IMG/VR virus record: IMGVR_UViG_3300027712_001407
Coordinates: 1 to 48,383 of that record
Length of the DNA: 48,383 nucleotides
Origin: a virus
Strand: one strand, 5' to 3'
Shown: positions 1-48,383 of the stretch, one piece after another
How the letters are laid out: every line of letters starts with the position of its first letter
How positions within the stretch are numbered: the first letter of the stretch is position 1
The notes under the pieces: model-generated
What the model saw: only the letters and a program-made list of their open reading frames with translations
Databases searched by the model: none
Told to the model about the DNA's origin: nothing
Translations under genes and position numbers: made by a program

Positions 1-1
1 C

Positions 2-118
2 GGCGTGCGAGATGATGGGTTTAAAATTTGCATTGACACTGGAAGTTTTTTACATGATGGATATATTACTGCAATGGTAATAGACGGCCCAAAACAATAT
101 TTTTTAGATAGCAAATAA
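2..118 (+). CDS. C-terminal end of a protein cut by the window edge
   Basis: An open frame enters from the left edge and ends at a TAA at 116-118, giving 38 residues that finish in IDGPKQYFLDSK. No family is recognisable from this tail. It is followed by about 70 nt of non-coding sequence and then the stop codon of the convergent endonuclease gene. Confidence 0.55.
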   Translation, partial: GVRDDGFKICIDTGSFLHDGYITAMVIDGPKQYFLDSK

Positions 119-191
119 ACCACAACAAGTAAAGATTGCACAAAATCACAACAGGACGATATCATCCATTATCTTAAGGAACAACAATATA

Positions 192-875
192 CTATAGTAT
201 GAGTTGTTTTAATGATTTATTTGTTTTTTGACTTTCGAGTCTATTTGTTTTAAAAGATCTATAAATATTAATTTTTCTGCTTAAGCCGATATTAATATGA
301 TTTAAAGATTCACATAAATTAATTCTATTTTGTAGATTTGTAAATTCAAATACAGAATAACCATGATCTTTAGTATGAGATGCGTGAGATTTTTTTCTAT
401 CTTTTCTATATAAAGCATATTGAATATCTTTAGATAAACAATATTCTTCTAAGAAATCCCAACTTTGGTTTTTATTTCCATTAAATCCGACGCGAAATAG
501 ATTATTTTTATCTAAAGATACGCTTCCATCTCCATCAAGAAAACCTTTAATAAAAAATGGCTTCATATTTTCTATTAATTTATAAAACAAAGGGCAACCA
601 TTATTTTTATTATGAAATTGATATTCTTTAAAAAATTGCATTTCTGCCTGTTTGGCGGCTCTAATGCAAGATTGGGGTTTTGTTGAGTTTTTTCTAACTC
701 TTGTCGTATATTTTAAAAAGCCGATATCTTGTAATATAGGCCAAATATATAAAAAATCATCTGTTTTAATTTCAAAAGAAAAATTATAATTATTTTTACA
801 TAAGCCAAAATGACAATCCGCCCAAAAATAACCCAAAATATAACAATGTTCCGCTTTACTTAAATCAAATTTCAT
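192..875 (-). CDS. LAGLIDADG-type homing endonuclease
   Basis: A 227-residue protein with two LAGLIDADG-like helices: YILGYFWADCHF near residue 12 and FIKGFLDGDGSV near residue 108. Each ends in the acidic residue expected to bind the catalytic metal. Two copies in one chain fit a monomeric double-motif homing endonuclease that cuts a long specific site and spreads its own gene. It is free-standing: I see no intron or intein sequence around it. It is read against its neighbours and has a TAAATA late-type box at 899-904, 23 nt before the start, so it probably has its own expression programme. The protein is rich in Lys and Asn with AT-rich codons. The family call rests on the two motifs; activity is not shown. 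Confidence 0.85.
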   Translation of the reverse strand: MKFDLSKAEHCYILGYFWADCHFGLCKNNYNFSFEIKTDDFLYIWPILQDIGFLKYTTRVRKNSTKPQSCIRAAKQAEMQFFKEYQFHNKNNGCPLFYKLIENMKPFFIKGFLDGDGSVSLDKNNLFRVGFNGNKNQSWDFLEEYCLSKDIQYALYRKDRKKSHASHTKDHGYSVFEFTNLQNRINLCESLNHINIGLSRKINIYRSFKTNRLESQKTNKSLKQLIL

Positions 876-898
876 ATATAATAATCGTGTATACCACT

Positions 899-904
899 TA
901 TTTA
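899..904 (-). promoter_or_regulatory. late-type TAAATA box before the LAGLIDADG gene
   Basis: TAAATA on the minus strand, 23 nt upstream of the ATG at 875. It matches the box found before the right-hand late genes, but the spacing is longer here, so a short leader would be made. Confidence 0.4.
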
Positions 905-921
905 CACAAATTAATAAAAAA

Positions 922-1623
922 ATGCAAAATAATACATATGAAAATATACTAATCCTTGGGGACCACCATGGAAATTACAATAGGATTTTTGATAAAATTT
1001 ATAAAAATCAAATCAAAAATTGTCTATTAATTCATGTCGGAGATGGAGGAGAAGGATTCAAGCCTAGAGACGAAGAGCTAAAAACATTTAATATTTTAAA
1101 TGAAAAATTTAGTAGTCTTGGTATTCAATACATGAGTATCAGAGGCAATCATTCAGATCCATCCTACTTTGACGGTTCAGTTAATTTAAGTCATTTTAAA
1201 TTACTTCCAGACTATCACACCGAAATCATTAACGATGAAAAGTTTTTGTTTGTTGGCGGCGCAGTGAGTATTGATCGAGTATACCGTAAGGAAGGCTTAA
1301 GCTACTGGAGCGATGAATTATTTGTTTTAAAGCCAGAGTTGGTTGAAAAATGTGATGTTCTTATTACGCATTCTGCGCCGACTTGGATCGGACCTATTGA
1401 CAAAGAAGGCATTAGTAGTTGGTGCGAAAAAGATCCAACACTCTGGGATTTATGCTACAAAGAGCGTAAAGATCACGATGAACTAATTCGTCTTGCTAAA
1501 CCCACTATGCATTACTGTGGTCATTTTCATTCATATCATTGGGTTGAAATGAACGGCTGCTATTCTACGATTCTCGCCATTGAGCAGATTAAAGAGCATA
1601 AACTTATCGAATCTGCTTTTTAA
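922..1623 (+). CDS. calcineurin-like metallophosphoesterase
   Basis: A 233-residue protein with the full metal-binding series of the calcineurin-like phosphoesterase fold: GDHHGN at residues 13-18, VGDGGE at 39-44, RGNHSD near 75, THSAPTW near 149 and CGHFHSYH near 199. The family hydrolyses phosphomono- or diesters with two metal ions. The substrate cannot be read from sequence; small phage members are often cyclic-nucleotide or nucleic-acid end phosphatases. The stop codon TAA at 1621-1623 is also the first part of the promoter box for the next gene. It is one of three such enzymes in this window. Confidence 0.85.
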   Translation: MQNNTYENILILGDHHGNYNRIFDKIYKNQIKNCLLIHVGDGGEGFKPRDEELKTFNILNEKFSSLGIQYMSIRGNHSDPSYFDGSVNLSHFKLLPDYHTEIINDEKFLFVGGAVSIDRVYRKEGLSYWSDELFVLKPELVEKCDVLITHSAPTWIGPIDKEGISSWCEKDPTLWDLCYKERKDHDELIRLAKPTMHYCGHFHSYHWVEMNGCYSTILAIEQIKEHKLIESAF

Positions 1624-1646
1624 ACACTGCGTTACAATAACATTAC
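1621..1646 (+). promoter_or_regulatory. AAACACTG promoter cassette before yqeY
   Basis: AAACACTG at 1622-1629, then CGT, then TACAAT as a -10-like hexamer, then 8 nt to the ATG at 1647. The TAA stop of the upstream gene lies inside the box. Confidence 0.7.
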
Positions 1647-2087
1647 ATGAAAACTAAAATACAAGAAGATTTGGTCGTCGCTATGCGAGCCAAAGACACC
1701 ATAAAGCTTAATGTTTTGCGATCAGTCAAAACCGCAATTACCAATGCTGAAAAGGCAAACAAAGACAATCCTCTTGCTGATCTTGAATTGGTGAACGTTG
1801 TTCGTAAATTGGTGAATCAGCGCAATGATAGTATTGATCAATTTGTCAATGCCAAGCGTTTTGATTTGGCTGATAATGAACGCCAAGAAAAACAAATTCT
1901 TGAAAACTATCTTCCACAATCTTTGACCGAAGATGAACTGAACGCTCTGGTCAATACAACTATTGAGGAGTCGCAAGCAACTACCAAAAAAGACATGGGT
2001 AAGGTTATCAAGGCAGTTCAAGAAAAAGCTCAAGGACGGGCTGATAACAAGGCTATTTCTCAATTGGTCAATTCTAAACTTAACTGA
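1647..2087 (+). CDS. yqeY: GatB/YqeY family protein
   Basis: A 146-residue protein matching the YqeY family along its whole length: N-terminal helical part with AMRAKDTIKLNVLRS, central RNDSIDQF and ERQEKQILENYLPQSL, and C-terminal KDMGKVIKAVQEK followed by a GRADNKAIS segment. YqeY resembles the tail domain of the GatB subunit of glutamyl/aspartyl-tRNA amidotransferase, a helical domain that contacts tRNA. No enzymatic site is known in free-standing members. The length matches bacterial YqeY (about 147). In this phage it sits with RNA ligases and tRNA-related genes, so a tRNA-linked role is possible. It has its own promoter cassette. Confidence 0.88.
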   Translation: MKTKIQEDLVVAMRAKDTIKLNVLRSVKTAITNAEKANKDNPLADLELVNVVRKLVNQRNDSIDQFVNAKRFDLADNERQEKQILENYLPQSLTEDELNALVNTTIEESQATTKKDMGKVIKAVQEKAQGRADNKAISQLVNSKLN

Positions 2088-2092
2088 GAGAT

Positions 2093-2338
2093 ATGAAAGG
2101 TAAATTTTACATATGCGATTGTGGTCATGGCGGTCTTTATGTCCAATATGACAATGATTATGGATTGGAGATTTCACACTTCCAATATGACGTTTCTCGT
2201 AGTTTCTGGAATCGTATTAAATTTGCATGGAAATGCTTGACAGGAAAGCCATACTCTGATATGGTGTTGCTGTCCGATTCTAAAATCGCAGATTTAGTGG
2301 ATCAACTGATCCATGTTCAAAACACTGACCTAAAATAA
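2093..2338 (+). CDS. small conserved-looking phage protein
   Basis: An 81-residue protein with an N-terminal CDCGHGG segment and several aromatic residues. I do not recognise the family. It begins 5 nt after yqeY; GAGAG upstream of its ATG could act as a weak ribosome-binding site. It ends 5 nt before the RNA ligase gene, so these three genes form one unit. Confidence 0.65.
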   Translation: MKGKFYICDCGHGGLYVQYDNDYGLEISHFQYDVSRSFWNRIKFAWKCLTGKPYSDMVLLSDSKIADLVDQLIHVQNTDLK

Positions 2339-2343
2339 ACAAG

Positions 2344-3402
2344 ATGAAAAAAATTGCTAGTATTGAAAAGATTGTAGAAGTTTGCGATCATCCGAACGCC
2401 GAACGATTGGAAATTGTTAAAGTTCTTGGATATCAGTGTGTAACTCAAAAGGGTCTACATAAAACTGGAGACACGATCATTTATATCCAACCTGACAGCA
2501 TTCTTCCTGAACAGCCGTGGGCGGAAGATTACCGCAAGTATTCACCTTCTCGTATTCGCGCCGTAAAATTGAGGGGAGAATATAGCGAAGGGGTTGTTGT
2601 TCGCCTTGACCAAGTTGCTGAGTTCTTGCCTGCTGATGGTGATATCCAAGAAGGGGATGATATGGCTGTTATTCTTGGTGTCGAACATTATGAACCACCA
2701 GCACCTCAAGATCTTAGTGCCAAGGGACTTCTTCCATTTGGAATTCCTAAGACTGATGAAGAGCGTTGGGAAAATATCGTCTCTGTTCTTCCTATTGGAG
2801 AAACTGTTGATGTTACTCTTAAGGTTGACGGTCAGAGTTGGAGTGCATACTACAAACTTGATCAAGACGCATTTGGAGTTCTTGGCCGAACCATGGAATA
2901 CAAGCTTGAATGCGGTAATCGTTACACCGCTCAAATTGATCGTTATGGTATTGAAGAAAAGCTTCGTGCGTTTGGTCAGAAACATAATGTCTCTATTTGT
3001 ATTCGTGGTGAAAGCTATGGAGAAGGAGTGCAGAACTTTACACACAATCCACACGCCAAGGAAAAGGCTGGTCTTGCTCTGTTTAGCGTGTATCTGATTG
3101 ATGAACATCGTTATGCTCGTAAGGGCGATCCGTTCTATGTTGATATTGTCTCTGCTGAACTTGGTCTTCCTACCGTTGAATTCATCGAACGTGACGTTGT
3201 TCTTACTGAAGAACTCATTCAGAAGTATTCTATTGGTATTGATAAGATCAATGGCAAACCATTTGAAGGAGTGGTAATTAACCACGGCGCATATGTTAAG
3301 CCGAAAACCATTCAGACTCCAGATGGTGATAAAGTGGTTGATTACAAATACAATCCGGGATCGTTCAAGATCATCAACAAGAACTACGACAGTAAGAAGT
3401 GA
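2344..3402 (+). CDS. RNA ligase, Rnl5 (Deinococcus DRB0094)-like
   Basis: A 352-residue protein in two parts. Residues 1-115 look like an OB-fold domain, as in the Deinococcus RNA ligase group. The rest is a nucleotidyltransferase domain with motif I LKVDG (Lys160 as predicted adenylate acceptor), motif III IRGESYG near 222, motif IV FEGVVI near 309 and motif V FKIINK near 342. Such enzymes use ATP to seal 3'-OH/5'-phosphate RNA ends through a ligase-AMP intermediate. It is unrelated in layout to the Rnl1-like ligase at 11.6 kb. The stop overlaps the next start (TGATG). Likely role: repair of nicked RNA after host tRNA or rRNA cleavage (inference). Confidence 0.85.
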   Translation: MKKIASIEKIVEVCDHPNAERLEIVKVLGYQCVTQKGLHKTGDTIIYIQPDSILPEQPWAEDYRKYSPSRIRAVKLRGEYSEGVVVRLDQVAEFLPADGDIQEGDDMAVILGVEHYEPPAPQDLSAKGLLPFGIPKTDEERWENIVSVLPIGETVDVTLKVDGQSWSAYYKLDQDAFGVLGRTMEYKLECGNRYTAQIDRYGIEEKLRAFGQKHNVSICIRGESYGEGVQNFTHNPHAKEKAGLALFSVYLIDEHRYARKGDPFYVDIVSAELGLPTVEFIERDVVLTEELIQKYSIGIDKINGKPFEGVVINHGAYVKPKTIQTPDGDKVVDYKYNPGSFKIINKNYDSKK

Positions 3403-3566
3403 TGAACGATACTGAAACCACTATACATTTCACCATCCAGCATCCTATTCAGACTGGATACTGGCGACTTAATGATCAGATCAAAGTGATGACAATCACC
3501 CGTCCTTCATTATGGACGAGATTTTGGGTTTCGTTTTTCTTTGGCGTAAAGTGGATCAGTTATTGA
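3402..3566 (+). CDS. small hypothetical protein
   Basis: A 54-residue frame whose ATG overlaps the TGA of the RNA ligase gene (TGATG), typical of coupled translation. The C-terminal half is rich in aromatic and hydrophobic residues (RFWVSFFFGVKW) and might touch a membrane. No family is recognised. Confidence 0.5.
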   Translation: MNDTETTIHFTIQHPIQTGYWRLNDQIKVMTITRPSLWTRFWVSFFFGVKWISY

Positions 3567-3590
3567 CATTCCAAAATATCGTGCTAAAAC

Positions 3591-3596
3591 TAAATA
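3591..3596 (+). promoter_or_regulatory. late-type TAAATA box before the 3604 gene
   Basis: TAAATA lies 7 nt before the ATG at 3604, the same spacing as in the right-hand late region. A TTGACA at 3563-3568 lies 22 nt upstream and may be incidental. Confidence 0.5.
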
Positions 3597-3603
3597 TCAT
3601 AGT

Positions 3604-3813
3604 ATGAAGAACAAACACGGAACGGGTTATGAAATTGTTGAAAACCACGACGGCACTTACACATTACTTGAATTGCATGGTGATAAAACATACGTTGTTG
3701 TTGCTAATGTTACTCTCGATGAAGCTTTGGAAGCCAAACAAAATCTTCAATCAGATGCGACACCACAAGATTTTAAAACATTTTACAACAACACACACAA
3801 ATATACAAAATAA
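3604..3813 (+). CDS. small hypothetical protein
   Basis: A 69-residue protein, GTGYEIVENHDGTYTLLE at the start, that looks like a small beta-rich fold followed by a helical tail. No family recognised. It is one of the few left-hand genes with a TAAATA box rather than the AAACACTG cassette, so it may be expressed late. Confidence 0.6.
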   Translation: MKNKHGTGYEIVENHDGTYTLLELHGDKTYVVVANVTLDEALEAKQNLQSDATPQDFKTFYNNTHKYTK

Positions 3814-3823
3814 TCAAAATACT

Positions 3824-4897
3824 ATGAACATAAAAGAACAAGTAATCAAAGCGAAAAATCAGGGATTATCTTATAAACAAATATCCGATACTTATGGAGT
3901 TCCCCGCTCAACAGCATTTGATTGGGTTAAAGCCGCTGGTGCATATGATGAGCCAATCGTTGTGGGTGTTATCAATACAAATCTCAAACGAGAAAAGGAT
4001 GTCAAGTTTGATAAAACATCTGACAATGTTTTAGAGTTCCTAGAACAGTTGGCACCTATTGAAGTTCAACCATCCAACAACAGTGCCATTTCACATTCTG
4101 TCAACAATGGATATGCAATGGTCATTGGCGATATGCATTTCCCAAAACAATGCGATAAGACAATCAGCATTTTTCTACAAGTGGTTGAAAAGCTTCAACC
4201 CGAAACCATCATTTTAAATGGTGATACTGTTGATCTTCTAGCGGTTTCTCGTTATCCAAAAGACATTCGAAGCCAATACAATCTTCTTGAAGAGCGCATT
4301 GCTTATCATAAGTTCTTAGACAGTTTACTTGCCATTGTTTCAGAGGAAACCCAAATCATTGAAGTTAATGCCAACCATAGCGGTAATGATGTTACTGGAC
4401 GTTGGTGGCGTTATCTCTCCGAGCGAATTGGAGAATTGGCAGTCTTGCCAGAAATAAGAAACGTGCTTTCTTATGAAAGTGTATTCCTTGGCAATTACAA
4501 AGAGCGGGTGTCTCTTGTTGATTATGTCAACATCACCGATGATTTCGTTATTATTCACGGTGATGTTGTGCGCAAGAATGGGGGCTATTCTGCTAGAGGT
4601 ATGCTTGACAAGCTTAACATTTCGTTAATGCACAACCACACTCATCGTATCGGGTCTACTGCTCAACGCATTCCCGGTATTGGAAAGCGTAAAGACAAGC
4701 AAATCTTTGCATGGGAAAATGGTTGTGCGTGTGATTTAAATCCAGTTTATGCAAGCAGCCCAAATTGGCAGAATGGCTTCAGTATTATCGGATTGGATAA
4801 TAACTGCAATGACCAGCCATATTCCGTTGAACAGGTAATGGTTCTCGATGGTGTTGCCCATGTATCAACTCTTGGAGAAACTATCACAGCAATTTAA
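3824..4897 (+). CDS. HTH domain fused to a calcineurin-like phosphoesterase
   Basis: A 357-residue protein. Residues 1-40 form a helix-turn-helix of the resolvase/transposase type (GLSYKQISDTYGVPRSTAFDW). A linker leads to a phosphoesterase domain with GDMHFP near 107, LNGDTVD near 130, NANHSGN near 183, IHGDVV near 245 and HNHTHRIG near 270. A DNA-binding head on a two-metal phosphoesterase suggests a nuclease or phosphatase that acts on DNA. The frame stays open upstream to 3629, but that part overlaps the 3604 gene, and the ATG at 3824 starts directly at the HTH. Related fusions occur in large phages; the substrate is unknown. Confidence 0.82.
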   Translation: MNIKEQVIKAKNQGLSYKQISDTYGVPRSTAFDWVKAAGAYDEPIVVGVINTNLKREKDVKFDKTSDNVLEFLEQLAPIEVQPSNNSAISHSVNNGYAMVIGDMHFPKQCDKTISIFLQVVEKLQPETIILNGDTVDLLAVSRYPKDIRSQYNLLEERIAYHKFLDSLLAIVSEETQIIEVNANHSGNDVTGRWWRYLSERIGELAVLPEIRNVLSYESVFLGNYKERVSLVDYVNITDDFVIIHGDVVRKNGGYSARGMLDKLNISLMHNHTHRIGSTAQRIPGIGKRKDKQIFAWENGCACDLNPVYASSPNWQNGFSIIGLDNNCNDQPYSVEQVMVLDGVAHVSTLGETITAI

Positions 4898-4908
4898 AAT
4901 GATGCGTC

Positions 4909-5094
4909 ATGAAAAAATCAAATATCAAAACGCCGTTTGATTATGGTCAATATCGTATTGAATACAGAACTGTTCGTGATGGAGAGTTGCGTTTTCTCAA
5001 AAAGAAAATAACAGATTTACAGATTGCATTCAAAGAATCCTCAAAGTTGAGAGATTTGGGATATGATGATGTAATAGTCAGAACAAATACATAA
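4909..5094 (+). CDS. small hypothetical protein
   Basis: A 61-residue basic protein starting MKKSNIKTPFDYGQYRIEYR. It begins 11 nt after the preceding gene and ends 7 nt before the next. No family recognised. Confidence 0.55.
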   Translation: MKKSNIKTPFDYGQYRIEYRTVRDGELRFLKKKITDLQIAFKESSKLRDLGYDDVIVRTNT

Positions 5095-5101
5095 ATGAAT
5101 A

Positions 5102-5290
5102 ATGAATAAATACGAAGCTGAAATTGATGGGCATAGTTTTTTGATGGTTGATGACACCACCATCGAAGTTTGGGATAATTATGAAAGTGAGCATCCAATT
5201 GGTTACATTGCAGTAAAAGATGGTAGCATTAAATCTGAGAAAGACTTTCATTATGAAGTAATGGATTGGTCAGCAAAAAATATATTGTGA
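5102..5290 (+). CDS. small hypothetical protein
   Basis: A 62-residue acidic protein (MNKYEAEIDGHSFLMVDD at the start). Unrecognised. It is the last gene before a fresh promoter cassette. Confidence 0.55.
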   Translation: MNKYEAEIDGHSFLMVDDTTIEVWDNYESEHPIGYIAVKDGSIKSEKDFHYEVMDWSAKNIL

Positions 5291-5308
5291 ATCAACTTTT
5301 TTAATAAA

Positions 5309-5333
5309 TTAAACACTGCGGTAGCTTATTGGC
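5309..5333 (+). promoter_or_regulatory. AAACACTG promoter cassette before the RadA-like gene
   Basis: AAACACTG at 5311-5318, CGG, hexamer TAGCTT, then 6 nt (ATTGGC) and the ATG at 5334. No Shine-Dalgarno-like sequence. Confidence 0.75.
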
Positions 5334-6299
5334 ATGGACCTGAACTACACAGAAGTCGAATTCACAAAAATTAAAGATGTAGAAATTCCGCAAGAATTCT
5401 ACAATCGACTAACTACCAATATCCAACACTTGGATGATATTTTTGGTGGTGGAATCTTTCCCGGTTCCACCATCACACTTATTTCTGATCCGGGTATTGG
5501 TAAAAGTATTTTCTCTTTGCAGCTTGCTGAATATTTGACAAAAAATCATTATCGCGTTGCCTATTCATCTGGGGAGGAAGACATTTCTCAAATTGCATTC
5601 AATGCTGGTCGTCTTAATGTTGAAGAGCTTAAGATTGGAACCATTACTGACGTTGATAGATTAACTGCCGCTATGGAAAATCTTGATTTCATTGTCATTG
5701 ATAGTTTCCAATGTTTGAAAACCAAACAAGACTTAAACTCAAAACAACTGGTCAAGTATATTTCAAATACGATGATCAAACAGGCAAAGAATGTTAAGTG
5801 TTCCCTGTTGTTTATTGTGCAGCTTACCACAAGCGGAGACATGCGAGGAGGTAACGTGTTGCCTTATGCTGTTGATACAAACATTCGAATTTCAAAACAC
5901 GATGACAACGAAGAACAACGCATCATCAATGTTTATAAAAACAGGTTCGGAAAGACAGGCAAACACGTTGCTATGATGACACACCAAGGTTATGATTTTG
6001 CTGGTGTTTACGTAGAACCTGAGAAAACTAAGACTGTGCGCATCAGCATCAATGAACAGCGCAAAGATCAAATTCTTGACATGGTGGATCATCCGTTCAT
6101 TACTGTCAATCGAATTGTCAATGACTTAAACATTGGACTGCAAACCGCAAACAATTTGTTACGAGAGTTGACAGCACTTGGAAAAATTGAAAAATTTGGT
6201 CGAGGTAATTCTGCAGTTTGGATAAGTGACCGCTTGACAAAGCAAGAGTTTCTGCTAAAATCTCTGGACTCTCTAGCACAACAATATCAAAATGTCTGA
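5334..6299 (+). CDS. RadA/Sms-like RecA-fold ATPase with C-terminal winged helix
   Basis: A 321-residue protein. The core is a RecA-type ATPase: FGGGIFPGS before Walker A SDPGIGKS (51-58), YSSGEED near 77 and Walker B FIVIDS near 119. The GGGxxPG, SGEE and AGRL segments are typical of RadA/Sms, which helps branch migration in recombination. RadA's N-terminal zinc finger and C-terminal Lon-like domain are missing. Instead residues 250-305 look like a winged helix-turn-helix (ITVNRIVNDLNIGLQTANNL). It is therefore a shortened phage form. A role in recombination or as a DnaB/KaiC-like helper is possible; DNA binding through the tail is inferred. Confidence 0.8.
   Translation: MDLNYTEVEFTKIKDVEIPQEFYNRLTTNIQHLDDIFGGGIFPGSTITLISDPGIGKSIFSLQLAEYLTKNHYRVAYSSGEEDISQIAFNAGRLNVEELKIGTITDVDRLTAAMENLDFIVIDSFQCLKTKQDLNSKQLVKYISNTMIKQAKNVKCSLLFIVQLTTSGDMRGGNVLPYAVDTNIRISKHDDNEEQRIINVYKNRFGKTGKHVAMMTHQGYDFAGVYVEPEKTKTVRISINEQRKDQILDMVDHPFITVNRIVNDLNIGLQTANNLLRELTALGKIEKFGRGNSAVWISDRLTKQEFLLKSLDSLAQQYQNV
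6234..6261 (+). promoter_or_regulatory. sigma70-like promoter inside the RadA-like gene
   Basis: TTGACA at 6234-6239, a 16-nt spacer and TAAAAT at 6256-6261, about 30 nt before the start of the next gene at 6292. A good match to a host housekeeping promoter, but not tested. Confidence 0.45.
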
Positions 6300-6522
6300 A
6301 GAACCTACCATCATTCTTCCAGTAAACATTCTGGAACAAGATTTATCAATAGCAGAGCTTGGCACCATCATGGTACTCATGTGCTTGCCGCATTTGACAC
6401 CAACAGTTAAAAATGTTTGGCTCAAAGATAAAACATTCGAATCTGGAATTTTAAGTTTAGATTCTAAAGGGTTAATAACCATTGAAGATAATGTTGCTAC
6501 CATCAACTTTACAAACCAATAA
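6292..6522 (+). CDS. small hypothetical protein
   Basis: A 76-residue protein overlapping the end of the RadA-like gene by 8 nt. The sequence (LSIAELGTIMVLMCLPHL then ILSLDSKGLITIEDN) looks like a small winged-helix or replication-accessory fold: two helices followed by a beta hairpin. No named family. A sigma70-like promoter lies just upstream. Confidence 0.6.
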   Translation: MSEEPTIILPVNILEQDLSIAELGTIMVLMCLPHLTPTVKNVWLKDKTFESGILSLDSKGLITIEDNVATINFTNQ

Positions 6523-6523
6523 C

Positions 6524-6691
6524 ATGACAACTATTGAATCAATAATCAGAGAACTTAGAATCACTTGGGGATATGATACCATCGAATTGAATCACATCAG
6601 AGAATTACTAGAAGAATATGGAGCGATAGAATACACTAGAGGCATATTACAATCTGATAAATTTTTAAAATACGAACAATCAGAACAATAA
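6524..6691 (+). CDS. small hypothetical protein
   Basis: A 55-residue mainly helical protein (MTTIESIIRELRITWGYD). The ATG at 6524 directly follows the upstream stop; the longer frame from 6482 would overlap it. Its stop TAA merges with the next promoter box. Confidence 0.55.
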   Translation: MTTIESIIRELRITWGYDTIELNHIRELLEEYGAIEYTRGILQSDKFLKYEQSEQ

Positions 6692-6713
6692 AACACTGCA
6701 CCAGACTACAAAC
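6689..6713 (+). promoter_or_regulatory. AAACACTG promoter cassette, YD-family variant 1
   Basis: AAACACTG at 6691-6698, CAC, CAGACT, then ACAAAC and the ATG at 6714. This exact variant precedes all YD-repeat paralogues. Confidence 0.75.
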
Positions 6714-7478
6714 ATGATCGCTTGCAAAGCTACTTATAATTTCAAATGTCTCAATCAAGAGTATAAAATCGGAAAGACTTATACATCTGATAAGTTGGAA
6801 ATCTGTAAACACGGTTTCCACTTCTGTCAAAATATGGAAGATGTATTAGAATATTATCAACCATCAAAAGATTTCGTTCTTCTTGAAATTGAAGTTCTCG
6901 GCAAGATTGAAACGAATAGAGATAAATCCGTTACGGATAAGTTCCGTGTAATTCGTGTAATTCCTTTTGAGGAATATACTGATATCATGAAATCTCGATT
7001 TCCCACCTGTGAATACGATGAAAGGAATAATCTTATTTCTATAACGTATCCAGATTGTGAAAGGCATACCTATGAATACGATGATAGGAATAATCGTATT
7101 TCTGAGACTTATCCAAGTGGTACCAAGTGTATCTATGAATACGATGATAGGAATAATCGTATTTCTACAACGCGTCCAAATGGCGAAAAGTATACCGTTG
7201 AATACGATGAAAAGAATAATCTTATTTCTATGACGTATCCAAATGGTGTCAAGTATACCTATGAATACGATGAAAGGAGTAATCGTATTTCTACGACGAC
7301 TCCAAATGGCGAAAAGTATACCGTTGAATACGATGAAAAGAATAATCTTATTTCTGAGACGCATCCAAATGGTCGCAAGACTACCTTTGAATACGATGAA
7401 AGGAATAATCATATTTCTACGACGTATCCAGATGGTAAAAAGCATACCTTTGAATACGCTAATGTAACTGAAAAATAA
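6714..7478 (+). CDS. YD/RHS-repeat protein, paralogue 1
   Basis: A 254-residue protein in two parts. Residues 1-95 are a conserved head (KATYNFKC, a C-KHGFHFC pattern, DFVLLEIEVLGKIET) seen in many phage proteins; I believe it is the DUF7666-type domain. Residues 96-254 are seven tandem 21-residue repeats of the form YDxxNNxISxTYPxGxKYTYE, the RHS/YD repeat of large bacterial toxin shells. Here they occur without an Rhs core or toxin tip and with no signal peptide. Three close paralogues lie at 22.2, 26.4 and 27.2 kb. The 63-bp DNA repeats should recombine easily. Function unknown; a binding or decoy surface is a guess. Confidence 0.85.
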   Translation: MIACKATYNFKCLNQEYKIGKTYTSDKLEICKHGFHFCQNMEDVLEYYQPSKDFVLLEIEVLGKIETNRDKSVTDKFRVIRVIPFEEYTDIMKSRFPTCEYDERNNLISITYPDCERHTYEYDDRNNRISETYPSGTKCIYEYDDRNNRISTTRPNGEKYTVEYDEKNNLISMTYPNGVKYTYEYDERSNRISTTTPNGEKYTVEYDEKNNLISETHPNGRKTTFEYDERNNHISTTYPDGKKHTFEYANVTEK

Positions 7479-7503
7479 AACACTGCACCAGACTACAAAC
7501 ATA
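7476..7503 (+). promoter_or_regulatory. AAACACTG promoter cassette before the macro-domain gene
   Basis: AAACACTG at 7478-7485 followed by CACCAGACTACAAAC, identical to the YD-family cassette. The expected ATG is ATA here, and the gene starts 3 nt later at 7504. Confidence 0.75.
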
Positions 7504-7980
7504 ATGAACATTAAAACAACCAAGGGTGATCTGCTAGAATTTTACAACGACAGCGATTGTGATGTTATTGCACATTGTTGCAATTGCCAAGGCGTTATGG
7601 GTTCTGGTATTGCTCTTCAAATCAAAGAAGAAATCCCCGGAGCTTATCTTGCTTATAAGCAACATGAACAAGACGCTGGTGGTCTTTTTCTAGGAACCAT
7701 TTCGGTCTTTATTGATGACAAGACCAAGGCGATTGTGAATCTCCATGCACAAAACCTGTATGGCTACGATGGTTCTCGCTTTGTTAATTACGAAGCTCTG
7801 TATGAAACACTGCGACAGACTAAAAATCTAATGGAAACCAAAGGATTTAAAACCCTTGGCGTCCCTTACAAAATGGCATGTGATCGCGCTGGTGGAGATT
7901 GGCGCATTGTCATGGCCATGCTAGAAACAATTTTCGAAAATTCTGATATTGATATTCTCGTAGTAGAATATGCAAAATAA
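7504..7980 (+). CDS. macro-domain protein (ADP-ribose binding or hydrolysis)
   Basis: A 158-residue single macro domain: MNIKTTKGDLLEF at the start, HCCNCQGVMGSGIALQI (residues 21-37) as the phosphate- and ribose-binding loop, YKMACDRAGGDW near 120 as the second loop, and a C-terminal IDILVVEY strand. It is closest in style to the Poa1p/ALC1-like class that removes ADP-ribose-1''-phosphate or ADP-ribose adducts. In phages such proteins can undo ADP-ribosylation placed by host toxins. It follows YD paralogue 1 and uses a copy of that gene's promoter. A NADAR protein at 19.2 kb may act in the same pathway. Confidence 0.88.
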   Translation: MNIKTTKGDLLEFYNDSDCDVIAHCCNCQGVMGSGIALQIKEEIPGAYLAYKQHEQDAGGLFLGTISVFIDDKTKAIVNLHAQNLYGYDGSRFVNYEALYETLRQTKNLMETKGFKTLGVPYKMACDRAGGDWRIVMAMLETIFENSDIDILVVEYAK

Positions 7981-8038
7981 TATTTTTTAGAAGGGATAAT
8001 CTTTTTAATCAAACCAAACAAACAAACACACAACACAC
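7981..8038 (+). promoter_or_regulatory. CA-rich 5' leader of the AAA+ gene
   Basis: The 25 nt before the ATG at 8039 consist almost only of A and C (AAACAAACAAACACACAAC), so they should be unstructured. A similar leader precedes rIIB. No AAACACTG box is present. Confidence 0.45.
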
Positions 8039-9247
8039 ATGTCACTAAAAGTATTGCAACAGGGTCGCGATGTATTTCTCGTTGAAGCTCAACAAACGTC
8101 TGATGTTTTGCCAGTCGGTAATTACGATCTTTCGTTTAATGAGTTCAAGGGTTATTACCTGACGAAGAAGGATGATTTCAGCCTTCCTAGTAAGATTTAT
8201 GGCGATCCATACACCTTCGCAACTCGCGTTATCGCTACCGCCAATACCCTTCGTGAAGGGGGTCGTGGTATGGCTGTCCTTCTTTCTGGTAAAAAGGGAA
8301 CTGGTAAAAGTATCACCGCAAAGGTGATTGCTGCCAATTCCAACAGGCCAGTTATCGGTATCTCTGTTCCTTATACGGGACAAGGACTCACCAACTTTAT
8401 TAATGGTATCGAAACGCCTTGTGTGTTCGTTCTTGATGAATTTGAGAAGACTTTCAACGATCCCGATTCTCGTAACTATCTTCTGAGTCTTCTTGATGGT
8501 ATGGCAAGCTCCCGCCATCTGTTTGTTCTCACTTCCAATGAGAGCAATATCGGTGAGTTCTTCGATAGCCGTCCGGGTCGTATTCGTTATCACAAGCAGT
8601 ATAACACTCTGGACAATTCTATTATCCACAGCATTATTGATGACAAGATTTCCGATCCTATTCTCAACGATGCGATGAAGAAGGCTTCTGAAATGTTCTT
8701 CGATCTTAGCCCCGACTCTCTGATTTCCATGATTGAAGAAAGTCTGATGTATAACGAAGTGCCAGAACAGTTCCTTGAGTTCTTCAATGTTCGCAATCAG
8801 GAAAACACTCGTTTCGAGGCTTTCGTCACGGTTCGTAAGTGGCGGATGAAGAAGGCTCATAAGGGTCAGCCTAATTTTGTCGAACCCAATAGTGATCTGT
8901 GGTATGAAATTGACAATGCTCTTGATACCATCGAAGAAATGAATCTTACTTCTGCTTTTGATGTTGAAGGTGCTATCGGCGTTGATCTTATCAAGCATAT
9001 TGAGTTCTCGCAGCAGAGCTATCACAGCTACTACTGCAATCCGTTCTCGGATCGTCAGCGCATTGTCATCAACTGGATGCTCAATACTGATCGCAAGAGC
9101 GATTCCCGCGATAGTTATGACATCAATTGGTTCCGCGACGAATGCACAATTGTTCGTCAGGGCAACGATATGATCGTCACCAACAACCGCATAGGTGATG
9201 TGCTTACCCTTAAGGTTTCCGAGACTTCTAAGGCTAACGCATTCTAA
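8039..9247 (+). CDS. AAA+ ATPase
   Basis: A 402-residue protein with Walker A GKKGTGKS (84-91), Walker B CVFVLDEFEK near 130, a sensor-1-like LTSNES near 165 and an arginine-finger-like RPGR just after. The C-terminal 200 residues are not recognised. AAA+ proteins of this simple one-module type remodel proteins or nucleic acids. A second single-module AAA+ gene lies at 14.2 kb. Its codons are more C-ending than those of its small neighbours, which together with the A/C-only leader suggests strong expression. The 3' region lies next to two small genes. Confidence 0.8.
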   Translation: MSLKVLQQGRDVFLVEAQQTSDVLPVGNYDLSFNEFKGYYLTKKDDFSLPSKIYGDPYTFATRVIATANTLREGGRGMAVLLSGKKGTGKSITAKVIAANSNRPVIGISVPYTGQGLTNFINGIETPCVFVLDEFEKTFNDPDSRNYLLSLLDGMASSRHLFVLTSNESNIGEFFDSRPGRIRYHKQYNTLDNSIIHSIIDDKISDPILNDAMKKASEMFFDLSPDSLISMIEESLMYNEVPEQFLEFFNVRNQENTRFEAFVTVRKWRMKKAHKGQPNFVEPNSDLWYEIDNALDTIEEMNLTSAFDVEGAIGVDLIKHIEFSQQSYHSYYCNPFSDRQRIVINWMLNTDRKSDSRDSYDINWFRDECTIVRQGNDMIVTNNRIGDVLTLKVSETSKANAF

Positions 9248-9297
9248 AGATACAAAAGACCTGAGTAAAATAGTCATTAAACTGCTCTCTTCAATTT

Positions 9298-9474
9298 ATG
9301 AAAACACCAGATAATGTTTTGATCGCTGCTTTGAAAATTTTGGTTGATGATATTTCATCGGAAGATGGAGTAGCCAATGCTTGTATTGACGAAGCCGCAA
9401 ATAGATTGGAGGAACTTATTGCAGAGAATTTAAAGTTGTCTGCAATAATCCTTAAAATGAAAGACGCTATATGA
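9298..9474 (+). CDS. small helical hypothetical protein
   Basis: A 58-residue frame beginning MKTPDNVLIAALKILVDD, mostly helical and acidic, with a predicted amphipathic C-terminal helix. The stop overlaps the next ATG (ATGA at 9471). A degenerate promoter cassette (AAACTGCTCTC) lies about 20 nt upstream. No family recognised. Confidence 0.55.
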   Translation: MKTPDNVLIAALKILVDDISSEDGVANACIDEAANRLEELIAENLKLSAIILKMKDAI

Positions 9475-9752
9475 AATACGAAGTTGTTAAATCTGAGGGA
9501 TGTATGTCATTTGGCACTACTGTAAATGGTAAAGATTGGTCTGGTGAATATGAACCAACCCTAATGACCGAATCTGAAAAGGAAGAATTTGTCGACTTTC
9601 TTCTAGAGGAGTTTAAGCGACAGCTAAAAAACAATACAGTATCCATTGATGAGTTGCTTGGTTGCTTTCAATATGACTCATGCGAGGAAGAGGATAGTTA
9701 CTGCGAAACATGCGGTGACTCTGTATCAGAGACAACTTGGAAATTTGAATAA
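9471..9752 (+). CDS. small protein with C-terminal CxxC
   Basis: A 93-residue acidic protein; the C-terminal part has CEEEDSYCETCGD with three cysteines in a zinc-binding-like spacing. Its start overlaps the preceding stop (ATGA). Function unknown. Confidence 0.6.
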   Translation: MKYEVVKSEGCMSFGTTVNGKDWSGEYEPTLMTESEKEEFVDFLLEEFKRQLKNNTVSIDELLGCFQYDSCEEEDSYCETCGDSVSETTWKFE

Positions 9753-9777
9753 TAAAACACTGCGGTAGTGTAATGGC
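9753..9777 (+). promoter_or_regulatory. AAACACTG promoter cassette before the 2H gene
   Basis: AAACACTG at 9755-9762, CGG, TAGTGT, 6 nt (AATGGC), ATG at 9778. Confidence 0.75.
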
Positions 9778-10212
9778 ATGCGATCTGGACTGGGCAAGCT
9801 CAAGGTGAATATGAATCCTCAACGAATTGTTGTTGAGCTTGATTCAGATTTCATCCGCTATTATCTCTGGTTCATCAAACGTGAATATTGGATTGATCTG
9901 CACACTCCTCTTTATGGAGCGCATATCACTATTACAAATCCGAAGCTGCATTCAAACATCAATTACAATCTCGCCAATAAGAAATATGATGGTAAAGTCG
10001 TATCGTTTGAATATGATGTTAATCCTGTGAGAGGTGGGTTGAATAAAGGTTTTGTAATGTTTTACCTTCGTGTATTTTCCAACCAGATCGAATCAATCAA
10101 AAAAGATCTTAATGTTGTCGAACGCAATGGCTACAAAGGACTGCATATCACTCTAGGAACAAATAAAAATGGCGACCGTTTTTGGTGGCCTGAACTAATC
10201 ACAATCAAATAA
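9778..10212 (+). CDS. 2H phosphoesterase-like protein
   Basis: A 144-residue protein with two HxT motifs, HITI near residue 49 and HITL near 123, each in a beta strand. This is the signature of the 2H phosphoesterase (LigT/CPDase) fold, which opens cyclic phosphates at RNA ends or cleaves 2'-5' linkages. Start: the cassette places ATG 9778 six nt after the -10 hexamer; a second in-frame ATG at 9811 has AAGGTG upstream and could be used instead. It is followed 1 nt later by a P-loop kinase-like gene, which fits an RNA end-healing pair. Alternative: an enzyme degrading a cyclic-oligonucleotide defence signal. Confidence 0.75.
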   Translation: MRSGLGKLKVNMNPQRIVVELDSDFIRYYLWFIKREYWIDLHTPLYGAHITITNPKLHSNINYNLANKKYDGKVVSFEYDVNPVRGGLNKGFVMFYLRVFSNQIESIKKDLNVVERNGYKGLHITLGTNKNGDRFWWPELITIK

Positions 10213-10213
10213 T

Positions 10214-10627
10214 ATGAACAAACAAATTATCCTATTGCGCTCCGTGTCGGGTGCAGGTAAAAGCACATTCGCAAAACTTCTAACCTCTCGTATTGGGTGG
10301 GTGGCTGTCTGCGCTGATGATTACTTTACTGATGCCGATGGTAATTATAATTTTGATGCTACCAAGCTTTCCAATGCTCATGCTGAATGCAAGTTTAATT
10401 TCATGGAAGCTCTTAATGAAGTTACTGTGGAAGGTATTGTTGTTGCAAATACCAATACAACTCCTGCTGAATGCAAGTTTTACGAACAAGAAGCTGCTAA
10501 GGTCGGCGCTACTGTCTTCCACATTGTCATGGAGAATCGCCACGGCAACAGTAATGTTCATAACGTTCCCGAGAACGTTCTTCAGCGCCAAGAAGCGAAC
10601 ATCCGCAATAATCTGAAACTCATTTGA
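10214..10627 (+). CDS. P-loop kinase of the polynucleotide kinase/AAA_33 type
   Basis: A 137-residue protein with Walker A VSGAGKST (11-18), an ADDYF segment near 37, ANTNTTPAEC near 80 and a C-terminal NVPENVLQRQEANI. This pattern is that of the polynucleotide-kinase/zeta-like P-loop family (AAA_33), also found in the kinase part of T4 Pnkp. It lacks a phosphatase domain. With the adjacent 2H protein and two RNA ligases it could heal cleaved RNA ends (inference). Confidence 0.78.
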   Translation: MNKQIILLRSVSGAGKSTFAKLLTSRIGWVAVCADDYFTDADGNYNFDATKLSNAHAECKFNFMEALNEVTVEGIVVANTNTTPAECKFYEQEAAKVGATVFHIVMENRHGNSNVHNVPENVLQRQEANIRNNLKLI

Positions 10628-10631
10628 TTCA

Positions 10632-10657
10632 TAAAACACTGCTCTAATGTAGCAACC
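10632..10657 (+). promoter_or_regulatory. AAACACTG promoter cassette before the ligase fragment
   Basis: AAACACTG at 10634-10641, CTC, TAATGT, 7 nt, ATG at 10658. Confidence 0.7.
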
Positions 10658-10837
10658 ATGAAGTTACCGAATACAGAACAGTTCAATATCAAGGATGTTG
10701 TGGTCGATGGCGATGAATGCCTTCTCATCACTCCTACTGATATGGGAACGCATTGGGATGATTCAAATGCTCACTTTCGTAGCTGTTTGCTTCGAAAGGA
10801 TGATCATAAGGTTATCAGCCTCGGATTAAAAATTTGA
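10658..10837 (+). pseudogene. N-terminal fragment of an Rnl1-like RNA ligase
   Basis: A 59-residue frame with its own promoter. Residues 13-58 (DVVVDGDECLLITP, then HFRS and VISLGLK) align with residues 20-66 of the full RNA ligase at 11634 with about 40% identity, and then it stops abruptly. The break is followed at once by the HNH endonuclease gene and then the full ligase. The best reading is the 5' end of an older ligase gene left behind when the endonuclease cassette entered and brought a replacement N-terminus. It may still be expressed as a short peptide. Confidence 0.7.
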
Positions 10838-10862
10838 CAATTTTAGAGAAAATTACTAAATA
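10834..10862 (+). promoter_or_regulatory. promoter of the HNH endonuclease gene
   Basis: TTGACA at 10834-10839, 17-nt spacer, TAAATA at 10857-10862, then 5 nt to the ATG at 10868. The TAAATA box and its distance match the late genes of the right-hand region. Confidence 0.55.
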
Positions 10863-10867
10863 GTAGT

Positions 10868-11641
10868 ATGACAACTATTATTTGTAAAAAGTGCAATACT
10901 AAAAAAGAACTGAGTAAGGATAATTTTAGACCTGAGAAAAAAACTGCATTGGGATTCGACACTACATGCAAAGCGTGCCGAAATAAAAGACAATCACAAA
11001 TACGAAAAGACGATCCTGATAGATTTAAAGCTATTGATCAACGCGCCAGAAAAACCGAGAGATACAAAAAATATCAAGCCGAATACAGATCAAATAATGT
11101 TCAGTCTTTGAAGGATAACTCCAAGAGTAACTATTTTAAAAATAAAGAAGCGTATCTGCGAAGAAGCAAAGAACAGCGAATACGATTAGGTGATGCTTAT
11201 AAAAAATATCAAAAAGATTATAAAATAAAAAATAAAAATAAACTTGCAGCCAATTATTTACTTAAATTAAAGAATGATCCCATCGCAAAATTAAAACACT
11301 CATTAAGAAATCAATTTAGAAAATTAATAAAAGGTCATCATAAACAAAACACTGTGCTATCGTATATTGGATGTGATGTTGAGTTTCTAAAAAATTGGCT
11401 CTCGACACAATTCAAAGAAGGTATGTCTTGGGAAAACCACGGGTCGGTATGGCATGTTGATCACATTATCCCATGTTCAGTTTTTGATTTTTCTAATGAA
11501 GATGAATTAACAAAATGTTGGAATTATACTAATTTAAGACCCCTTTTCGTTAAAGAAAATTTAGCAAAATCTGATAAAATAAAAGATGATAGAGGCAGAA
11601 ATTACACATCATACAGCGAATATCAAAAACAAAATGACTAA
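10868..11641 (+). CDS. HNH homing endonuclease
   Basis: A 257-residue protein. Residues 1-45 hold a zinc ribbon (CKKC and CKAC). A long Lys-rich middle is followed by the HNH core near 190-225: WHVDHIIPCSVFDF, then CWNYTNLRPL and ENLAKSDK. The composition is strongly AT-rich with many Lys and Asn. It sits between a ligase fragment and a full ligase and overlaps the latter's start by 8 nt, as expected for a free-standing homing endonuclease that targets the ligase gene. It has a late-type promoter, unlike its neighbours. Confidence 0.85.
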   Translation: MTTIICKKCNTKKELSKDNFRPEKKTALGFDTTCKACRNKRQSQIRKDDPDRFKAIDQRARKTERYKKYQAEYRSNNVQSLKDNSKSNYFKNKEAYLRRSKEQRIRLGDAYKKYQKDYKIKNKNKLAANYLLKLKNDPIAKLKHSLRNQFRKLIKGHHKQNTVLSYIGCDVEFLKNWLSTQFKEGMSWENHGSVWHVDHIIPCSVFDFSNEDELTKCWNYTNLRPLFVKENLAKSDKIKDDRGRNYTSYSEYQKQND

Positions 11642-12746
11642 TATAGTAAAAACATTTTTAGATACCAACGATCAAGAATTTAATTACAAGCCTGTAATAA
11701 TTCACGGTGATGATTTTTTGTTGATAACACCCAAAACGATGGCAACGAATTGGAATGATCTAAACTGTAATTTCAGAAGTGCTGTGGTCAATCCGATAAC
11801 ATTTCAAACAGTTTCACTTTCGTTCAAAAAGTTTGTTAATTTTTCTGAGCGTCCAGAGTTTCAGCCTTGGAATAATGATTGGAAGTTTACTGCTTTCCAC
11901 AAGCTTGATGGTAGTTTGTTGTGCGTTAGCAAGTATAAAGGTAAACATATCATCCGAACTCGCGGCACTACTGATGCTCGCCAAATGGCAAATGGTAATG
12001 AAATTGATTTTCTTATCAAAAAATATCCTCTCGCATTTGACAATGCATTTCTCAATGCTGAAAATGCATCCTTTCTTTTTGAATGGACTACACCTACCAA
12101 TATCATTTGCCTTCGAGAACACAATGAACCTACACTAACCCTCGTTGGTGCTATCCGTCACTCTAATTATGAATATCTTGATCCTGACACTTTGGATTTT
12201 GTGGGAGGTCATATTAAAATGGCTCGCCCAAATCGTTTTGAATTCAATTCGATCCATGATTGCCTTGCTGAAGTTAAAATGTGGCGTGGTAAAGAAGGAG
12301 TAGTTATTATTTCTCCTGATGGTCAAACCCTAAAGAAAATTAAGGGTGATGAATACTGCCAGATTCATAAGCTGGCTACTGGTATCAAGAATATCAATCA
12401 AGTTCTTGCTGTGTTCTTGGCGTCTCCTAAGTTTACCACAGTTGAAGACTTCCACAAGTATGTCGAAACCACGATTGATTATGAAATTGCTGAGAAGATC
12501 AAGGACGATATGGTGCCTATTGTTGAAGCATACAATAACTATCTCAAGAAGTTTGATCGTGTAAACAACGTGGTCCAGATTGTTAAAGGTATTGAGACTC
12601 GCAAAGAACAAGCTCAAATCATCCAACAGGATCTTCACAACTGGCAGCACGGTCATGCATTCACTCTGCTTGACAATCGGGAATTGTCTGATAAAATGAT
12701 TGAAAACGCTGTTCAGTTTGAACTGGATAAAATTATCAAACAATAA
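11634..12746 (+). CDS. RNA ligase, T4 Rnl1-like
   Basis: A 370-residue protein with motif I HKLDGSL (Lys90 the predicted AMP acceptor), motif III FLFEWTTP near 147, motif IV KEGVVIISP near 222 and motif V LKKIKGDEY near 235, plus a helical C-terminal domain. This is the layout of T4 RNA ligase 1, which reseals the anticodon loop of tRNAs cut by host nucleases such as PrrC. ATG 11634 overlaps the HNH stop. The first 80 or so residues are more AT-rich than the rest, which suggests that this end arrived with the endonuclease. T4 Rnl1 is 374 residues, so the length fits. Confidence 0.85.
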   Translation: MTNIVKTFLDTNDQEFNYKPVIIHGDDFLLITPKTMATNWNDLNCNFRSAVVNPITFQTVSLSFKKFVNFSERPEFQPWNNDWKFTAFHKLDGSLLCVSKYKGKHIIRTRGTTDARQMANGNEIDFLIKKYPLAFDNAFLNAENASFLFEWTTPTNIICLREHNEPTLTLVGAIRHSNYEYLDPDTLDFVGGHIKMARPNRFEFNSIHDCLAEVKMWRGKEGVVIISPDGQTLKKIKGDEYCQIHKLATGIKNINQVLAVFLASPKFTTVEDFHKYVETTIDYEIAEKIKDDMVPIVEAYNNYLKKFDRVNNVVQIVKGIETRKEQAQIIQQDLHNWQHGHAFTLLDNRELSDKMIENAVQFELDKIIKQ

Positions 12747-12749
12747 AAT

Positions 12750-12992
12750 ATGAAACTAATACTAGCAACCGCCAAATTTTGTGGACCATGCTCTCAACTC
12801 AAGAATAAGTTGAAAACTGCTTCTCTTGAAGTTGAAACTATTGAACTTGAAAATGATGTTGAGTTTTTCAAAAAACATGGAATCAAATCTGTTCCACGTT
12901 TGGTTGTCATTGATGCAGATGATAATACAGTTGAACTGATTCAAGGAATGGATGATATTATCACTAAAATTAAAGATCATGCTAAAGATTAA
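12750..12992 (+). CDS. thioredoxin-like protein (CGPC)
   Basis: An 80-residue minimal thioredoxin fold: FCGPC active site at 10-14, HGIKSVPRLVV with the cis-proline loop near 48-53. It lacks the N-terminal helix of full thioredoxin, as do many phage thioredoxins/glutaredoxins. It probably reduces disulfides, for example in ribonucleotide reductase, though no such gene is visible here. Starts 3 nt after the RNA ligase gene. A second CGPC protein is at 47.9 kb. Confidence 0.85.
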   Translation: MKLILATAKFCGPCSQLKNKLKTASLEVETIELENDVEFFKKHGIKSVPRLVVIDADDNTVELIQGMDDIITKIKDHAKD

Positions 12993-13626
12993 AAAGTCAC
13001 GTAAAGATTACTCAAGCATTAAGGTGTGTAGTGATATTCACTATGGACACGATAGGGATTTCCTTTATAGTCCTCGCGGTTTCGATACTGCAAAAGAACA
13101 CAATGATTGGATGGATGAGCAATTCGCTCAACTTGATCCAAACAATCTTCTAGTGTGTCTTGGTGATGTTGGTCTTAGTATCGGATCAGGTCCAATCATT
13201 GATTTCCTCAATCGCATTCCTTGCGAAACGCTGATGGTTTGGGGTAATCATAACTCAGGTGTCTATCAAGCTTATAGGGAAGCTCTTCCTGTTGGGTTTG
13301 AAAAGTGTGAAATTTATCCGCTTCGTATCGCTCCAAATGTAAACATGATTGGAGAATCATTTCTTCTTGATATTGATCATGATAGGTTCTTTTGCACTCA
13401 CATGAGTCCGTTAATCTTTCATGACCAGAACAAGGGAAGAGTATGTTTGTGTGGTCATTCACATGGCAATCTCAAGCAAATCAATTCTGACCGGGATGAT
13501 TTTGGCAAGATTCTGGATTGCGGTGTTGAAAATGCCAAGGCACACAATGGAACCGCATTTTTTGATATTGATGAGGTCGTTTCCATCCTTCGAAAGAAAA
13601 ACATTTCATCATTCGATCATCATTGA
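12979..13626 (+). CDS. calcineurin-like metallophosphoesterase
   Basis: A 215-residue protein with SDIHYGHDRDF at the N-terminus, CLGDVG near 63, WGNHNSG near 92, FCTHMSPL near 143 and CGHSHGN near 163: the five metal-binding blocks. The layout resembles YfcE/cyanophage phosphoesterases. ATG 12979 is chosen because it gives the usual short N-terminus and overlaps the previous gene only slightly. Substrate unknown. Confidence 0.85.
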   Translation: MLKIKKSRKDYSSIKVCSDIHYGHDRDFLYSPRGFDTAKEHNDWMDEQFAQLDPNNLLVCLGDVGLSIGSGPIIDFLNRIPCETLMVWGNHNSGVYQAYREALPVGFEKCEIYPLRIAPNVNMIGESFLLDIDHDRFFCTHMSPLIFHDQNKGRVCLCGHSHGNLKQINSDRDDFGKILDCGVENAKAHNGTAFFDIDEVVSILRKKNISSFDHH

Positions 13627-13630
13627 TCGT

Positions 13631-13658
13631 TTGACAAAATGGAAAAGTGTGATAGAGT
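13631..13658 (+). promoter_or_regulatory. possible sigma70-like promoter
   Basis: TTGACA at 13631-13636, 16 nt, TAGAGT at 13653-13658, only 2 nt before the ATG at 13661. If it is real, the next in-frame ATG (13676) may be the true start of the gene. Confidence 0.35.
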
Positions 13659-13660
13659 AG

Positions 13661-13882
13661 ATGAAACTAGACTTTATGACAGAAGATGAAATTGAAAATG
13701 AATATGTTAAACTTACTGCAAAGTATGAAAAAGTGTTGACTCTTCCAACCTATACAATAGATGAAATAAATCGAAAACAAAAACTGATCAAACAACTAAA
13801 AGATCAAGTTAATAATTTAATTTGTATTGGAGAAGTTGAACATTTCCTTGAAAATGGCCCTATGGGCAAAGACCCCGAATAA
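13661..13882 (+). CDS. small helical hypothetical protein
   Basis: A 73-residue charged, helical protein with a likely coiled-coil segment (residues 14-55, heptad-like Leu/Ile). No family recognised. Met6 (13676) is an alternative start if the nearby sigma70-like promoter is used. Confidence 0.55.
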   Translation: MKLDFMTEDEIENEYVKLTAKYEKVLTLPTYTIDEINRKQKLIKQLKDQVNNLICIGEVEHFLENGPMGKDPE

Positions 13883-13890
13883 TTTACCGT

Positions 13891-14124
13891 ATGAAAAAGA
13901 CAACAAATAAGAAAGACAAGAACTGGCTCCGTAATCCAAAGCAGAGGAAGAATCCAAAGCTTTTTACCGCTCAGTTTGTGCAGATGACAGATGGCAGTTT
14001 CCGAATCATCGGAAATGAAACTAAGGTTCTTTCACGAAAGAACCAACATTCTAACGAATGGGTGAATGTAGACACTCGCGATTTTGCTCGCGAAGTTCGA
14101 ATGAATGGCATCCATTCGTTGTAA
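13891..14124 (+). CDS. small basic hypothetical protein
   Basis: A 77-residue protein with a very basic N-terminus (about ten Lys/Arg in the first 25 residues) followed by FTAQFVQMTDGSFRIIGN, a likely beta hairpin. It could bind nucleic acid, but no family is recognised. Confidence 0.55.
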   Translation: MKKTTNKKDKNWLRNPKQRKNPKLFTAQFVQMTDGSFRIIGNETKVLSRKNQHSNEWVNVDTRDFAREVRMNGIHSL

Positions 14125-14218
14125 TGCAAACATTTAGGCATGGTGTAAGTAACACATTTCATTTTCTTGAAAAGCTTCTGGATCATACCAGATGCCTAAA
14201 ACATTTTAAATTAAAAAT

Positions 14219-15334
14219 ATGGTCATTAATAATTTACAAGAGTTGCAAGTTTTCGTGGATCAAGTTACATGGCTAACTGCCAAATTATCACATCACCGTA
14301 TCAGATTTGCTAATGAATATGATATTCAGCATCTGTATTTTCCCGAAACTCCATACATTTCTCTTAATTTAAAAAATGTTACCGACCAGCATAAAATTCT
14401 GTTTGAACTTCAAAAGTTTGGATTTATTTTTTACAAACACGCTGAAATAAGTGAAATGATCAATATCGAGCGTCAAGCAACTATTAGTTTGACTAAGACA
14501 TTTGATTTTGATTTATTTGACGAGACGGATGGCGTAAAGTCTATTAAATCAAAAATTGGAATTGTGTTAACATGTCCTCATTATGAAAGCAATCGTGATT
14601 TCATAATTGAATTGATGACATTCTTGATCAACAAGATCAACGATGATAACAAGGAAGATGAACACAAATTCTACATGATTGCACAGTCCAATCATGGACT
14701 TTACAATATTGAAACCACTTGCAAAGCTGTTGAAATCAAGGACAATCGTTATGACCTTTATTACGGTGCAGATTTTCCCCATGATAAGTTTGTAGAGTTT
14801 GTTACTGGAGACACCAACAACTTTATGCTTCTTCACGGTGATCCGGGAACTGGTAAAAGTAACTACCTTAAGAATCTTGTTGGTATGAGCAAGCGTGACG
14901 TTATCTATATTCCACCAAGCATGTTGGCTGCTATTGCTCGACCAGACTTTGTTTCTTACATGCTCAGTAATAAAGGTAAGATTCTGTTGATTGAAGATGC
15001 TGAACAAGTTCTCAGCATTGATCGTAATTCAGCTACCAACAATTTGCTTGGCCTTACTGATGGCTTCCTTAAAGATAGTCTTGATCTTAAGGTGATCGCT
15101 ACCATGAATGCTCCTCTCAATCAAATTGATCCAGCGTTGATGCGCAAAGGTAGATTGCACTTTGAATATAAGTTTGACAAGCTTAATGTTGATGAGGCTC
15201 GTAAACTTGCTGAGTTCTTGGAACTCAAAAGAACCATCAACAACGACATGACACTTGCCGAGATTTTCAACAATGATGAAGTTGCTATTGAGAATTCTTT
15301 TGAAAAGAAAGTAATTGGTTTTGGAGCTTATTAA
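14219..15334 (+). CDS. BCS1-like AAA+ ATPase
   Basis: A 371-residue protein. The N-terminal 195 residues are not recognised. The C-terminal AAA+ module has Walker A GDPGTGKS (207-214), Walker B ILLIEDAEQ near 260, sensor-1 VIATMNAP near 295 and an arginine-finger LMRKGRL near 308. This set (especially DP.L.RKGR) resembles BCS1/ClpX-like remodellers. The TAA stop runs into the next promoter box. A 94-nt gap precedes the start and holds no clear promoter cassette. Confidence 0.82.
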   Translation: MVINNLQELQVFVDQVTWLTAKLSHHRIRFANEYDIQHLYFPETPYISLNLKNVTDQHKILFELQKFGFIFYKHAEISEMINIERQATISLTKTFDFDLFDETDGVKSIKSKIGIVLTCPHYESNRDFIIELMTFLINKINDDNKEDEHKFYMIAQSNHGLYNIETTCKAVEIKDNRYDLYYGADFPHDKFVEFVTGDTNNFMLLHGDPGTGKSNYLKNLVGMSKRDVIYIPPSMLAAIARPDFVSYMLSNKGKILLIEDAEQVLSIDRNSATNNLLGLTDGFLKDSLDLKVIATMNAPLNQIDPALMRKGRLHFEYKFDKLNVDEARKLAEFLELKRTINNDMTLAEIFNNDEVAIENSFEKKVIGFGAY

Positions 15335-15355
15335 ACACTGCCTTACTCTACAAAC
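15332..15355 (+). promoter_or_regulatory. AAACACTG promoter cassette (first of two before rIIA)
   Basis: AAACACTG at 15333-15340, CCT, TACTCT, 6 nt, ATG of an 11-residue frame at 15356. Confidence 0.7.
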
Positions 15356-15391
15356 ATGATCAATCACCAAGCAACACTATTCACCAAACGT
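15356..15391 (+). CDS. 11-residue open frame after a promoter
   Basis: ATG to TGA, MINHQATLFTKR-like short peptide placed at the exact cassette distance. It lies between two promoters, so it may be a leader peptide or the remnant of a lost gene. Confidence 0.3.
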
Positions 15392-15416
15392 TGAATGTGT
15401 TCTGATCAGCCAACAA

Positions 15417-15444
15417 TAAAACACTGACCTAGAGTAATAGCACG
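15417..15444 (+). promoter_or_regulatory. AAACACTG promoter cassette before rIIA
   Basis: AAACACTG at 15419-15426, ACC, TAGAGT, 9 nt, ATG at 15445. Confidence 0.72.
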
Positions 15445-17424
15445 ATGAAAACAGGAATCCAAATGAGTCCAACCATTGCAAGTGATGGTCTTAACGGTAG
15501 CGCGATGACAATGAGTGTCAAAGGTGCTGACATGGCGGCGTATTTCTTACGTGACCGTATTTATTCAGATAAGATTCTCGCTCCAATTCGAGAATATATT
15601 TGCAATGCGCTTGATGAACATATCAAGTATAACATTAAAAAGCCTGTTCAAGTAAGCATCATCAAAGATGAAAATAATGAAAATAATGAATATGTTTGGA
15701 AGGTTCGTGATTACGCCAAGGGTCTTGACGAACATAGCATCCGAAACATCTTTGGTATGTATTTCGAAAGCACCAAGAGCGGCAACAACGATCAGATTGG
15801 GGGATTTGGTATTGGTAGTAAGGCATTTCATTGTTACACTGATACATTCTATGTAGACTCTTATTTCAATGGCACTCATACCAAGTATGCTTGTGTTCTT
15901 GGAGGTGGTCAAAAAGGTGTGCCTGTCGGTGAAATCTATTCAATTCATAGTGAACCTACCACCGAAACTGGTATTGAAATCTCAGCATCCATCCCACGAT
16001 TTGATGTTTCCAGTTTTTGTAATAAAACCTCTCTGGTTGTTCGACGCTATTCAAATCCTGATGCTATTGAATACACTGCTGTGTATTCCTCTGGGGGTGA
16101 TGTGGTTAAACCTTTCAAGCCAATCATCACCAAAACAATTGGTAATTATACGCTAAATGCATTTGATGCATCAGACGATGCTGTTGCTGATATATACTCA
16201 ATGCGTTCCAATTATGCTCGTACCCTAATGACGACCAATTGCGTTGCTATTCGAATGGGGGGTGTTGTTTATGAAACCCTGCTTGTCGATTATAACTGCA
16301 ATATGCACGTTGCCGTTGTGATTGACGTTCCAATTGGAACTCTCAGCATTCCAATTTCCCGTGAAGGTATTGAGAAAACCCCAGCGACCGAAAAGGTTTA
16401 CGCTGAAATTCGCAAGATTATTAACGATTTGTGCAATACAGAACGTGAAAGTATCGAAGTGAAACCTTTTGAAGACTATGATACCATCAATTTGTCAAAC
16501 AACGCAGTGGTTGGTGAAATGTTTGAACATAGAACATCCGATATACTTTCTGATACTTTTAACTTTGTTAGGAAAATTACCAAGAGCGCAAATCCAAACT
16601 ACACAGATGGTCCTGCCGTTGATTCAATCAAAGTTACGACTATTTATACAATTCCATTCTCTCGATCCGCTTCAATGTGGTTGAAGCGTTTACGACATAA
16701 AATGTTTGCAGATGAGAAGTTTGCTGGTTTCACTTGGATGTATGAAATTCCAGATGATAAAATGGAAGAATTCAAAAATTCGATCAGTCTTGATATTTCC
16801 AACATCAAGTTTGTTGCAGTCAAGTCTTTGAAGCTTCCAAAGCTTCCATCTGAAACAACTGACAAAAAGAAAGGTAATACCTATGTTGTTTATCGTGGAT
16901 GGGGCAGATCACTTGGAAAATATGACGCTTTTGAATTGTTTACTCTTCAAGCTGCTAAATTTTCTGAGGTTGATTACACAAAGGATAATTGGCATGAGAC
17001 TGTGGATAATATGAATGCGTTGAATGCATTTACTATTGATCTTGTAGAAAATCGTTACAAATACGGGGATCACATTTTGTATGCAAACACCTCAAAGCTT
17101 GTTAATGCTGCTCATCTGATCAATTTCATTAGTGCTGAAAGCAAAGAATACATCGCTGCCAAGAATCGTATCAAAACAGCACTAGATGAACAAAATCGCA
17201 GGGAACGAGTGATGAATGACGTTCGCAATGATGCTATCAACACTGAATACAATTCGCGTGTTGTTAAATATCTAAAGTGTAATCCAGATGCTTCCAAGCG
17301 TCTGATTGACAAGTGTAATAAATTCAAAACGGAAGACAGCACACGGGGTCGTATTCTTCGCCTTATGAACAAGTATCAAACCATTAGTCGTTCTGATTTG
17401 CGAGCTTTGCTCAAATTGCAATAA
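15445..17424 (+). CDS. rIIA: rIIA-like membrane-associated GHKL ATPase
   Basis: A 659-residue protein. The N-terminal 200 residues form a GHKL (Bergerat) ATP-binding fold: N box REYICNALDEH near 50, G1 VRDYAKGLDE near 88, G2 GGFGIGSKAF near 115. The central SIPISREGIEKTP segment is typical of phage rIIA proteins. T4 rIIA (725 residues) and rIIB protect the infected cell from RexAB-type exclusion and affect lysis. The gene is followed by a rIIB homologue, the same order as in T4. No membrane helix is evident. Confidence in the family is good; the exclusion role is taken from T4. Confidence 0.85.
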   Translation: MKTGIQMSPTIASDGLNGSAMTMSVKGADMAAYFLRDRIYSDKILAPIREYICNALDEHIKYNIKKPVQVSIIKDENNENNEYVWKVRDYAKGLDEHSIRNIFGMYFESTKSGNNDQIGGFGIGSKAFHCYTDTFYVDSYFNGTHTKYACVLGGGQKGVPVGEIYSIHSEPTTETGIEISASIPRFDVSSFCNKTSLVVRRYSNPDAIEYTAVYSSGGDVVKPFKPIITKTIGNYTLNAFDASDDAVADIYSMRSNYARTLMTTNCVAIRMGGVVYETLLVDYNCNMHVAVVIDVPIGTLSIPISREGIEKTPATEKVYAEIRKIINDLCNTERESIEVKPFEDYDTINLSNNAVVGEMFEHRTSDILSDTFNFVRKITKSANPNYTDGPAVDSIKVTTIYTIPFSRSASMWLKRLRHKMFADEKFAGFTWMYEIPDDKMEEFKNSISLDISNIKFVAVKSLKLPKLPSETTDKKKGNTYVVYRGWGRSLGKYDAFELFTLQAAKFSEVDYTKDNWHETVDNMNALNAFTIDLVENRYKYGDHILYANTSKLVNAAHLINFISAESKEYIAAKNRIKTALDEQNRRERVMNDVRNDAINTEYNSRVVKYLKCNPDASKRLIDKCNKFKTEDSTRGRILRLMNKYQTISRSDLRALLKLQ

Positions 17425-17485
17425 ATCTCTTGATAAATTGAAATCACCTGTTAAAATAAAACAACAACAACAACAAAACAAAACA
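17425..17485 (+). promoter_or_regulatory. CA-rich 5' leader of rIIB
   Basis: The 30 nt before ATG 17486 contain almost only A and C (AAACAACAACAACAACAAAA). It closely resembles the leader of the AAA+ gene at 8039. No Shine-Dalgarno is present. Confidence 0.45.
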
Positions 17486-18505
17486 ATGACATACATCATC
17501 AACACAACCGCAATTATTCTCTTCATCAACGGACGTAGCATCCGAGTTGAAAAGACTGACATTCGCTATCCTAGCATCATCGCAGTATTCGATCTTCCTA
17601 AAGAAGAGCAAGAAGATGCTGTTGAAGCAATTATGGCTCCAGCCGTTTCAGCGATTAAAAAGATCAAAGGTGCCGAAGGATTTGAGATTATTGAAGGTGT
17701 CGTTTATTACAAGGACCAGAAGCTTCCTGCCGCTCTTAGTAAGAAGGTTGCCAGTATCATCACCGATGGTCTGCCAATCCATCACTTCGAAAAGTTTTGG
17801 GAACTTCTTCAGCAGAATCCATCTTCATCGTCTGTTAATGAATTGATGGATTTCCTCGAATACAAGGAACTTCCTATTACCGAAGATGGACATTTCCTTG
17901 CTTATAAGGGCGTTGAAAATGATTTCTGGAGCCGTAGCGGTAATCCTGACACTGTGGTTCTTCAGGGAACCGTTGATAAATCCGGTCGTATTCTCAATAC
18001 TATTGGAGAAACTATTGAGGTTCAGCGTCGTGACGTTGACGATGATCGTCGTAAGCATTGTTCTCATGGTCTGCATGTTGGTTCTCTTGACTATGCCAGT
18101 GATTTCGCTTATAAGCTAATCGTTGTTAAGGTGAACCCTGCGGATGTTGTTAGCGTTCCTACCGATTACTCTTGCCAGAAGGCGCGTGTTAGCAAGTATG
18201 TTGTTCTCAGCGAATATGTTGATGAAATCAAAGCTTCTGTTACTGATGCTGCTGGTATTCCTCTTGCTGAAAGCAAGACTCAGCAAGCAGAGGATCTTCG
18301 TGAAGAACACTCTGATTTTACCAAGCGTGTTGATAATTATTTGGATCGCAAAAAGGATGAAGGTTACGATGAAGTTACTATTCGACAGATTCAAAATAGT
18401 TTCTCCCCCGAATATCCAAGTCGCCAGAGAGTGTATGATGCCCTTCAAACTCTTGGTTATGGATGGGAAGAAGAAGATGGTGTTGTGATCGTTCCGTTGT
18501 TTTAA
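17486..18505 (+). CDS. rIIB: rIIB-like protein
   Basis: A 339-residue protein. The region around residues 125-200 carries the rIIB hallmark: LPITEDGHFLAYKGV followed by HCSHGLHVGSLDYA. The N-terminal third is a beta-rich domain and the C-terminal third is charged and helical, ending in a winged-helix-like segment. T4 rIIB is 312 residues. ATG 17486 is chosen over the in-frame ATG at 17438 because it directly follows the A/C-only leader. A strong terminator follows 20 nt after the stop. Confidence 0.82.
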   Translation: MTYIINTTAIILFINGRSIRVEKTDIRYPSIIAVFDLPKEEQEDAVEAIMAPAVSAIKKIKGAEGFEIIEGVVYYKDQKLPAALSKKVASIITDGLPIHHFEKFWELLQQNPSSSSVNELMDFLEYKELPITEDGHFLAYKGVENDFWSRSGNPDTVVLQGTVDKSGRILNTIGETIEVQRRDVDDDRRKHCSHGLHVGSLDYASDFAYKLIVVKVNPADVVSVPTDYSCQKARVSKYVVLSEYVDEIKASVTDAAGIPLAESKTQQAEDLREEHSDFTKRVDNYLDRKKDEGYDEVTIRQIQNSFSPEYPSRQRVYDALQTLGYGWEEEDGVVIVPLF

Positions 18506-18521
18506 TCAACGGGTTATTGGG

Positions 18522-18561
18522 AAGGGGTGGGGAGTTTTCAATATTACTCCCCGCCCTTTTT
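18522..18561 (+). terminator. rho-independent terminator after rIIB
   Basis: A GC-rich hairpin, AAGGGGTGGGGAGT paired with ACTCCCCGCCCTT around a 10-nt loop, followed by TTTTTG. Confidence 0.85.
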
Positions 18562-18566
18562 GTTTA

Positions 18567-18594
18567 TTAAACACTGCGGTAAAATACAAACACT
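18567..18594 (+). promoter_or_regulatory. AAACACTG promoter cassette
   Basis: AAACACTG at 18569-18576, CGG, TAAAAT, 9 nt, ATG at 18595 of a 15-residue frame. Confidence 0.72.
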
Positions 18595-18642
18595 ATGAAA
18601 CAACATCTACACACCCGCTGGACTTTGAAAAACAAAAAATAA
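18595..18642 (+). CDS. 15-residue leader peptide or micro-gene
   Basis: A 15-residue basic peptide (MKQHLHTRWTLKNKK) placed at the usual cassette distance and ending 5 nt before the metallopeptidase ATG. It may be a translated leader for the next gene. Confidence 0.4.
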   Translation: MKQHLHTRWTLKNKK

Positions 18643-18647
18643 CTACC

Positions 18648-19178
18648 ATGAGCAAGTTCAACGTTGTCAAATACATTCCCCCAACTCTATTCAAAACGCA
18701 CCCACATACAGCCAAGGTGAATCACTTCATGCAGACTATCCTTAAGGATTTCAACTGCAAGTTTAGGTTGCCTAGTTCTATTGATCTTTATCTATATGTC
18801 TTCGAACAAGAAGAAATGCTTGGGTTCGCCAGAGACAAACAAATCCATATCAATGTTGGATCGTTTGAAAAACTTCATCACACTTCTGATGGTCTGACCA
18901 ACTTGTTTAAAACTCTTAGTCATGAGCTTGTTCATATTCATCAATTGCATTCTGGTATGTTGCAAGTTGATGAAGCTCATGGTAAAATAGTTTGGAGAGG
19001 TTCTTTGTATCAAGGTCCGAAAATCAAACCATTGTCGCCTGTTCCTGACAGGCAAGAAGTGATGGATTGGTATACGGCTCAATATCAATATTATCTCAAC
19101 TTTCCTTGGGAAGTTCATGCACGAAACAATACAGACCCACTTTACGATCAAATCTTTAAACCATACGAAATCGAATAA
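18648..19178 (+). CDS. putative zinc metallopeptidase (HELVH)
   Basis: A 176-residue protein with HELVHIHQ at residues 92-99, an HExxH zinc site, followed by an EVHARNNTD segment near 160 whose Glu could be the third ligand. The layout resembles small phage metallopeptidases of the SprT/WLM sort, but no exact family is clear. It may share a transcript with the NADAR gene 9 nt downstream. Confidence 0.7.
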   Translation: MSKFNVVKYIPPTLFKTHPHTAKVNHFMQTILKDFNCKFRLPSSIDLYLYVFEQEEMLGFARDKQIHINVGSFEKLHHTSDGLTNLFKTLSHELVHIHQLHSGMLQVDEAHGKIVWRGSLYQGPKIKPLSPVPDRQEVMDWYTAQYQYYLNFPWEVHARNNTDPLYDQIFKPYEIE

Positions 19179-19187
19179 TATCATCAA

Positions 19188-19718
19188 ATGACAACTAGAC
19201 TATTCAAATCTGATCTATTGGGAGCAACCGTATCCCTAAACACTCTTCAAATCTTCTTTTGGGGTGGCATCTTTAGCCAATGGGCAAAGTCCGACTTCTA
19301 TGACAAAGACATTGATATTACATTTAATTGTGCTGAACAAGCAATGATGTATAAGAAGGCTATGCTCTTCAAGGATGAAGAAGCTATGAAAACCATTATA
19401 GCTCAAGATGATCCTAGAAACATGAAAGCCATTGGACGAACGATCAAAAATTATGATGATGCACTATGGACAGAACATCGTTATAATATCGTTCGAAATA
19501 TCAATGTTATGAAGTTTTCTCAAAATTCCAAATTCAAGGATTTGCTTCTTCTTACAGATGGATTTGAACTTGTGGAATGTTCTCCTGAAGATAAAATCTG
19601 GGGTATTGGTCTTTCTGAAAATGATCCCGATGTTCTTGATAGAAACAAGTGGAAAGGTATAAACTTACTTGGTCAATCTATTGTTGAAGCAAGAAATATC
19701 ATCATCCAAGATCTATGA
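19188..19718 (+). CDS. NADAR (YbiA-like) protein
   Basis: A 176-residue protein with the NADAR core: IFFWGGIFSQWAKSDF near 18, FNCAEQAMMYKKA near 46, DPRNMKAIGR near 76, then VMKFSQNSKFKDLLL near 106 and WGIGLSENDPD near 140. The family acts on N-glycosidic bonds of ADP-ribose; characterised members remove ADP-ribose from guanine and so oppose DarT-type DNA-modifying toxins. A phage copy would fit a counter-defence role, in line with the macro-domain gene at 7.5 kb. Its stop overlaps the next start. Confidence 0.88.
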   Translation: MTTRLFKSDLLGATVSLNTLQIFFWGGIFSQWAKSDFYDKDIDITFNCAEQAMMYKKAMLFKDEEAMKTIIAQDDPRNMKAIGRTIKNYDDALWTEHRYNIVRNINVMKFSQNSKFKDLLLLTDGFELVECSPEDKIWGIGLSENDPDVLDRNKWKGINLLGQSIVEARNIIIQDL

Positions 19719-19945
19719 AAAAAGCATCTGTAGCTTATGCTGAAATATTTGATATTCAGCTTAATGAGCATAAGAGTTTAATCAAAGAAATCGAAAAGGC
19801 AATTGACGCTGCAATTGTAAAAGGAGAAACTGATACGTATATCAAAGAAGGGATTCCTATTCCAGTTGTAACAATGATGAGGGATTTATATGGTTATACT
19901 TTTCGCAAATCTGGACGTGGCTACAATATTAGCTGGGATTCTTAA
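19715..19945 (+). CDS. small hypothetical protein
   Basis: A 76-residue helical protein overlapping the NADAR stop by 4 nt (ATGA). No family recognised; it may be co-translated with NADAR. Confidence 0.55.
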   Translation: MKKASVAYAEIFDIQLNEHKSLIKEIEKAIDAAIVKGETDTYIKEGIPIPVVTMMRDLYGYTFRKSGRGYNISWDS

Positions 19946-19949
19946 ACAT

Positions 19950-20276
19950 ATGAAACAAGAACAATACATTCACATTAACGAATACGGAGATAAGCGTTAC
20001 TACAAAGATCGAAAGATGCACATGCTTCACCGCCTTGATGGACCAGCGATTGAATGTGCTGATGGATATAAATCATGGTGGATTGATGGGCGACCTCATC
20101 GCCTTGATGGACCAGCGATTGAATATGCTTGTGGATATAAAGCGTGGTATGTTGACGGGAAACTTCTATCAGAAAAACAGTTTAATGCTCTTACGGCACC
20201 AATAATTGAATTGACTCTTGAGCAGATTGCAGCTAAGTTTGGTGTTGATGTGAGTAAGATTAAGATCAAGAAGTAA
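19950..20276 (+). CDS. HRLDGPA-repeat protein, copy 1
   Basis: A 108-residue protein: a head (EQYIHINEYGDKRYYKDRKM), two 23-residue repeats of the HRLDGPAxExADGxKxWYVDG type, and a conserved tail (LSEKQFNALTAP, then LTLEQIAAKFGVDVSK). The repeat resembles MORN-like beta hairpins seen in many phage and giant-virus proteins. ATG 19950 opens the head conserved in the two following copies; the in-frame start at 19890 would overlap the previous gene. Confidence 0.75.
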   Translation: MKQEQYIHINEYGDKRYYKDRKMHMLHRLDGPAIECADGYKSWWIDGRPHRLDGPAIEYACGYKAWYVDGKLLSEKQFNALTAPIIELTLEQIAAKFGVDVSKIKIKK

Positions 20277-20292
20277 GAAACACAATAAAATT

Positions 20293-20757
20293 ATGCAACA
20301 AGAACAATACATTCACATCGACGAATATGGTAACAAGCGTTACTATAAAGACCTAAAGATGACCATTCGCCATCGACTTGATGGACCAGCGGTTGAATTC
20401 GCTGATGGAAGTAAATCATGGTATGTTGATGGGCGACCTCATCGCCTTGATGGACCAGCATTTGAAGGTGCCGACGGAAGTAAAAGATGGTGTGTTGATG
20501 GGCGACCTCATCGGCTTGATGGACCAGCGGTTGAATTCGCTGATGGAAGTAAATCATGGTATGTTGATGGGCGACCTCATCGGCTTGATGGACCAGCAAT
20601 TGAATGCGCTGATGGATATAAAGCATGGTATGTTGACGGCAAATGTCTAACTGAAAAACAGTTTAATGCTCTAACTGCACCAGCATTAGAATTGACATTG
20701 GAAGATATTGCAAGTAAGTTTGGTGTTGATGTGAGTAAAGTGAAAATCAAAAAGTAA
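20293..20757 (+). CDS. HRLDGPA-repeat protein, copy 2
   Basis: A 154-residue paralogue of copy 1 with four 23-residue repeats (69-bp DNA units, two nearly identical) between the same head and tail. The extra repeats are the only major difference, which points to expansion by unequal recombination. Function unknown. Confidence 0.75.
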   Translation: MQQEQYIHIDEYGNKRYYKDLKMTIRHRLDGPAVEFADGSKSWYVDGRPHRLDGPAFEGADGSKRWCVDGRPHRLDGPAVEFADGSKSWYVDGRPHRLDGPAIECADGYKAWYVDGKCLTEKQFNALTAPALELTLEDIASKFGVDVSKVKIKK

Positions 20758-20764
20758 GAAATAT

Positions 20765-21085
20765 ATGGAAGAACAATACATTCACATCGACGAATATGGT
20801 AAGATTTACTACAAAGACCGAAAGATGACCATTCGTCATCGGCTTGATGGACCAGCAATTGAAGGTGCTGAGGGAGGTAAAGCATGGTATGTTAATGGGC
20901 AACGCCATCGCCTTGATGGACCAGCGGTTGAAGGTGCTGATGGATGTAAATTATGGTATGTTGATGGGCAACGTCTATCTGAAGAACAGTTTAATGCTCT
21001 AACTGCACCAGCATTCGAATTGACTCTTGAAGAGATTGCTGCTAAGTTTGGCGTTGATGCGAGCAAGATTAAGATCAAGAAGTAA
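20765..21085 (+). CDS. HRLDGPA-repeat protein, copy 3
   Basis: A 106-residue paralogue with two repeats and the same tail ending KIKIKK. Seven nt separate it from copy 2. Confidence 0.75.
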   Translation: MEEQYIHIDEYGKIYYKDRKMTIRHRLDGPAIEGAEGGKAWYVNGQRHRLDGPAVEGADGCKLWYVDGQRLSEEQFNALTAPAFELTLEEIAAKFGVDASKIKIKK

Positions 21086-21107
21086 GGAACTCTGATATAA
21101 TAAAATT

Positions 21108-21197
21108 ATGCAACAAGAACAATACATTTACATTGACGAATATGGTAGTAATATTCATTACAAAAACCTAGTGCTTAAACACTGCGATAATCTATAG
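21108..21197 (+). pseudogene. truncated fourth HRLDGPA copy
   Basis: A 29-residue frame that keeps only the family head (MQQEQYIYIDEYG) and then runs into an AAACACTG promoter cassette, which it reads as LKHC before a TAG. The repeats and tail are gone. The break lies at or just before the promoter of the next gene. Confidence 0.75.
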
Positions 21198-21238
21198 ACC
21201 AATCGCAAGCGTTGCTTACCAATACCCAACAAATCAAT
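21175..21238 (+). promoter_or_regulatory. AAACACTG promoter cassette with a long leader
   Basis: AAACACTG at 21177-21184, CGA, TAATCT. Here no ATG follows at the usual place; the gene starts about 45 nt further on, at 21239. Confidence 0.65.
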
Positions 21239-22156
21239 ATGAATATCGGCTTAGTTTGTATCAGTGAAATTCTCAAAGCAAAAAATAAAACCAATGCTTT
21301 TCAAACAATGACTCGTTCTCGTTTCAATTCTTTAAAGCGTGAAGTTGCTATCTCTGATCTTTCTAAAAAGATTCTACACAACGCTCGTTTGTGTAGTGTG
21401 ATCATTCATCATTGTGCTGTCGTGGGTATCAAGCACTATCGCATCAGTAGCAATCTATTTCCGCTGATTACTGACAGCACTCTCAATCTTTCTTATTCCG
21501 ATTTGCCAGATTTCGAGGAAATTAAAAACCGTTTGCAATATGCTGGTGAGCTTGCTGTTAAGCTGGGTGTTAGTATTTCAGCGCATCCTGATCAGTTTAA
21601 TGTGTTGTCCTCGTTTAGTAATGATACCGTTGCCAAGACTATCAAAGAATTGAATCATCAATCATATGTTCTTGATTGCTTTGGGCGCAAACAAGATTAT
21701 TCATCCCCGATGTGCTTGCATCTTAATTTGTCATTTGACAGCGTTAAAGAAACACTTGTCAATTATATTGATCGTTTCTTCAAAGCTTTTGAGCAATGCG
21801 ATGTTGGTGTTCGTAATCGTCTCGTTCTTGAAAACGAAGACAAAGGTTTTTGGAACGCTGAGAATCTTTACAACAATTTCGGAAATCGTCTGCCTTTGGT
21901 GTTTGACAATTTGCACGATGCTGTTAATCCTTCTCCCGTCTGTCACTTTGATCTATTCAAACGCACATGGGGTTCTCACGTTCCTGTTATGCATTGGAGT
22001 GAAGGTATCAAAGAAAGTCCCCGCAGTCATGCTGAATACGCTAGTCATATGCCTGTTGTTGTTAAGCTGAATAGTGATTGCGTGTGGGAGTTTGAGCTTA
22101 AAGGCAAAGACAAAGCTATTGTCAAAGTCCTGAACAATCAATACAACATCAATTAA
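21239..22156 (+). CDS. uvsE: UV-damage endonuclease (UvsE/UVDE)
   Basis: A 305-residue TIM-barrel nuclease. Family blocks: NIGLVCISE at the start, HYRISSNLFPL near 81, ISAHPDQFNVLSS near 121, MCLHLN near 162, LVLENED near 200, PLVFDNLHDAVNP near 223 and HWSEG near 255. These carry the His, Glu and Asp metal ligands. UVDE cuts 5' of UV photoproducts and other lesions, starting repair without photolyase. Full-length compared with the roughly 300-residue bacterial enzyme. ATG 21239 begins at the conserved first strand. Confidence 0.9.
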   Translation: MNIGLVCISEILKAKNKTNAFQTMTRSRFNSLKREVAISDLSKKILHNARLCSVIIHHCAVVGIKHYRISSNLFPLITDSTLNLSYSDLPDFEEIKNRLQYAGELAVKLGVSISAHPDQFNVLSSFSNDTVAKTIKELNHQSYVLDCFGRKQDYSSPMCLHLNLSFDSVKETLVNYIDRFFKAFEQCDVGVRNRLVLENEDKGFWNAENLYNNFGNRLPLVFDNLHDAVNPSPVCHFDLFKRTWGSHVPVMHWSEGIKESPRSHAEYASHMPVVVKLNSDCVWEFELKGKDKAIVKVLNNQYNIN

Positions 22157-22205
22157 ACAATATGTTTTCTTTTTCTTTGATCACTATCCTTTCCTAATAC
22201 AAGAA

Positions 22206-22230
22206 TAAAACATTGCACCAGACTACAAAC
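22206..22230 (+). promoter_or_regulatory. AAACATTG promoter cassette, YD-family variant 2
   Basis: One base differs in the box (AAACATTG at 22208-22215); the rest, CACCAGACTACAAAC then ATG, is as in paralogue 1. Confidence 0.7.
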
Positions 22231-22935
22231 ATGATTGCATACAAAGCTACTTATAATTTCAAATGTCGTAATCAAGAGTATAAAGTTGGAAAGACTTATA
22301 CATCTGATAAGTTGGGAATTTGTAAACACGGTTTATATTTCTGTCAAAAGATGGAAAATGTATTAGAATATCACAACCCATCAAAAGATTTCGTTCTTCT
22401 TGAAATTGAAGTTCTCGGCAAGATTGAAACGAATGGAGATAAATCCGTTACGAATAAGTTCAAGGTTCTACGTGTGATTCCTTTTGAGGAATATACTGAT
22501 AGTGTGAAATCTCGATTTACCACCTGCGAATACGATGAAAAGAGTAATCTTATTTCTGAGATGCATCCAGATGGTAGTAAGTATACCTATGAATACGATG
22601 AAAAGAATAATCGTAAATCTATGACGTATCCAAGTGGTACCAAGTGTATCTATGAATACGATGATAGGAATAACATGATTTCTGAGACATATTCACACGG
22701 TAAAAGGTATACCTTTGAATACGATGATAGGAATAACATGATTTCTGAGACACCTTCACATGGTAAAAATTATACCTTTGAATACGATGATAGGAATAAT
22801 AAAATCTCTACGACATCATATCCAGAGGGTAAAAAGTATACCTATGAATACGATGAAAGGAATAATAAAATCTCTACGACATATTCAAATGGTGTCAAGA
22901 TTACTTATGCGCCTGCGGTGATCACCGAGGAATAA
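22231..22935 (+). CDS. YD/RHS-repeat protein, paralogue 2
   Basis: A 234-residue paralogue: the same 95-residue head followed by six YD repeats, one of which is 22 residues instead of 21 (TTSYPEGKK). The C-terminus differs from the others (APAVITEE). ATG 22231 matches the other family members; the in-frame ATG at 22213 lies inside the promoter. The stop overlaps the next promoter box. Confidence 0.82.
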   Translation: MIAYKATYNFKCRNQEYKVGKTYTSDKLGICKHGLYFCQKMENVLEYHNPSKDFVLLEIEVLGKIETNGDKSVTNKFKVLRVIPFEEYTDSVKSRFTTCEYDEKSNLISEMHPDGSKYTYEYDEKNNRKSMTYPSGTKCIYEYDDRNNMISETYSHGKRYTFEYDDRNNMISETPSHGKNYTFEYDDRNNKISTTSYPEGKKYTYEYDERNNKISTTYSNGVKITYAPAVITEE

Positions 22936-22960
22936 AACACTGACCTAAGATAACACCACT
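22933..22960 (+). promoter_or_regulatory. AAACACTG promoter cassette
   Basis: AAACACTG at 22935-22942, ACC, TAAGAT, 9 nt, ATG at 22961. Confidence 0.7.
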
Positions 22961-23566
22961 ATGAAAAACGATAAAGGTATCGACCTCAAGCTTGCTAAGA
23001 AACTTTATGATGCTTATGCAAAAGTTGCCAATCCTGACTCTCAAATGAGCTTAACTCAAAATGTACTTGGACATGATGTTGAATATATCTTTGAGTTTTT
23101 CCATTCTTTAAATGGTTATGACGGTTATTGTGATTTAGAATTCTTTACTTACAAAGCTTCAAAGGAAGCTAATAAGCTTTTTGATAAATTGGACGGATAC
23201 TCATTTGATATTATCAATGAAGATGCAGTTTATGAAGTTCAATGTAAGCTTGAAAAGAAACTAAAAAATCTGGTTGAAGCTGAAAATCAAATCAATCAAC
23301 ATCTGCGCGATATCAATATCTCCAAATCAGAATTTTACGAATGTTTCCGCTCTCTTTCAAAAACCACTATACTGCCGTGGGTTACTGTTAATGCCGCGCT
23401 TAACAAACTGAATGTTGTGCCAACGCCAATTGAAGTGAAGCTCAACAATTCATATGTTGCCACGATTGTTCCCAATACTGGAAACATTCGAGTTGGATGC
23501 CAGAGCATTCCGGTCGATGCAATTCGTGAAGTTCTTGCAAAATACGACGATATTTCAACCAAGTAA
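22961..23566 (+). CDS. hypothetical protein
   Basis: A 201-residue protein, mostly helical for the first 150 residues with a possible coiled coil near 95-125, then a small beta part (ATIVPNTGNIRVG). No family recognised. It shares a promoter with the next genes, including tilS. Confidence 0.6.
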   Translation: MKNDKGIDLKLAKKLYDAYAKVANPDSQMSLTQNVLGHDVEYIFEFFHSLNGYDGYCDLEFFTYKASKEANKLFDKLDGYSFDIINEDAVYEVQCKLEKKLKNLVEAENQINQHLRDINISKSEFYECFRSLSKTTILPWVTVNAALNKLNVVPTPIEVKLNNSYVATIVPNTGNIRVGCQSIPVDAIREVLAKYDDISTK

Positions 23567-23583
23567 ACATATATACTACCAAC

Positions 23584-23937
23584 ATGAGCAATACCAATAC
23601 AACTATGATAAAGCAATTTATTCGGGATCGAAAGAATAATCCACGGGGAGTTGCTGTGGCTGTCAAGCATGAGAACGAAGTCTTTTATGGCTATTCTCTG
23701 TGCAATCCAATTGATCGTTTCAACAAGTCGCTAGGCATTGAAATTGCGGTCTCTAGGGCACTCAGCCAGAGCTTTCACCTTCCAATCAGTCCTAACACAC
23801 AAAAGCAGATTGAACACCATTTCATGGCACTTGAACGCCGCGCCGTGCGTTACTTCAAGGATGTTCCAGAGGAAAACATCCGCATTGATTTCAACGCTTC
23901 GATTGTTGTCGAAGATGTTGAGGATTTTGTTTCCTGA
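23584..23937 (+). CDS. hypothetical protein
   Basis: A 117-residue protein (VAVAVKHENEVFYGYSLCNP near the start) that looks like a small alpha/beta fold. No family recognised. Directly upstream of tilS. Confidence 0.6.
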   Translation: MSNTNTTMIKQFIRDRKNNPRGVAVAVKHENEVFYGYSLCNPIDRFNKSLGIEIAVSRALSQSFHLPISPNTQKQIEHHFMALERRAVRYFKDVPEENIRIDFNASIVVEDVEDFVS

Positions 23938-23954
23938 TTATCAAGAGACCATCT

Positions 23955-24578
23955 ATGATTCTCTTGAACAAAAAGTTAATTCCAGATGGTCCCTTTTATG
24001 TGGGGGTAAGCGGCGGTATTGATAGTATCGCATGTCTTCACCTTCTACAAAGAATGCTTGGCAATCGTGTTAAGGCATGTCACTACAATCATAATTTGCG
24101 TTCGCAAAACAATATCATGCAACAAAGCGTCGAACGCTTTTGTGATGATTTGAATATTCAATTGATTGTAGCGACACGCCCTAGCCAAGACATTCTTGGA
24201 AATGTTGAGCATAATCTTCGTAACGATAGACTGGATTTCTTTCGCAGTCTGAATCATGACGTTGTTCTCTGTCATCATCTTAACGATGCGGTTGAGAGTT
24301 ACATCATGAATATGTTGCGCGGTTGTCCAGAATATGTTCCCATTCCAATGATCACCAAATTGGAAGATTCTTCATATAGTCTTCGTCATCCGTTTCTTGG
24401 TTCTTGCAAGACTGATATTATCAATTACGCTACCAATCAAAAGCTGATTGATTATGTCGTGGAGGACGACACCAATGCAGACAACAAGTATCAAAGGAAT
24501 TGGATTCGTAACGAGATTACGCCGATGTTTAAAGAGTATGGTCTTGAAAAAATTGTTAAGAAAAAGTTCTATAGCTAA
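23955..24578 (+). CDS. tilS: tRNA(Ile)-lysidine synthetase-like PP-loop protein
   Basis: A 207-residue protein with the PP-loop VSGGIDS (18-24), CHYNHNLRS near 43, LCHHLNDAVES near 100 and the TilS signature EDDTNADNKYQRNWIRNE near 172. TilS uses ATP and lysine to turn C34 of tRNA-Ile(CAU) into lysidine, so that it reads AUA. Only the catalytic domain is present; the C-terminal tRNA-binding domains of bacterial TilS are absent, as in some minimal bacterial forms. A phage tRNA with anticodon CAU lies 4.7 kb downstream and could be its substrate (inference). Confidence 0.85.
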   Translation: MILLNKKLIPDGPFYVGVSGGIDSIACLHLLQRMLGNRVKACHYNHNLRSQNNIMQQSVERFCDDLNIQLIVATRPSQDILGNVEHNLRNDRLDFFRSLNHDVVLCHHLNDAVESYIMNMLRGCPEYVPIPMITKLEDSSYSLRHPFLGSCKTDIINYATNQKLIDYVVEDDTNADNKYQRNWIRNEITPMFKEYGLEKIVKKKFYS

Positions 24579-24605
24579 TAAAACTTTGTTGAAATAATAA
24601 ATTTG

Positions 24606-24634
24606 TTGATCTGACAAACTTGCTATGATATAGT
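24606..24634 (+). promoter_or_regulatory. sigma70-like promoter
   Basis: TTGATC at 24606-24611, 17 nt, TATAGT at 24629-24634, 24 nt before the next ATG. Confidence 0.4.
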
Positions 24635-24658
24635 GAGAAGAATATACACCACCTTAAC

Positions 24659-24940
24659 ATGATGCTCCTACTTAATATTGAAGAACTTAAAACGGTTGTC
24701 TCTGACATTATTGACAACTCCCGAGAATTGCATTCTTTGTCAGCTTGTATTACTATCAATGGACGCGATGATAATTACATTGCGATTCATTATGATAAGA
24801 ATTGCATGTGTGACCAAATCAAATCTTTTGATTTCAATCGAATCCGCCATATCATTGAAGACTACGGAAACTTTAGACTGGAGGAAATTGAGATTGGAGA
24901 AACAACAAACACAACATTCAAAATTTACAAGATTCTATGA
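24659..24940 (+). CDS. small hypothetical protein
   Basis: A 93-residue alpha/beta protein (ACITINGRDDNYIAIHYDKN). Its stop overlaps the next ATG (ATGA). No family recognised. Confidence 0.6.
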   Translation: MMLLLNIEELKTVVSDIIDNSRELHSLSACITINGRDDNYIAIHYDKNCMCDQIKSFDFNRIRHIIEDYGNFRLEEIEIGETTNTTFKIYKIL

Positions 24941-25248
24941 GTCTGGAAAAAGCAATATACCACGGCAAAGAAAAACGCAAGCCATACTACGATTCTCGTA
25001 GGTTTGATTGGTCTTGTAAAAACCATGGTTCGTGTCCGTATTGCAGGAACAATAGAACGTTCAAACATAAAAAGAATAGCATTCAGAAAGATAAAACAGA
25101 ACAGGTCGATGAGTATTTCGGGCATTGGCATTTGCCTTGCCCGTCTGATGGTGAACAAGCGCATTGGGAATCAGTCTATCGTAAGATGGGTATTGATCCT
25201 AATGATTGGGACACTCTTGTTGAACTTGAAGAACTCTACAAAGGATAA
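24937..25248 (+). CDS. small zinc-ribbon-like protein
   Basis: A 103-residue protein with CKNHGSCPYCRNNR (three Cys and one His in a tight zinc-binding pattern) and a basic middle part. The C-terminus is acidic. Such small phage proteins are common, but I cannot name the family. Confidence 0.65.
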   Translation: MSLEKAIYHGKEKRKPYYDSRRFDWSCKNHGSCPYCRNNRTFKHKKNSIQKDKTEQVDEYFGHWHLPCPSDGEQAHWESVYRKMGIDPNDWDTLVELEELYKG

Positions 25249-25281
25249 TAAACAAAAACTAAAAAATAAGCTCGCTAACAA

Positions 25282-25306
25282 TAAAACACTGCGGCAAGAT
25301 GTGGGC
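25282..25306 (+). promoter_or_regulatory. AAACACTG promoter cassette
   Basis: AAACACTG at 25284-25291, CGG, CAAGAT, 6 nt (GTGGGC), ATG at 25307. Confidence 0.72.
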
Positions 25307-26008
25307 ATGCAACAACTGCTGACTACATCCAATCCGAAGATTCTTAAAGGCACCAAGCTTGGCTATCTTTCTAGTGGTATCCATCTTGCTCCTTATACAC
25401 TTAGCGGTAAAAATACTTGTCCTAAAGCAAGTCCGGGATGCGGTCTTGGATGTTTAAACACTGCTGGTATGGGTGTTTATAACATAACCCAACAATCCAG
25501 AATTACCAAGACCAATGAGTTCTGGCACAATCGCCAAGAGTTCCTTGCTAATCTATATCGGGAAGTTACCAATACAATCAAGCTGGCTAAAAAGAAAGGT
25601 TTGATTCCTTGTTTTCGATTTAATCTTACCAGCGACATTGCATGGGAAAGCATCAAGTTCAAAGGTAAGAACTTTATGGATCACTTCCCTAACGTTCAAT
25701 TCTACGATTACACCAAGGATGACAAGCGTATGCTTCGCTTCCTTAGTGGTGATTTTCCTAAGAATTACCACCTTACCTTTAGCCGTAGTGAAACCAACGA
25801 CAAGGCATGTAACATTGTTCTCGCCTGTGGTGGAAACATTGCGGTAGTGTTCAGCGGTTCTCTTCCTGAAACCTACAAGGGTAAAAAGGTTATCAATGCC
25901 GTGGAAAATGATCTTCGTTTCCTTGATCCAAAGGGTGTTGTTTGCGGTCTGGTTGCTCTTGGTAAAGCTAAGAAAGATACTTCCGGTTTCGTTGTTACCA
26001 ATTTCTAA
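25307..26008 (+). CDS. Cys-rich phage protein (Gp88/DUF7227-like)
   Basis: A 233-residue protein. The N-terminal half has LGYLSSGIHLAPY and then CPKASPGCGLGCLNTAGMG, a Cys cluster found in a broad group of phage and plasmid proteins of unknown function (mycobacteriophage Gp88-like in style). The rest contains FRFNLTSDIAWE and a VQFYDYTKDDKRM block. The Cys group could hold a metal or Fe-S centre. ATG 25307 fits the promoter spacing; the frame is open further upstream but overlaps another gene there. Confidence 0.65.
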   Translation: MQQLLTTSNPKILKGTKLGYLSSGIHLAPYTLSGKNTCPKASPGCGLGCLNTAGMGVYNITQQSRITKTNEFWHNRQEFLANLYREVTNTIKLAKKKGLIPCFRFNLTSDIAWESIKFKGKNFMDHFPNVQFYDYTKDDKRMLRFLSGDFPKNYHLTFSRSETNDKACNIVLACGGNIAVVFSGSLPETYKGKKVINAVENDLRFLDPKGVVCGLVALGKAKKDTSGFVVTNF

Positions 26009-26012
26009 TTCT

Positions 26013-26369
26013 ATGCAAGACGTTATCATTAACTTCCCACCGTGGGTTCATGCGTATGCTTCCAAACATAATGCGTTTCCCGATCAATATCAAAGTATTG
26101 CTATCAATCAAGACATTGCAAGCATTCCTCTGCATGATGAAATGCAGAAAGCTGTTAAAAATCATGAGCTTTATCAAACTGCGATTGAGCGTATTGATTC
26201 GATGATGGATAGCTATAATTATGAAAATGGTTCTCTTATCAGTATCAGCGAAAATCGTGAAAACTTCGACGATTTGTATTCCACTTCTGCGGAATCTAGG
26301 TATAGAGGAGGTCTTCAGGAAATTAAGATCGGAGAACATTTCGTTCTTTATGGATTTGATTACGACTGA
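26013..26369 (+). CDS. hypothetical protein
   Basis: A 118-residue helical protein starting MQDVIINFPPWVHAYASKH. It begins 4 nt after the preceding stop; longer frames would overlap the upstream gene. No family recognised. Confidence 0.6.
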   Translation: MQDVIINFPPWVHAYASKHNAFPDQYQSIAINQDIASIPLHDEMQKAVKNHELYQTAIERIDSMMDSYNYENGSLISISENRENFDDLYSTSAESRYRGGLQEIKIGEHFVLYGFDYD

Positions 26370-26373
26370 ACAA

Positions 26374-26398
26374 TAAAACACTGCACCAGACTACAAAC
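26374..26398 (+). promoter_or_regulatory. AAACACTG promoter cassette, YD-family variant
   Basis: AAACACTG at 26376-26383, CACCAGACTACAAAC, ATG at 26399. Confidence 0.75.
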
Positions 26399-27163
26399 AT
26401 GATTGCATACAAAGCTACTTATAATTTCAAATGTCGTAATCAAGAGTATAAAGTTGGTAAGACTTATACATCTGATAAAATGGAAATTTGTAAACATGGT
26501 TTTCACTTTTGTCAAAAGATGGAAAATGTATTAGAATATTATCAACCATCAAAAGATTTCGTTCTTCTTGAAATTGAAATTCTCGGCAAGATTCAAACGA
26601 ATAGAGATAAATCCGTTACGGATAAGTTCCGTGTAATTCGTGTGATTCCTTTTGAGGAATATACTGATAGTGTGAAATCTCGATTCCCCACCTTTGAATA
26701 CGATGAAAGGAATAATCTTATTTCTGAGACTTATCCAAGTGGTACCAAGTGTATCTATGAATACGATGATAGGAATAACATGATTTCTGAGACATATTCA
26801 CACGGTGACAAGTATACCTATGAATACGATGAAAAGAATAATCGTATTTCTACAACGTATTCAAATGGTGACAAGCATACCTTTGAATACGATGAAAAAA
26901 ATAATCGTATTTCTGAGACTTATCCAAATGGTGAGAAGTATACCTTTGAATACGATGAAAAGAATAATCGTATTTCTACGAAGCATTTAGATGGTGACAA
27001 GCATACCTTTGAATACGATGATAGGAATAATAAGATTGCTGAGACATATCCAAATGGTGACAAGTATACCTATGAATACAATGAAAAGAATAATCGTATT
27101 TCTGAGACTTATCCAAGCGGTATCAAGTATACCTATGAATACACCAATGTAACTGAACAATAA
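26399..27163 (+). CDS. YD/RHS-repeat protein, paralogue 3
   Basis: A 254-residue paralogue with the common head and seven 21-residue YD repeats, ending YTNVTEQ. The head is nearly identical to paralogues 1 and 2, while the repeats are shuffled among the copies. It lies directly upstream of paralogue 4. Confidence 0.85.
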   Translation: MIAYKATYNFKCRNQEYKVGKTYTSDKMEICKHGFHFCQKMENVLEYYQPSKDFVLLEIEILGKIQTNRDKSVTDKFRVIRVIPFEEYTDSVKSRFPTFEYDERNNLISETYPSGTKCIYEYDDRNNMISETYSHGDKYTYEYDEKNNRISTTYSNGDKHTFEYDEKNNRISETYPNGEKYTFEYDEKNNRISTKHLDGDKHTFEYDDRNNKIAETYPNGDKYTYEYNEKNNRISETYPSGIKYTYEYTNVTEQ

Positions 27164-27185
27164 AACACTGCACCAGACTACAAAC
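27161..27185 (+). promoter_or_regulatory. AAACACTG promoter cassette, YD-family variant
   Basis: AAACACTG at 27163-27170, CACCAGACTACAAAC, ATG at 27186. The box starts within the upstream stop codon. Confidence 0.75.
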
Positions 27186-27950
27186 ATGATCGCATACAAA
27201 GCTACTTATAATTTCAAATGTCTTAATCAAGAGTATAAAATCGGAAAGACTTATGCATCTGATAAAATGGAAATTTGTAAACACGGTTTTCACTTTTGTC
27301 AAAAGATGGTAGATGTATTAGAATATTACAAACCATCAAAAGATTTCGTTCTTCTTGAAATTGAAGTTCTCGGCAAGATTGAAACGGGAACCACTAAGTG
27401 TGTTACGGATAAGTTCCGTGTAATTCGTGTGATTCCTTTTGAGGAATATACTGATAGTGTGAAATCTCGATTTCCTACCTTTGAATACGATGAAAGGAAT
27501 AATCTTATTTCTGAGACTTATCCAAGCGGTATCAAGTATACCGTTGAATACGATGAAAAGAATAATCGTATTTCTGAGATGCATCCAAATGGTAGCAAGA
27601 CTACCTTTGAATACGATGAAAAGAATAATCGTATTTCTACAACGTATTCAAATGGTGACAAGTATACCTGTGAATACGATGATAGAAATAATAAGATTGC
27701 TGAGACTTATCCAAATGGTGCCAAGTATACCTATGAATACGATGATAGGAATAATCTTATTTCTGAGACGCTTCCAAATGGTACCAATCATACCTATGAA
27801 TACGATGATAGAAATAATAAGATTGCTGAGACATATCCAAATGGTGACAAGTATACCTATGAATACAATGAAAAGAATAATCGTATTTCTACAACGCGTC
27901 CAGATGGTACCAATTATACCCATGAATACGCCAATGTAACTGAACAATAA
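27186..27950 (+). CDS. YD/RHS-repeat protein, paralogue 4
   Basis: A 254-residue tandem neighbour of paralogue 3 with seven YD repeats ending YANVTEQ. A four-residue change in the head (GTTKC for NRDKS) sets it apart. The pair is a recent tandem duplication that includes the promoter. Confidence 0.85.
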   Translation: MIAYKATYNFKCLNQEYKIGKTYASDKMEICKHGFHFCQKMVDVLEYYKPSKDFVLLEIEVLGKIETGTTKCVTDKFRVIRVIPFEEYTDSVKSRFPTFEYDERNNLISETYPSGIKYTVEYDEKNNRISEMHPNGSKTTFEYDEKNNRISTTYSNGDKYTCEYDDRNNKIAETYPNGAKYTYEYDDRNNLISETLPNGTNHTYEYDDRNNKIAETYPNGDKYTYEYNEKNNRISTTRPDGTNYTHEYANVTEQ

Positions 27951-27972
27951 AACACTGCGATAAAGTAACATC
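27948..27972 (+). promoter_or_regulatory. AAACACTG promoter cassette
   Basis: AAACACTG at 27950-27957, CGA, TAAAGT, 6 nt, ATG at 27973. Confidence 0.72.
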
Positions 27973-28206
27973 ATGAAGACACTCTTCTGGAAAGCATACT
28001 ACTCATTCACTCTTAGTAAAGATTATTATACCCGTAAACTTGCTGCTGCCAGCAATGTTCATGGTATGATTACAACTGGATCGAGAGGCGATTTCAGCCA
28101 AATGTATGATACCAATGGTAATCGTATTCGTGGCTGGCATAAACTTCGTCCGTCATTTGTTCGTTCAAACGATCATCCTCTTGTAACTTATTACCAAGAC
28201 AAATAA
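27973..28206 (+). CDS. small hypothetical protein
   Basis: A 77-residue basic protein with many aromatic residues (FWKAYYSFTLSKDYYTRK). No family recognised. Confidence 0.58.
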   Translation: MKTLFWKAYYSFTLSKDYYTRKLAAASNVHGMITTGSRGDFSQMYDTNGNRIRGWHKLRPSFVRSNDHPLVTYYQDK

Positions 28207-28207
28207 T

Positions 28208-28387
28208 ATGCAATCTATTCATATTCGATTGGTCGATGGTATTGCTGCCGATATGAATTCGGAAATACGTTCTGCCGTATTTGAAAACAAGCAAGAAGTC
28301 AATGAAATGATTAGCTATCTTGAGTCTATGCTCAAAGATACAATCAAGGAATTTAAAAAAGATATTCACCCAACTCTGGAACAATAA
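28208..28387 (+). CDS. small helical hypothetical protein
   Basis: A 59-residue protein starting 1 nt after the preceding gene; residues 20-52 are a charged helix with coiled-coil character. Its TAA stop forms the start of the next promoter box. Confidence 0.55.
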   Translation: MQSIHIRLVDGIAADMNSEIRSAVFENKQEVNEMISYLESMLKDTIKEFKKDIHPTLEQ

Positions 28388-28409
28388 AACACTGACCTAA
28401 AGTAGCACC
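28385..28409 (+). promoter_or_regulatory. AAACACTG promoter cassette
   Basis: AAACACTG at 28387-28394, ACC, TAAAGT, 6 nt, ATG at 28410. Confidence 0.72.
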
Positions 28410-28913
28410 ATGTCCAACACTACTACAACTACACTGACCGCTGACGATATTATTGCTCGTATCCTCGCTTCCAAGGGCTCTTTTGTTAAGGCTTACTGGC
28501 GCAGTTTTCCTAAGCCTGCTGCTGCTCATAAAAACGTTGTTCTTGAAAAGAATACTGCTGCCGTCTGCCGTGCTGGTATTGATTTCTCCAATCTTGGAGT
28601 TGTTAAAGAAGCTATTGCTGCTGGCGAGCGGGGAGACGTAGAATCTCTACCTTGGGGCGAATGGTCGAGGTTTCCCTATATCATTGAGCATAAGGGAGTT
28701 GAATATATCAGGCTTTACCCTTCTAATTCTCCTACTCAGTTTCCATCTTCCAAGTTTTTTGTTGACGGTGTTGAAGTTACCAAAGAAGCATTCTCTTGCT
28801 ATCTTACTCCTTCCGAATCCAAGAAACTTCTTGATCCAACTGCTGATGAAAAGCCGCTCTGCTTTACTATCAAGCGGGAAAACATTATCGGAACTGAAGA
28901 CTTCGCTGAATAA
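28410..28913 (+). CDS. hypothetical protein
   Basis: A 167-residue protein, Ala-rich at the N-terminus, with FPYIIEHKGVEYIRLYP in the middle and a C-terminal FTIKRENIIG. Codons are more C-ending than in neighbouring small genes, suggesting strong expression. I do not recognise the family. Confidence 0.62.
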   Translation: MSNTTTTTLTADDIIARILASKGSFVKAYWRSFPKPAAAHKNVVLEKNTAAVCRAGIDFSNLGVVKEAIAAGERGDVESLPWGEWSRFPYIIEHKGVEYIRLYPSNSPTQFPSSKFFVDGVEVTKEAFSCYLTPSESKKLLDPTADEKPLCFTIKRENIIGTEDFAE

Positions 28914-29062
28914 TGTATATCTTCATCGGAATCATTCTTTGTATGCAAGTGATTGGTGCATGTTACAGCATTTACCATAAGCTTTGGTTTGAAGCTATTA
29001 TTAACTGTATTCTCGCTGCGTGGGCGTTTTATCTATACACAAACCGTTCACCTTTTCTATAA
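28913..29062 (+). CDS. small membrane protein
   Basis: A 49-residue protein that is almost wholly hydrophobic, with two likely membrane spans (IFIGIILCMQVIGAC and AIINCILAAWAFYLY). Its start touches the preceding stop. Such small membrane peptides are often defence- or exclusion-related in phages, but nothing proves this here. Confidence 0.55.
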   Translation: MYIFIGIILCMQVIGACYSIYHKLWFEAIINCILAAWAFYLYTNRSPFL

Positions 29063-29063
29063 A

Positions 29064-29088
29064 TAAAACACTGACCTAAGATAACACC
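29064..29088 (+). promoter_or_regulatory. AAACACTG promoter cassette
   Basis: AAACACTG at 29066-29073, ACC, TAAGAT, 6 nt, ATG at 29089. Confidence 0.72.
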
Positions 29089-29277
29089 ATGTCAAACATC
29101 AATCTGTTTAAGGCTCCTCAAATTCCTATTCGCTCTTCTTGGAAGCAAGAAGTGTTCAAACGTCCTAAGAAGAGCGGTTCTATTGTTAATCGCAGTCTTC
29201 TACATAGTCGGCAATCGCCACTTGTTAAGAGTCAGGGAAGTTTTGTTCAAAAAGATATCTCAGGATACCAATACTGA
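29089..29277 (+). CDS. small basic hypothetical protein
   Basis: A 62-residue, strongly basic, low-complexity protein (many Ser, Lys, Arg). It ends 10 nt before the tRNA. No family recognised. Confidence 0.5.
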   Translation: MSNINLFKAPQIPIRSSWKQEVFKRPKKSGSIVNRSLLHSRQSPLVKSQGSFVQKDISGYQY

Positions 29278-29287
29278 GGTTCTTATT

Positions 29288-29379
29288 GGGCGTGTGACCA
29301 GAATGGTTAATGGCCCGTTTTCATAAAGCGGTATGGATATGAAAGTCCTTTGTGGGTTCGAGTCCCACCGCGCCCACCA
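29288..29379 (+). tRNA. tRNA with anticodon CAU and a long variable arm
   Basis: 92 nt including an encoded ACCA end. The acceptor stem GGGCGTG pairs with CGCGCCC (one G-U). The anticodon arm is CCGTT/TTCATAA/AGCGG with all five pairs and U33, giving CAU. The T arm GTGGG/TTCGAGT/CCCAC is perfect. Between them lies a 20-nt variable region with a small stem (GGAT/GTCC). The D arm is weak and position 26 seems to be missing. A long variable arm marks Leu, Ser or Tyr tRNAs, none of which normally reads CAU. Amino-acid identity is therefore uncertain. Confidence 0.8.
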
Positions 29380-29401
29380 ATATTTCAAATAATCAATCAA
29401 T

Positions 29402-29602
29402 ATGATTACTTTCTTTCTTATCTCTGGATCAATTCTAGGTATCTCAATCATCGCCGCCATTTTGAACATAATGATTACTGATATCACAAGAAATTCTAAG
29501 AATTTTTACATTAGGCAAGATATCATTGCAACCGTATTTTGTTCAAGTTTGATCACAACGATTATTGCAATCATAGCTCTTATCTGGATTAAATGCCTGT
29601 AA
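29402..29602 (+). CDS. small membrane protein
   Basis: A 66-residue protein with two hydrophobic spans (residues 2-25 and about 42-63) joined by a short polar loop. No signal sequence beyond the first span. Function unknown. Confidence 0.55.
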   Translation: MITFFLISGSILGISIIAAILNIMITDITRNSKNFYIRQDIIATVFCSSLITTIIAIIALIWIKCL

Positions 29603-29607
29603 AAGAA

Positions 29608-29635
29608 TAAAACACTGCGCTAGAATACAAACATC
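29608..29635 (+). promoter_or_regulatory. AAACACTG promoter cassette
   Basis: AAACACTG at 29610-29617, CGC, TAGAAT, 9 nt, ATG at 29636. Confidence 0.72.
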
Positions 29636-29914
29636 ATGAACATCGAAGCATTCGTAAACGAACTTAACAAGAAGTGGCCTAAAACTCCATTCGGCTCCAG
29701 TTTTATGTTTATTTTTGGTAAGAAATATTATAAGATTTGTAGGACTCGCGATGGTATTAAACCCGAGTCATCCTATGCCTTTGTTGATATTGATACTGGT
29801 GATCTTTACAAGTCTGCTAGTTGGGCACAACCTGCGAAACGTATTCGTGGAAACATTAACGATCCATCTGGATTGGATGCCTGTTATGAATATTCTGTTT
29901 GTTATCTCCGTTAA
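29636..29914 (+). CDS. small hypothetical protein
   Basis: A 92-residue protein with a pattern common among large-phage proteins: FIFGKKYYKICRTR, then FVDIDTGDLYKSASWAQPAKRIRGNI. I recall it as a conserved phage protein but cannot name the family. Confidence 0.65.
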   Translation: MNIEAFVNELNKKWPKTPFGSSFMFIFGKKYYKICRTRDGIKPESSYAFVDIDTGDLYKSASWAQPAKRIRGNINDPSGLDACYEYSVCYLR

Positions 29915-29922
29915 TAACAATA

Positions 29923-30159
29923 ATGAAAACATTTAAACTTCCGTACGATATTGTCGTTGAAATTACTTATGATGATTTCGGTAAATTTTCAGGTAGCATC
30001 ACTTCTAATCTCCACAAGCATAAACATACAACTGCACGACAAGCTGATGTGATTGAAAGTATGATTCTTTCTCATGCTTGTAATAACATTGATATTTCAA
30101 CTGACGATTATATCAATGGTGTCAATGATACCATTCAAGCTCTTGCTAATAATTCTTAA
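29923..30159 (+). CDS. small hypothetical protein
   Basis: A 78-residue alpha/beta protein (KLPYDIVVEITYDDFGKF). Starts 8 nt after the previous stop. No family recognised. Confidence 0.58.
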   Translation: MKTFKLPYDIVVEITYDDFGKFSGSITSNLHKHKHTTARQADVIESMILSHACNNIDISTDDYINGVNDTIQALANNS

Positions 30160-30170
30160 TTTATAACCAT

Positions 30171-30431
30171 ATGAATCGAATAACAAAAAAAGCAGCAATT
30201 GCGTATGCACTAACATGTGTAAATGGCCCATTTGGATTCAGAAAAAATTACAAAATATCTTGGTATGATAAAACCGTAAATGCTTGGAGGGAATCTTTTC
30301 CTATGGATTATGATGTAGCATTGCATCATCGTAAAGAGCATCTTATTCAATTTGCGCGTGAATTTAGAAAAAAAGATATAATAATTTGCCACCCAGATAT
30401 TATTGCAGGTAAATGGCAAAATCACATTTGA
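30171..30431 (+). CDS. small basic hypothetical protein
   Basis: An 86-residue basic protein, MNRITKKAAIAYALTCVNG at the start. Unrecognised. Confidence 0.55.
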   Translation: MNRITKKAAIAYALTCVNGPFGFRKNYKISWYDKTVNAWRESFPMDYDVALHHRKEHLIQFAREFRKKDIIICHPDIIAGKWQNHI

Positions 30432-30444
30432 TGATTTGTATTGA

Positions 30445-30469
30445 TTAAACACTGCGGTAGTCTTCAATC
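30445..30469 (+). promoter_or_regulatory. AAACACTG promoter cassette
   Basis: AAACACTG at 30447-30454, CGG, TAGTCT, 6 nt (TCAATC), ATG at 30470. Confidence 0.75.
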
Positions 30470-30802
30470 ATGGCTTACGTCACGATCCTTGAAACTGAGT
30501 TTGACAATATTTTCCGTCCTGATCGTAATTGGGAAAAAGAATACAGCGGTAACGCTAACGAGATTGTTTATACAAAGCGTTTCAAGAAAAAACCAAACGT
30601 AGTTATTAAGGTTTATAGCAGCATTCACAAGGATAATGGTATTAGTAGAGGTTGTGGTAAAGATGCTATTCGTGTGTGTGCTGTTAATACCGTAACCAAT
30701 CGTGGTGTTCGTAAGAGTTCCCGTATCAATAGAGTTCCCGGCTGGGAGACTCGCCTTACTAAGAAGGTTACTGATATGTGGAACGACATTCTCAACAACT
30801 GA
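30470..30802 (+). CDS. hypothetical basic protein
   Basis: A 110-residue basic protein with ARG/LYS-rich ending; the KKPNVVIKVYSSIHKDNG and GKDAIRVCAVN segments form a likely beta sheet. Resembles conserved phage proteins of unknown function. It starts a unit with the SprT-like gene 3 nt downstream. Confidence 0.6.
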   Translation: MAYVTILETEFDNIFRPDRNWEKEYSGNANEIVYTKRFKKKPNVVIKVYSSIHKDNGISRGCGKDAIRVCAVNTVTNRGVRKSSRINRVPGWETRLTKKVTDMWNDILNN

Positions 30803-30805
30803 AAT

Positions 30806-31132
30806 ATGATTACTAAAGAAGAAGCTGATCTATTTTGCAAGTTTGAACTCAAAACTTGGAAGCTCTCCAATATCAATATCGTCTGGAGTGATATGACTTG
30901 CTACCTTGGACTTGCTGATGTTGCTAACAATCGTATCATTCTTTCCACTCGTATTCTTAACTCTACTCAAGTGCTGATCGAAGTTGTTAAGCACGAAATT
31001 TGTCATGTCCTTGATTATCAAGAGCGTGGAACTTTCATTGGTAAACATGGTCGCAATGATTTCCACGGAGAAAGCTTCAAAAAGTGGTGCAAGATTGTGA
31101 ATGTTAAATGCAGACGCTTCATTCCCGTTTGA
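30806..31132 (+). CDS. SprT-like metalloprotein
   Basis: A 108-residue protein with VKHEICHVLDY (HExxH at 63-67) and HGRNDFHGESFKKWC, in which the second His-containing block could supply the third zinc ligand. This is the SprT-like layout (Spartan-type peptidases that remove DNA-bound proteins), in a very short form without a zinc ribbon. Peptidase activity is inferred. Confidence 0.78.
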   Translation: MITKEEADLFCKFELKTWKLSNINIVWSDMTCYLGLADVANNRIILSTRILNSTQVLIEVVKHEICHVLDYQERGTFIGKHGRNDFHGESFKKWCKIVNVKCRRFIPV

Positions 31133-31163
31133 TTTATTGATACGTTTCTAAGAAACTCAAGCA

Positions 31164-31188
31164 TAAAACACTGCGGTAATCTACAATC
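31164..31188 (+). promoter_or_regulatory. AAACACTG promoter cassette
   Basis: AAACACTG at 31166-31173, CGG, TAATCT, 6 nt (ACAATC), ATG at 31189. Confidence 0.75.
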
Positions 31189-31767
31189 ATGACGAAAGAC
31201 GAAATCCTAGTTGCTACTGAACAAGCTTTCCTCGTTGCTGAAAAGTTTTATAATAGGACTTTTGAACGTCCTCTTAATATCATTTTTAAGCGTAGCGGAA
31301 CTACCGCTGGACATTGTGCTTATTCCCGCCGCGAGCTTATGTTTCAACTTGATCTTGCTGAACACAATGCTAATTTCAAAAACACGGTAGATCATGAGGT
31401 AGCACATTACGTTCAACGTGCTGTTTATGGTTATTACCGTAATGGTAAAAGGGTGATGCCGCATGGTAATGAATGGAAGTATATCATGCGTAATGTTTAT
31501 CATCTTGATCCTGCACGTTGTCATAACTATGATGTGTCGGTGACTACTACTCGTAAAATAGCGCGTGATTTCAAGTATTCTTGTAATTGCAAGACTCACA
31601 ATATCACTACAACTATTCACAATAAAATTTTGCGTGGTAAAAGTTATAGCTGTGTTAAGTGTAAAAGTGTTCTTAGATTTGAATCTACTAAAACCGATAT
31701 GGATAAAATACAAGAACTGCTTGAAAAGCTTACTACGCTTCAACAAAAGACAACCACTAACGCTTAA
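31189..31767 (+). CDS. SprT-like metalloprotein with zinc ribbon
   Basis: A 192-residue protein with VDHEVAHYVQR (HExxH at 69-73), MPHGNEWKYIM near 95 for the third ligand, and a C-terminal zinc ribbon (CNCKTH then CVKCKS). This is the full bacterial SprT architecture. It probably acts on protein-DNA crosslinks or on a virion or host protein; the substrate is unknown. Confidence 0.85.
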   Translation: MTKDEILVATEQAFLVAEKFYNRTFERPLNIIFKRSGTTAGHCAYSRRELMFQLDLAEHNANFKNTVDHEVAHYVQRAVYGYYRNGKRVMPHGNEWKYIMRNVYHLDPARCHNYDVSVTTTRKIARDFKYSCNCKTHNITTTIHNKILRGKSYSCVKCKSVLRFESTKTDMDKIQELLEKLTTLQQKTTTNA

Positions 31768-31919
31768 CTAATTCAAGTTCTATCAATTAAATACTGTGAT
31801 ACTCTATATTTACGAAAAACCATAAGTCTATTAAAAACAATTAGATATGACAAAATTGTAAGTTTGATATTTTTGATTTTCCCGGCCAAACTTGTTTTGG
31901 TATAGTGGCTTGAAATGAA
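31768..31919. other. short non-coding gap with degenerate promoter
   Basis: About 150 nt without a gene. It holds a decayed cassette (AAATACTG at 31789 followed by a TACTCT-like hexamer at 31799) and a TATAGT at about 31901, upstream of the intact cassette at 31922. The start of an older gene may have been lost here. Confidence 0.35.
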
Positions 31920-31944
31920 TAAAACACTGCGATACTCTGTAACC
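31920..31944 (+). promoter_or_regulatory. AAACACTG promoter cassette
   Basis: AAACACTG at 31922-31929, CGA, TACTCT, 6 nt, ATG at 31945. Confidence 0.73.
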
Positions 31945-32391
31945 ATGTCAAACAACCTGATTGAATTCAATCGTTCTAGCGACGAACTTATGTTCAAGGC
32001 TGGACATAGTATGTTCATGAATGCCAAGCGCATTTTTCAAACTGAGGATGAAGATAAGATTCTTGAAATGGTAAGCAAGTTTCATCCTAATGAAATCGAG
32101 ATTCGGTTTCTTGTTACCCAGCTTATTGAGAACGGGTTCGTGCTTACGGGTGTGGATAACGGGGAACAAGAAGTCTCTACTGATAATCCTGATACGATTA
32201 TCAAGGAAATTCTTTCGGTCGATGAAGCTTCTCTTTACTTCTACGATCCAGAAAATCCTACTAAAAAGTGTTATTACTTTATCGTTCTTGGTAATGAAGA
32301 TGGTATTGCTATCAATGATTACAGCATCCTTAATGATAAGGTGGATAGCATTGCCGAAGTTGTGTATGATGCGTTTAATAATATGGATTGA
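31945..32391 (+). CDS. hypothetical acidic protein
   Basis: A 148-residue acidic protein; the C-terminal half contains EASLYFYDPENPTKKCYYF and VLGNEDGIAINDY, a likely beta sheet. No family recognised. The in-frame ATG at 31915 lies in the promoter, so ATG 31945 is preferred. Confidence 0.6.
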   Translation: MSNNLIEFNRSSDELMFKAGHSMFMNAKRIFQTEDEDKILEMVSKFHPNEIEIRFLVTQLIENGFVLTGVDNGEQEVSTDNPDTIIKEILSVDEASLYFYDPENPTKKCYYFIVLGNEDGIAINDYSILNDKVDSIAEVVYDAFNNMD

Positions 32392-32396
32392 ATCTA

Positions 32397-32413
32397 TAAA
32401 ACACTGCCTGTCA
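32397..32413 (+). promoter_or_regulatory. AAACACTG box without a clear -10
   Basis: AAACACTG at 32399-32406; what follows (CCTGTCAATG) is shorter than in other cassettes. A 20-residue frame begins at 32414. Confidence 0.4.
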
Positions 32414-32476
32414 ATGATTTCAGGAGTGGATATTGATAGTTTGAATATCAATATTGTTTGGCTCCTCATTCATTAA
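32414..32476 (+). CDS. 20-residue open frame
   Basis: A very short frame (MISGVDIDSLNINIVWLLIH) between two promoter boxes. It could be a peptide, a leader or chance. Confidence 0.25.
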   Translation: MISGVDIDSLNINIVWLLIH

Positions 32477-32501
32477 GATTGTCTTTATCAATAAGACAAT
32501 C
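32477..32501. repeat. 9-bp perfect inverted repeat
   Basis: GATTGTCTT and AAGACAATC around a 7-nt loop, with no T run after it. It could be an operator or RNA hairpin upstream of the helicase promoter. Confidence 0.5.
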
Positions 32502-32514
32502 AAAGAGTTACTTA

Positions 32515-32541
32515 TTAAACACTGCCCCATAGTTACTGCTG
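32515..32541 (+). promoter_or_regulatory. AAACACTG promoter cassette before the helicase
   Basis: AAACACTG at 32517-32524, CCC, CATAGT, 8 nt, ATG at 32542. Confidence 0.68.
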
Positions 32542-34074
32542 ATGACTAAATCATTATATCAAATTGCGTTTGACGACTTTATCAAGGATATTAACGGCGG
32601 CAATGCTGTTGTTGATGCTAAGGCCGGTAGTGGTAAATCCACTACTGCTCTTCTCGGTATTGAATTCATGAAGGGTTCGGTTATTGTTCTGGCATTCGGC
32701 AAGAAAATTGCTGTCGAGTTTCAGAATAAACTGAATAATATGGCTTACCCTAACGCTAGGTCTGCCACATTCCACTCAGAATGCAATGCTAACCTTAGTC
32801 GTAATCGCCAGCGGCCAACTGTTAATACTGGCAAGGTTTGGCGCATTGCTGAACTTTTCACTCAGGAAAAAGAACTTGCTAAGGTTCGTTTGAGTATTTG
32901 CAAGCTTGTTGGATACGCTAAAAATAGCGGGTTCGGTATTGATACTTGCCCGGCTATTGATGATCGTCAAGCTTGGGTGGATATTATTCAGCATCATGAT
33001 GTTGATCTTGATGCTGATGTTGAAATTGAAGACGTTATTGATATCTGTATCAAGGTTCTTGAGCTTAACAATCGTGATGTTAAGGTTATTGATTTCGACG
33101 ATCAAATTTACTTCCCTCTTCTGTTCAAGCTTAAATTCACCAAGTATGATTGGGTTATTGTTGACGAAGCGCAGGATACAAATGTTATTCGTAAGCTTGC
33201 CCTGCGGGAAATGATGCACGAAAAGTCCCGCCTTATTGCTATCGGTGATCCCAACCAAGCTATTATGGGTTTTACTGGTGCTGAGAATGACAGTCTCAAT
33301 CTTATCAAGGAAATGTTCAACGCTAACGAGCTTAAACTTAGCGTCTGCTATCGTTGCGCTAAAAGCATCATTCGTGAAGCTCAAAAATATGTTCCTGATA
33401 TTGTTGCTTATGAAGACAATATTGAGGGAGAAGTTACCGATATTAAGTATGATGAGTTTTTCAAACTTGCTCCTACTCTTGAACTTAGCAAGAAAGATGG
33501 TATCATCTGCCGTAATAATGCTCCGCTTGTTAGCTTGGCGTTCGGCCTTATTCGTAGCGGTATTGGTTGCCGTATCGAGGGCCGCGATATCGGTCAAAAC
33601 CTTCTAACCTTTACAAATAAGTGGAAGGTGAATGACCTCGCTACCTTTGCGCTTCGTATCCAAACTTTCTTCGATAAGGCTATTGAGAAAGCTAAGAAAG
33701 CTACCCGTGGTCTTCTTGAAGATAAGTATGAGACTCTGCTTATTCTTATTGAGCGTTGCCAAAGCCTCGGTAAACATGATATTGAAAGCCTTCGCAATCT
33801 TATCAAGAGTATGTTTAGCAATAGTGAAGATACAAACGTTCCCAACGTTGTCACTCTTAGTAGTATTCACAAAAGCAAGGGTCTTGAGTTTGATAATTGC
33901 TATATCCTTGGAATGTCTCAATTTTCGCCAAGTAAGTATGCTACTCTTGATTGGATGAAGTCTCAAGAGAAAAACTTGCAATACGTTGCTGTTACCCGCG
34001 CCAAGTATAAACTCACTTACATTACTGATGTTCCTACCCGTAACAAGCGGGAAGTGGAGACAGAAGAACAATAA
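32542..34074 (+). CDS. UvrD/Rep-like superfamily 1 DNA helicase
   Basis: A 510-residue SF1A helicase: Walker A AKAGSGKST (26-34), motif II VDEAQDTN near 215, motif III IGDPNQAIMGFTGA near 242, motif IV-like CYRCAKSI near 270, motif V SIHKSKGLEF near 437 and motif VI YVAVTRAK near 483. It is shorter than UvrD (about 720 residues), so the 1B/2B accessory domains are reduced. It probably unwinds DNA in replication or recombination, comparable to T4 Dda or UvsW in use if not in family. Confidence 0.9.
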   Translation: MTKSLYQIAFDDFIKDINGGNAVVDAKAGSGKSTTALLGIEFMKGSVIVLAFGKKIAVEFQNKLNNMAYPNARSATFHSECNANLSRNRQRPTVNTGKVWRIAELFTQEKELAKVRLSICKLVGYAKNSGFGIDTCPAIDDRQAWVDIIQHHDVDLDADVEIEDVIDICIKVLELNNRDVKVIDFDDQIYFPLLFKLKFTKYDWVIVDEAQDTNVIRKLALREMMHEKSRLIAIGDPNQAIMGFTGAENDSLNLIKEMFNANELKLSVCYRCAKSIIREAQKYVPDIVAYEDNIEGEVTDIKYDEFFKLAPTLELSKKDGIICRNNAPLVSLAFGLIRSGIGCRIEGRDIGQNLLTFTNKWKVNDLATFALRIQTFFDKAIEKAKKATRGLLEDKYETLLILIERCQSLGKHDIESLRNLIKSMFSNSEDTNVPNVVTLSSIHKSKGLEFDNCYILGMSQFSPSKYATLDWMKSQEKNLQYVAVTRAKYKLTYITDVPTRNKREVETEEQ

Positions 34075-34085
34075 AAAAGCGAGCT

Positions 34086-34114
34086 GGGCACCTCATAAAA
34101 CTGCCCCCCTTTTT
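34086..34114 (+). terminator. possible terminator after the helicase
   Basis: GGGCA paired with TGCCC (5 bp) around an 11-nt loop, followed by a C run and TTTTT. A short but plausible rho-independent terminator. Confidence 0.5.
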
Positions 34115-34140
34115 CTTAATAATCTGAACCAGAATAAATT

Positions 34141-34416
34141 ATGACAACTATACATCACACTCCTATCAACGAAGAGACTACTATCAAGCCTTCCAAGAAG
34201 CCTATTGAACTTGTTCGGTATATTAGTAACTGTAAAGAATATGAACTTTCTAATGTTGCGTCAACTACCAGTTGCTCTCCTTCCGATTGGAATCATATTC
34301 GCCTTGTGATCAAGGGTAATGGCTATGAATTCGATGTTATTGCCGCTTGGAGTGATTATTGTGATGACAGCCCTGCACTGTATCTGGGGCATTGGAATGA
34401 CGGGGTAATTGGTTAA
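34141..34416 (+). CDS. small hypothetical protein
   Basis: A 91-residue protein with an N-terminal polar part and a C-terminal beta-rich part (IRLVIKGNGYEFDVIAAW). No family recognised. Confidence 0.58.
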   Translation: MTTIHHTPINEETTIKPSKKPIELVRYISNCKEYELSNVASTTSCSPSDWNHIRLVIKGNGYEFDVIAAWSDYCDDSPALYLGHWNDGVIG

Positions 34417-34419
34417 TTA

Positions 34420-34469
34420 TAAAACACTGAGCGACAATATCAAAGTCTATTAGAAAATCATTTAAACAT
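34420..34469 (+). promoter_or_regulatory. AAACACTG box with longer leader
   Basis: AAACACTG at 34422-34429, AGC, GACAAT, then about 32 nt to the ATG at 34470. Confidence 0.55.
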
Positions 34470-34826
34470 ATGAACAATAAAACTACATTCAAGGTTGGTG
34501 ATCGGGTTAAGCGTATCAAGTATATTGATGGCGTTTGGAGCGAACTGTGTTATTATAATAATAATCTTGATAAACATGGCATTCATACCGTCACTTTTGT
34601 TTCTGAAGATATTGATAATGGTGTTGGTATTGAGAACATGATTGATTTAAGTTGCACTGGACGTGCTAACTTTACATTTGACGCCCTCTGTTTTGAACTT
34701 GTTGAACCGAGTATTGATGATAGCTTCATTGCTGTCGTGATGAAAGATAAAGTGGTTATCAATGATATCACTTATCCTGCTTCTCTTATCAATAAGATCG
34801 CCGCCGCTCTCAACTCTATTGAATAA
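34470..34826 (+). CDS. small hypothetical protein
   Basis: A 118-residue protein, FKVGDRVKRIKYIDGVW at the start: a KOW/SH3-like beta motif typical of small barrel proteins. The remainder is acidic. No named family. Confidence 0.6.
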   Translation: MNNKTTFKVGDRVKRIKYIDGVWSELCYYNNNLDKHGIHTVTFVSEDIDNGVGIENMIDLSCTGRANFTFDALCFELVEPSIDDSFIAVVMKDKVVINDITYPASLINKIAAALNSIE

Positions 34827-34887
34827 AGCCACACTTGAAATTTTAATAAACGACAAATCAATTTTTAACAACAAACAATAATAAATT

Positions 34888-35439
34888 ATGAATATGTCCG
34901 AATATAACGAAATGCTAAGTGATCTTAAGCGCAGCGGTATTGATATCAACAGTACAAGTCGAGAAGATATTGTCAATCAGGCTATGTCTGAACATGGTAT
35001 TCCTCTCATGGAGATTCTTGAAAATTTTAATCGGGACGCTGTTCTTGAAGCTGTGTATGAAGCTATGATTGCTTACAATGCTATTGTTGATGAAGAGGAA
35101 GAGGATGAAGAGGATGAAGAGGAAGAGGACAATGATGATGGCATTGTTTTTGATACAAACGGTCGTATCATTTCTGAGTTTATTGATGACCAGCTTGTCG
35201 TTTATACCTATGATGAAAAGGGCAATCTTATCACTGAGACTTATCCTGATGGTACAGAGTATCGCAGGGAATACGATGATCGTAACAATATGATCAAAAG
35301 TATCAATACAGAAGGATCAATTTCCATGTATGAATACAATGACAACAATAAGCTTATCAAGTATATCTATCCTGATGGTAGAACGGTAAGTTACGTTCGT
35401 GATAGCAATGACGTGCTTGTTGATACAATTCTTGTCTGA
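34888..35439 (+). CDS. acidic protein with a C-terminal YD-repeat tract
   Basis: A 183-residue protein. Residues 1-65 are helical. Residues 67-83 are a run of about 15 Glu/Asp. Residues 85-183 hold four to five YD repeats (YDEKGNLITETYPDGTEY and similar). It is a more distant relative of the four YD paralogues and has a different head. The acidic run could act as a DNA mimic or a flexible linker (guess). It is the last gene before the non-coding hub. Confidence 0.75.
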   Translation: MNMSEYNEMLSDLKRSGIDINSTSREDIVNQAMSEHGIPLMEILENFNRDAVLEAVYEAMIAYNAIVDEEEEDEEDEEEEDNDDGIVFDTNGRIISEFIDDQLVVYTYDEKGNLITETYPDGTEYRREYDDRNNMIKSINTEGSISMYEYNDNNKLIKYIYPDGRTVSYVRDSNDVLVDTILV

Positions 35440-35455
35440 AAATGCCAACAAAAAA

Positions 35456-35518
35456 GCAGCAATAAGAATGTTAAACACGTTGATCATTTTGATTTGACAA
35501 TAACATTCTTATTGCTGC
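35456..35518. repeat. 18-bp perfect inverted repeat
   Basis: GCAGCAATAAGAATGTTA at 35456-35473 is exactly complementary to 35501-35518, around a 27-nt loop. Too long for a simple terminator and lacking a T run. Confidence 0.85.
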
Positions 35519-35815
35519 AACTGTTTAATATCCAATAACTTATTGGTTATTGATGTTTGAACAGGTTATCATAACAGTATGATAATCAATGAGTAAAGAT
35601 AGGCGGGTATCAAAAGGTAGAAAGAAGATAGTAAGTTGTTAGACGGATTATTGTTTTGATAAAGATTACATTCATGTTATTGTTATCAAAATCATCATTC
35701 TATTATAACTTTGTTGTCATAATAAACGATTCAATCTGACAAAGTTTATTAAATCTGATAAAACGCATAGTAGCTATAATCGCTTTAGTCGCATGAATGG
35801 CATTATTATACATCT

Positions 35816-35880
35816 TATTTCTGTTAGATCTATTTTTGCTATTCTATACGGCTCTAAGGCTACAAGTTGTTTTTCCCTAG
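35816..35880 (+). repeat. 65-bp direct repeat, copy A
   Basis: Identical over 65 bp to 36052-36116. Starts TATTTCTGTTAG and ends TTTTTCCCTAG. Confidence 0.9.
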
Positions 35881-35939
35881 AGTCATCATAACTTTTTAAC
35901 AAATTAAAAACCCCCCGCATTTTACCAATATTTGCGTCC

Positions 35940-35965
35940 GCCGTCTAGCAATAGACGGCTTTTTT
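35940..35965 (+). terminator. strong rho-independent terminator
   Basis: GCCGTCTA and TAGACGGC, perfect 8-bp stem with a GCAA tetraloop, followed by TTTTTT. Confidence 0.9.
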
Positions 35966-36013
35966 GTTGCCAAATAATGCCACACACCGCCTTAAACATA
36001 CCGTTTTTAGCCA

Positions 36014-36345
36014 TTAAACACTGCCCGCCCCTGCCCCGCCCTTTTTAAACATATTTCTGTTAGATCTATTTTTGCTATTCTATACGGCTCTAAGGCTACA
36101 AGTTGTTTTTCCCTAGGGTTAGAGTCGGTATTATTAAAACACTGCGCTGCATAATACTACCCAGTTTATACATAAAACACTGCGCCCATTTATGTATACA
36201 CTTTCTAAGTATAAAACACTGCCCGCCCTTATGTATATCTATTTTATATCTAAAATAAATAGATATGTTAATGATATGTATAAAACACTTGAAATAGTTA
36301 TGTCTAAAATAAATAGATATATCATTTTTAAGTATAAAACACTGA
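36014..36345 (+). promoter_or_regulatory. cluster of orphan AAACACTG boxes
   Basis: Boxes at 36016, 36137, 36175, 36214 and 36337, plus a variant (AAACACTT) at 36283. None leads into a convincing gene, and the -10-like hexamers are mostly degenerate (for example GCCCTT, CCATTT). Confidence 0.6.
36052..36116 (+). repeat. 65-bp direct repeat, copy B
   Basis: Second exact copy of 35816-35880, 236 bp downstream of the first. Confidence 0.9.
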
Positions 36346-36565
36346 CCGGTAGTTTTTTTCGATTTTTCTCGACACCTTGGTTTTTTTCTGATAGTCGCGC
36401 CCGAAACTAGGTTTTCGGCTTATTGAGACTTTGTGAAACAAAGTGAAAAGAATCGAAAAAAGATCTTGTCGATTCGATTTTTACCCGGTAGGTTCCTTGC
36501 ATCGTTCTGAGGGCAACGCGGTGCCAGTAAACCGCCATTCAAAAAAAGTAAATCAAATACTACAA

Positions 36566-36985
36566 ATGCAAGACATCAACAACGCTGGTTCCGCCCCTAT
36601 CGCCACCCCTACCACCCCTACCCCCGCGAAAAAACCGGGTGCGCGTGGCAAGCGGTCTGATGCCGCTCCTGATGCCGCCCCATCGCGGAGCATCATCCAC
36701 TACATTGAAGAAAAAGAATGGATACAGGCAGTGAAAGATGAATTCGATCTTAAAAATGATTCGGAGGCGTCGCGCCTCGTTTGTGATGTCGCTAAAGCGT
36801 ACCGTTACGATGATAACGGAAACGATCGTTTCGCCGCCATCGCCAATGAAATCGCAGCCAATCGCCACATCGAACAGGCGAGGGACGAATTGACTAAAAA
36901 GCTTGCGTCGCTCCAATCCCTAGCGGCTAAGGCGGGCTTGACATCGGACCAGTTGGAAGCCATGAAAGCGCAATTCATTGCATGA
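36566..36985 (+). CDS. hypothetical protein of a GC-rich island
   Basis: A 139-residue protein. Residues 1-40 are Pro/Ala-rich and basic, and the rest is helical with a C-terminal coiled coil (ARDELTKKLASLQSLAAK). The DNA is clearly richer in G and C and uses codons such as GCC, CGC and GCG that are rare elsewhere in the window. ATG 36566 follows an A-rich stretch; an in-frame ATG at 36443 is less likely. Probably acquired by transfer. No family recognised. Confidence 0.62.
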   Translation: MQDINNAGSAPIATPTTPTPAKKPGARGKRSDAAPDAAPSRSIIHYIEEKEWIQAVKDEFDLKNDSEASRLVCDVAKAYRYDDNGNDRFAAIANEIAANRHIEQARDELTKKLASLQSLAAKAGLTSDQLEAMKAQFIA

Positions 36986-37043
36986 GACGCCGGGGAGAAG
37001 GTCCAATCCCTTCCCCCCTTTCCTTTCCAACCTTTCCGAAAAA

Positions 37044-37322
37044 ATGTTCAATTCAGATGAATTGCCCGTGAATGCCTCTAGCTTCGTCGTGACGGCATTT
37101 GAAGTGTCAAACGGTCACAAGTTCGCCATCCTGCGTTGCAGTGGCTCTTGGGCCTATTACACCGCCAGTGCGGACCCGTCGTGGTTTGCAGCCGTAGACT
37201 TCCACGACTCGCGCCTGTTCATGAGTGCGAGCCGATTGGATTCCCTTGCAATCGGCGACACGTTACACGCCGATTTCCGCGATGGGGAAGTGACGTTCAC
37301 CCTTGAAAGGAGGCAGGCGTGA
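37044..37322 (+). CDS. hypothetical protein of the GC-rich island
   Basis: A 92-residue protein, beta-rich (FVVTAFEVSNGHKFAILRC, then LHADFRDGEVTFTLERR), perhaps a small OB-like barrel. GC-rich codons as in the gene upstream. ATG 37044 is the only ATG in the frame; a longer form from a TTG at 36975 is possible. Confidence 0.55.
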   Translation: MFNSDELPVNASSFVVTAFEVSNGHKFAILRCSGSWAYYTASADPSWFAAVDFHDSRLFMSASRLDSLAIGDTLHADFRDGEVTFTLERRQA

Positions 37323-37390
37323 CGTTCCCGGTTGACGGTCCCGCTGATCTGCTTGATTCCCTACTGGAAGAACTAAGCAGGCCGAAGTAA
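37319..37390 (+). CDS. 23-residue open frame
   Basis: GTG start overlapping the TGA of the previous gene (GTGA) and ending just before a strong terminator. Short, but the coupling and GC-rich codons make it plausible. Confidence 0.35.
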   Translation: MTFPVDGPADLLDSLLEELSRPK

Positions 37391-37396
37391 ACTCCG

Positions 37397-37429
37397 CCCC
37401 TACCCCTAACCGGGTAGGGGTTTTTTTTT
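37397..37429 (+). terminator. strong rho-independent terminator of the GC-rich island
   Basis: CCCCTACCC and GGGTAGGGG, perfect 9-bp stem with a 6-nt loop, followed by nine T. Confidence 0.92.
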
Positions 37430-37604
37430 ATATCATTTTCTAAGTTATGGCATATCTATTTTGAATATGCTATAACTGTTTTTATAATATACTTCAACAT
37501 ATCTGATAAAGATATGCCGTCGTGTTATGAGTTGACATTAAGATATAACACAGGGCGATATCATCAGATATGTTATGGCATATCAGGATGACATATCATT
37601 TGAA

Positions 37605-37755
37605 GATGCGCCATCATATATCAGGATGACATATCATTTGAAGATATAGCATGGCATGATATATCATTTGAAGATGCGCCATCATATATCAGGATGACAT
37701 ATCATTTGAAGATATAGCATGGCATGATATATCATTTGAAGATGCGCCATCATAT
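37605..37755 (+). repeat. 68-bp tandem repeat with GATATG-type words
   Basis: Units 37605-37672 and 37673-37740 are identical, and a third starts at 37741 before diverging. Each contains ATATCATTTGAAGATA-like near-palindromes and TATCAGGATGACATATC. Related words continue from about 37440 to 37990. Confidence 0.85.
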
Positions 37756-38013
37756 ATCTCATCTGAAGATATGCCATTCGTTTCAAGATATGCCATTCGT
37801 TTCAAGATATGTCATTGTATATCTGTGCGAGTTATGGCATGGTGCATCTGTGGATGGGGCGATGATATATGTGATGATACATCTGGGGGGAGTTATGGTA
37901 TATGCAATGACATATCTGTGGGGAGTTATGGCATAACTGTTCATGTTATGATTTGCATAACTCATGACATATCATTTTTGATATGTATATCTGCCATGGA
38001 AATTTTTTTACTA

Positions 38014-38215
38014 TTTTTTCAAGCTTTTTCCTAGTGGCTTTTTTTACTATTTTTTTACTATTTTTTTACTATTTTTTCAAGCTTTTTCCTAGTGGCTTTT
38101 TTTACTATTTTTTCAAGCTTTTCCCTAGTGGCTTTTTTGTAATTTTTGGATTTCCCCTATGGGCTTTTTAAAATTGAAAAATTTTTTTTGTATTTTTTCT
38201 AGGTTTTCCCTATAG
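38014..38215 (+). repeat. T-rich array with repeated CCTAG units
   Basis: CAAGCTTTTTCCTAGTGGCTT occurs with small changes three times (starting 38020, 38078, 38114), separated by TTTACTATTTTT stretches, followed by two looser copies (CCCCTATGGG, CCCTATAG). The same TTTTTCCCTAG ends each 65-bp repeat upstream. Confidence 0.75.
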
Positions 38216-38223
38216 CGAAAACA

Positions 38224-38257
38224 CCCAAGACGCCGCGCATTGGACATCTTGGGCGCT
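38224..38257 (+). terminator. terminator-like hairpin
   Basis: CCCAAGA and TCTTGGG (7 bp) around a 16-nt loop, followed by CGCTTTT. Confidence 0.5.
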
Positions 38258-38293
38258 TTTGTAAAAAACCATGGCGGTTTCGCACACTTTTAT

Positions 38294-38299
38294 TAAATA
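38294..38299 (+). promoter_or_regulatory. late-type TAAATA box
   Basis: TAAATA overlaps the first ATG (38299) of the next gene and lies 5 nt before the second (38305). The usual spacing therefore points to 38305 as the start. Confidence 0.6.
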
Positions 38300-38304
38300 T
38301 GAAT

Positions 38305-39963
38305 ATGTTGAGATCGCAGGAAAATTTAATACTTGGAAGTTTGTATTATGAGATTATCGAAGAAGGAAGAAAAGAGCGTTATTTGGAAATGTTTCGCGAT
38401 CCTTATTTTGACGAAATTGAAATGCCAAGGGCTAAACGAATTATTAAATTAGCGTCTGATTCTCTGAGAAATCCAAATGCCGTTATGTGGATTCTTCGTG
38501 ACTACAGAGATAAAACATTAGAAGCTTCTAAACTTAATGATTATGAAAAAATAAAAGATGTTTATCAAATTACTAAACACATGATTGGTGTATTCAATCA
38601 TTATGAATCTTTAGGCATTGCCCAGATTGATAATTACAATTGGCCTAAAGATAAAAGCAATCAAGAAATTGAAACTTACTTTAAGCAACTGGAAAAGAAA
38701 TGGTTGGGTGATAGAACAGAGTGGGTTGATATTACTGATGAATTGAGAAACGGTTACATTGACAAGATAATGGATGTTGGTGATAATTTTGCGTGGTATA
38801 ACCTAAACAGAAACTATTGCAGAACTGAAGGAGATGCTATGGGTCATTGCGGTAATGCTGGTTCTCCGTCATCAAATGATACGGTGTTGTCTTTGAGAAA
38901 GACGCAGACACGGGGTAATCGTGTGTTTGCGAGACCATCGTTGACTTTCATTTATGACACTTCGAATGGCGCTCTGGGTGAAATGAAAGGGCGAGCCAAC
39001 GAAAAGCCAAAAGCTGTGTATCATCCATATATTATGAAGCTGTTGCTTCATAAAGTTAATACGTCCAGCAGAACCGATGAAACGGAATATATGGTAAAAC
39101 ATGTTGTTGGCGGGGGATACGCGGCAGAAAACAACTTTGAGATATCCGATTTATCTCCTGCTCTTAAAAAGCAATTGTATGATATTAGACCCGAATTGAA
39201 AAGCTTGAAGGAAATTCGCGAAGAGATGAACGATGATGCAGCTTTTTATCAGGTAGTTGAATCGAGATTGGCATCGCAATTTCCTAATAATAATGTTCAA
39301 ATAGTCGCTTCTAAAAATATAAGGGCTGTCAACGTGCATTTTCATGATGTTTGGGAAGATTGGGAATCCCTGTTTCGTATGATTAATGTTCCTCGAAACC
39401 TAGAACACTACACAGGTTATGTAGATGGATCAGATTCTTTCGATTTTTATGAGCAGGATGTGGACGACACCGATATGGTGCGTTTACTCGCTAGAGCTAT
39501 AGAGAATGACACTGTTATGGAGAAACAAATAGCCGATCACATCAAGGAAAACTACGATGAGGATTTTAATATATTCAATCATAACACTCAAGAGGTATTT
39601 GAAATTCTTTTAAATAATAATGATGACATAATTGATACGTTGCGCTTTGCTGTCATTGCAGGTTCCGAAAGCGGTGCTTATGATGAGATGCTTGAATATT
39701 TCAAAGATGGTATTACCAATTTAGATCTTGATTTAAAAGATGATATTACGGTTTCCATTTATTTTGAAAATCCTGAAAACTGGATGGACAGCGAGATTGG
39801 TGCTGTTATGAACTTGAATTATTTGCTTAACAATGAGGGAGTTCTTGCAACTGACATTTTTGAAAATATTTATGGCGTAGATGGCGACATGGAGTTGCCG
39901 TATTACGGTTTTGATAAATATGACAGAGATGCTGCTTTTGATTATTTCAAATCAAACATTTAA
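38305..39963 (+). CDS. conserved phage protein, PcfJ-like motif
   Basis: A 552-residue protein. The part around residues 165-255 has NRNYCRTEGDAMGHCGN, TVLSLRKTQT, RPSLTFIYDTSNG and GEMKGRANEKPK, a pattern shared by a widespread group of phage proteins and related to the PcfJ-like family of mobile elements. Its biochemistry is unknown. The rest is acidic and helical. The gene starts the late region. A frame with two extra residues (ATG 38299) is possible, but that ATG is inside the TAAATA box. Confidence 0.7.
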   Translation: MLRSQENLILGSLYYEIIEEGRKERYLEMFRDPYFDEIEMPRAKRIIKLASDSLRNPNAVMWILRDYRDKTLEASKLNDYEKIKDVYQITKHMIGVFNHYESLGIAQIDNYNWPKDKSNQEIETYFKQLEKKWLGDRTEWVDITDELRNGYIDKIMDVGDNFAWYNLNRNYCRTEGDAMGHCGNAGSPSSNDTVLSLRKTQTRGNRVFARPSLTFIYDTSNGALGEMKGRANEKPKAVYHPYIMKLLLHKVNTSSRTDETEYMVKHVVGGGYAAENNFEISDLSPALKKQLYDIRPELKSLKEIREEMNDDAAFYQVVESRLASQFPNNNVQIVASKNIRAVNVHFHDVWEDWESLFRMINVPRNLEHYTGYVDGSDSFDFYEQDVDDTDMVRLLARAIENDTVMEKQIADHIKENYDEDFNIFNHNTQEVFEILLNNNDDIIDTLRFAVIAGSESGAYDEMLEYFKDGITNLDLDLKDDITVSIYFENPENWMDSEIGAVMNLNYLLNNEGVLATDIFENIYGVDGDMELPYYGFDKYDRDAAFDYFKSNI

Positions 39964-39973
39964 TAAATTTCAT

Positions 39974-39979
39974 TAAATA
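39974..39979 (+). promoter_or_regulatory. late-type TAAATA box
   Basis: TAAATA 10 nt before the ATG at 39990. Confidence 0.55.
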
Positions 39980-39989
39980 TTAAAACATC

Positions 39990-40229
39990 ATGATATCATT
40001 CGTTCAATTCATCACAGAAAAATTCAAGCCTGAGATAACAGCAGATGCGCTTGCCAAGAAGCACAATGTTAAGCTGTCTGTCATCAAACGAGCGTTGGAT
40101 AAAGGTATCAAGGTTGAAAAAGAACATGCTACAGATATCAAGACGGCTCGCACGATTGCGTCTCATCACATCAATGAAATGTTGGATTATTATGATCGTC
40201 TTGCTCGTATGGAAAAACGCAAGCGTTGA
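39990..40229 (+). CDS. DUF5661-like small protein
   Basis: A 79-residue helical protein: FVQFITEKFKPEITADALAKK then GIKVEKEHATDIKTARTIASHHINEMLDYYDRL. The EH...A..IA..H..E..DYY pattern is that of the DUF5661 group, common in virion-gene neighbourhoods of large phages. The opening MISFVQFITEKF resembles the N-terminal tags of several jumbo-phage head proteins. Function unknown. Confidence 0.75.
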   Translation: MISFVQFITEKFKPEITADALAKKHNVKLSVIKRALDKGIKVEKEHATDIKTARTIASHHINEMLDYYDRLARMEKRKR

Positions 40230-40252
40230 GTTGTAATACTTTTTGATTTTTC

Positions 40253-40258
40253 TAAATA
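40253..40258 (+). promoter_or_regulatory. late-type TAAATA box before a micro-frame
   Basis: TAAATA 5 nt before ATG 40264, the same spacing as at other late genes. Confidence 0.5.
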
Positions 40259-40263
40259 CTGTT

Positions 40264-40305
40264 ATGTATATGGACAATACATGCGACCTATGTGATATTG
40301 CTTAG
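40264..40305 (+). CDS. 13-residue open frame with late promoter
   Basis: A short frame MYMDNTCDLCDIA that ends in the stop region of the convergent gene. It carries a CxxC. It may be a micro-protein, the start of an antisense transcript, or a remnant of a deleted gene. Confidence 0.3.
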   Translation: MYMDNTCDLCDIA

Positions 40306-40934
40306 TATTGAGTATTAGCAGGATCTAGTATATGCAATAGAACTGCAATTTCTTTTGATTGTTTAGTATAAAAGCTTATTGAATGATCTTGATAAGATGA
40401 ATAACATTTCTTGGCATATTTCTTATATTCTCTTTTGAATTCTGGTGGAATGAAAGCGAGTCCCCGTGCCCATGCATCCAATTCATCCCAAAATTCATGT
40501 ATATGTCTTAACATATCCGCTTCTTTTAATGTTTTTGCATTTAATATTCTAGCGACTTTAGTGTCTAAAGTGTAGGTTTCATTTTTTGTTTCGTCAAATT
40601 GAAGAACGTGCCCAACTTCGTGTGCTTTTGTAAATAGAACTCTGACATAAGGTATTTTAGAATTCGGGCCGACGATATATTGTCCTTTTTTGTTTTTTGG
40701 ATTGTCGAGCCCGACTTTTCGATCACATCTTATGGTATATGCAAACTCATGTTTGTGAATTGAATATCCTCGTTGTTTTAAAATTGCGTTTAATTCTCTG
40801 AGATATTTATGCGTATTTTTACGAGCATCTACTCTCTCCCTGATTTGTTTCTGGAAGATAGCTTCTTTATATTCCCTCCTCCAATTGAGAGGGTTTAAAG
40901 AGAATTTTTCATAATATATTTCAAAACTTTCCAT
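40302..40934 (-). CDS. putative zinc metallopeptidase (HEVGH)
   Basis: A 210-residue protein with FTKAHEVGHVLQFDE (HExxH at 105-109) in the middle, between two charged helical parts. The HEVGHVLQ sequence resembles ImmA/IrrE- and SprT-type sites. A late-type box lies 5 nt before its ATG. It could process a virion or host protein late in infection (inference). Convergent with the micro-frame at 40264. Confidence 0.72.
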   Translation of the reverse strand: MESFEIYYEKFSLNPLNWRREYKEAIFQKQIRERVDARKNTHKYLRELNAILKQRGYSIHKHEFAYTIRCDRKVGLDNPKNKKGQYIVGPNSKIPYVRVLFTKAHEVGHVLQFDETKNETYTLDTKVARILNAKTLKEADMLRHIHEFWDELDAWARGLAFIPPEFKREYKKYAKKCYSSYQDHSISFYTKQSKEIAVLLHILDPANTQY

Positions 40935-40939
40935 GTAGT

Positions 40940-40945
40940 TATTTA
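40940..40945 (-). promoter_or_regulatory. late-type TAAATA box
   Basis: TAAATA on the minus strand, 5 nt before the ATG at 40934. Confidence 0.55.
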
Positions 40946-41003
40946 CTATTATATTAAAACTTAACTATTGTTATTTTGTAACATAAAGACGCACTTTAAA
41001 TAT

Positions 41004-41009
41004 TAAATA
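41004..41009 (+). promoter_or_regulatory. late-type TAAATA box before the putative holin
   Basis: TAAATA 8 nt before ATG 41018; a second copy lies at 40997-41002. Confidence 0.58.
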
Positions 41010-41017
41010 ATTACATA

Positions 41018-41356
41018 ATGGATTCTGAAAAAACAATAATAAAAGCGTTTGTGGATGGTGGTTGGATAATACCAGTTATTGGAGCGGCTGCTATGGTAGC
41101 TCGATTGTTATCATCTAAGAATAAACTATCAATAGCTGAACAATTCAAAAAAATCTTCGTTGCTTCTCTTTCATCAAGTGTTGCATGGGTAATTATAGAT
41201 TCAGGAGTAATCCTTCAATCAGGAGATATTAATTCACTATATAAAGCCATAATTTACGGCATAATAGGTGTGATATCTCCTGAACTTATTGGAGGATTTG
41301 TGAATCTTGGAAAGAAATTTGAAAAATCTCCTGAAGAATTTATCAAGAAGAATTAA
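41018..41356 (+). CDS. putative holin
   Basis: A 112-residue protein with three hydrophobic stretches: residues 14-30 (WIIPVIGAAAMVARLL), about 46-65 (FVASLSSSVAWVIIDSG) and about 76-95 (AIIYGIIGVISPELIGGFV), and a charged C-terminus. This size and pattern fit a holin, which opens the inner membrane at lysis. The gene ends 4 nt inside the end of the convergent endolysin gene, a strong context clue. No sequence family is certain. Confidence 0.7.
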   Translation: MDSEKTIIKAFVDGGWIIPVIGAAAMVARLLSSKNKLSIAEQFKKIFVASLSSSVAWVIIDSGVILQSGDINSLYKAIIYGIIGVISPELIGGFVNLGKKFEKSPEEFIKKN

Positions 41357-42123
41357 GCACAAGCTTTAATCAAAGCTGCTTCTTCGTCTCTTCTTTTCAG
41401 CAAACCATCAAGTCCTTTACCATACCATAAACGTTTCATGTCTATGATTTCTTGAGCAATCGCTTTATAATTTTTGGACGGAACCAAATTGCGAATATTC
41501 AGCATTTCAGACCGACGTTCTCCTGACACGCTACCGCCTCTGTTGAACACCAAAGAGACCAATGCCCCAAACGCATCAGGATGCAATTGATCGGCCTTCG
41601 GAAACGCTTGTAGCGTCTCTTTCATGAAACGTGGTATTGTGTTTGCTCTGAATACGACCATCGCGCTATCCCAAGGTATTTCAATGTCACGAACGTTAGT
41701 AACTGCATCTTTTGCTTTGGATGATGTTAATCCCAAACATTTAAACAGTCTGTTGTAATCGGATTCTGGTAAGATAGACTTCCAATCCTTTTCAAATTGA
41801 GCCGCTGTGTTATATCCCAAATCATAACCGATACCAATTGTAACTCCTGATGCACCTCCCGGATAACAAGGCTTCTTGAGAGCTTTATTATAATATGCTG
41901 GGCCTCCTCCAACTTCATATTTTATAATTAAATCAAACGCTTTGTCTGAAATATTTTTAACTACAGGGCACTCAACTTCAGGTGATGTTGTTACAGGAAC
42001 GCTGTTTCCTATTATTTTATCAGATATTGCATTCCATGTGTTGGCACCATCAATGCCATCAGCACGTAGATTCAATGCAGTTTGGACATTCTTGATGATT
42101 TCTAATTTTCCGTTGAAGTTCAT
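41353..42123 (-). CDS. endolysin with N-terminal peptidoglycan-binding module
   Basis: A 256-residue protein. Residues 7-34 resemble the C-terminal half of a PG_binding_1 repeat (VQTALNLRADGIDGANTW). The catalytic part begins near 65: IIKYEVGGG with a candidate catalytic Glu70, then GVTIGIGYDLGY (93-104) and FGALVSLVFNRGG near 190. This is the T4-lysozyme/pesticin-like muramidase layout. It cleaves the glycan strands of host peptidoglycan after holin release. No signal peptide, so it depends on the holin. A TAAATA box lies 8 nt before its ATG. Confidence 0.85.
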   Translation of the reverse strand: MNFNGKLEIIKNVQTALNLRADGIDGANTWNAISDKIIGNSVPVTTSPEVECPVVKNISDKAFDLIIKYEVGGGPAYYNKALKKPCYPGGASGVTIGIGYDLGYNTAAQFEKDWKSILPESDYNRLFKCLGLTSSKAKDAVTNVRDIEIPWDSAMVVFRANTIPRFMKETLQAFPKADQLHPDAFGALVSLVFNRGGSVSGERRSEMLNIRNLVPSKNYKAIAQEIIDMKRLWYGKGLDGLLKRRDEEAALIKACA

Positions 42124-42131
42124 ACAAAAAA

Positions 42132-42137
42132 TATTTA
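42132..42137 (-). promoter_or_regulatory. late-type TAAATA box before the endolysin
   Basis: TAAATA on the minus strand, 8 nt before the ATG at 42123. Confidence 0.58.
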
Positions 42138-42160
42138 CCCATTTTATATAGAAAATCTAC

Positions 42161-42166
42161 TAAATA
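42161..42166 (+). promoter_or_regulatory. late-type TAAATA box
   Basis: TAAATA 8 nt before ATG 42175; divergent to the endolysin box 23 nt away. Confidence 0.58.
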
Positions 42167-42174
42167 ATAGTGTT

Positions 42175-42363
42175 ATGGAAACAATCATACAATTACTACA
42201 AGCACAACCATGGTTTGCTGTTGTTGCAGCTACAGTTGCTTTGGCATCTGCTATTGCTGCAATCACACCAACTCCAAAAGCAGGAACCTTACTTGGTAAG
42301 GTATATGCCGTGATCGATTTCCTTGCCCTTAATATCGGTAAGGCAAAAGACAAAGGTAACTAA
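42175..42363 (+). CDS. small membrane protein of the lysis cassette
   Basis: A 62-residue protein with a strong Ala-rich membrane span at residues 13-32 and a weaker hydrophobic part (VYAVIDFLALNIG). Directly upstream of the spanin genes; its stop codon overlaps the i-spanin start (TAATG). It could be a second holin, antiholin or pinholin. Confidence 0.62.
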   Translation: METIIQLLQAQPWFAVVAATVALASAIAAITPTPKAGTLLGKVYAVIDFLALNIGKAKDKGN

Positions 42364-42623
42364 TGGACTTAATTGGTCTACTCAAAAACGTCTTGCTCGC
42401 TTTAACTTCATATCTGGAGTTGAAGAGCAAGACGTTTTATTATGATATCCAAACAAAAAGCAAACAAAAACAAACTGAAATAATCAATGAAATTGAAAAC
42501 TTACGCACTTCTAAGCTTGATTCTGATCATGATAGGGCAGACATCCTGCGCCGTGAACTCCTCCAAGAAAAAGAGTTCGCTCAACATTTATCAACCTTCT
42601 ACACTCTCTCTGGAGGCAGGTAA
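42363..42623 (+). CDS. putative i-spanin (Rz-like)
   Basis: An 86-residue protein with an N-terminal hydrophobic stretch (LIGLLKNVLLALTSYLEL) and then a long charged helix with coiled-coil character, the layout of an inner-membrane spanin. The o-spanin frame lies mostly within it in the +1 frame. Together they would fuse inner and outer membranes as the last step of lysis. The membrane span is short and somewhat polar, so the call is moderate and rests mainly on the overlapping lipoprotein. Confidence 0.65.
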   Translation: MDLIGLLKNVLLALTSYLELKSKTFYYDIQTKSKQKQTEIINEIENLRTSKLDSDHDRADILRRELLQEKEFAQHLSTFYTLSGGR

Positions 42624-42726
42624 AGCTATTGAGACGACCGAGGGTGTGTATACACCACAAACGGATGAACTGTGGCATTCAGATAAGCGTTTCAGATTAT
42701 TGGAGAGTGAAGTAATTCACCAATGA
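42487..42726 (+). CDS. putative o-spanin lipoprotein (Rz1-like)
   Basis: A 79-residue lipoprotein in another frame, starting inside the i-spanin gene and running about 100 nt past its end. Residues 1-20 are a signal peptide (LLSLILIMIG) and Cys21 is the expected lipidation site; the lipobox QTSC is imperfect at -3. The mature part is polar with two Pro. The nested arrangement is characteristic of Rz/Rz1 spanin pairs. Confidence 0.75.
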   Translation: MKLKTYALLSLILIMIGQTSCAVNSSKKKSSLNIYQPSTLSLEAGKAIETTEGVYTPQTDELWHSDKRFRLLESEVIHQ

Positions 42727-42999
42727 TCAATCGTATAAGTGCTTTTGAATAATTTGCACTATATAATCCCCCAGCCAGCAAATTGCTGCTGAGTAAAATG
42801 CCATACCAATTGGGTATGTGTTTGCAACAAGGTAGAAAAAGAAACCTAGCCAAAATCCCATGCATAAAGCGCATGAGAACAGTTCTTTGAAAAACTTAAA
42901 TTTTCTCGTTAAAGGTATACGCAAAAAATTGAGGATGGCTCCATATTTTAATATGAAGCACATCCCCAATAGGGTTAAACTGTCAAACCAGAGGTTCAT
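42727..42999 (-). CDS. DUF1360-like membrane protein
   Basis: A 90-residue protein with three hydrophobic segments and CALCMGFWLGFF in the middle, the Cys-containing block typical of the DUF1360 group. Such proteins occur in many phages and prophages with unknown role. Ends immediately next to the o-spanin stop (convergent) and overlaps the next upstream minus-strand gene by 4 nt. Confidence 0.75.
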   Translation of the reverse strand: MNLWFDSLTLLGMCFILKYGAILNFLRIPLTRKFKFFKELFSCALCMGFWLGFFFYLVANTYPIGMAFYSAAICWLGDYIVQIIQKHLYD

Positions 43000-43196
43000 C
43001 CAAGAATTAGCTTCTCTCCTGCAAGTGTCTTGACACCATCAGAAATTAAAGCAGCTTCTTCCTTCTTGACAACAATACGGTTTCCATTGTCATCAATAAT
43101 TTCAACTGTTCCGTCTCCAAGATCAGTCACAACAGGGCATCCACGACCATTGCAGCAAAGTTTAACGGAGTTATCATTCAATCTAATTACGCTCAT
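42996..43196 (-). CDS. small conserved phage protein
   Basis: A 66-residue protein, LNDNSVKLCCNGRGCPVVTD then VEIIDDNGNRIVVKKEEAAL, a beta-rich small protein I recognise as a pattern in large-phage genomes but cannot name. A late box lies 7 nt upstream of the start. Confidence 0.65.
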   Translation of the reverse strand: MSVIRLNDNSVKLCCNGRGCPVVTDLGDGTVEIIDDNGNRIVVKKEEAALISDGVKTLAGEKLILG

Positions 43197-43203
43197 AATA
43201 TGT

Positions 43204-43209
43204 TATTTA
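43204..43209 (-). promoter_or_regulatory. late-type TAAATA box
   Basis: TAAATA on the minus strand, 7 nt before the ATG at 43196. Confidence 0.57.
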
Positions 43210-43210
43210 G

Positions 43211-43733
43211 TTATTGACTTGCATATGTCCACATATACCCATTGCAAGTTTTTCTTTTATTTTTACAACATCCTACTATACTAGCCCTATTTAGGTTTAA
43301 GCTATTAGCAATTTCCTGAGCCGAAGTCCACGTTTTTATAAATTCTCCTGATAATGAATATTGATTTACTTGTTTTCTAGTGGTTGGAACTCTTCCAAGT
43401 TCTCTGAAACCATGTAATACATTTTCTTGATGAGTGACCCACTCTAAATTATCAAGTCTATTGTCATCACGTTTGCCGTTTTTGTGGTTTACAATTAAAT
43501 TAGGATTAGTATTTGGTAGGAACGCAAGAGCTACTAATTTATGCACACTATGGGTTTTTGATTTATTGTCTTTAGACAGTTTTATCCTCAAATATCCCTT
43601 TTTTTGTTTTTGAAGGAGACATCAAAACTGACTTATCAGATTTTTTATAGGTCAATGATAATATATTTCCATAATTTGACACCATGTATTTTTCTTCATA
43701 ACCTATTATAGGTTTCCATAATTCATTTGTCAT
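43211..43733 (-). pseudogene. HNH endonuclease (NUMOD4-HNH-NUMOD1), frameshifted
   Basis: Read with one frame change, this encodes about 173 residues. The first part (from ATG 43733) has a NUMOD4 block, LWKPIIGYEEKYMVSNYGNI. The second has the HNH core (KLVALAFLPN, IVNHKNGKRDDNRLDNLEWV) and a NUMOD1 DNA-binding tail (TWTSAQEIANSLNLNRASI). The two parts are in different frames; the break falls at a run of seven A and three G (43596-43605 on the + strand as CCCTTTTTTT). One base too many would explain it. The second part alone has an ATG at 43591 and may still be made, but without NUMOD4. Confidence 0.8.
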
Positions 43734-43742
43734 GCTCGTTAA

Positions 43743-43748
43743 TATTTA
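43743..43748 (-). promoter_or_regulatory. late-type TAAATA box before the HNH pseudogene
   Basis: TAAATA on the minus strand, 9 nt before the ATG at 43733. Confidence 0.5.
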
Positions 43749-43759
43749 TTATTTGATAT

Positions 43760-44344
43760 TTACTGCTCCCAAACTGAGACTGTCATACCTTTTCCTCTAG
43801 TAGAACATTCGGTATTCATGATATCTTCTTCATCATAAACAACAGATACAAGATAATCCAACTCATTCGGTCCTTCGATTGTAAGGAACCTCAATTTAGA
43901 TATATCTAAATTATCAGTTTCAATGTATCCTCCGAAAACGGTTCCCTTTTCATAAGAATCAATTTCCATGAGTTGATCTGAACAACTTGCCACCTCAACA
44001 CATTCCAAACATTCATATTCATCATTGAATTCAACGAAGGACTTATTCAAAATCTCGACATCATCTTCTTCAATACAGATATAACAATTATCAAAGTCAG
44101 GAGTGCTGGAATGGAATTCAATAAGTGGATTTTCATCCCAACTATAAATTTCATCATCCTCAATTAACAAATTCATTTCATCTGGAATGTCACCTTGAAA
44201 ATCTTCAGGCGACCAAATATAATCTGTGATTTCAAAATCCTCATCGTTATTTTTCTTGAACCAATAAGAATATTGTTCGGGCGTGAGCTTCAGAATTGCG
44301 GTTTCTACTCCATGACCGTTTAGTGTAATTAGATATTTTTTCAT
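43760..44344 (-). CDS. acidic hypothetical protein
   Basis: A 194-residue, very acidic protein (runs such as IEEDDVEI and VVYDEEDI) with a few Cys. It starts 4 nt after thyX and probably shares its transcript. No family recognised; strongly acidic phage proteins are sometimes DNA mimics, but nothing more supports that here. Confidence 0.65.
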   Translation of the reverse strand: MKKYLITLNGHGVETAILKLTPEQYSYWFKKNNDEDFEITDYIWSPEDFQGDIPDEMNLLIEDDEIYSWDENPLIEFHSSTPDFDNCYICIEEDDVEILNKSFVEFNDEYECLECVEVASCSDQLMEIDSYEKGTVFGGYIETDNLDISKLRFLTIEGPNELDYLVSVVYDEEDIMNTECSTRGKGMTVSVWEQ

Positions 44345-44348
44345 TTTA

Positions 44349-45014
44349 TTAGTATCCCCAAGCTTTGATTGTATGTTCGAAAGGATTACCTTCGATGTTC
44401 TTTACCAATTCCAACATTTCAGCAGCGATTTCTCGGATCTCTGTTTGTGAATGCTCGCTGTTTCTTAGCTTCAAGAAATTAGCAAATGAACGCATATTGA
44501 ACATTACATCAGCTTGAATTTGAGAATTGTAAGTCTTGAAGAATCGTGCGCTTTCTTTGGCACGTTTACGGCCAAGGACTGGAGTAAGATCGGCTAGACA
44601 CTGATGATACAACCGAGTACCTTCAATCGTATAGTCATGAAGAACCTGTGCCCAATTTTCATATACTGGACCTAATCCATGAACTGGTGATATTTCGACA
44701 TCGTTCCAATCTTCAGGAATGTAATACTTATCTTCCTTGAGTTCCTTGTATCGTGCGCTCTCAGCGTTCATGCTTGAGAGCCTATGTTTTAGGAGGTGAA
44801 TATGACTAGCGATTTCAGTATCAACAAGAAAGTGAACCATCCCCTTTTCAAAGCATGTGTGATGACCTTCCAACCAGAGCATATTAATCAATTTATCAAC
44901 TCTATTTCGTTTCTCATCTGTTAATTCTCTACTGGTGCTCGTCCACGCGCTACAAGCAATAATTTCATCGCTTCCGTAGTGTCCAATTAGGGATACTGTA
45001 TTTTTATTACTCAT
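44349..45014 (-). CDS. thyX: flavin-dependent thymidylate synthase ThyX
   Basis: A 221-residue protein with the ThyX signature HRLSSMNAESARY (77-89), preceded by HTCFEKG and followed by a C-terminal RSFANFLKLRNSEHSQTEIREIA block containing the substrate-binding Arg. ThyX makes dTMP from dUMP using FAD, NADPH and methylene-tetrahydrofolate, and supplies thymidine for phage DNA. The length fits the family (about 220-250). It lies 5 nt downstream of rlpA on the same strand. Confidence 0.9.
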   Translation of the reverse strand: MSNKNTVSLIGHYGSDEIIACSAWTSTSRELTDEKRNRVDKLINMLWLEGHHTCFEKGMVHFLVDTEIASHIHLLKHRLSSMNAESARYKELKEDKYYIPEDWNDVEISPVHGLGPVYENWAQVLHDYTIEGTRLYHQCLADLTPVLGRKRAKESARFFKTYNSQIQADVMFNMRSFANFLKLRNSEHSQTEIREIAAEMLELVKNIEGNPFEHTIKAWGY

Positions 45015-45019
45015 ATATT

Positions 45020-45412
45020 TTATTGTATAACTTCAACTTTAACATCGGTAACGCCTTGGTTTTTGAATCCGAGACGAGATGCAACGCCAACAGTCACATC
45101 AATGACACGACCCTTAACATACGGTCCTCTGTCAGAGATTTTAACAATCTCGCTCCTACCATTGCGGACATTGGTAACTTTTACCTTTGTTCCTAATGGA
45201 AGTGTTTTATGAGCAGCTGTTGAGCTATTATTGTTCAAACGTTCACCACTAGCTGTCTTGTTTCCTTTGTTGCAGAGAGTGGAATACCACGACGCTTTTC
45301 CGGTTTGAACTTGGGTTGGTTTGCTTGATTTCATCGGAACGCTGATTGGCTTTACAGCGGAGCAGCTGACCGAGAAAATAAGAAGTAGTGCTGTTGTCAG
45401 TAATTTCTTCAT
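45020..45412 (-). CDS. rlpA: RlpA-like lipoprotein
   Basis: A 130-residue protein: signal peptide 1-16 with Cys17 as probable lipidation site, then a double-psi beta-barrel RlpA domain (GKASWYSTLCNKGNKTASGE, LPLGTKVKVTNVRNGRSEIV, ISDRGPYVKGRVIDVT). Bacterial RlpA is an outer-membrane lipoprotein lytic transglycosylase that acts on glycan lacking peptide stems. The Asp in SDRGPY is kept; no SPOR domain is present. In a phage it may assist lysis or cell-wall remodelling. A late box lies 8 nt before the start. Confidence 0.88.
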   Translation of the reverse strand: MKKLLTTALLLIFSVSCSAVKPISVPMKSSKPTQVQTGKASWYSTLCNKGNKTASGERLNNNSSTAAHKTLPLGTKVKVTNVRNGRSEIVKISDRGPYVKGRVIDVTVGVASRLGFKNQGVTDVKVEVIQ

Positions 45413-45420
45413 ATCGGGTC

Positions 45421-45426
45421 TATTTA
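45421..45426 (-). promoter_or_regulatory. late-type TAAATA box before rlpA/thyX
   Basis: TAAATA on the minus strand, 8 nt before the ATG at 45412; likely drives rlpA, thyX and the acidic protein gene. Confidence 0.58.
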
Positions 45427-45458
45427 ACCACCCGAATCCAGTTTGTCAACCCTGAAAA

Positions 45459-45553
45459 TGGAGGAGAGCATCGGGATCGAACCGAAAGGCCGCTGTTCAC
45501 GACCTCCCTCTGTTTAGCAAACAGCGACAGCCACCGAGGCTGCATTACTCTCC
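45459..45553 (-). tRNA. tRNA-Ser(GCU)
   Basis: 95 nt including an encoded CCA. Acceptor GGAGAGT pairs with GCTCTCC. The anticodon loop TTGCTAA gives GCU and the stem has four good pairs. A long variable arm (GAGGTCGTGAACAGCGGCCT region) marks it as class II. The discriminator base is U, not the usual G73 of serine tRNAs. Confidence 0.88.
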
Positions 45554-45601
45554 ATAAATCATTTACCATAAACGATTTTGTTAAATTTCAGAAAATTTTG
45601 G

Positions 45602-45607
45602 TAAATA
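45602..45607 (+). promoter_or_regulatory. late-type TAAATA box before the virion protein gene
   Basis: TAAATA 5 nt before ATG 45613. Confidence 0.6.
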
Positions 45608-45612
45608 AACAT

Positions 45613-47046
45613 ATGGCTATCAATTCTAATATTAACGCAAATCCAGCAATTGTTGATTATGGCAAATATGTGCAAATCATTGATGATGCGAGATTTCCAA
45701 ATATTAGTTCTTACAATAGCACGACTTCTACGCTCAAGGAATATCCTAAGTATGCTACTTTGACATACAATATCAATTCAGCAAGCAACAGTGACCCACA
45801 GCCTATTGTAATTGTAGATCCTACACATTTCAATGGTAATTTTAATATGGCGAGCGATGCGTTTGGTCGCGTTCGTATGTCTGCGCCTCTAACTCTATTC
45901 GATTCATCTCACAGATACTCAGACAATAACTTGTGGGGAACTCTAACTGGCGGCACAGTTACAGCAGCCGCTTCTGCTTCATTTAATCAGACACAAGGAT
46001 TGGTAGATTTGAGAGTCGACGCATTAAGTGGTTCAAAGGTGTATAGAGAGACAACAAAGGTATTCGCATATCAGCCCGGTAAGTCTCTTCAAATTATGAG
46101 CACTTTCACATTCAATGCAGCCAAAACAAACCTTAGACAGCGAGTTGGATATTTTGGAAATGACAATGGTATTTACTTGGAGCTTGATGATTCAACACTA
46201 TATATAGTTGAGCGTAGTATAACGTCAGGATCGCTCTCTTCAACTCGTATATCGCAGGCTAATTGGAATGTTGATCCTCTTAATGGTTCTGGACCGTCTG
46301 GTTTGGTGATAGATATTACAAAAGCTCAGATATTGTTCATAGATATTGAATGGCTTGGACTTGGAACCGTTAGAACAGGTTTTGTTATCAACGGGCAATT
46401 TGTCCCATGTCATTACTTTCATCACGCTAATATAATATCATCGACGTATATTACAACAGCATGTTTACCATTGAGATATGAAATAGAAAACAAAGCAGCG
46501 ACAGCAAGCTCTAGCATTCTTAAACAAGTTTGCAGCACCGTTATATCAGAAGGTGGTTATGAAATTAGAGGATTACAACAAACAGTAGGTACATCAATAA
46601 CAGCTGCAAAAGCACTAGCAACAGCAGGTACATTTTACCCAGTTGTTACACTTAGGTTAAAGGCTACTAGGCTTGATGCGATAATCATTTTAACAGCATT
46701 ATCAATAATGGGGTTAGGTACTGGCATTTACAATTGGCGAGTTATAGCCACCGGTACTACTTCTGGTGGTAGTGGTACTTGGGTAGATGCAGGTGCTAAC
46801 TCTTCTGTAGAATATAAACTAGATGCAACTGGTGTTACTGGTGGTAGAGTAGTAGCAAGTGGTTACTTGACATCATCCAACCAAAGTACTGCAACAATTA
46901 ATATATTAAGAGATGCTTTATTTAAGTTTCAATTAGAACGTAACACATTTACCAGTACTCCATATGAGCTAACTTTAGCAGTTACAGCAAGTACAGCTAA
47001 TGAGCAAGTCCATGGATCTGTTGACTGGGAAGAAATTTCGAGATAA
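45613..47046 (+). CDS. virion structural protein (fibre- or head-decoration-like)
   Basis: A 477-residue, Ser/Thr/Ala-rich, beta-rich protein with few charged residues. The block NMASDAFGRVRMSAPLTLFD near residue 80 followed by KVFAYQPGKSLQIMSTFTF is found in virion proteins of several large T4-like and cyanophage-type viruses. The C-terminal half (from about 330) has short SG/TG-rich repeats typical of fibre tips. No Shine-Dalgarno; a late box precedes it. The longer open frame upstream runs through the tRNA-Ser gene, so ATG 45613 is chosen. The exact virion position is unknown. Confidence 0.75.
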   Translation: MAINSNINANPAIVDYGKYVQIIDDARFPNISSYNSTTSTLKEYPKYATLTYNINSASNSDPQPIVIVDPTHFNGNFNMASDAFGRVRMSAPLTLFDSSHRYSDNNLWGTLTGGTVTAAASASFNQTQGLVDLRVDALSGSKVYRETTKVFAYQPGKSLQIMSTFTFNAAKTNLRQRVGYFGNDNGIYLELDDSTLYIVERSITSGSLSSTRISQANWNVDPLNGSGPSGLVIDITKAQILFIDIEWLGLGTVRTGFVINGQFVPCHYFHHANIISSTYITTACLPLRYEIENKAATASSSILKQVCSTVISEGGYEIRGLQQTVGTSITAAKALATAGTFYPVVTLRLKATRLDAIIILTALSIMGLGTGIYNWRVIATGTTSGGSGTWVDAGANSSVEYKLDATGVTGGRVVASGYLTSSNQSTATINILRDALFKFQLERNTFTSTPYELTLAVTASTANEQVHGSVDWEEISR

Positions 47047-47058
47047 GTTCAAAGAAAA

Positions 47059-47085
47059 GGGGGAAGAGTTTTAAGCTCTTCCCCC
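47059..47085 (-). terminator. terminator, mainly for the minus strand
   Basis: GGGGGAAGAG and CTCTTCCCCC, perfect 10-bp stem with a 7-nt loop. On the minus strand it is followed by TTTTCTTT; on the + strand the T run is missing, so it works best for the gene at 47089. Confidence 0.82.
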
Positions 47086-47088
47086 AAA

Positions 47089-47352
47089 TCAATTCTCAAT
47101 CTTGAGCTGACAAATGCTTTTCATGAGCTGCGCCATAATATAGTCATTTTCTACCGCTTCACGAACACGAACATGGTCGTAAGTTACGCAATGACCATGC
47201 TGAGCTTTCTTATCATAAACCCAGTCATCTTCAGGATTGATATATCGACTATCACGCCAATCGAATTTCTCACATAGATACTTGAGTGTAATATACCGCA
47301 CTTGCGTTTCGCTCAGCACCACATCAATATTAGCTGTACCGGTGACTTTCAT
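47089..47352 (-). CDS. small hypothetical protein
   Basis: An 87-residue protein (FDWRDSRYINPEDDWVYDKK, then HGHCVTYDHVRVREAVEND). No family recognised. It starts 1 nt after the stop of a tiny basic gene on the same strand and ends at a strong terminator. Confidence 0.62.
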   Translation of the reverse strand: MKVTGTANIDVVLSETQVRYITLKYLCEKFDWRDSRYINPEDDWVYDKKAQHGHCVTYDHVRVREAVENDYIMAQLMKSICQLKIEN

Positions 47353-47353
47353 A

Positions 47354-47476
47354 TTAACCCTGACCTCTATACTTCTTCTTGTAATTCTTGGAATTCTTGA
47401 GATGTGAGGTCTTACTCTTAGCGTGAATTCCCTTACGTTTGACTCTCTTACTGCCTTCTTTTTGTGTCTTCTTCAT
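47354..47476 (-). CDS. 40-residue strongly basic protein
   Basis: A 40-residue protein of which 18 residues are Lys or Arg (MKKTQKEGSKRVKRKGIH at the start). Its stop is immediately followed by the next gene. The composition resembles a small ribosomal or nucleic-acid-binding protein. It is a convincing small gene given its place in an operon. Confidence 0.55.
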   Translation of the reverse strand: MKKTQKEGSKRVKRKGIHAKSKTSHLKNSKNYKKKYRGQG

Positions 47477-47566
47477 AATCGAAAAAATGGTTTATCACAC
47501 ATTTAGTTACTTCAAAAATTGAAGCATCCAAGACAGACTACGTGGAAGTAGTGTGATTTCTGTCTC

Positions 47567-47857
47567 TAGCCGTGGTCGGACTCGAACCGACAAGCCCAAG
47601 GGCGGCAGATTTTCTTACCACTATAGTTTTCACTACCTACACAATGTATAGTTTGTGGTCTGGACTATCCCTTGATCATAACTTTCGTCTTAGATCCTCG
47701 CCGTCTAGTCTCTACACCTTCCTTATTACTAAGGCTTGGCTCGGGATTGGCATTTTAAAGCGTTCCCCGAATTTGACGAGTTACATCTATAAAGTTTCCC
47801 CTATAGAGCTCAATTTATCTTATAAGTCTGCTGTGTTTACCATTTCACCACACGGCC
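47567..47857 (-). tRNA. tRNA-Leu(UAA) split by a group I intron
   Basis: Exon 1 is 47824-47857 (34 nt) and exon 2 is 47567-47613. Spliced, the tRNA has acceptor GGCCGTG/CACGGCT, a D arm with G10-C25, U11-A24 and G12-C23, an anticodon arm GCAGA/CUUAAAA/UCUGC with anticodon UAA, a variable arm (GCCC/GGGC) and a T arm GTCGG/TTCGAGT/CCGAC. A73 is present but CCA is not encoded. The anticodon only becomes UAA when the intron between U34 and A35 is removed. Confidence 0.93.
47614..47823 (-). ncRNA. group I intron (210 nt) in tRNA-Leu(UAA)
   Basis: The intron starts after the U of the anticodon and ends in G, as group I introns do. Core parts in order: P2-like TCTATA/TATAGA; P4 TCGGG/CCCGA; P6 CCTTA-GTAA-TAAGG; the R-like block GGTGTAGAGACTAGACGG; P7 GACTA/TAGTC; P9 TAGT-GAAA-ACTA; final GGTAAG. 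The order and wording closely follow the cyanobacterial/plastid tRNA-Leu intron (AATCCCGAGCCAAGCC, GGTG-AGAGACT-GACGG, AGTCC). No open frame is inside, so it has no endonuclease of its own. Confidence 0.92.
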
Positions 47858-47874
47858 ATTTATGTTATACCCAA

Positions 47875-48114
47875 TTATACGCTTGTTCCTTTGAGATAAG
47901 TTAGAACTTTATCTGCACCAACAATCAATTGTGTTTCTGTATCAGGTTCGCTTACGATAAGTGTTGGTACATTTCTGATTTTATGTTCTTGAAAAAACTC
48001 TAAATCATCAGACATATCTTTCGTCACAACATTCAAGTTGTTGCTTGAGATGAAAGCTTTAATCATTTGACACGGTCCGCAGAATGTGCTTGTTGCTAGT
48101 GTTATCTCTTTCAT
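47875..48114 (-). CDS. thioredoxin-like protein (CGPC)
   Basis: A 79-residue minimal thioredoxin fold: TFCGPCQMIK (active site 12-15), EHKIRNVPTLIV with the cis-proline, and a C-terminal helix. It is a distant paralogue of the protein at 12750. It lies between two tRNA genes on the same strand, 17 nt upstream of the intron-containing tRNA. Probably a disulfide reductant. Confidence 0.85.
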   Translation of the reverse strand: MKEITLATSTFCGPCQMIKAFISSNNLNVVTKDMSDDLEFFQEHKIRNVPTLIVSEPDTETQLIVGADKVLTYLKGTSV

Positions 48115-48187
48115 ATAAAGATATTATTATATGGTTCAAGAAAATCAATTCACTTTGTGATATTTGATTAACTTGTTCTGTAAAGTG

Positions 48188-48276
48188 AGGAGGGAGTGGG
48201 ATTCGAACCCACGGAAGGCTCGTCACCTCCTCTACTTTTCAAGAGTAGCGTATTAATCCATCTCTACCATCCCTCC
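48188..48276 (-). tRNA. tRNA-Ser(UGA)
   Basis: 89 nt. Acceptor GGAGGGA/TCCCTCC, perfect. Anticodon arm CTACT/CTTGAAA/AGTAG gives UGA. A long variable arm (GAGGTGACGAGCCTTCC region) and T arm GTGGG/TTCGAAT/CCCAC complete it. The position after the acceptor is U and CCA is not encoded (UCAC). Confidence 0.92.
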
Positions 48277-48357
48277 ATAAATTGGTCGATGTAAGATGAC
48301 GAAAATATATTCATATGATATATTTATAACATTTTGATTTTGACAATAAGTTTAAAA

Positions 48358-48383
48358 TGGTACACCTGGCGAGATTCGAACTC
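48358..48383 (-). tRNA. 3' end of another tRNA, cut by the window edge
   Basis: On the minus strand the edge gives GAGTTCGAATCTCGC (T arm), then CAGGTGT (acceptor 3' strand), A73 and CCA. The anticodon lies outside the window. Confidence 0.75.

Follow-up and report, generated by a model that had tools for sequence, protein, structure and literature searches.

The window, a 48,383-nt stretch that forms a 48-kb linear fragment from a virus of bacteria, encodes a 92-nt tRNA with anticodon CAU and a long variable arm (29288-29379, + strand). The best explanation is a class II-shaped tRNA-Ile2 that is lysidinylated by the phage's own tRNA(Ile)-lysidine synthetase (TilS) and decodes AUA, a reading for which we infer both the modification and the charging and to which we assign a probability of roughly 0.78. 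Lysidine at position 34 (k2C34) is a determinant for isoleucyl-tRNA synthetase (IleRS) and blocks methionyl-tRNA synthetase (MetRS). The tRNA would be transcribed together with the short ORF upstream and then processed, after which the phage TilS (or host TilS) would add lysine to C34. This would prevent methionyl charging and AUG reading, turn the tRNA into an IleRS substrate and permit AUA reading, with the charged tRNA supplying isoleucine at the AUA codons of the phage. The window has 161 of these in its predicted genes, and ATA makes up 14% of its isoleucine codons.

The gene is recovered by ARAGORN as tRNA-Met(cat) at exactly 29288-29379 (+), with the anticodon CAT at position 35, and by the Rfam tRNA family RF00005 over 29288-29376 (44.5 bits, gathering score 29; a faster scan of the whole window did not pick it up). 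The acceptor stem GGGCGUG/CGCGCCC has 7 bp with G1-C72 paired, the anticodon arm CCGUU-UUCAUAA-AGCGG has a 5-bp stem, and the T arm reads GUGGG-UUCGAGU-CCCAC. Both the well-formed acceptor, anticodon and T arms with encoded CCA (sequence and ARAGORN) and the class II shape, in which a CAU anticodon accompanies a 20-nt stemmed variable region (ARAGORN, Rfam and alignment), had been stated in the original prediction and are confirmed. The loop UUCAUAA, in which CAU is flanked by U33 and by A37 A38, agrees with tRNA-Ile2, as does the discriminator A73 at 29376. The 20-nt variable region differs from the short class I region of tRNA-Ile2, and for this reason we call the tRNA a variant rather than a standard tRNA-Ile2. 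Three bases, U-G-A, precede the D stem CCA/UGG, for which the ARAGORN drawing with A10.C25 was replaced by a covarying register with C10-G25. Acceptor, T and variable arms all form in the minimum-energy fold (z = -2.83 vs shuffles). Table 1 collects the features.

Table 1. Features of the window that bear on the CAU tRNA and its proposed partner enzyme.
Feature	Position	Strand	Basis
tilS, a minimal tRNA(Ile)-lysidine synthetase of 207 aa that consists of the N-terminal catalytic domain	23955..24578	+	TIGR02432, PF01171, residues, fold
Promoter-like repeated element TAAAACACTGACCTAAGAT, before small ORF and tRNA; one of 20 copies	29064..29082	+	20 matches, 0.08 expected
Small ORF directly upstream of tRNA	29089..29277	+	homolog likewise directly upstream of tRNA in L339/G113
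Gene for a CAU tRNA of class II shape with A73 and encoded CCA; proposed tRNA-Ile2 for AUA	29288..29379	+	ARAGORN, Rfam, fold, homologs, structure counts
D arm CCA-G-AAUGGUUA-A-UGG (C10-G25, C11-G24, A12-U23, G13.A22)	29298..29313	+	alignment A3 of seven bodies
Anticodon CAU, with lysidine expected at C34	29322..29324	+	sequence; homologs here have CAU, GAU, UAU, GUU
Variable region UAUGGAUAUGAAAGUCCUUU = UAU-GGA-UAUGAAAG-UCC-UUU, 20 nt, 3-bp GGA/UCC stem	29332..29351	+	ARAGORN, alignment, structure counts
Gene downstream of tRNA	29636..29914	+	homolog likewise downstream of tRNA in L339/G113

The repeated element of Table 1, written generally as TAAAACACTGNNNTARNNT, has 20 sites on the + strand between 2318 and 31938, mostly right before start codons, and is probably a phage promoter. 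Five related ORFs of the window (6714-7478, 22213-22935, 26399-27163, 27186-27950 and 34888-35439) carry YD-like repeats (EYDERNNKISTTYPNG), and a single ORF copy in another genome (G048) matches all five.

When IMG/VR was scanned for CAU tRNAs whose variable region is long, many class II CAU tRNAs came up; two of them, in L017 and L090 (a single phage species), match the window tRNA in both D arm and variable arm. Searches with the variable arm and D arm added further members with the anticodons CAU (L240, L339), GAU (L335), UAU (L341/L347) and GUU (L343), the last with discriminator G73 as in Asn. The anticodons GAU, UAU and lysidine-modified CAU all belong to isoleucine, and GUU belongs to asparagine. 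The variable-arm pattern had no match in the bacterial and archaeal genomes of the searched collection. Against cultured phage genomes, the DNA of the tRNA region gave no match, and neither did other class II CAU tRNAs; for the GAU homolog, matches were confined to the 3'-terminal 30 nt of class I Asn tRNAs. A kinship with a tRNA-Leu(UAA) of L002 and a tRNA-Lys of L003, suggested by a 25-nt 3' match, was rejected as nothing beyond a common T arm and acceptor.

Aligning the window tRNA with six homologous bodies from other viral contigs (alignment A3) shows that 98.8% of the pairs of the cloverleaf and variable stem are kept across the seven, with 14 of 23 pairs, including 6 of 7 in the acceptor, altered on both sides. 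The doubly changed cells number 40, compared with 13.2 for shuffles and no more than 8 for slid controls. Pair 12-23 covaries, being A-U in five bodies and G-C in two. Since pairs are kept and double changes exceed those of shuffles and slid controls, the alignment indicates that the tRNA structure is under selection, long arm included, and is the product of neither chance nor decay. The extra bases had been flagged as a possible intron or misfolding that might hide a normal class I tRNA; they are neither, because the arm stem is kept in all seven bodies, with a double change from A-U to G-C in two, and the class II shape stands. The suggestion of a decoy, whether a bait for host tRNA nucleases or a decayed gene that is merely drifting, seems very improbable in light of this selection on structure and of the co-occurrence with TilS described below. 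The encoded CCA, the purifying selection on tilS and the conserved syntenic place in L339, where homologs of the two genes that flank the tRNA in the window flank it too, argue against it as well.

The TilS of the window scores 115.5 bits against TIGR02432 (cut-off 93.6), and PF01171 is also matched. Its SGGxDS PP-loop, H107, D111, E114 and R181-N182-x-I184-R185 are all invariant, and its predicted fold matches the solved TilS 2e21 (TMq 0.80) as well as 1ni5 and 3a2k. A score over the curated cut-off with the PP-loop and catalytic residues in place identifies the protein as a TilS. The C-terminal domains of bacterial TilS are absent, and the protein aligns only to the first ~230 residues of solved TilS proteins. 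A dN/dS of 0.18 between the window and L004 points to purifying selection on the gene.

Within this family tilS is strongly linked with the CAU tRNAs. Each of the four distinct CAU members (the window, L017/L090, L240 and L339) has the gene in its record, although in L339 the match is partial (E 6e-12) and below the cut-off because the contig end cuts the gene off. Other class II CAU tRNAs have tilS in the record in only 3 of 79 distinct cases tested, which against 4/4 gives ~2e-5, with record lengths that differ and the L339 gene partial. No TilS match over the family cut-off was found in the records of the members with GAU (L335), UAU (L341/L347) or GUU (L343), the L343 record being 318 kb long and the GAU and UAU records short fragments of 7.6-18 kb. 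The distances vary: in L240 the tilS ATG follows the end of the tRNA after 12 bp, in L017/L090 the tRNA starts ~430 bp after the tilS stop and adjoins a tRNA-Leu(UAA), and in the window it lies 4.7 kb after tilS. Over all class II CAU tRNAs the link is weak (tilS with 6/50 distinct tRNAs with paired 1-72 vs 0/32 unpaired, P 0.045).

The presence of TilS in the phage is no proof that the tRNA at 29288-29379 is its substrate, because the bacterial host provides TilS anyway. Beyond the ends of the 48-kb fragment the phage may also have a CAU tRNA of class I. The tRNA at 29288-29379 could be an unmodified elongator tRNA-Met on a class II body, reading AUG while tilS serves another tRNA, an idea that fits the host having its own TilS and the fact that an unmodified CAU with A73 is the main set of MetRS determinants. 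We nevertheless consider it unlikely, as tilS accompanies the CAU members of this body and not those with other anticodons, the UAU member reads AUA directly, and the L240 tRNA lies immediately before tilS. Still more remote, to the point of being nearly negligible, is a phage initiator tRNA. The CAU anticodon would suit that role, and some other viral class II CAU tRNAs are initiator-like, but here G1-C72 is paired and the anticodon stem CCGUU/AGCGG is without three G-C pairs next to the loop. In addition, tilS occurs in 0/43 records chosen for initiator-like class II CAU tRNAs and is present with the CAU body of the window type. The initiator-like tRNAs themselves (L271, L221, L294 and L040/L070) have an unpaired 1-72 and an initiator-like D arm.

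A profile scan recovered 80 viral tilS loci, many of them 16-100 bp from a CAU tRNA that is mostly class I. For 13 of the 27 distinct loci having any tRNA, the nearest one is CAU (8.4 expected, P 0.012), and in sister phages tilS stands beside a CAU tRNA of the ordinary class I form. A single 100/98 clade of the TilS tree has partners of both classes, holding the window, L017 and L240 (class II) along with L135, L136, L137 and L143 (class I). In L198/L211 and L204/L213 the tilS genes are ~98% identical and the 95-nt spacer is nearly the same, while the tRNA at this common site is class II CAU in the former pair and class I CAU in the latter, so that the two CAU tRNA shapes replace each other in the same setting. 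The L198/L211 tRNAs are outside the family of the window tRNA, and this evidence is therefore parallel rather than direct. Most of the loci L150-L193 belong to a viral lineage with a TilS-like gene (~33% identical) and have no tRNA in the stretch fetched.

The meaning of AUA was assessed by aligning the codons of the window, G002, G014 and G020, all of which carry tilS and a class II CAU tRNA, to homologs with ATA masked. In all four the ATA columns fit Ile best, with Leu worse by 16.1, 20.2, 8.6 and 22.3 nats and Met worse by 25.2, 31.9, 6.1 and 43.2 nats, respectively; in the ATA profile of the window, Val is almost tied with Ile (0.6 nats). The ATA codons of G002 face Ile 15, Val 11 and Leu 4 times in the proteins of the window. 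A reassignment of AUA to Leu, Ser or Met is rejected by these columns. Judged from them, AUA stands for isoleucine in the window (with Val nearly level with Ile), as is expected where a tRNA-Ile2 serves the genome; this concerns the meaning of the codon and not which tRNA reads it.

Long variable arms are a feature of Leu, Ser and Tyr tRNAs in the usual scheme, and the original prediction accordingly raised a Ser- or Leu-type tRNA reading AUG or AUA. SerRS uses G73 and the long arm, and the tyrosine anticodon has U35. The window tRNA has A73 in place of the G73 of tRNA-Ser, and its A35 does not fit tyrosine. In E. coli, LeuRS needs A73, A15-U48, G18G19 and A20a, independent of the long arm (PMC9976931), and by these rules the tRNA has A73, A15-U48 and G18G19, the first two of which are what is looked for in a tRNA-Leu. 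It could then be a Leu-type tRNA with its anticodon changed to CAU, charged by LeuRS and placing Leu at AUA or AUG, a mistranslator like the nev-tRNAs of nematodes. The long arm, A73, A14-A15 with U48 and G13.A22 are as in bacterial tRNA-Leu, nev-tRNA-Ile(UAU) is leucylated in vitro (PMC4300185), and two further class II CAU tRNAs with tilS in the record (L187, L050) have fully Leu-like D arms.

Several observations make this mistranslator quite unlikely. AUA is Ile in the four phages having tilS and a class II CAU tRNA. The family carries CAU, GAU, UAU or GUU and no leucine anticodon, and the closest kin have Ile and Asn anticodons, one with G73. By our numbering A20a, essential for E. coli leucylation (PMC9976931), is absent in all seven members, whose D loop reads AAUNGGU(N)AA. 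A leucine origin argued from A15-U48 was dropped because class I CAU tRNAs beside tilS have A15-U48 too. The proposed decoding of AUA is thus the part of the earlier claim that stands best, on kin, tilS and AUA being Ile, and the Ser- or Leu-type body is left unsupported by a body that recurs with GAU, UAU and GUU (G73), by AUA being Ile and by the absence of A20a.

The assumption that long arms are confined to Leu, Ser and Tyr tRNAs itself fails in these phages. Among 1197 distinct tRNAs parsed from the fetched viral loci, long arms occur on Cys, Asn, Ile, Thr, Lys, Trp and other isotypes, and the discriminators of the long-armed tRNAs follow the anticodon (Cys U73 10/10, Asn G73 13/16, Trp G73 4/4, His C73 2/2, Asp G73 2/2). 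None is seen for Phe (0/25) or Val (0/41), so the parser is not producing long arms everywhere; the frequencies are not those of all phages, because the loci were gathered for CAU tRNAs and tilS. Examples of long-armed Asn, Cys, Thr, Lys, Ile(UAU), Trp and other tRNAs are found in L335, L343, L218, L199, L207 and L016, and Leu-anticodon tRNAs with short variable loops also occur in viral loci. These distributions tentatively suggest, at somewhat less than even odds, that phages decouple the length of the variable arm from amino-acid identity, which would be kept by anticodon and discriminator. Ile, Asn, Cys, Thr, Lys and initiator-like tRNAs would then sit on class II bodies and Leu on class I, with one class II body reused for Ile (CAU, GAU, UAU) and Asn (GUU). 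The driver could be evasion of host nucleases or modification checks keyed to the normal shapes of tRNAs.

Other tRNA genes of the window also deviate from the usual. A tRNA-Leu(UAA) gene around 47568-47857 (-), missed by ARAGORN, is apparently interrupted, between a 5' half GCCGTGTGGTGAAATGGTAAACACAGCAGACTTA and a 3' half AATCTGCCGCCCTTGGGCTTGTCGGTTCGAGTCCGACCACGGCTA, by a group I intron (47833-47640; RF00028, 68.2 bits); the intron resembles that of cyanobacterial and plastid tRNA-Leu(UAA). The tRNA-Ser genes at 45459-45553 and 48187-48276 (-) have U73 and not the usual bacterial G73, the former being drawn with an extra acceptor pair; U73 is found in 18/78 of the long-armed Ser tRNAs parsed.

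The identity of a tRNA is often deduced from its class I or class II shape, yet the window tRNA, despite its long arm, looks like one for isoleucine, and the enzyme required for that identity is encoded by the same phage. Kin, neighbouring genes and codon use point to Ile, and thus the arm of a phage tRNA is no guide to its amino acid, which is a warning that shape-based isotype calls for phage tRNAs can be wrong. Phage TilS would gain a concrete role, a tRNA and its modifying enzyme are seen to travel together in phages, and the family offers test substrates for tRNA recognition by IleRS, LeuRS and TilS. The open-access papers searched contain no account of class II Ile tRNAs in phages; the novelty is provisional, because subscription papers were outside the search.

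Among the closest known systems is the bacterial and phage tRNA-Ile2 with lysidine 34 and TilS, which the window resembles in the CAU anticodon, A73, an encoded TilS and AUA as Ile; k2C34 has been demonstrated in a tRNA(CAU) from a vibriophage (reviewed in PMC13191261). The window tRNA differs from the standard form in its 20-nt stemmed variable region where the standard one is short, in the U-G-A before a 3-bp D stem, and in a partner enzyme that is phage-encoded. The TilS proteins of the Pseudomonas phages MIJ3 and PA5oct are ~205 aa long, keep the active-site residues and are 30% identical to the TilS of the window; that of MIJ3 is likewise without the bacterial C-terminal domains. The MIJ3 genome also has CAU tRNAs, but all are of 77 nt (class I), and the MIJ3 study did not settle what TilS does there (PMC6892783). 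The nematode nev-tRNAs (class II Gly CCC and Ile UAU) are alike in combining a long arm with a non-Leu/Ser/Tyr anticodon, and the Ile one would read AUA; they are leucylated in vitro, with no mistranslation detected (PMC4300185), and unlike the window tRNA they are eukaryotic nuclear genes without lysidine or a partner enzyme. The selC* tRNA-Cys and allo-tRNAs of bacteria likewise join a longer variable arm to an unexpected identity (PMC7609411), but have tRNA-Sec-like longer acceptor and anticodon stems, whereas those of the window tRNA are of the ordinary 7 and 5 bp.

What the first reader, a model, noticed from the sequence alone, without database searches (positions are those of the whole stretch)
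47567..47857. Phage tRNA-Leu(UAA) carries a group I intron of the ancient cyanobacterial/plastid type
The tRNA is interrupted exactly between U34 and A35, the position of the well-known tRNA-Leu(UAA) intron of cyanobacteria and plastids. The 210-nt intron has recognisable P4, P6, P7 and P9 pairings and core wording close to that intron. Phage group I introns are known in protein genes (td, nrdB, sunY), but one in a phage tRNA at this site would be unusual. It is shorter than the Anabaena intron and has no endonuclease, so its spread must be explained. It also makes the tRNA non-functional until splicing.
Basis: partly seen in the sequence, partly recalled or inferred. Interest (0 to 1): 0.93.

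Follow-up and report, generated by a model that had tools for sequence, protein, structure and literature searches.

The report
Self-splicing intron in phage leucine tRNA
A virus of bacteria carries a leucine tRNA gene interrupted in its anticodon by a compact ribozyme-type (group I) intron; it is not a one-off but one case of a large, little-noticed family of introns in the anticodon loops of many different phage tRNAs.

Summary
Minus strand 47857..47567 is a tRNA-Leu(UAA) split between U34 and A35 by a 210-nt group I intron (47823..47614; RF00028 68.2 bits, cut-off 50; ARAGORN intron mode gives the same 210 nt). Spliced exons form a normal tRNA-Leu, and 27 of 43 alignment pairs show compensatory change.

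The "rare ancient cyanobacterial relic" reading is only partly right. At least 120 more viral stretches have them mostly in other tRNAs (Arg-UCU, CAU, Asn-GUU, Lys-UUU, Thr-UGU). Guide sequences match each tRNA's own exons far above shuffled exons. Some relatives carry an HNH endonuclease, a ready route of spread. Relatives also occur in many bacterial phyla. In the best tree the window groups with phage introns and cyanobacterial tRNA-Leu introns form their own clade, but an AU test does not exclude a cyanobacterial tie.

Splicing is inferred, not shown. I found no paper describing phage tRNA group I introns; a 2014 review said none were known.

The parts
47824..47857 (-). tRNA-Leu(UAA) 5' exon, positions 1-34, ending in the anticodon at U34
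   Evidence: sequence; ARAGORN intron mode; spliced exons give tRNA-Leu(taa)
47614..47823 (-). group I intron, 210 nt, no ORF, ends in G
   Evidence: RF00028 68.2 bits, E 2.6e-15; length from ARAGORN; 27 of 43 pairs with compensatory change
47567..47613 (-). tRNA-Leu(UAA) 3' exon, A35-A73, with long variable arm and T arm
47809..47813 (-). guide sequence UUGAG: GAG (47811..47809) pairs with exon CUU (P1, U34.G wobble); UU (47813..47812) pairs with exon A35A36 (P10)
47788..47805 (-). P2 hairpin
   Evidence: 7 pairs, all with compensatory changes
47775..47780 (-). P3 5' strand; 3' strand at 47702..47697
   Evidence: 6 pairs, all with compensatory changes
47741..47770 (-). P4-P5 arm
47716..47740 (-). 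P6-P6a arm; in relative L014 the HNH ORF ends just upstream of the sequence that follows this arm
   Evidence: L014
47707..47710 (-). P7 5' strand GACU (guanosine-site helix); 3' strand AGUC at 47666..47663; assigned by hand
   Evidence: invariant in 36 introns, so no covariation test possible
47674..47696 (-). P8
47617..47659 (-). P9 region, outer helix ACCAC/GUGGU and inner hairpin

Best explanation
It is a compact group I self-splicing intron in the anticodon loop of a phage-encoded tRNA-Leu(UAA). The pre-tRNA is transcribed with the intron; the intron folds with 5'-CUU held by its guide GAG (U34.G); GTP attacks after U34; the freed U34 attacks after the intron's terminal G, aligned by P10; the exons join to give a normal UAA anticodon loop. 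The element belongs to a mobile family moving between phage and bacterial tRNA genes. HNH-encoding members can home into intronless tRNAs; ORF-less members such as this one are kept because splicing makes them nearly neutral, and spread by recombination of the tRNA locus or with help in trans. Now and then the guide sequence changes and the intron occupies another tRNA after a U of the anticodon loop. Shown here: structure, exon fit, guide-exon covariation, HNH-bearing relatives, intron-plus and intron-minus alleles. Inferred: splicing chemistry, in vivo splicing, homing.
For: Rfam hit over cut-off. Spliced exons form tRNA-Leu(taa) in the window, 113 of 128 viral and 102 of 117 genome-contig loci. 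27 of 43 helix pairs with compensatory changes. Own exons fit the guide/P10 better than shuffled exons: 4.34 against a maximum of 3.64 in 200 shuffles (208 introns); without Leu 34|35 3.95 against 3.10 in 500. A 27-base pattern spanning the 5' exon and the site is found in 3 intron-containing (L006, L010, L011) and 3 intronless (L007-L009) loci. Empty site: exons of L377 tRNA-Arg(UCU), joined, match intronless tRNA-Arg of Synechococcus phage S-SZBM1 at the predicted junction. HNH ORFs in about 650-950-nt relatives. Intron-tRNA kept beside the same structural gene in L003 and L011, with flanks 65-69% and the tRNA-intron 80-84% identical.
Against: No splicing data. RF00028 is a general group I model; subgroup IC3 was not tested. 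P7 is invariant, so not tested by covariation. The 5'-splice finder demanded a U before the intron, so 'always after U' is partly built in, although the guide match was tested separately. For CAU 33|34 introns own exons were rarely the best-scoring set. Collection searches were capped and pattern-based, so counts are lower bounds and not frequencies.
Confidence: 0.9

Rival explanations
1. Direct capture of a cyanobacterial host tRNA-Leu(UAA) with its ancestral plastid-type intron.
For: Same insertion site. The window's structural protein is nearest to those of T4-like cyanophages (57.5%), so a cyanobacterial host is possible. An AU test does not reject window plus cyanobacterial Leu introns as one clade (p 0.36).
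Against: Best tree: window with phage L010 at 100/95, cyanobacterial Leu introns apart on a 100/100 long branch. The thirty nearest introns by identity are all viral.
Confidence: 0.1
2. A decayed, splicing-dead intron and a tRNA pseudogene.
For: No ORF. Phages can lose tRNAs; the close relative L002 has other tRNAs here and no detected group I intron in its contig.
Against: All core helices, guide, P10 and terminal G intact; exons form a full tRNA; locus conserved across relatives with diverged flanks.
Confidence: 0.05
3. The intron is kept for use: it masks the anticodon loop from anticodon nucleases, or breaks the DNA target of homing enzymes and integrases, until splicing.
For: The introns resolved here lie in anticodon loops, and some targets (Lys-UUU) are loops that host nucleases attack (established knowledge). 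Ten bacterial copies sit beside an integrase.
Against: Mature tRNA is exposed after splicing; intronless phage alleles are common; a selfish element explains the pattern.
Confidence: 0.12

Closest known systems
[quoted passage not shown] Anabaena type, from own knowledge)
   Same: Same gene, same U34/A35 site, group I core, no ORF
   Different: In a phage; 210 nt against 225-312 nt in the cyanobacterial sample; separate clade in the best tree
Group I introns of tRNA-Ile(CAU) in Azoarcus, tRNA-Arg(CCU) and tRNA-fMet in bacteria (own knowledge; Arg-CCU and Met-CAU introns seen)
   Same: Anticodon-loop group I introns of about 200-300 nt
   Different: The phage family sits at other targets or sites: Leu-UAA 34|35, CAU 33|34, Arg-UCU 34|35, Asn-GUU 35|36, Lys-UUU 34|35
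Phage group I introns in protein genes (td, nrdB, sunY, SPO1 polymerase)
   Same: Phage-borne, often linked to homing endonucleases
   Different: Those interrupt mRNA; this one interrupts a tRNA anticodon
tRNA introns noted in Lak and other jumbo phages (PMC8346664; PMC13037316)
   Same: Phage tRNAs with introns
   Different: The passages read there do not name the introns as group I or describe a ribozyme, guide sequence or HNH gene

Membership tests
Group I introns (RF00028) | Covariance-model score over the curated cut-off | tested here: met
   68.2 against 50 bits, full model length
Group I introns (RF00028) | P3-P9 core with P7 guanosine site | tested here: met
   Helices with covariation except P7, which is invariant and assigned by hand
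Group I introns (RF00028) | 5' splice after U paired with G of the guide; terminal G | tested here: met
   U34.G13, intron ends in G
Group I introns (RF00028) | Guanosine-dependent self-splicing | not testable with these tools
   Needs RNA experiment
tRNA-Leu(UAA) U34/A35 intron | Insertion between U34 and A35 | tested here: met
tRNA-Leu(UAA) intron of the cyanobacterial/plastid lineage | Common descent within that clade | tested here: inconclusive
   Outside it in the best tree; AU p 0.36; the phage and bacterial rows were chosen by a pattern that cyanobacterial copies mostly lack
Subgroup IC3 | Subgroup-specific model score | not tested
   No subgroup models on hand
Mobile (homing) group I intron | Encodes a homing endonuclease | tested here: not met
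   No endonuclease ORF inside the window's intron; relatives have HNH ORFs

The most novel reading that the evidence does not exclude
Phages are a main reservoir of a mobile, anticodon-loop-seeking class of group I introns that re-targets between tRNA isotypes by changing its guide sequence, moves between phages and bacterial chromosomes, and leaves many phage tRNAs unseen by standard annotation; part of its success may come from shielding the tRNA gene or the anticodon from host enzymes.
Probability: 0.4. Interest if true: 0.8.

Novelty: new variant of a known kind. Interest (0 to 1): 0.66.

Why it matters
A 2014 review states that all phage introns seen to date lay in protein genes despite many phage tRNAs (PMC3984707). 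The data here show more than two hundred phage tRNA introns across several isotypes. Phage tRNA inventories made without intron search miss these genes: default ARAGORN misses the window's, and in Atu_ph07 the place is annotated as a hypothetical protein. Guide-exon covariation across tRNAs offers a natural record of how a ribozyme changes target, and HNH-bearing and ORF-less, intron-plus and intron-minus alleles make the spread of tRNA introns directly testable in phage crosses.

Tried and rejected
Chance or mis-folding: rejected. A unique phage case: rejected. An HNH gene inside the window's intron: none. A clean intron-minus allele in the closest relative L002: not found; L002 has tRNA-His and other tRNAs there, so that locus changed as a block. 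A DNA search with mistaken coordinates for L377 gave nothing and was repeated with the right sequence. The ARAGORN call of tRNA-Thr(GGU) for the second intron of L003 was set aside for tRNA-Asn(GUU), because U35.G, P1 CUGU/GCAG, G73 and the U1-A72 pair fit Asn. Nineteen viral loci typed as 'Tyr(ATA)' by my script were treated as Leu(UAA) with a mismatched stem and re-cut for the tree.

Full report
What is there. On the minus strand of the window, 47857..47567 reads as a tRNA-Leu(UAA) whose anticodon is split between U34 and A35 by 210 nt (intron 47823..47614). Default ARAGORN misses it; with introns allowed ARAGORN returns tRNA-Leu(taa) with a 210-nt intron. Rfam's group I model matches 47833..47640 over its full length with 68.2 bits against a cut-off of 50, E 2.6e-15. 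The window is the whole held record: one viral contig with no other group I match. The structural gene next to the tRNA is closest to T4-like cyanophage proteins (57.5%), and the window has rIIA/rIIB, RNA ligase and ThyX genes, so a T4-like phage is likely; the host is not known.

Anatomy. The 5' exon ends ...GACUU. The intron's GAG (47811..47809) pairs with CUU, with the U34.G wobble at the splice site, and the preceding UU pairs with A35A36 (P10). P2, P3, P4, P5, P6/6a, P8 and P9 are present. On an alignment of 36 phage introns, 27 of 43 predicted pairs have at least one sequence with both sides changed and the pair kept. P7 (GACU/AGUC) is invariant, so it is assigned but not tested. The last base is G.

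How common. After splicing in silico 113 of 128 viral and 102 of 117 genome loci score as tRNA-Leu(taa). Among phages in GenBank, the 735-kb LR756501, the 595-kb LR756511 and Agrobacterium phage Atu_ph07 have it in tRNA-Leu(UAA). In Atu_ph07 the place is annotated as a hypothetical protein, and the word intron does not occur in its paper.

Other tRNAs. Most lie in anticodon loops: CAU at 33|34 (29), Arg-UCU at 34|35 (28) and 33|34 (7), Asn-GUU at 35|36 (21), Lys-UUU at 34|35 (7), Leu-UAA at 33|34 (5), Thr-UGU at 34|35 (2) and a few more. My finder required a U before the intron, so that rule is partly built in. The separate test is whether the guide fits its own exons. Scored over P1 and P10, own exons give a mean of 4.34 against at most 3.64 in 200 shuffles for 208 distinct introns; for the 68 that are not Leu 34|35, 3.95 against at most 3.10 in 500. 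Asn introns carry GCAG for CUGU and Thr introns ACGAG for CUU|GU. The CAU introns fit least well in that score. One contig (L003) has both a Leu and an Asn intron about 4.9 kb apart. The exons of the Arg-UCU gene of L377, joined, match the intronless tRNA-Arg of Synechococcus phage S-SZBM1 across the predicted junction. LR756508 (Lys and Arg), the Klebsiella jumbo phage OU509535 (CAU) and Microcoleus phage My-WqHQDG (Arg-CCU, annotated as a 286-nt tRNA) are further cases in GenBank.

Spread. Introns of 400 nt or more (30 viral and 23 genome loci; most about 650-950 nt) often hold an ORF with an HNH end (LELHHINGN...LCPNCH); of four tested, all have Pfam HNH or HNH_3 matches, two of them over the HNH cut-off. 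LR756511 has such an ORF in its tRNA-Leu intron. A 27-base pattern spanning the 5' exon and the site occurs in three intron-containing and three intronless viral loci. In L003 and L011 the intron-tRNA lies beside the same structural gene as in the window; flanks are 65-69% and the tRNA-intron 80-84% identical. The close relative L002 (82-94% DNA identity over collinear blocks) has no group I match in its 82-kb contig and other tRNAs at this place. The picture is long maintenance in a phage lineage with locus turnover.

Descent. In a tree of 163 introns the window pairs with viral L010 (100/95), the ten cyanobacterial tRNA-Leu introns form a 100/100 clade on a long branch, and phage and bacterial introns are interleaved. 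At least 24 changes of target are needed. Two limits: the phage and bacterial rows were gathered by a pattern that cyanobacterial copies mostly lack, and the AU test does not reject the window together with the cyanobacterial clade (p 0.36). So 'same site and class' is supported and 'ancient cyanobacterial/plastid lineage' is not shown.

Bacterial copies. Four of five genomes checked showed no intronless tRNA-Leu(UAA) with the pattern used, only the CAA isoacceptor or nothing, which suggests that splicing is needed there; the genomes may be incomplete and the pattern may miss copies. In ten loci, most of them Alphaproteobacteria, an integrase-type ORF ends about 80-145 nt upstream of the intron tRNA; the integrase label rests on my reading of the sequence, not on a family search.

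Literature. Hausner and others (2014) write that all phage introns to date are in protein genes in spite of many phage tRNAs (PMC3984707). Later texts mention tRNA introns in Lak phages (PMC8346664) and in jumbo phages with altered codes (PMC13037316); the passages found do not identify them as group I. Ten searches of one open library found no description of phage tRNA group I introns; that is not proof of absence.

Mechanism and confidence. Splicing by the two group I steps is inferred from structure and exon fit (0.9 that it is a real, splicing-competent group I intron). Mobility by HNH homing is inferred for relatives and only indirectly for this ORF-less copy.

Noticed in passing
L138, L178, L194, L228, L155, L186, L212, L230, L172, L201: An integrase-type ORF ends about 80-145 nt upstream of an intron-bearing tRNA-Leu(UAA) in bacterial contigs, as if an integrated element carries or adjoins this tRNA; Bradyrhizobium lablabi also has an intronless copy on the other side of the integrase.
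   Followed up: partly
L108, L109, L114, L123, L124 and 17 other viral loci; also L002:2861-2938 (no intron): Phage tRNAs with a UAA anticodon but a short variable loop (6 nt or less), unlike normal Leu tRNAs; 22 of them carry the intron.
   Followed up: partly
L003:17016-17218 and 12155-12353; L369; L375; LR756508 (L410): Single phage contigs with two or three intron-bearing tRNAs of different isotypes.
   Followed up: partly
window 43211-43591 (-) and 192-875 (-): Free-standing endonuclease-like ORFs: HNH_3/NUMOD-like, and a weak LAGLIDADG_3 match below cut-off.
   Followed up: partly
window 6714-7478, 22213-22935, 26399-27163, 27186-27950: Several paralogous ORFs with tandem repeats like YEYDDRNNxISETYPNG; a second repeat family (HRLDGPAIEYADGYKAWYVDG) lies at 19890-21085.
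   Followed up: no
LR756501.1 718159-718390 (-), L253: A second, stronger group I intron (96.1 bits) in the 735-kb phage, not in a tRNA found by ARAGORN.
   Followed up: no
window 14133-14202 and 29288-29379: Two default ARAGORN calls (tRNA-??? and tRNA-Met) that Rfam's tRNA model does not support at its cut-off; likely spurious.
   Followed up: no
window 48360-48383 (-): The right end of the window cuts through another tRNA (T arm and acceptor end visible), so the tRNA cluster continues beyond the contig.
   Followed up: no
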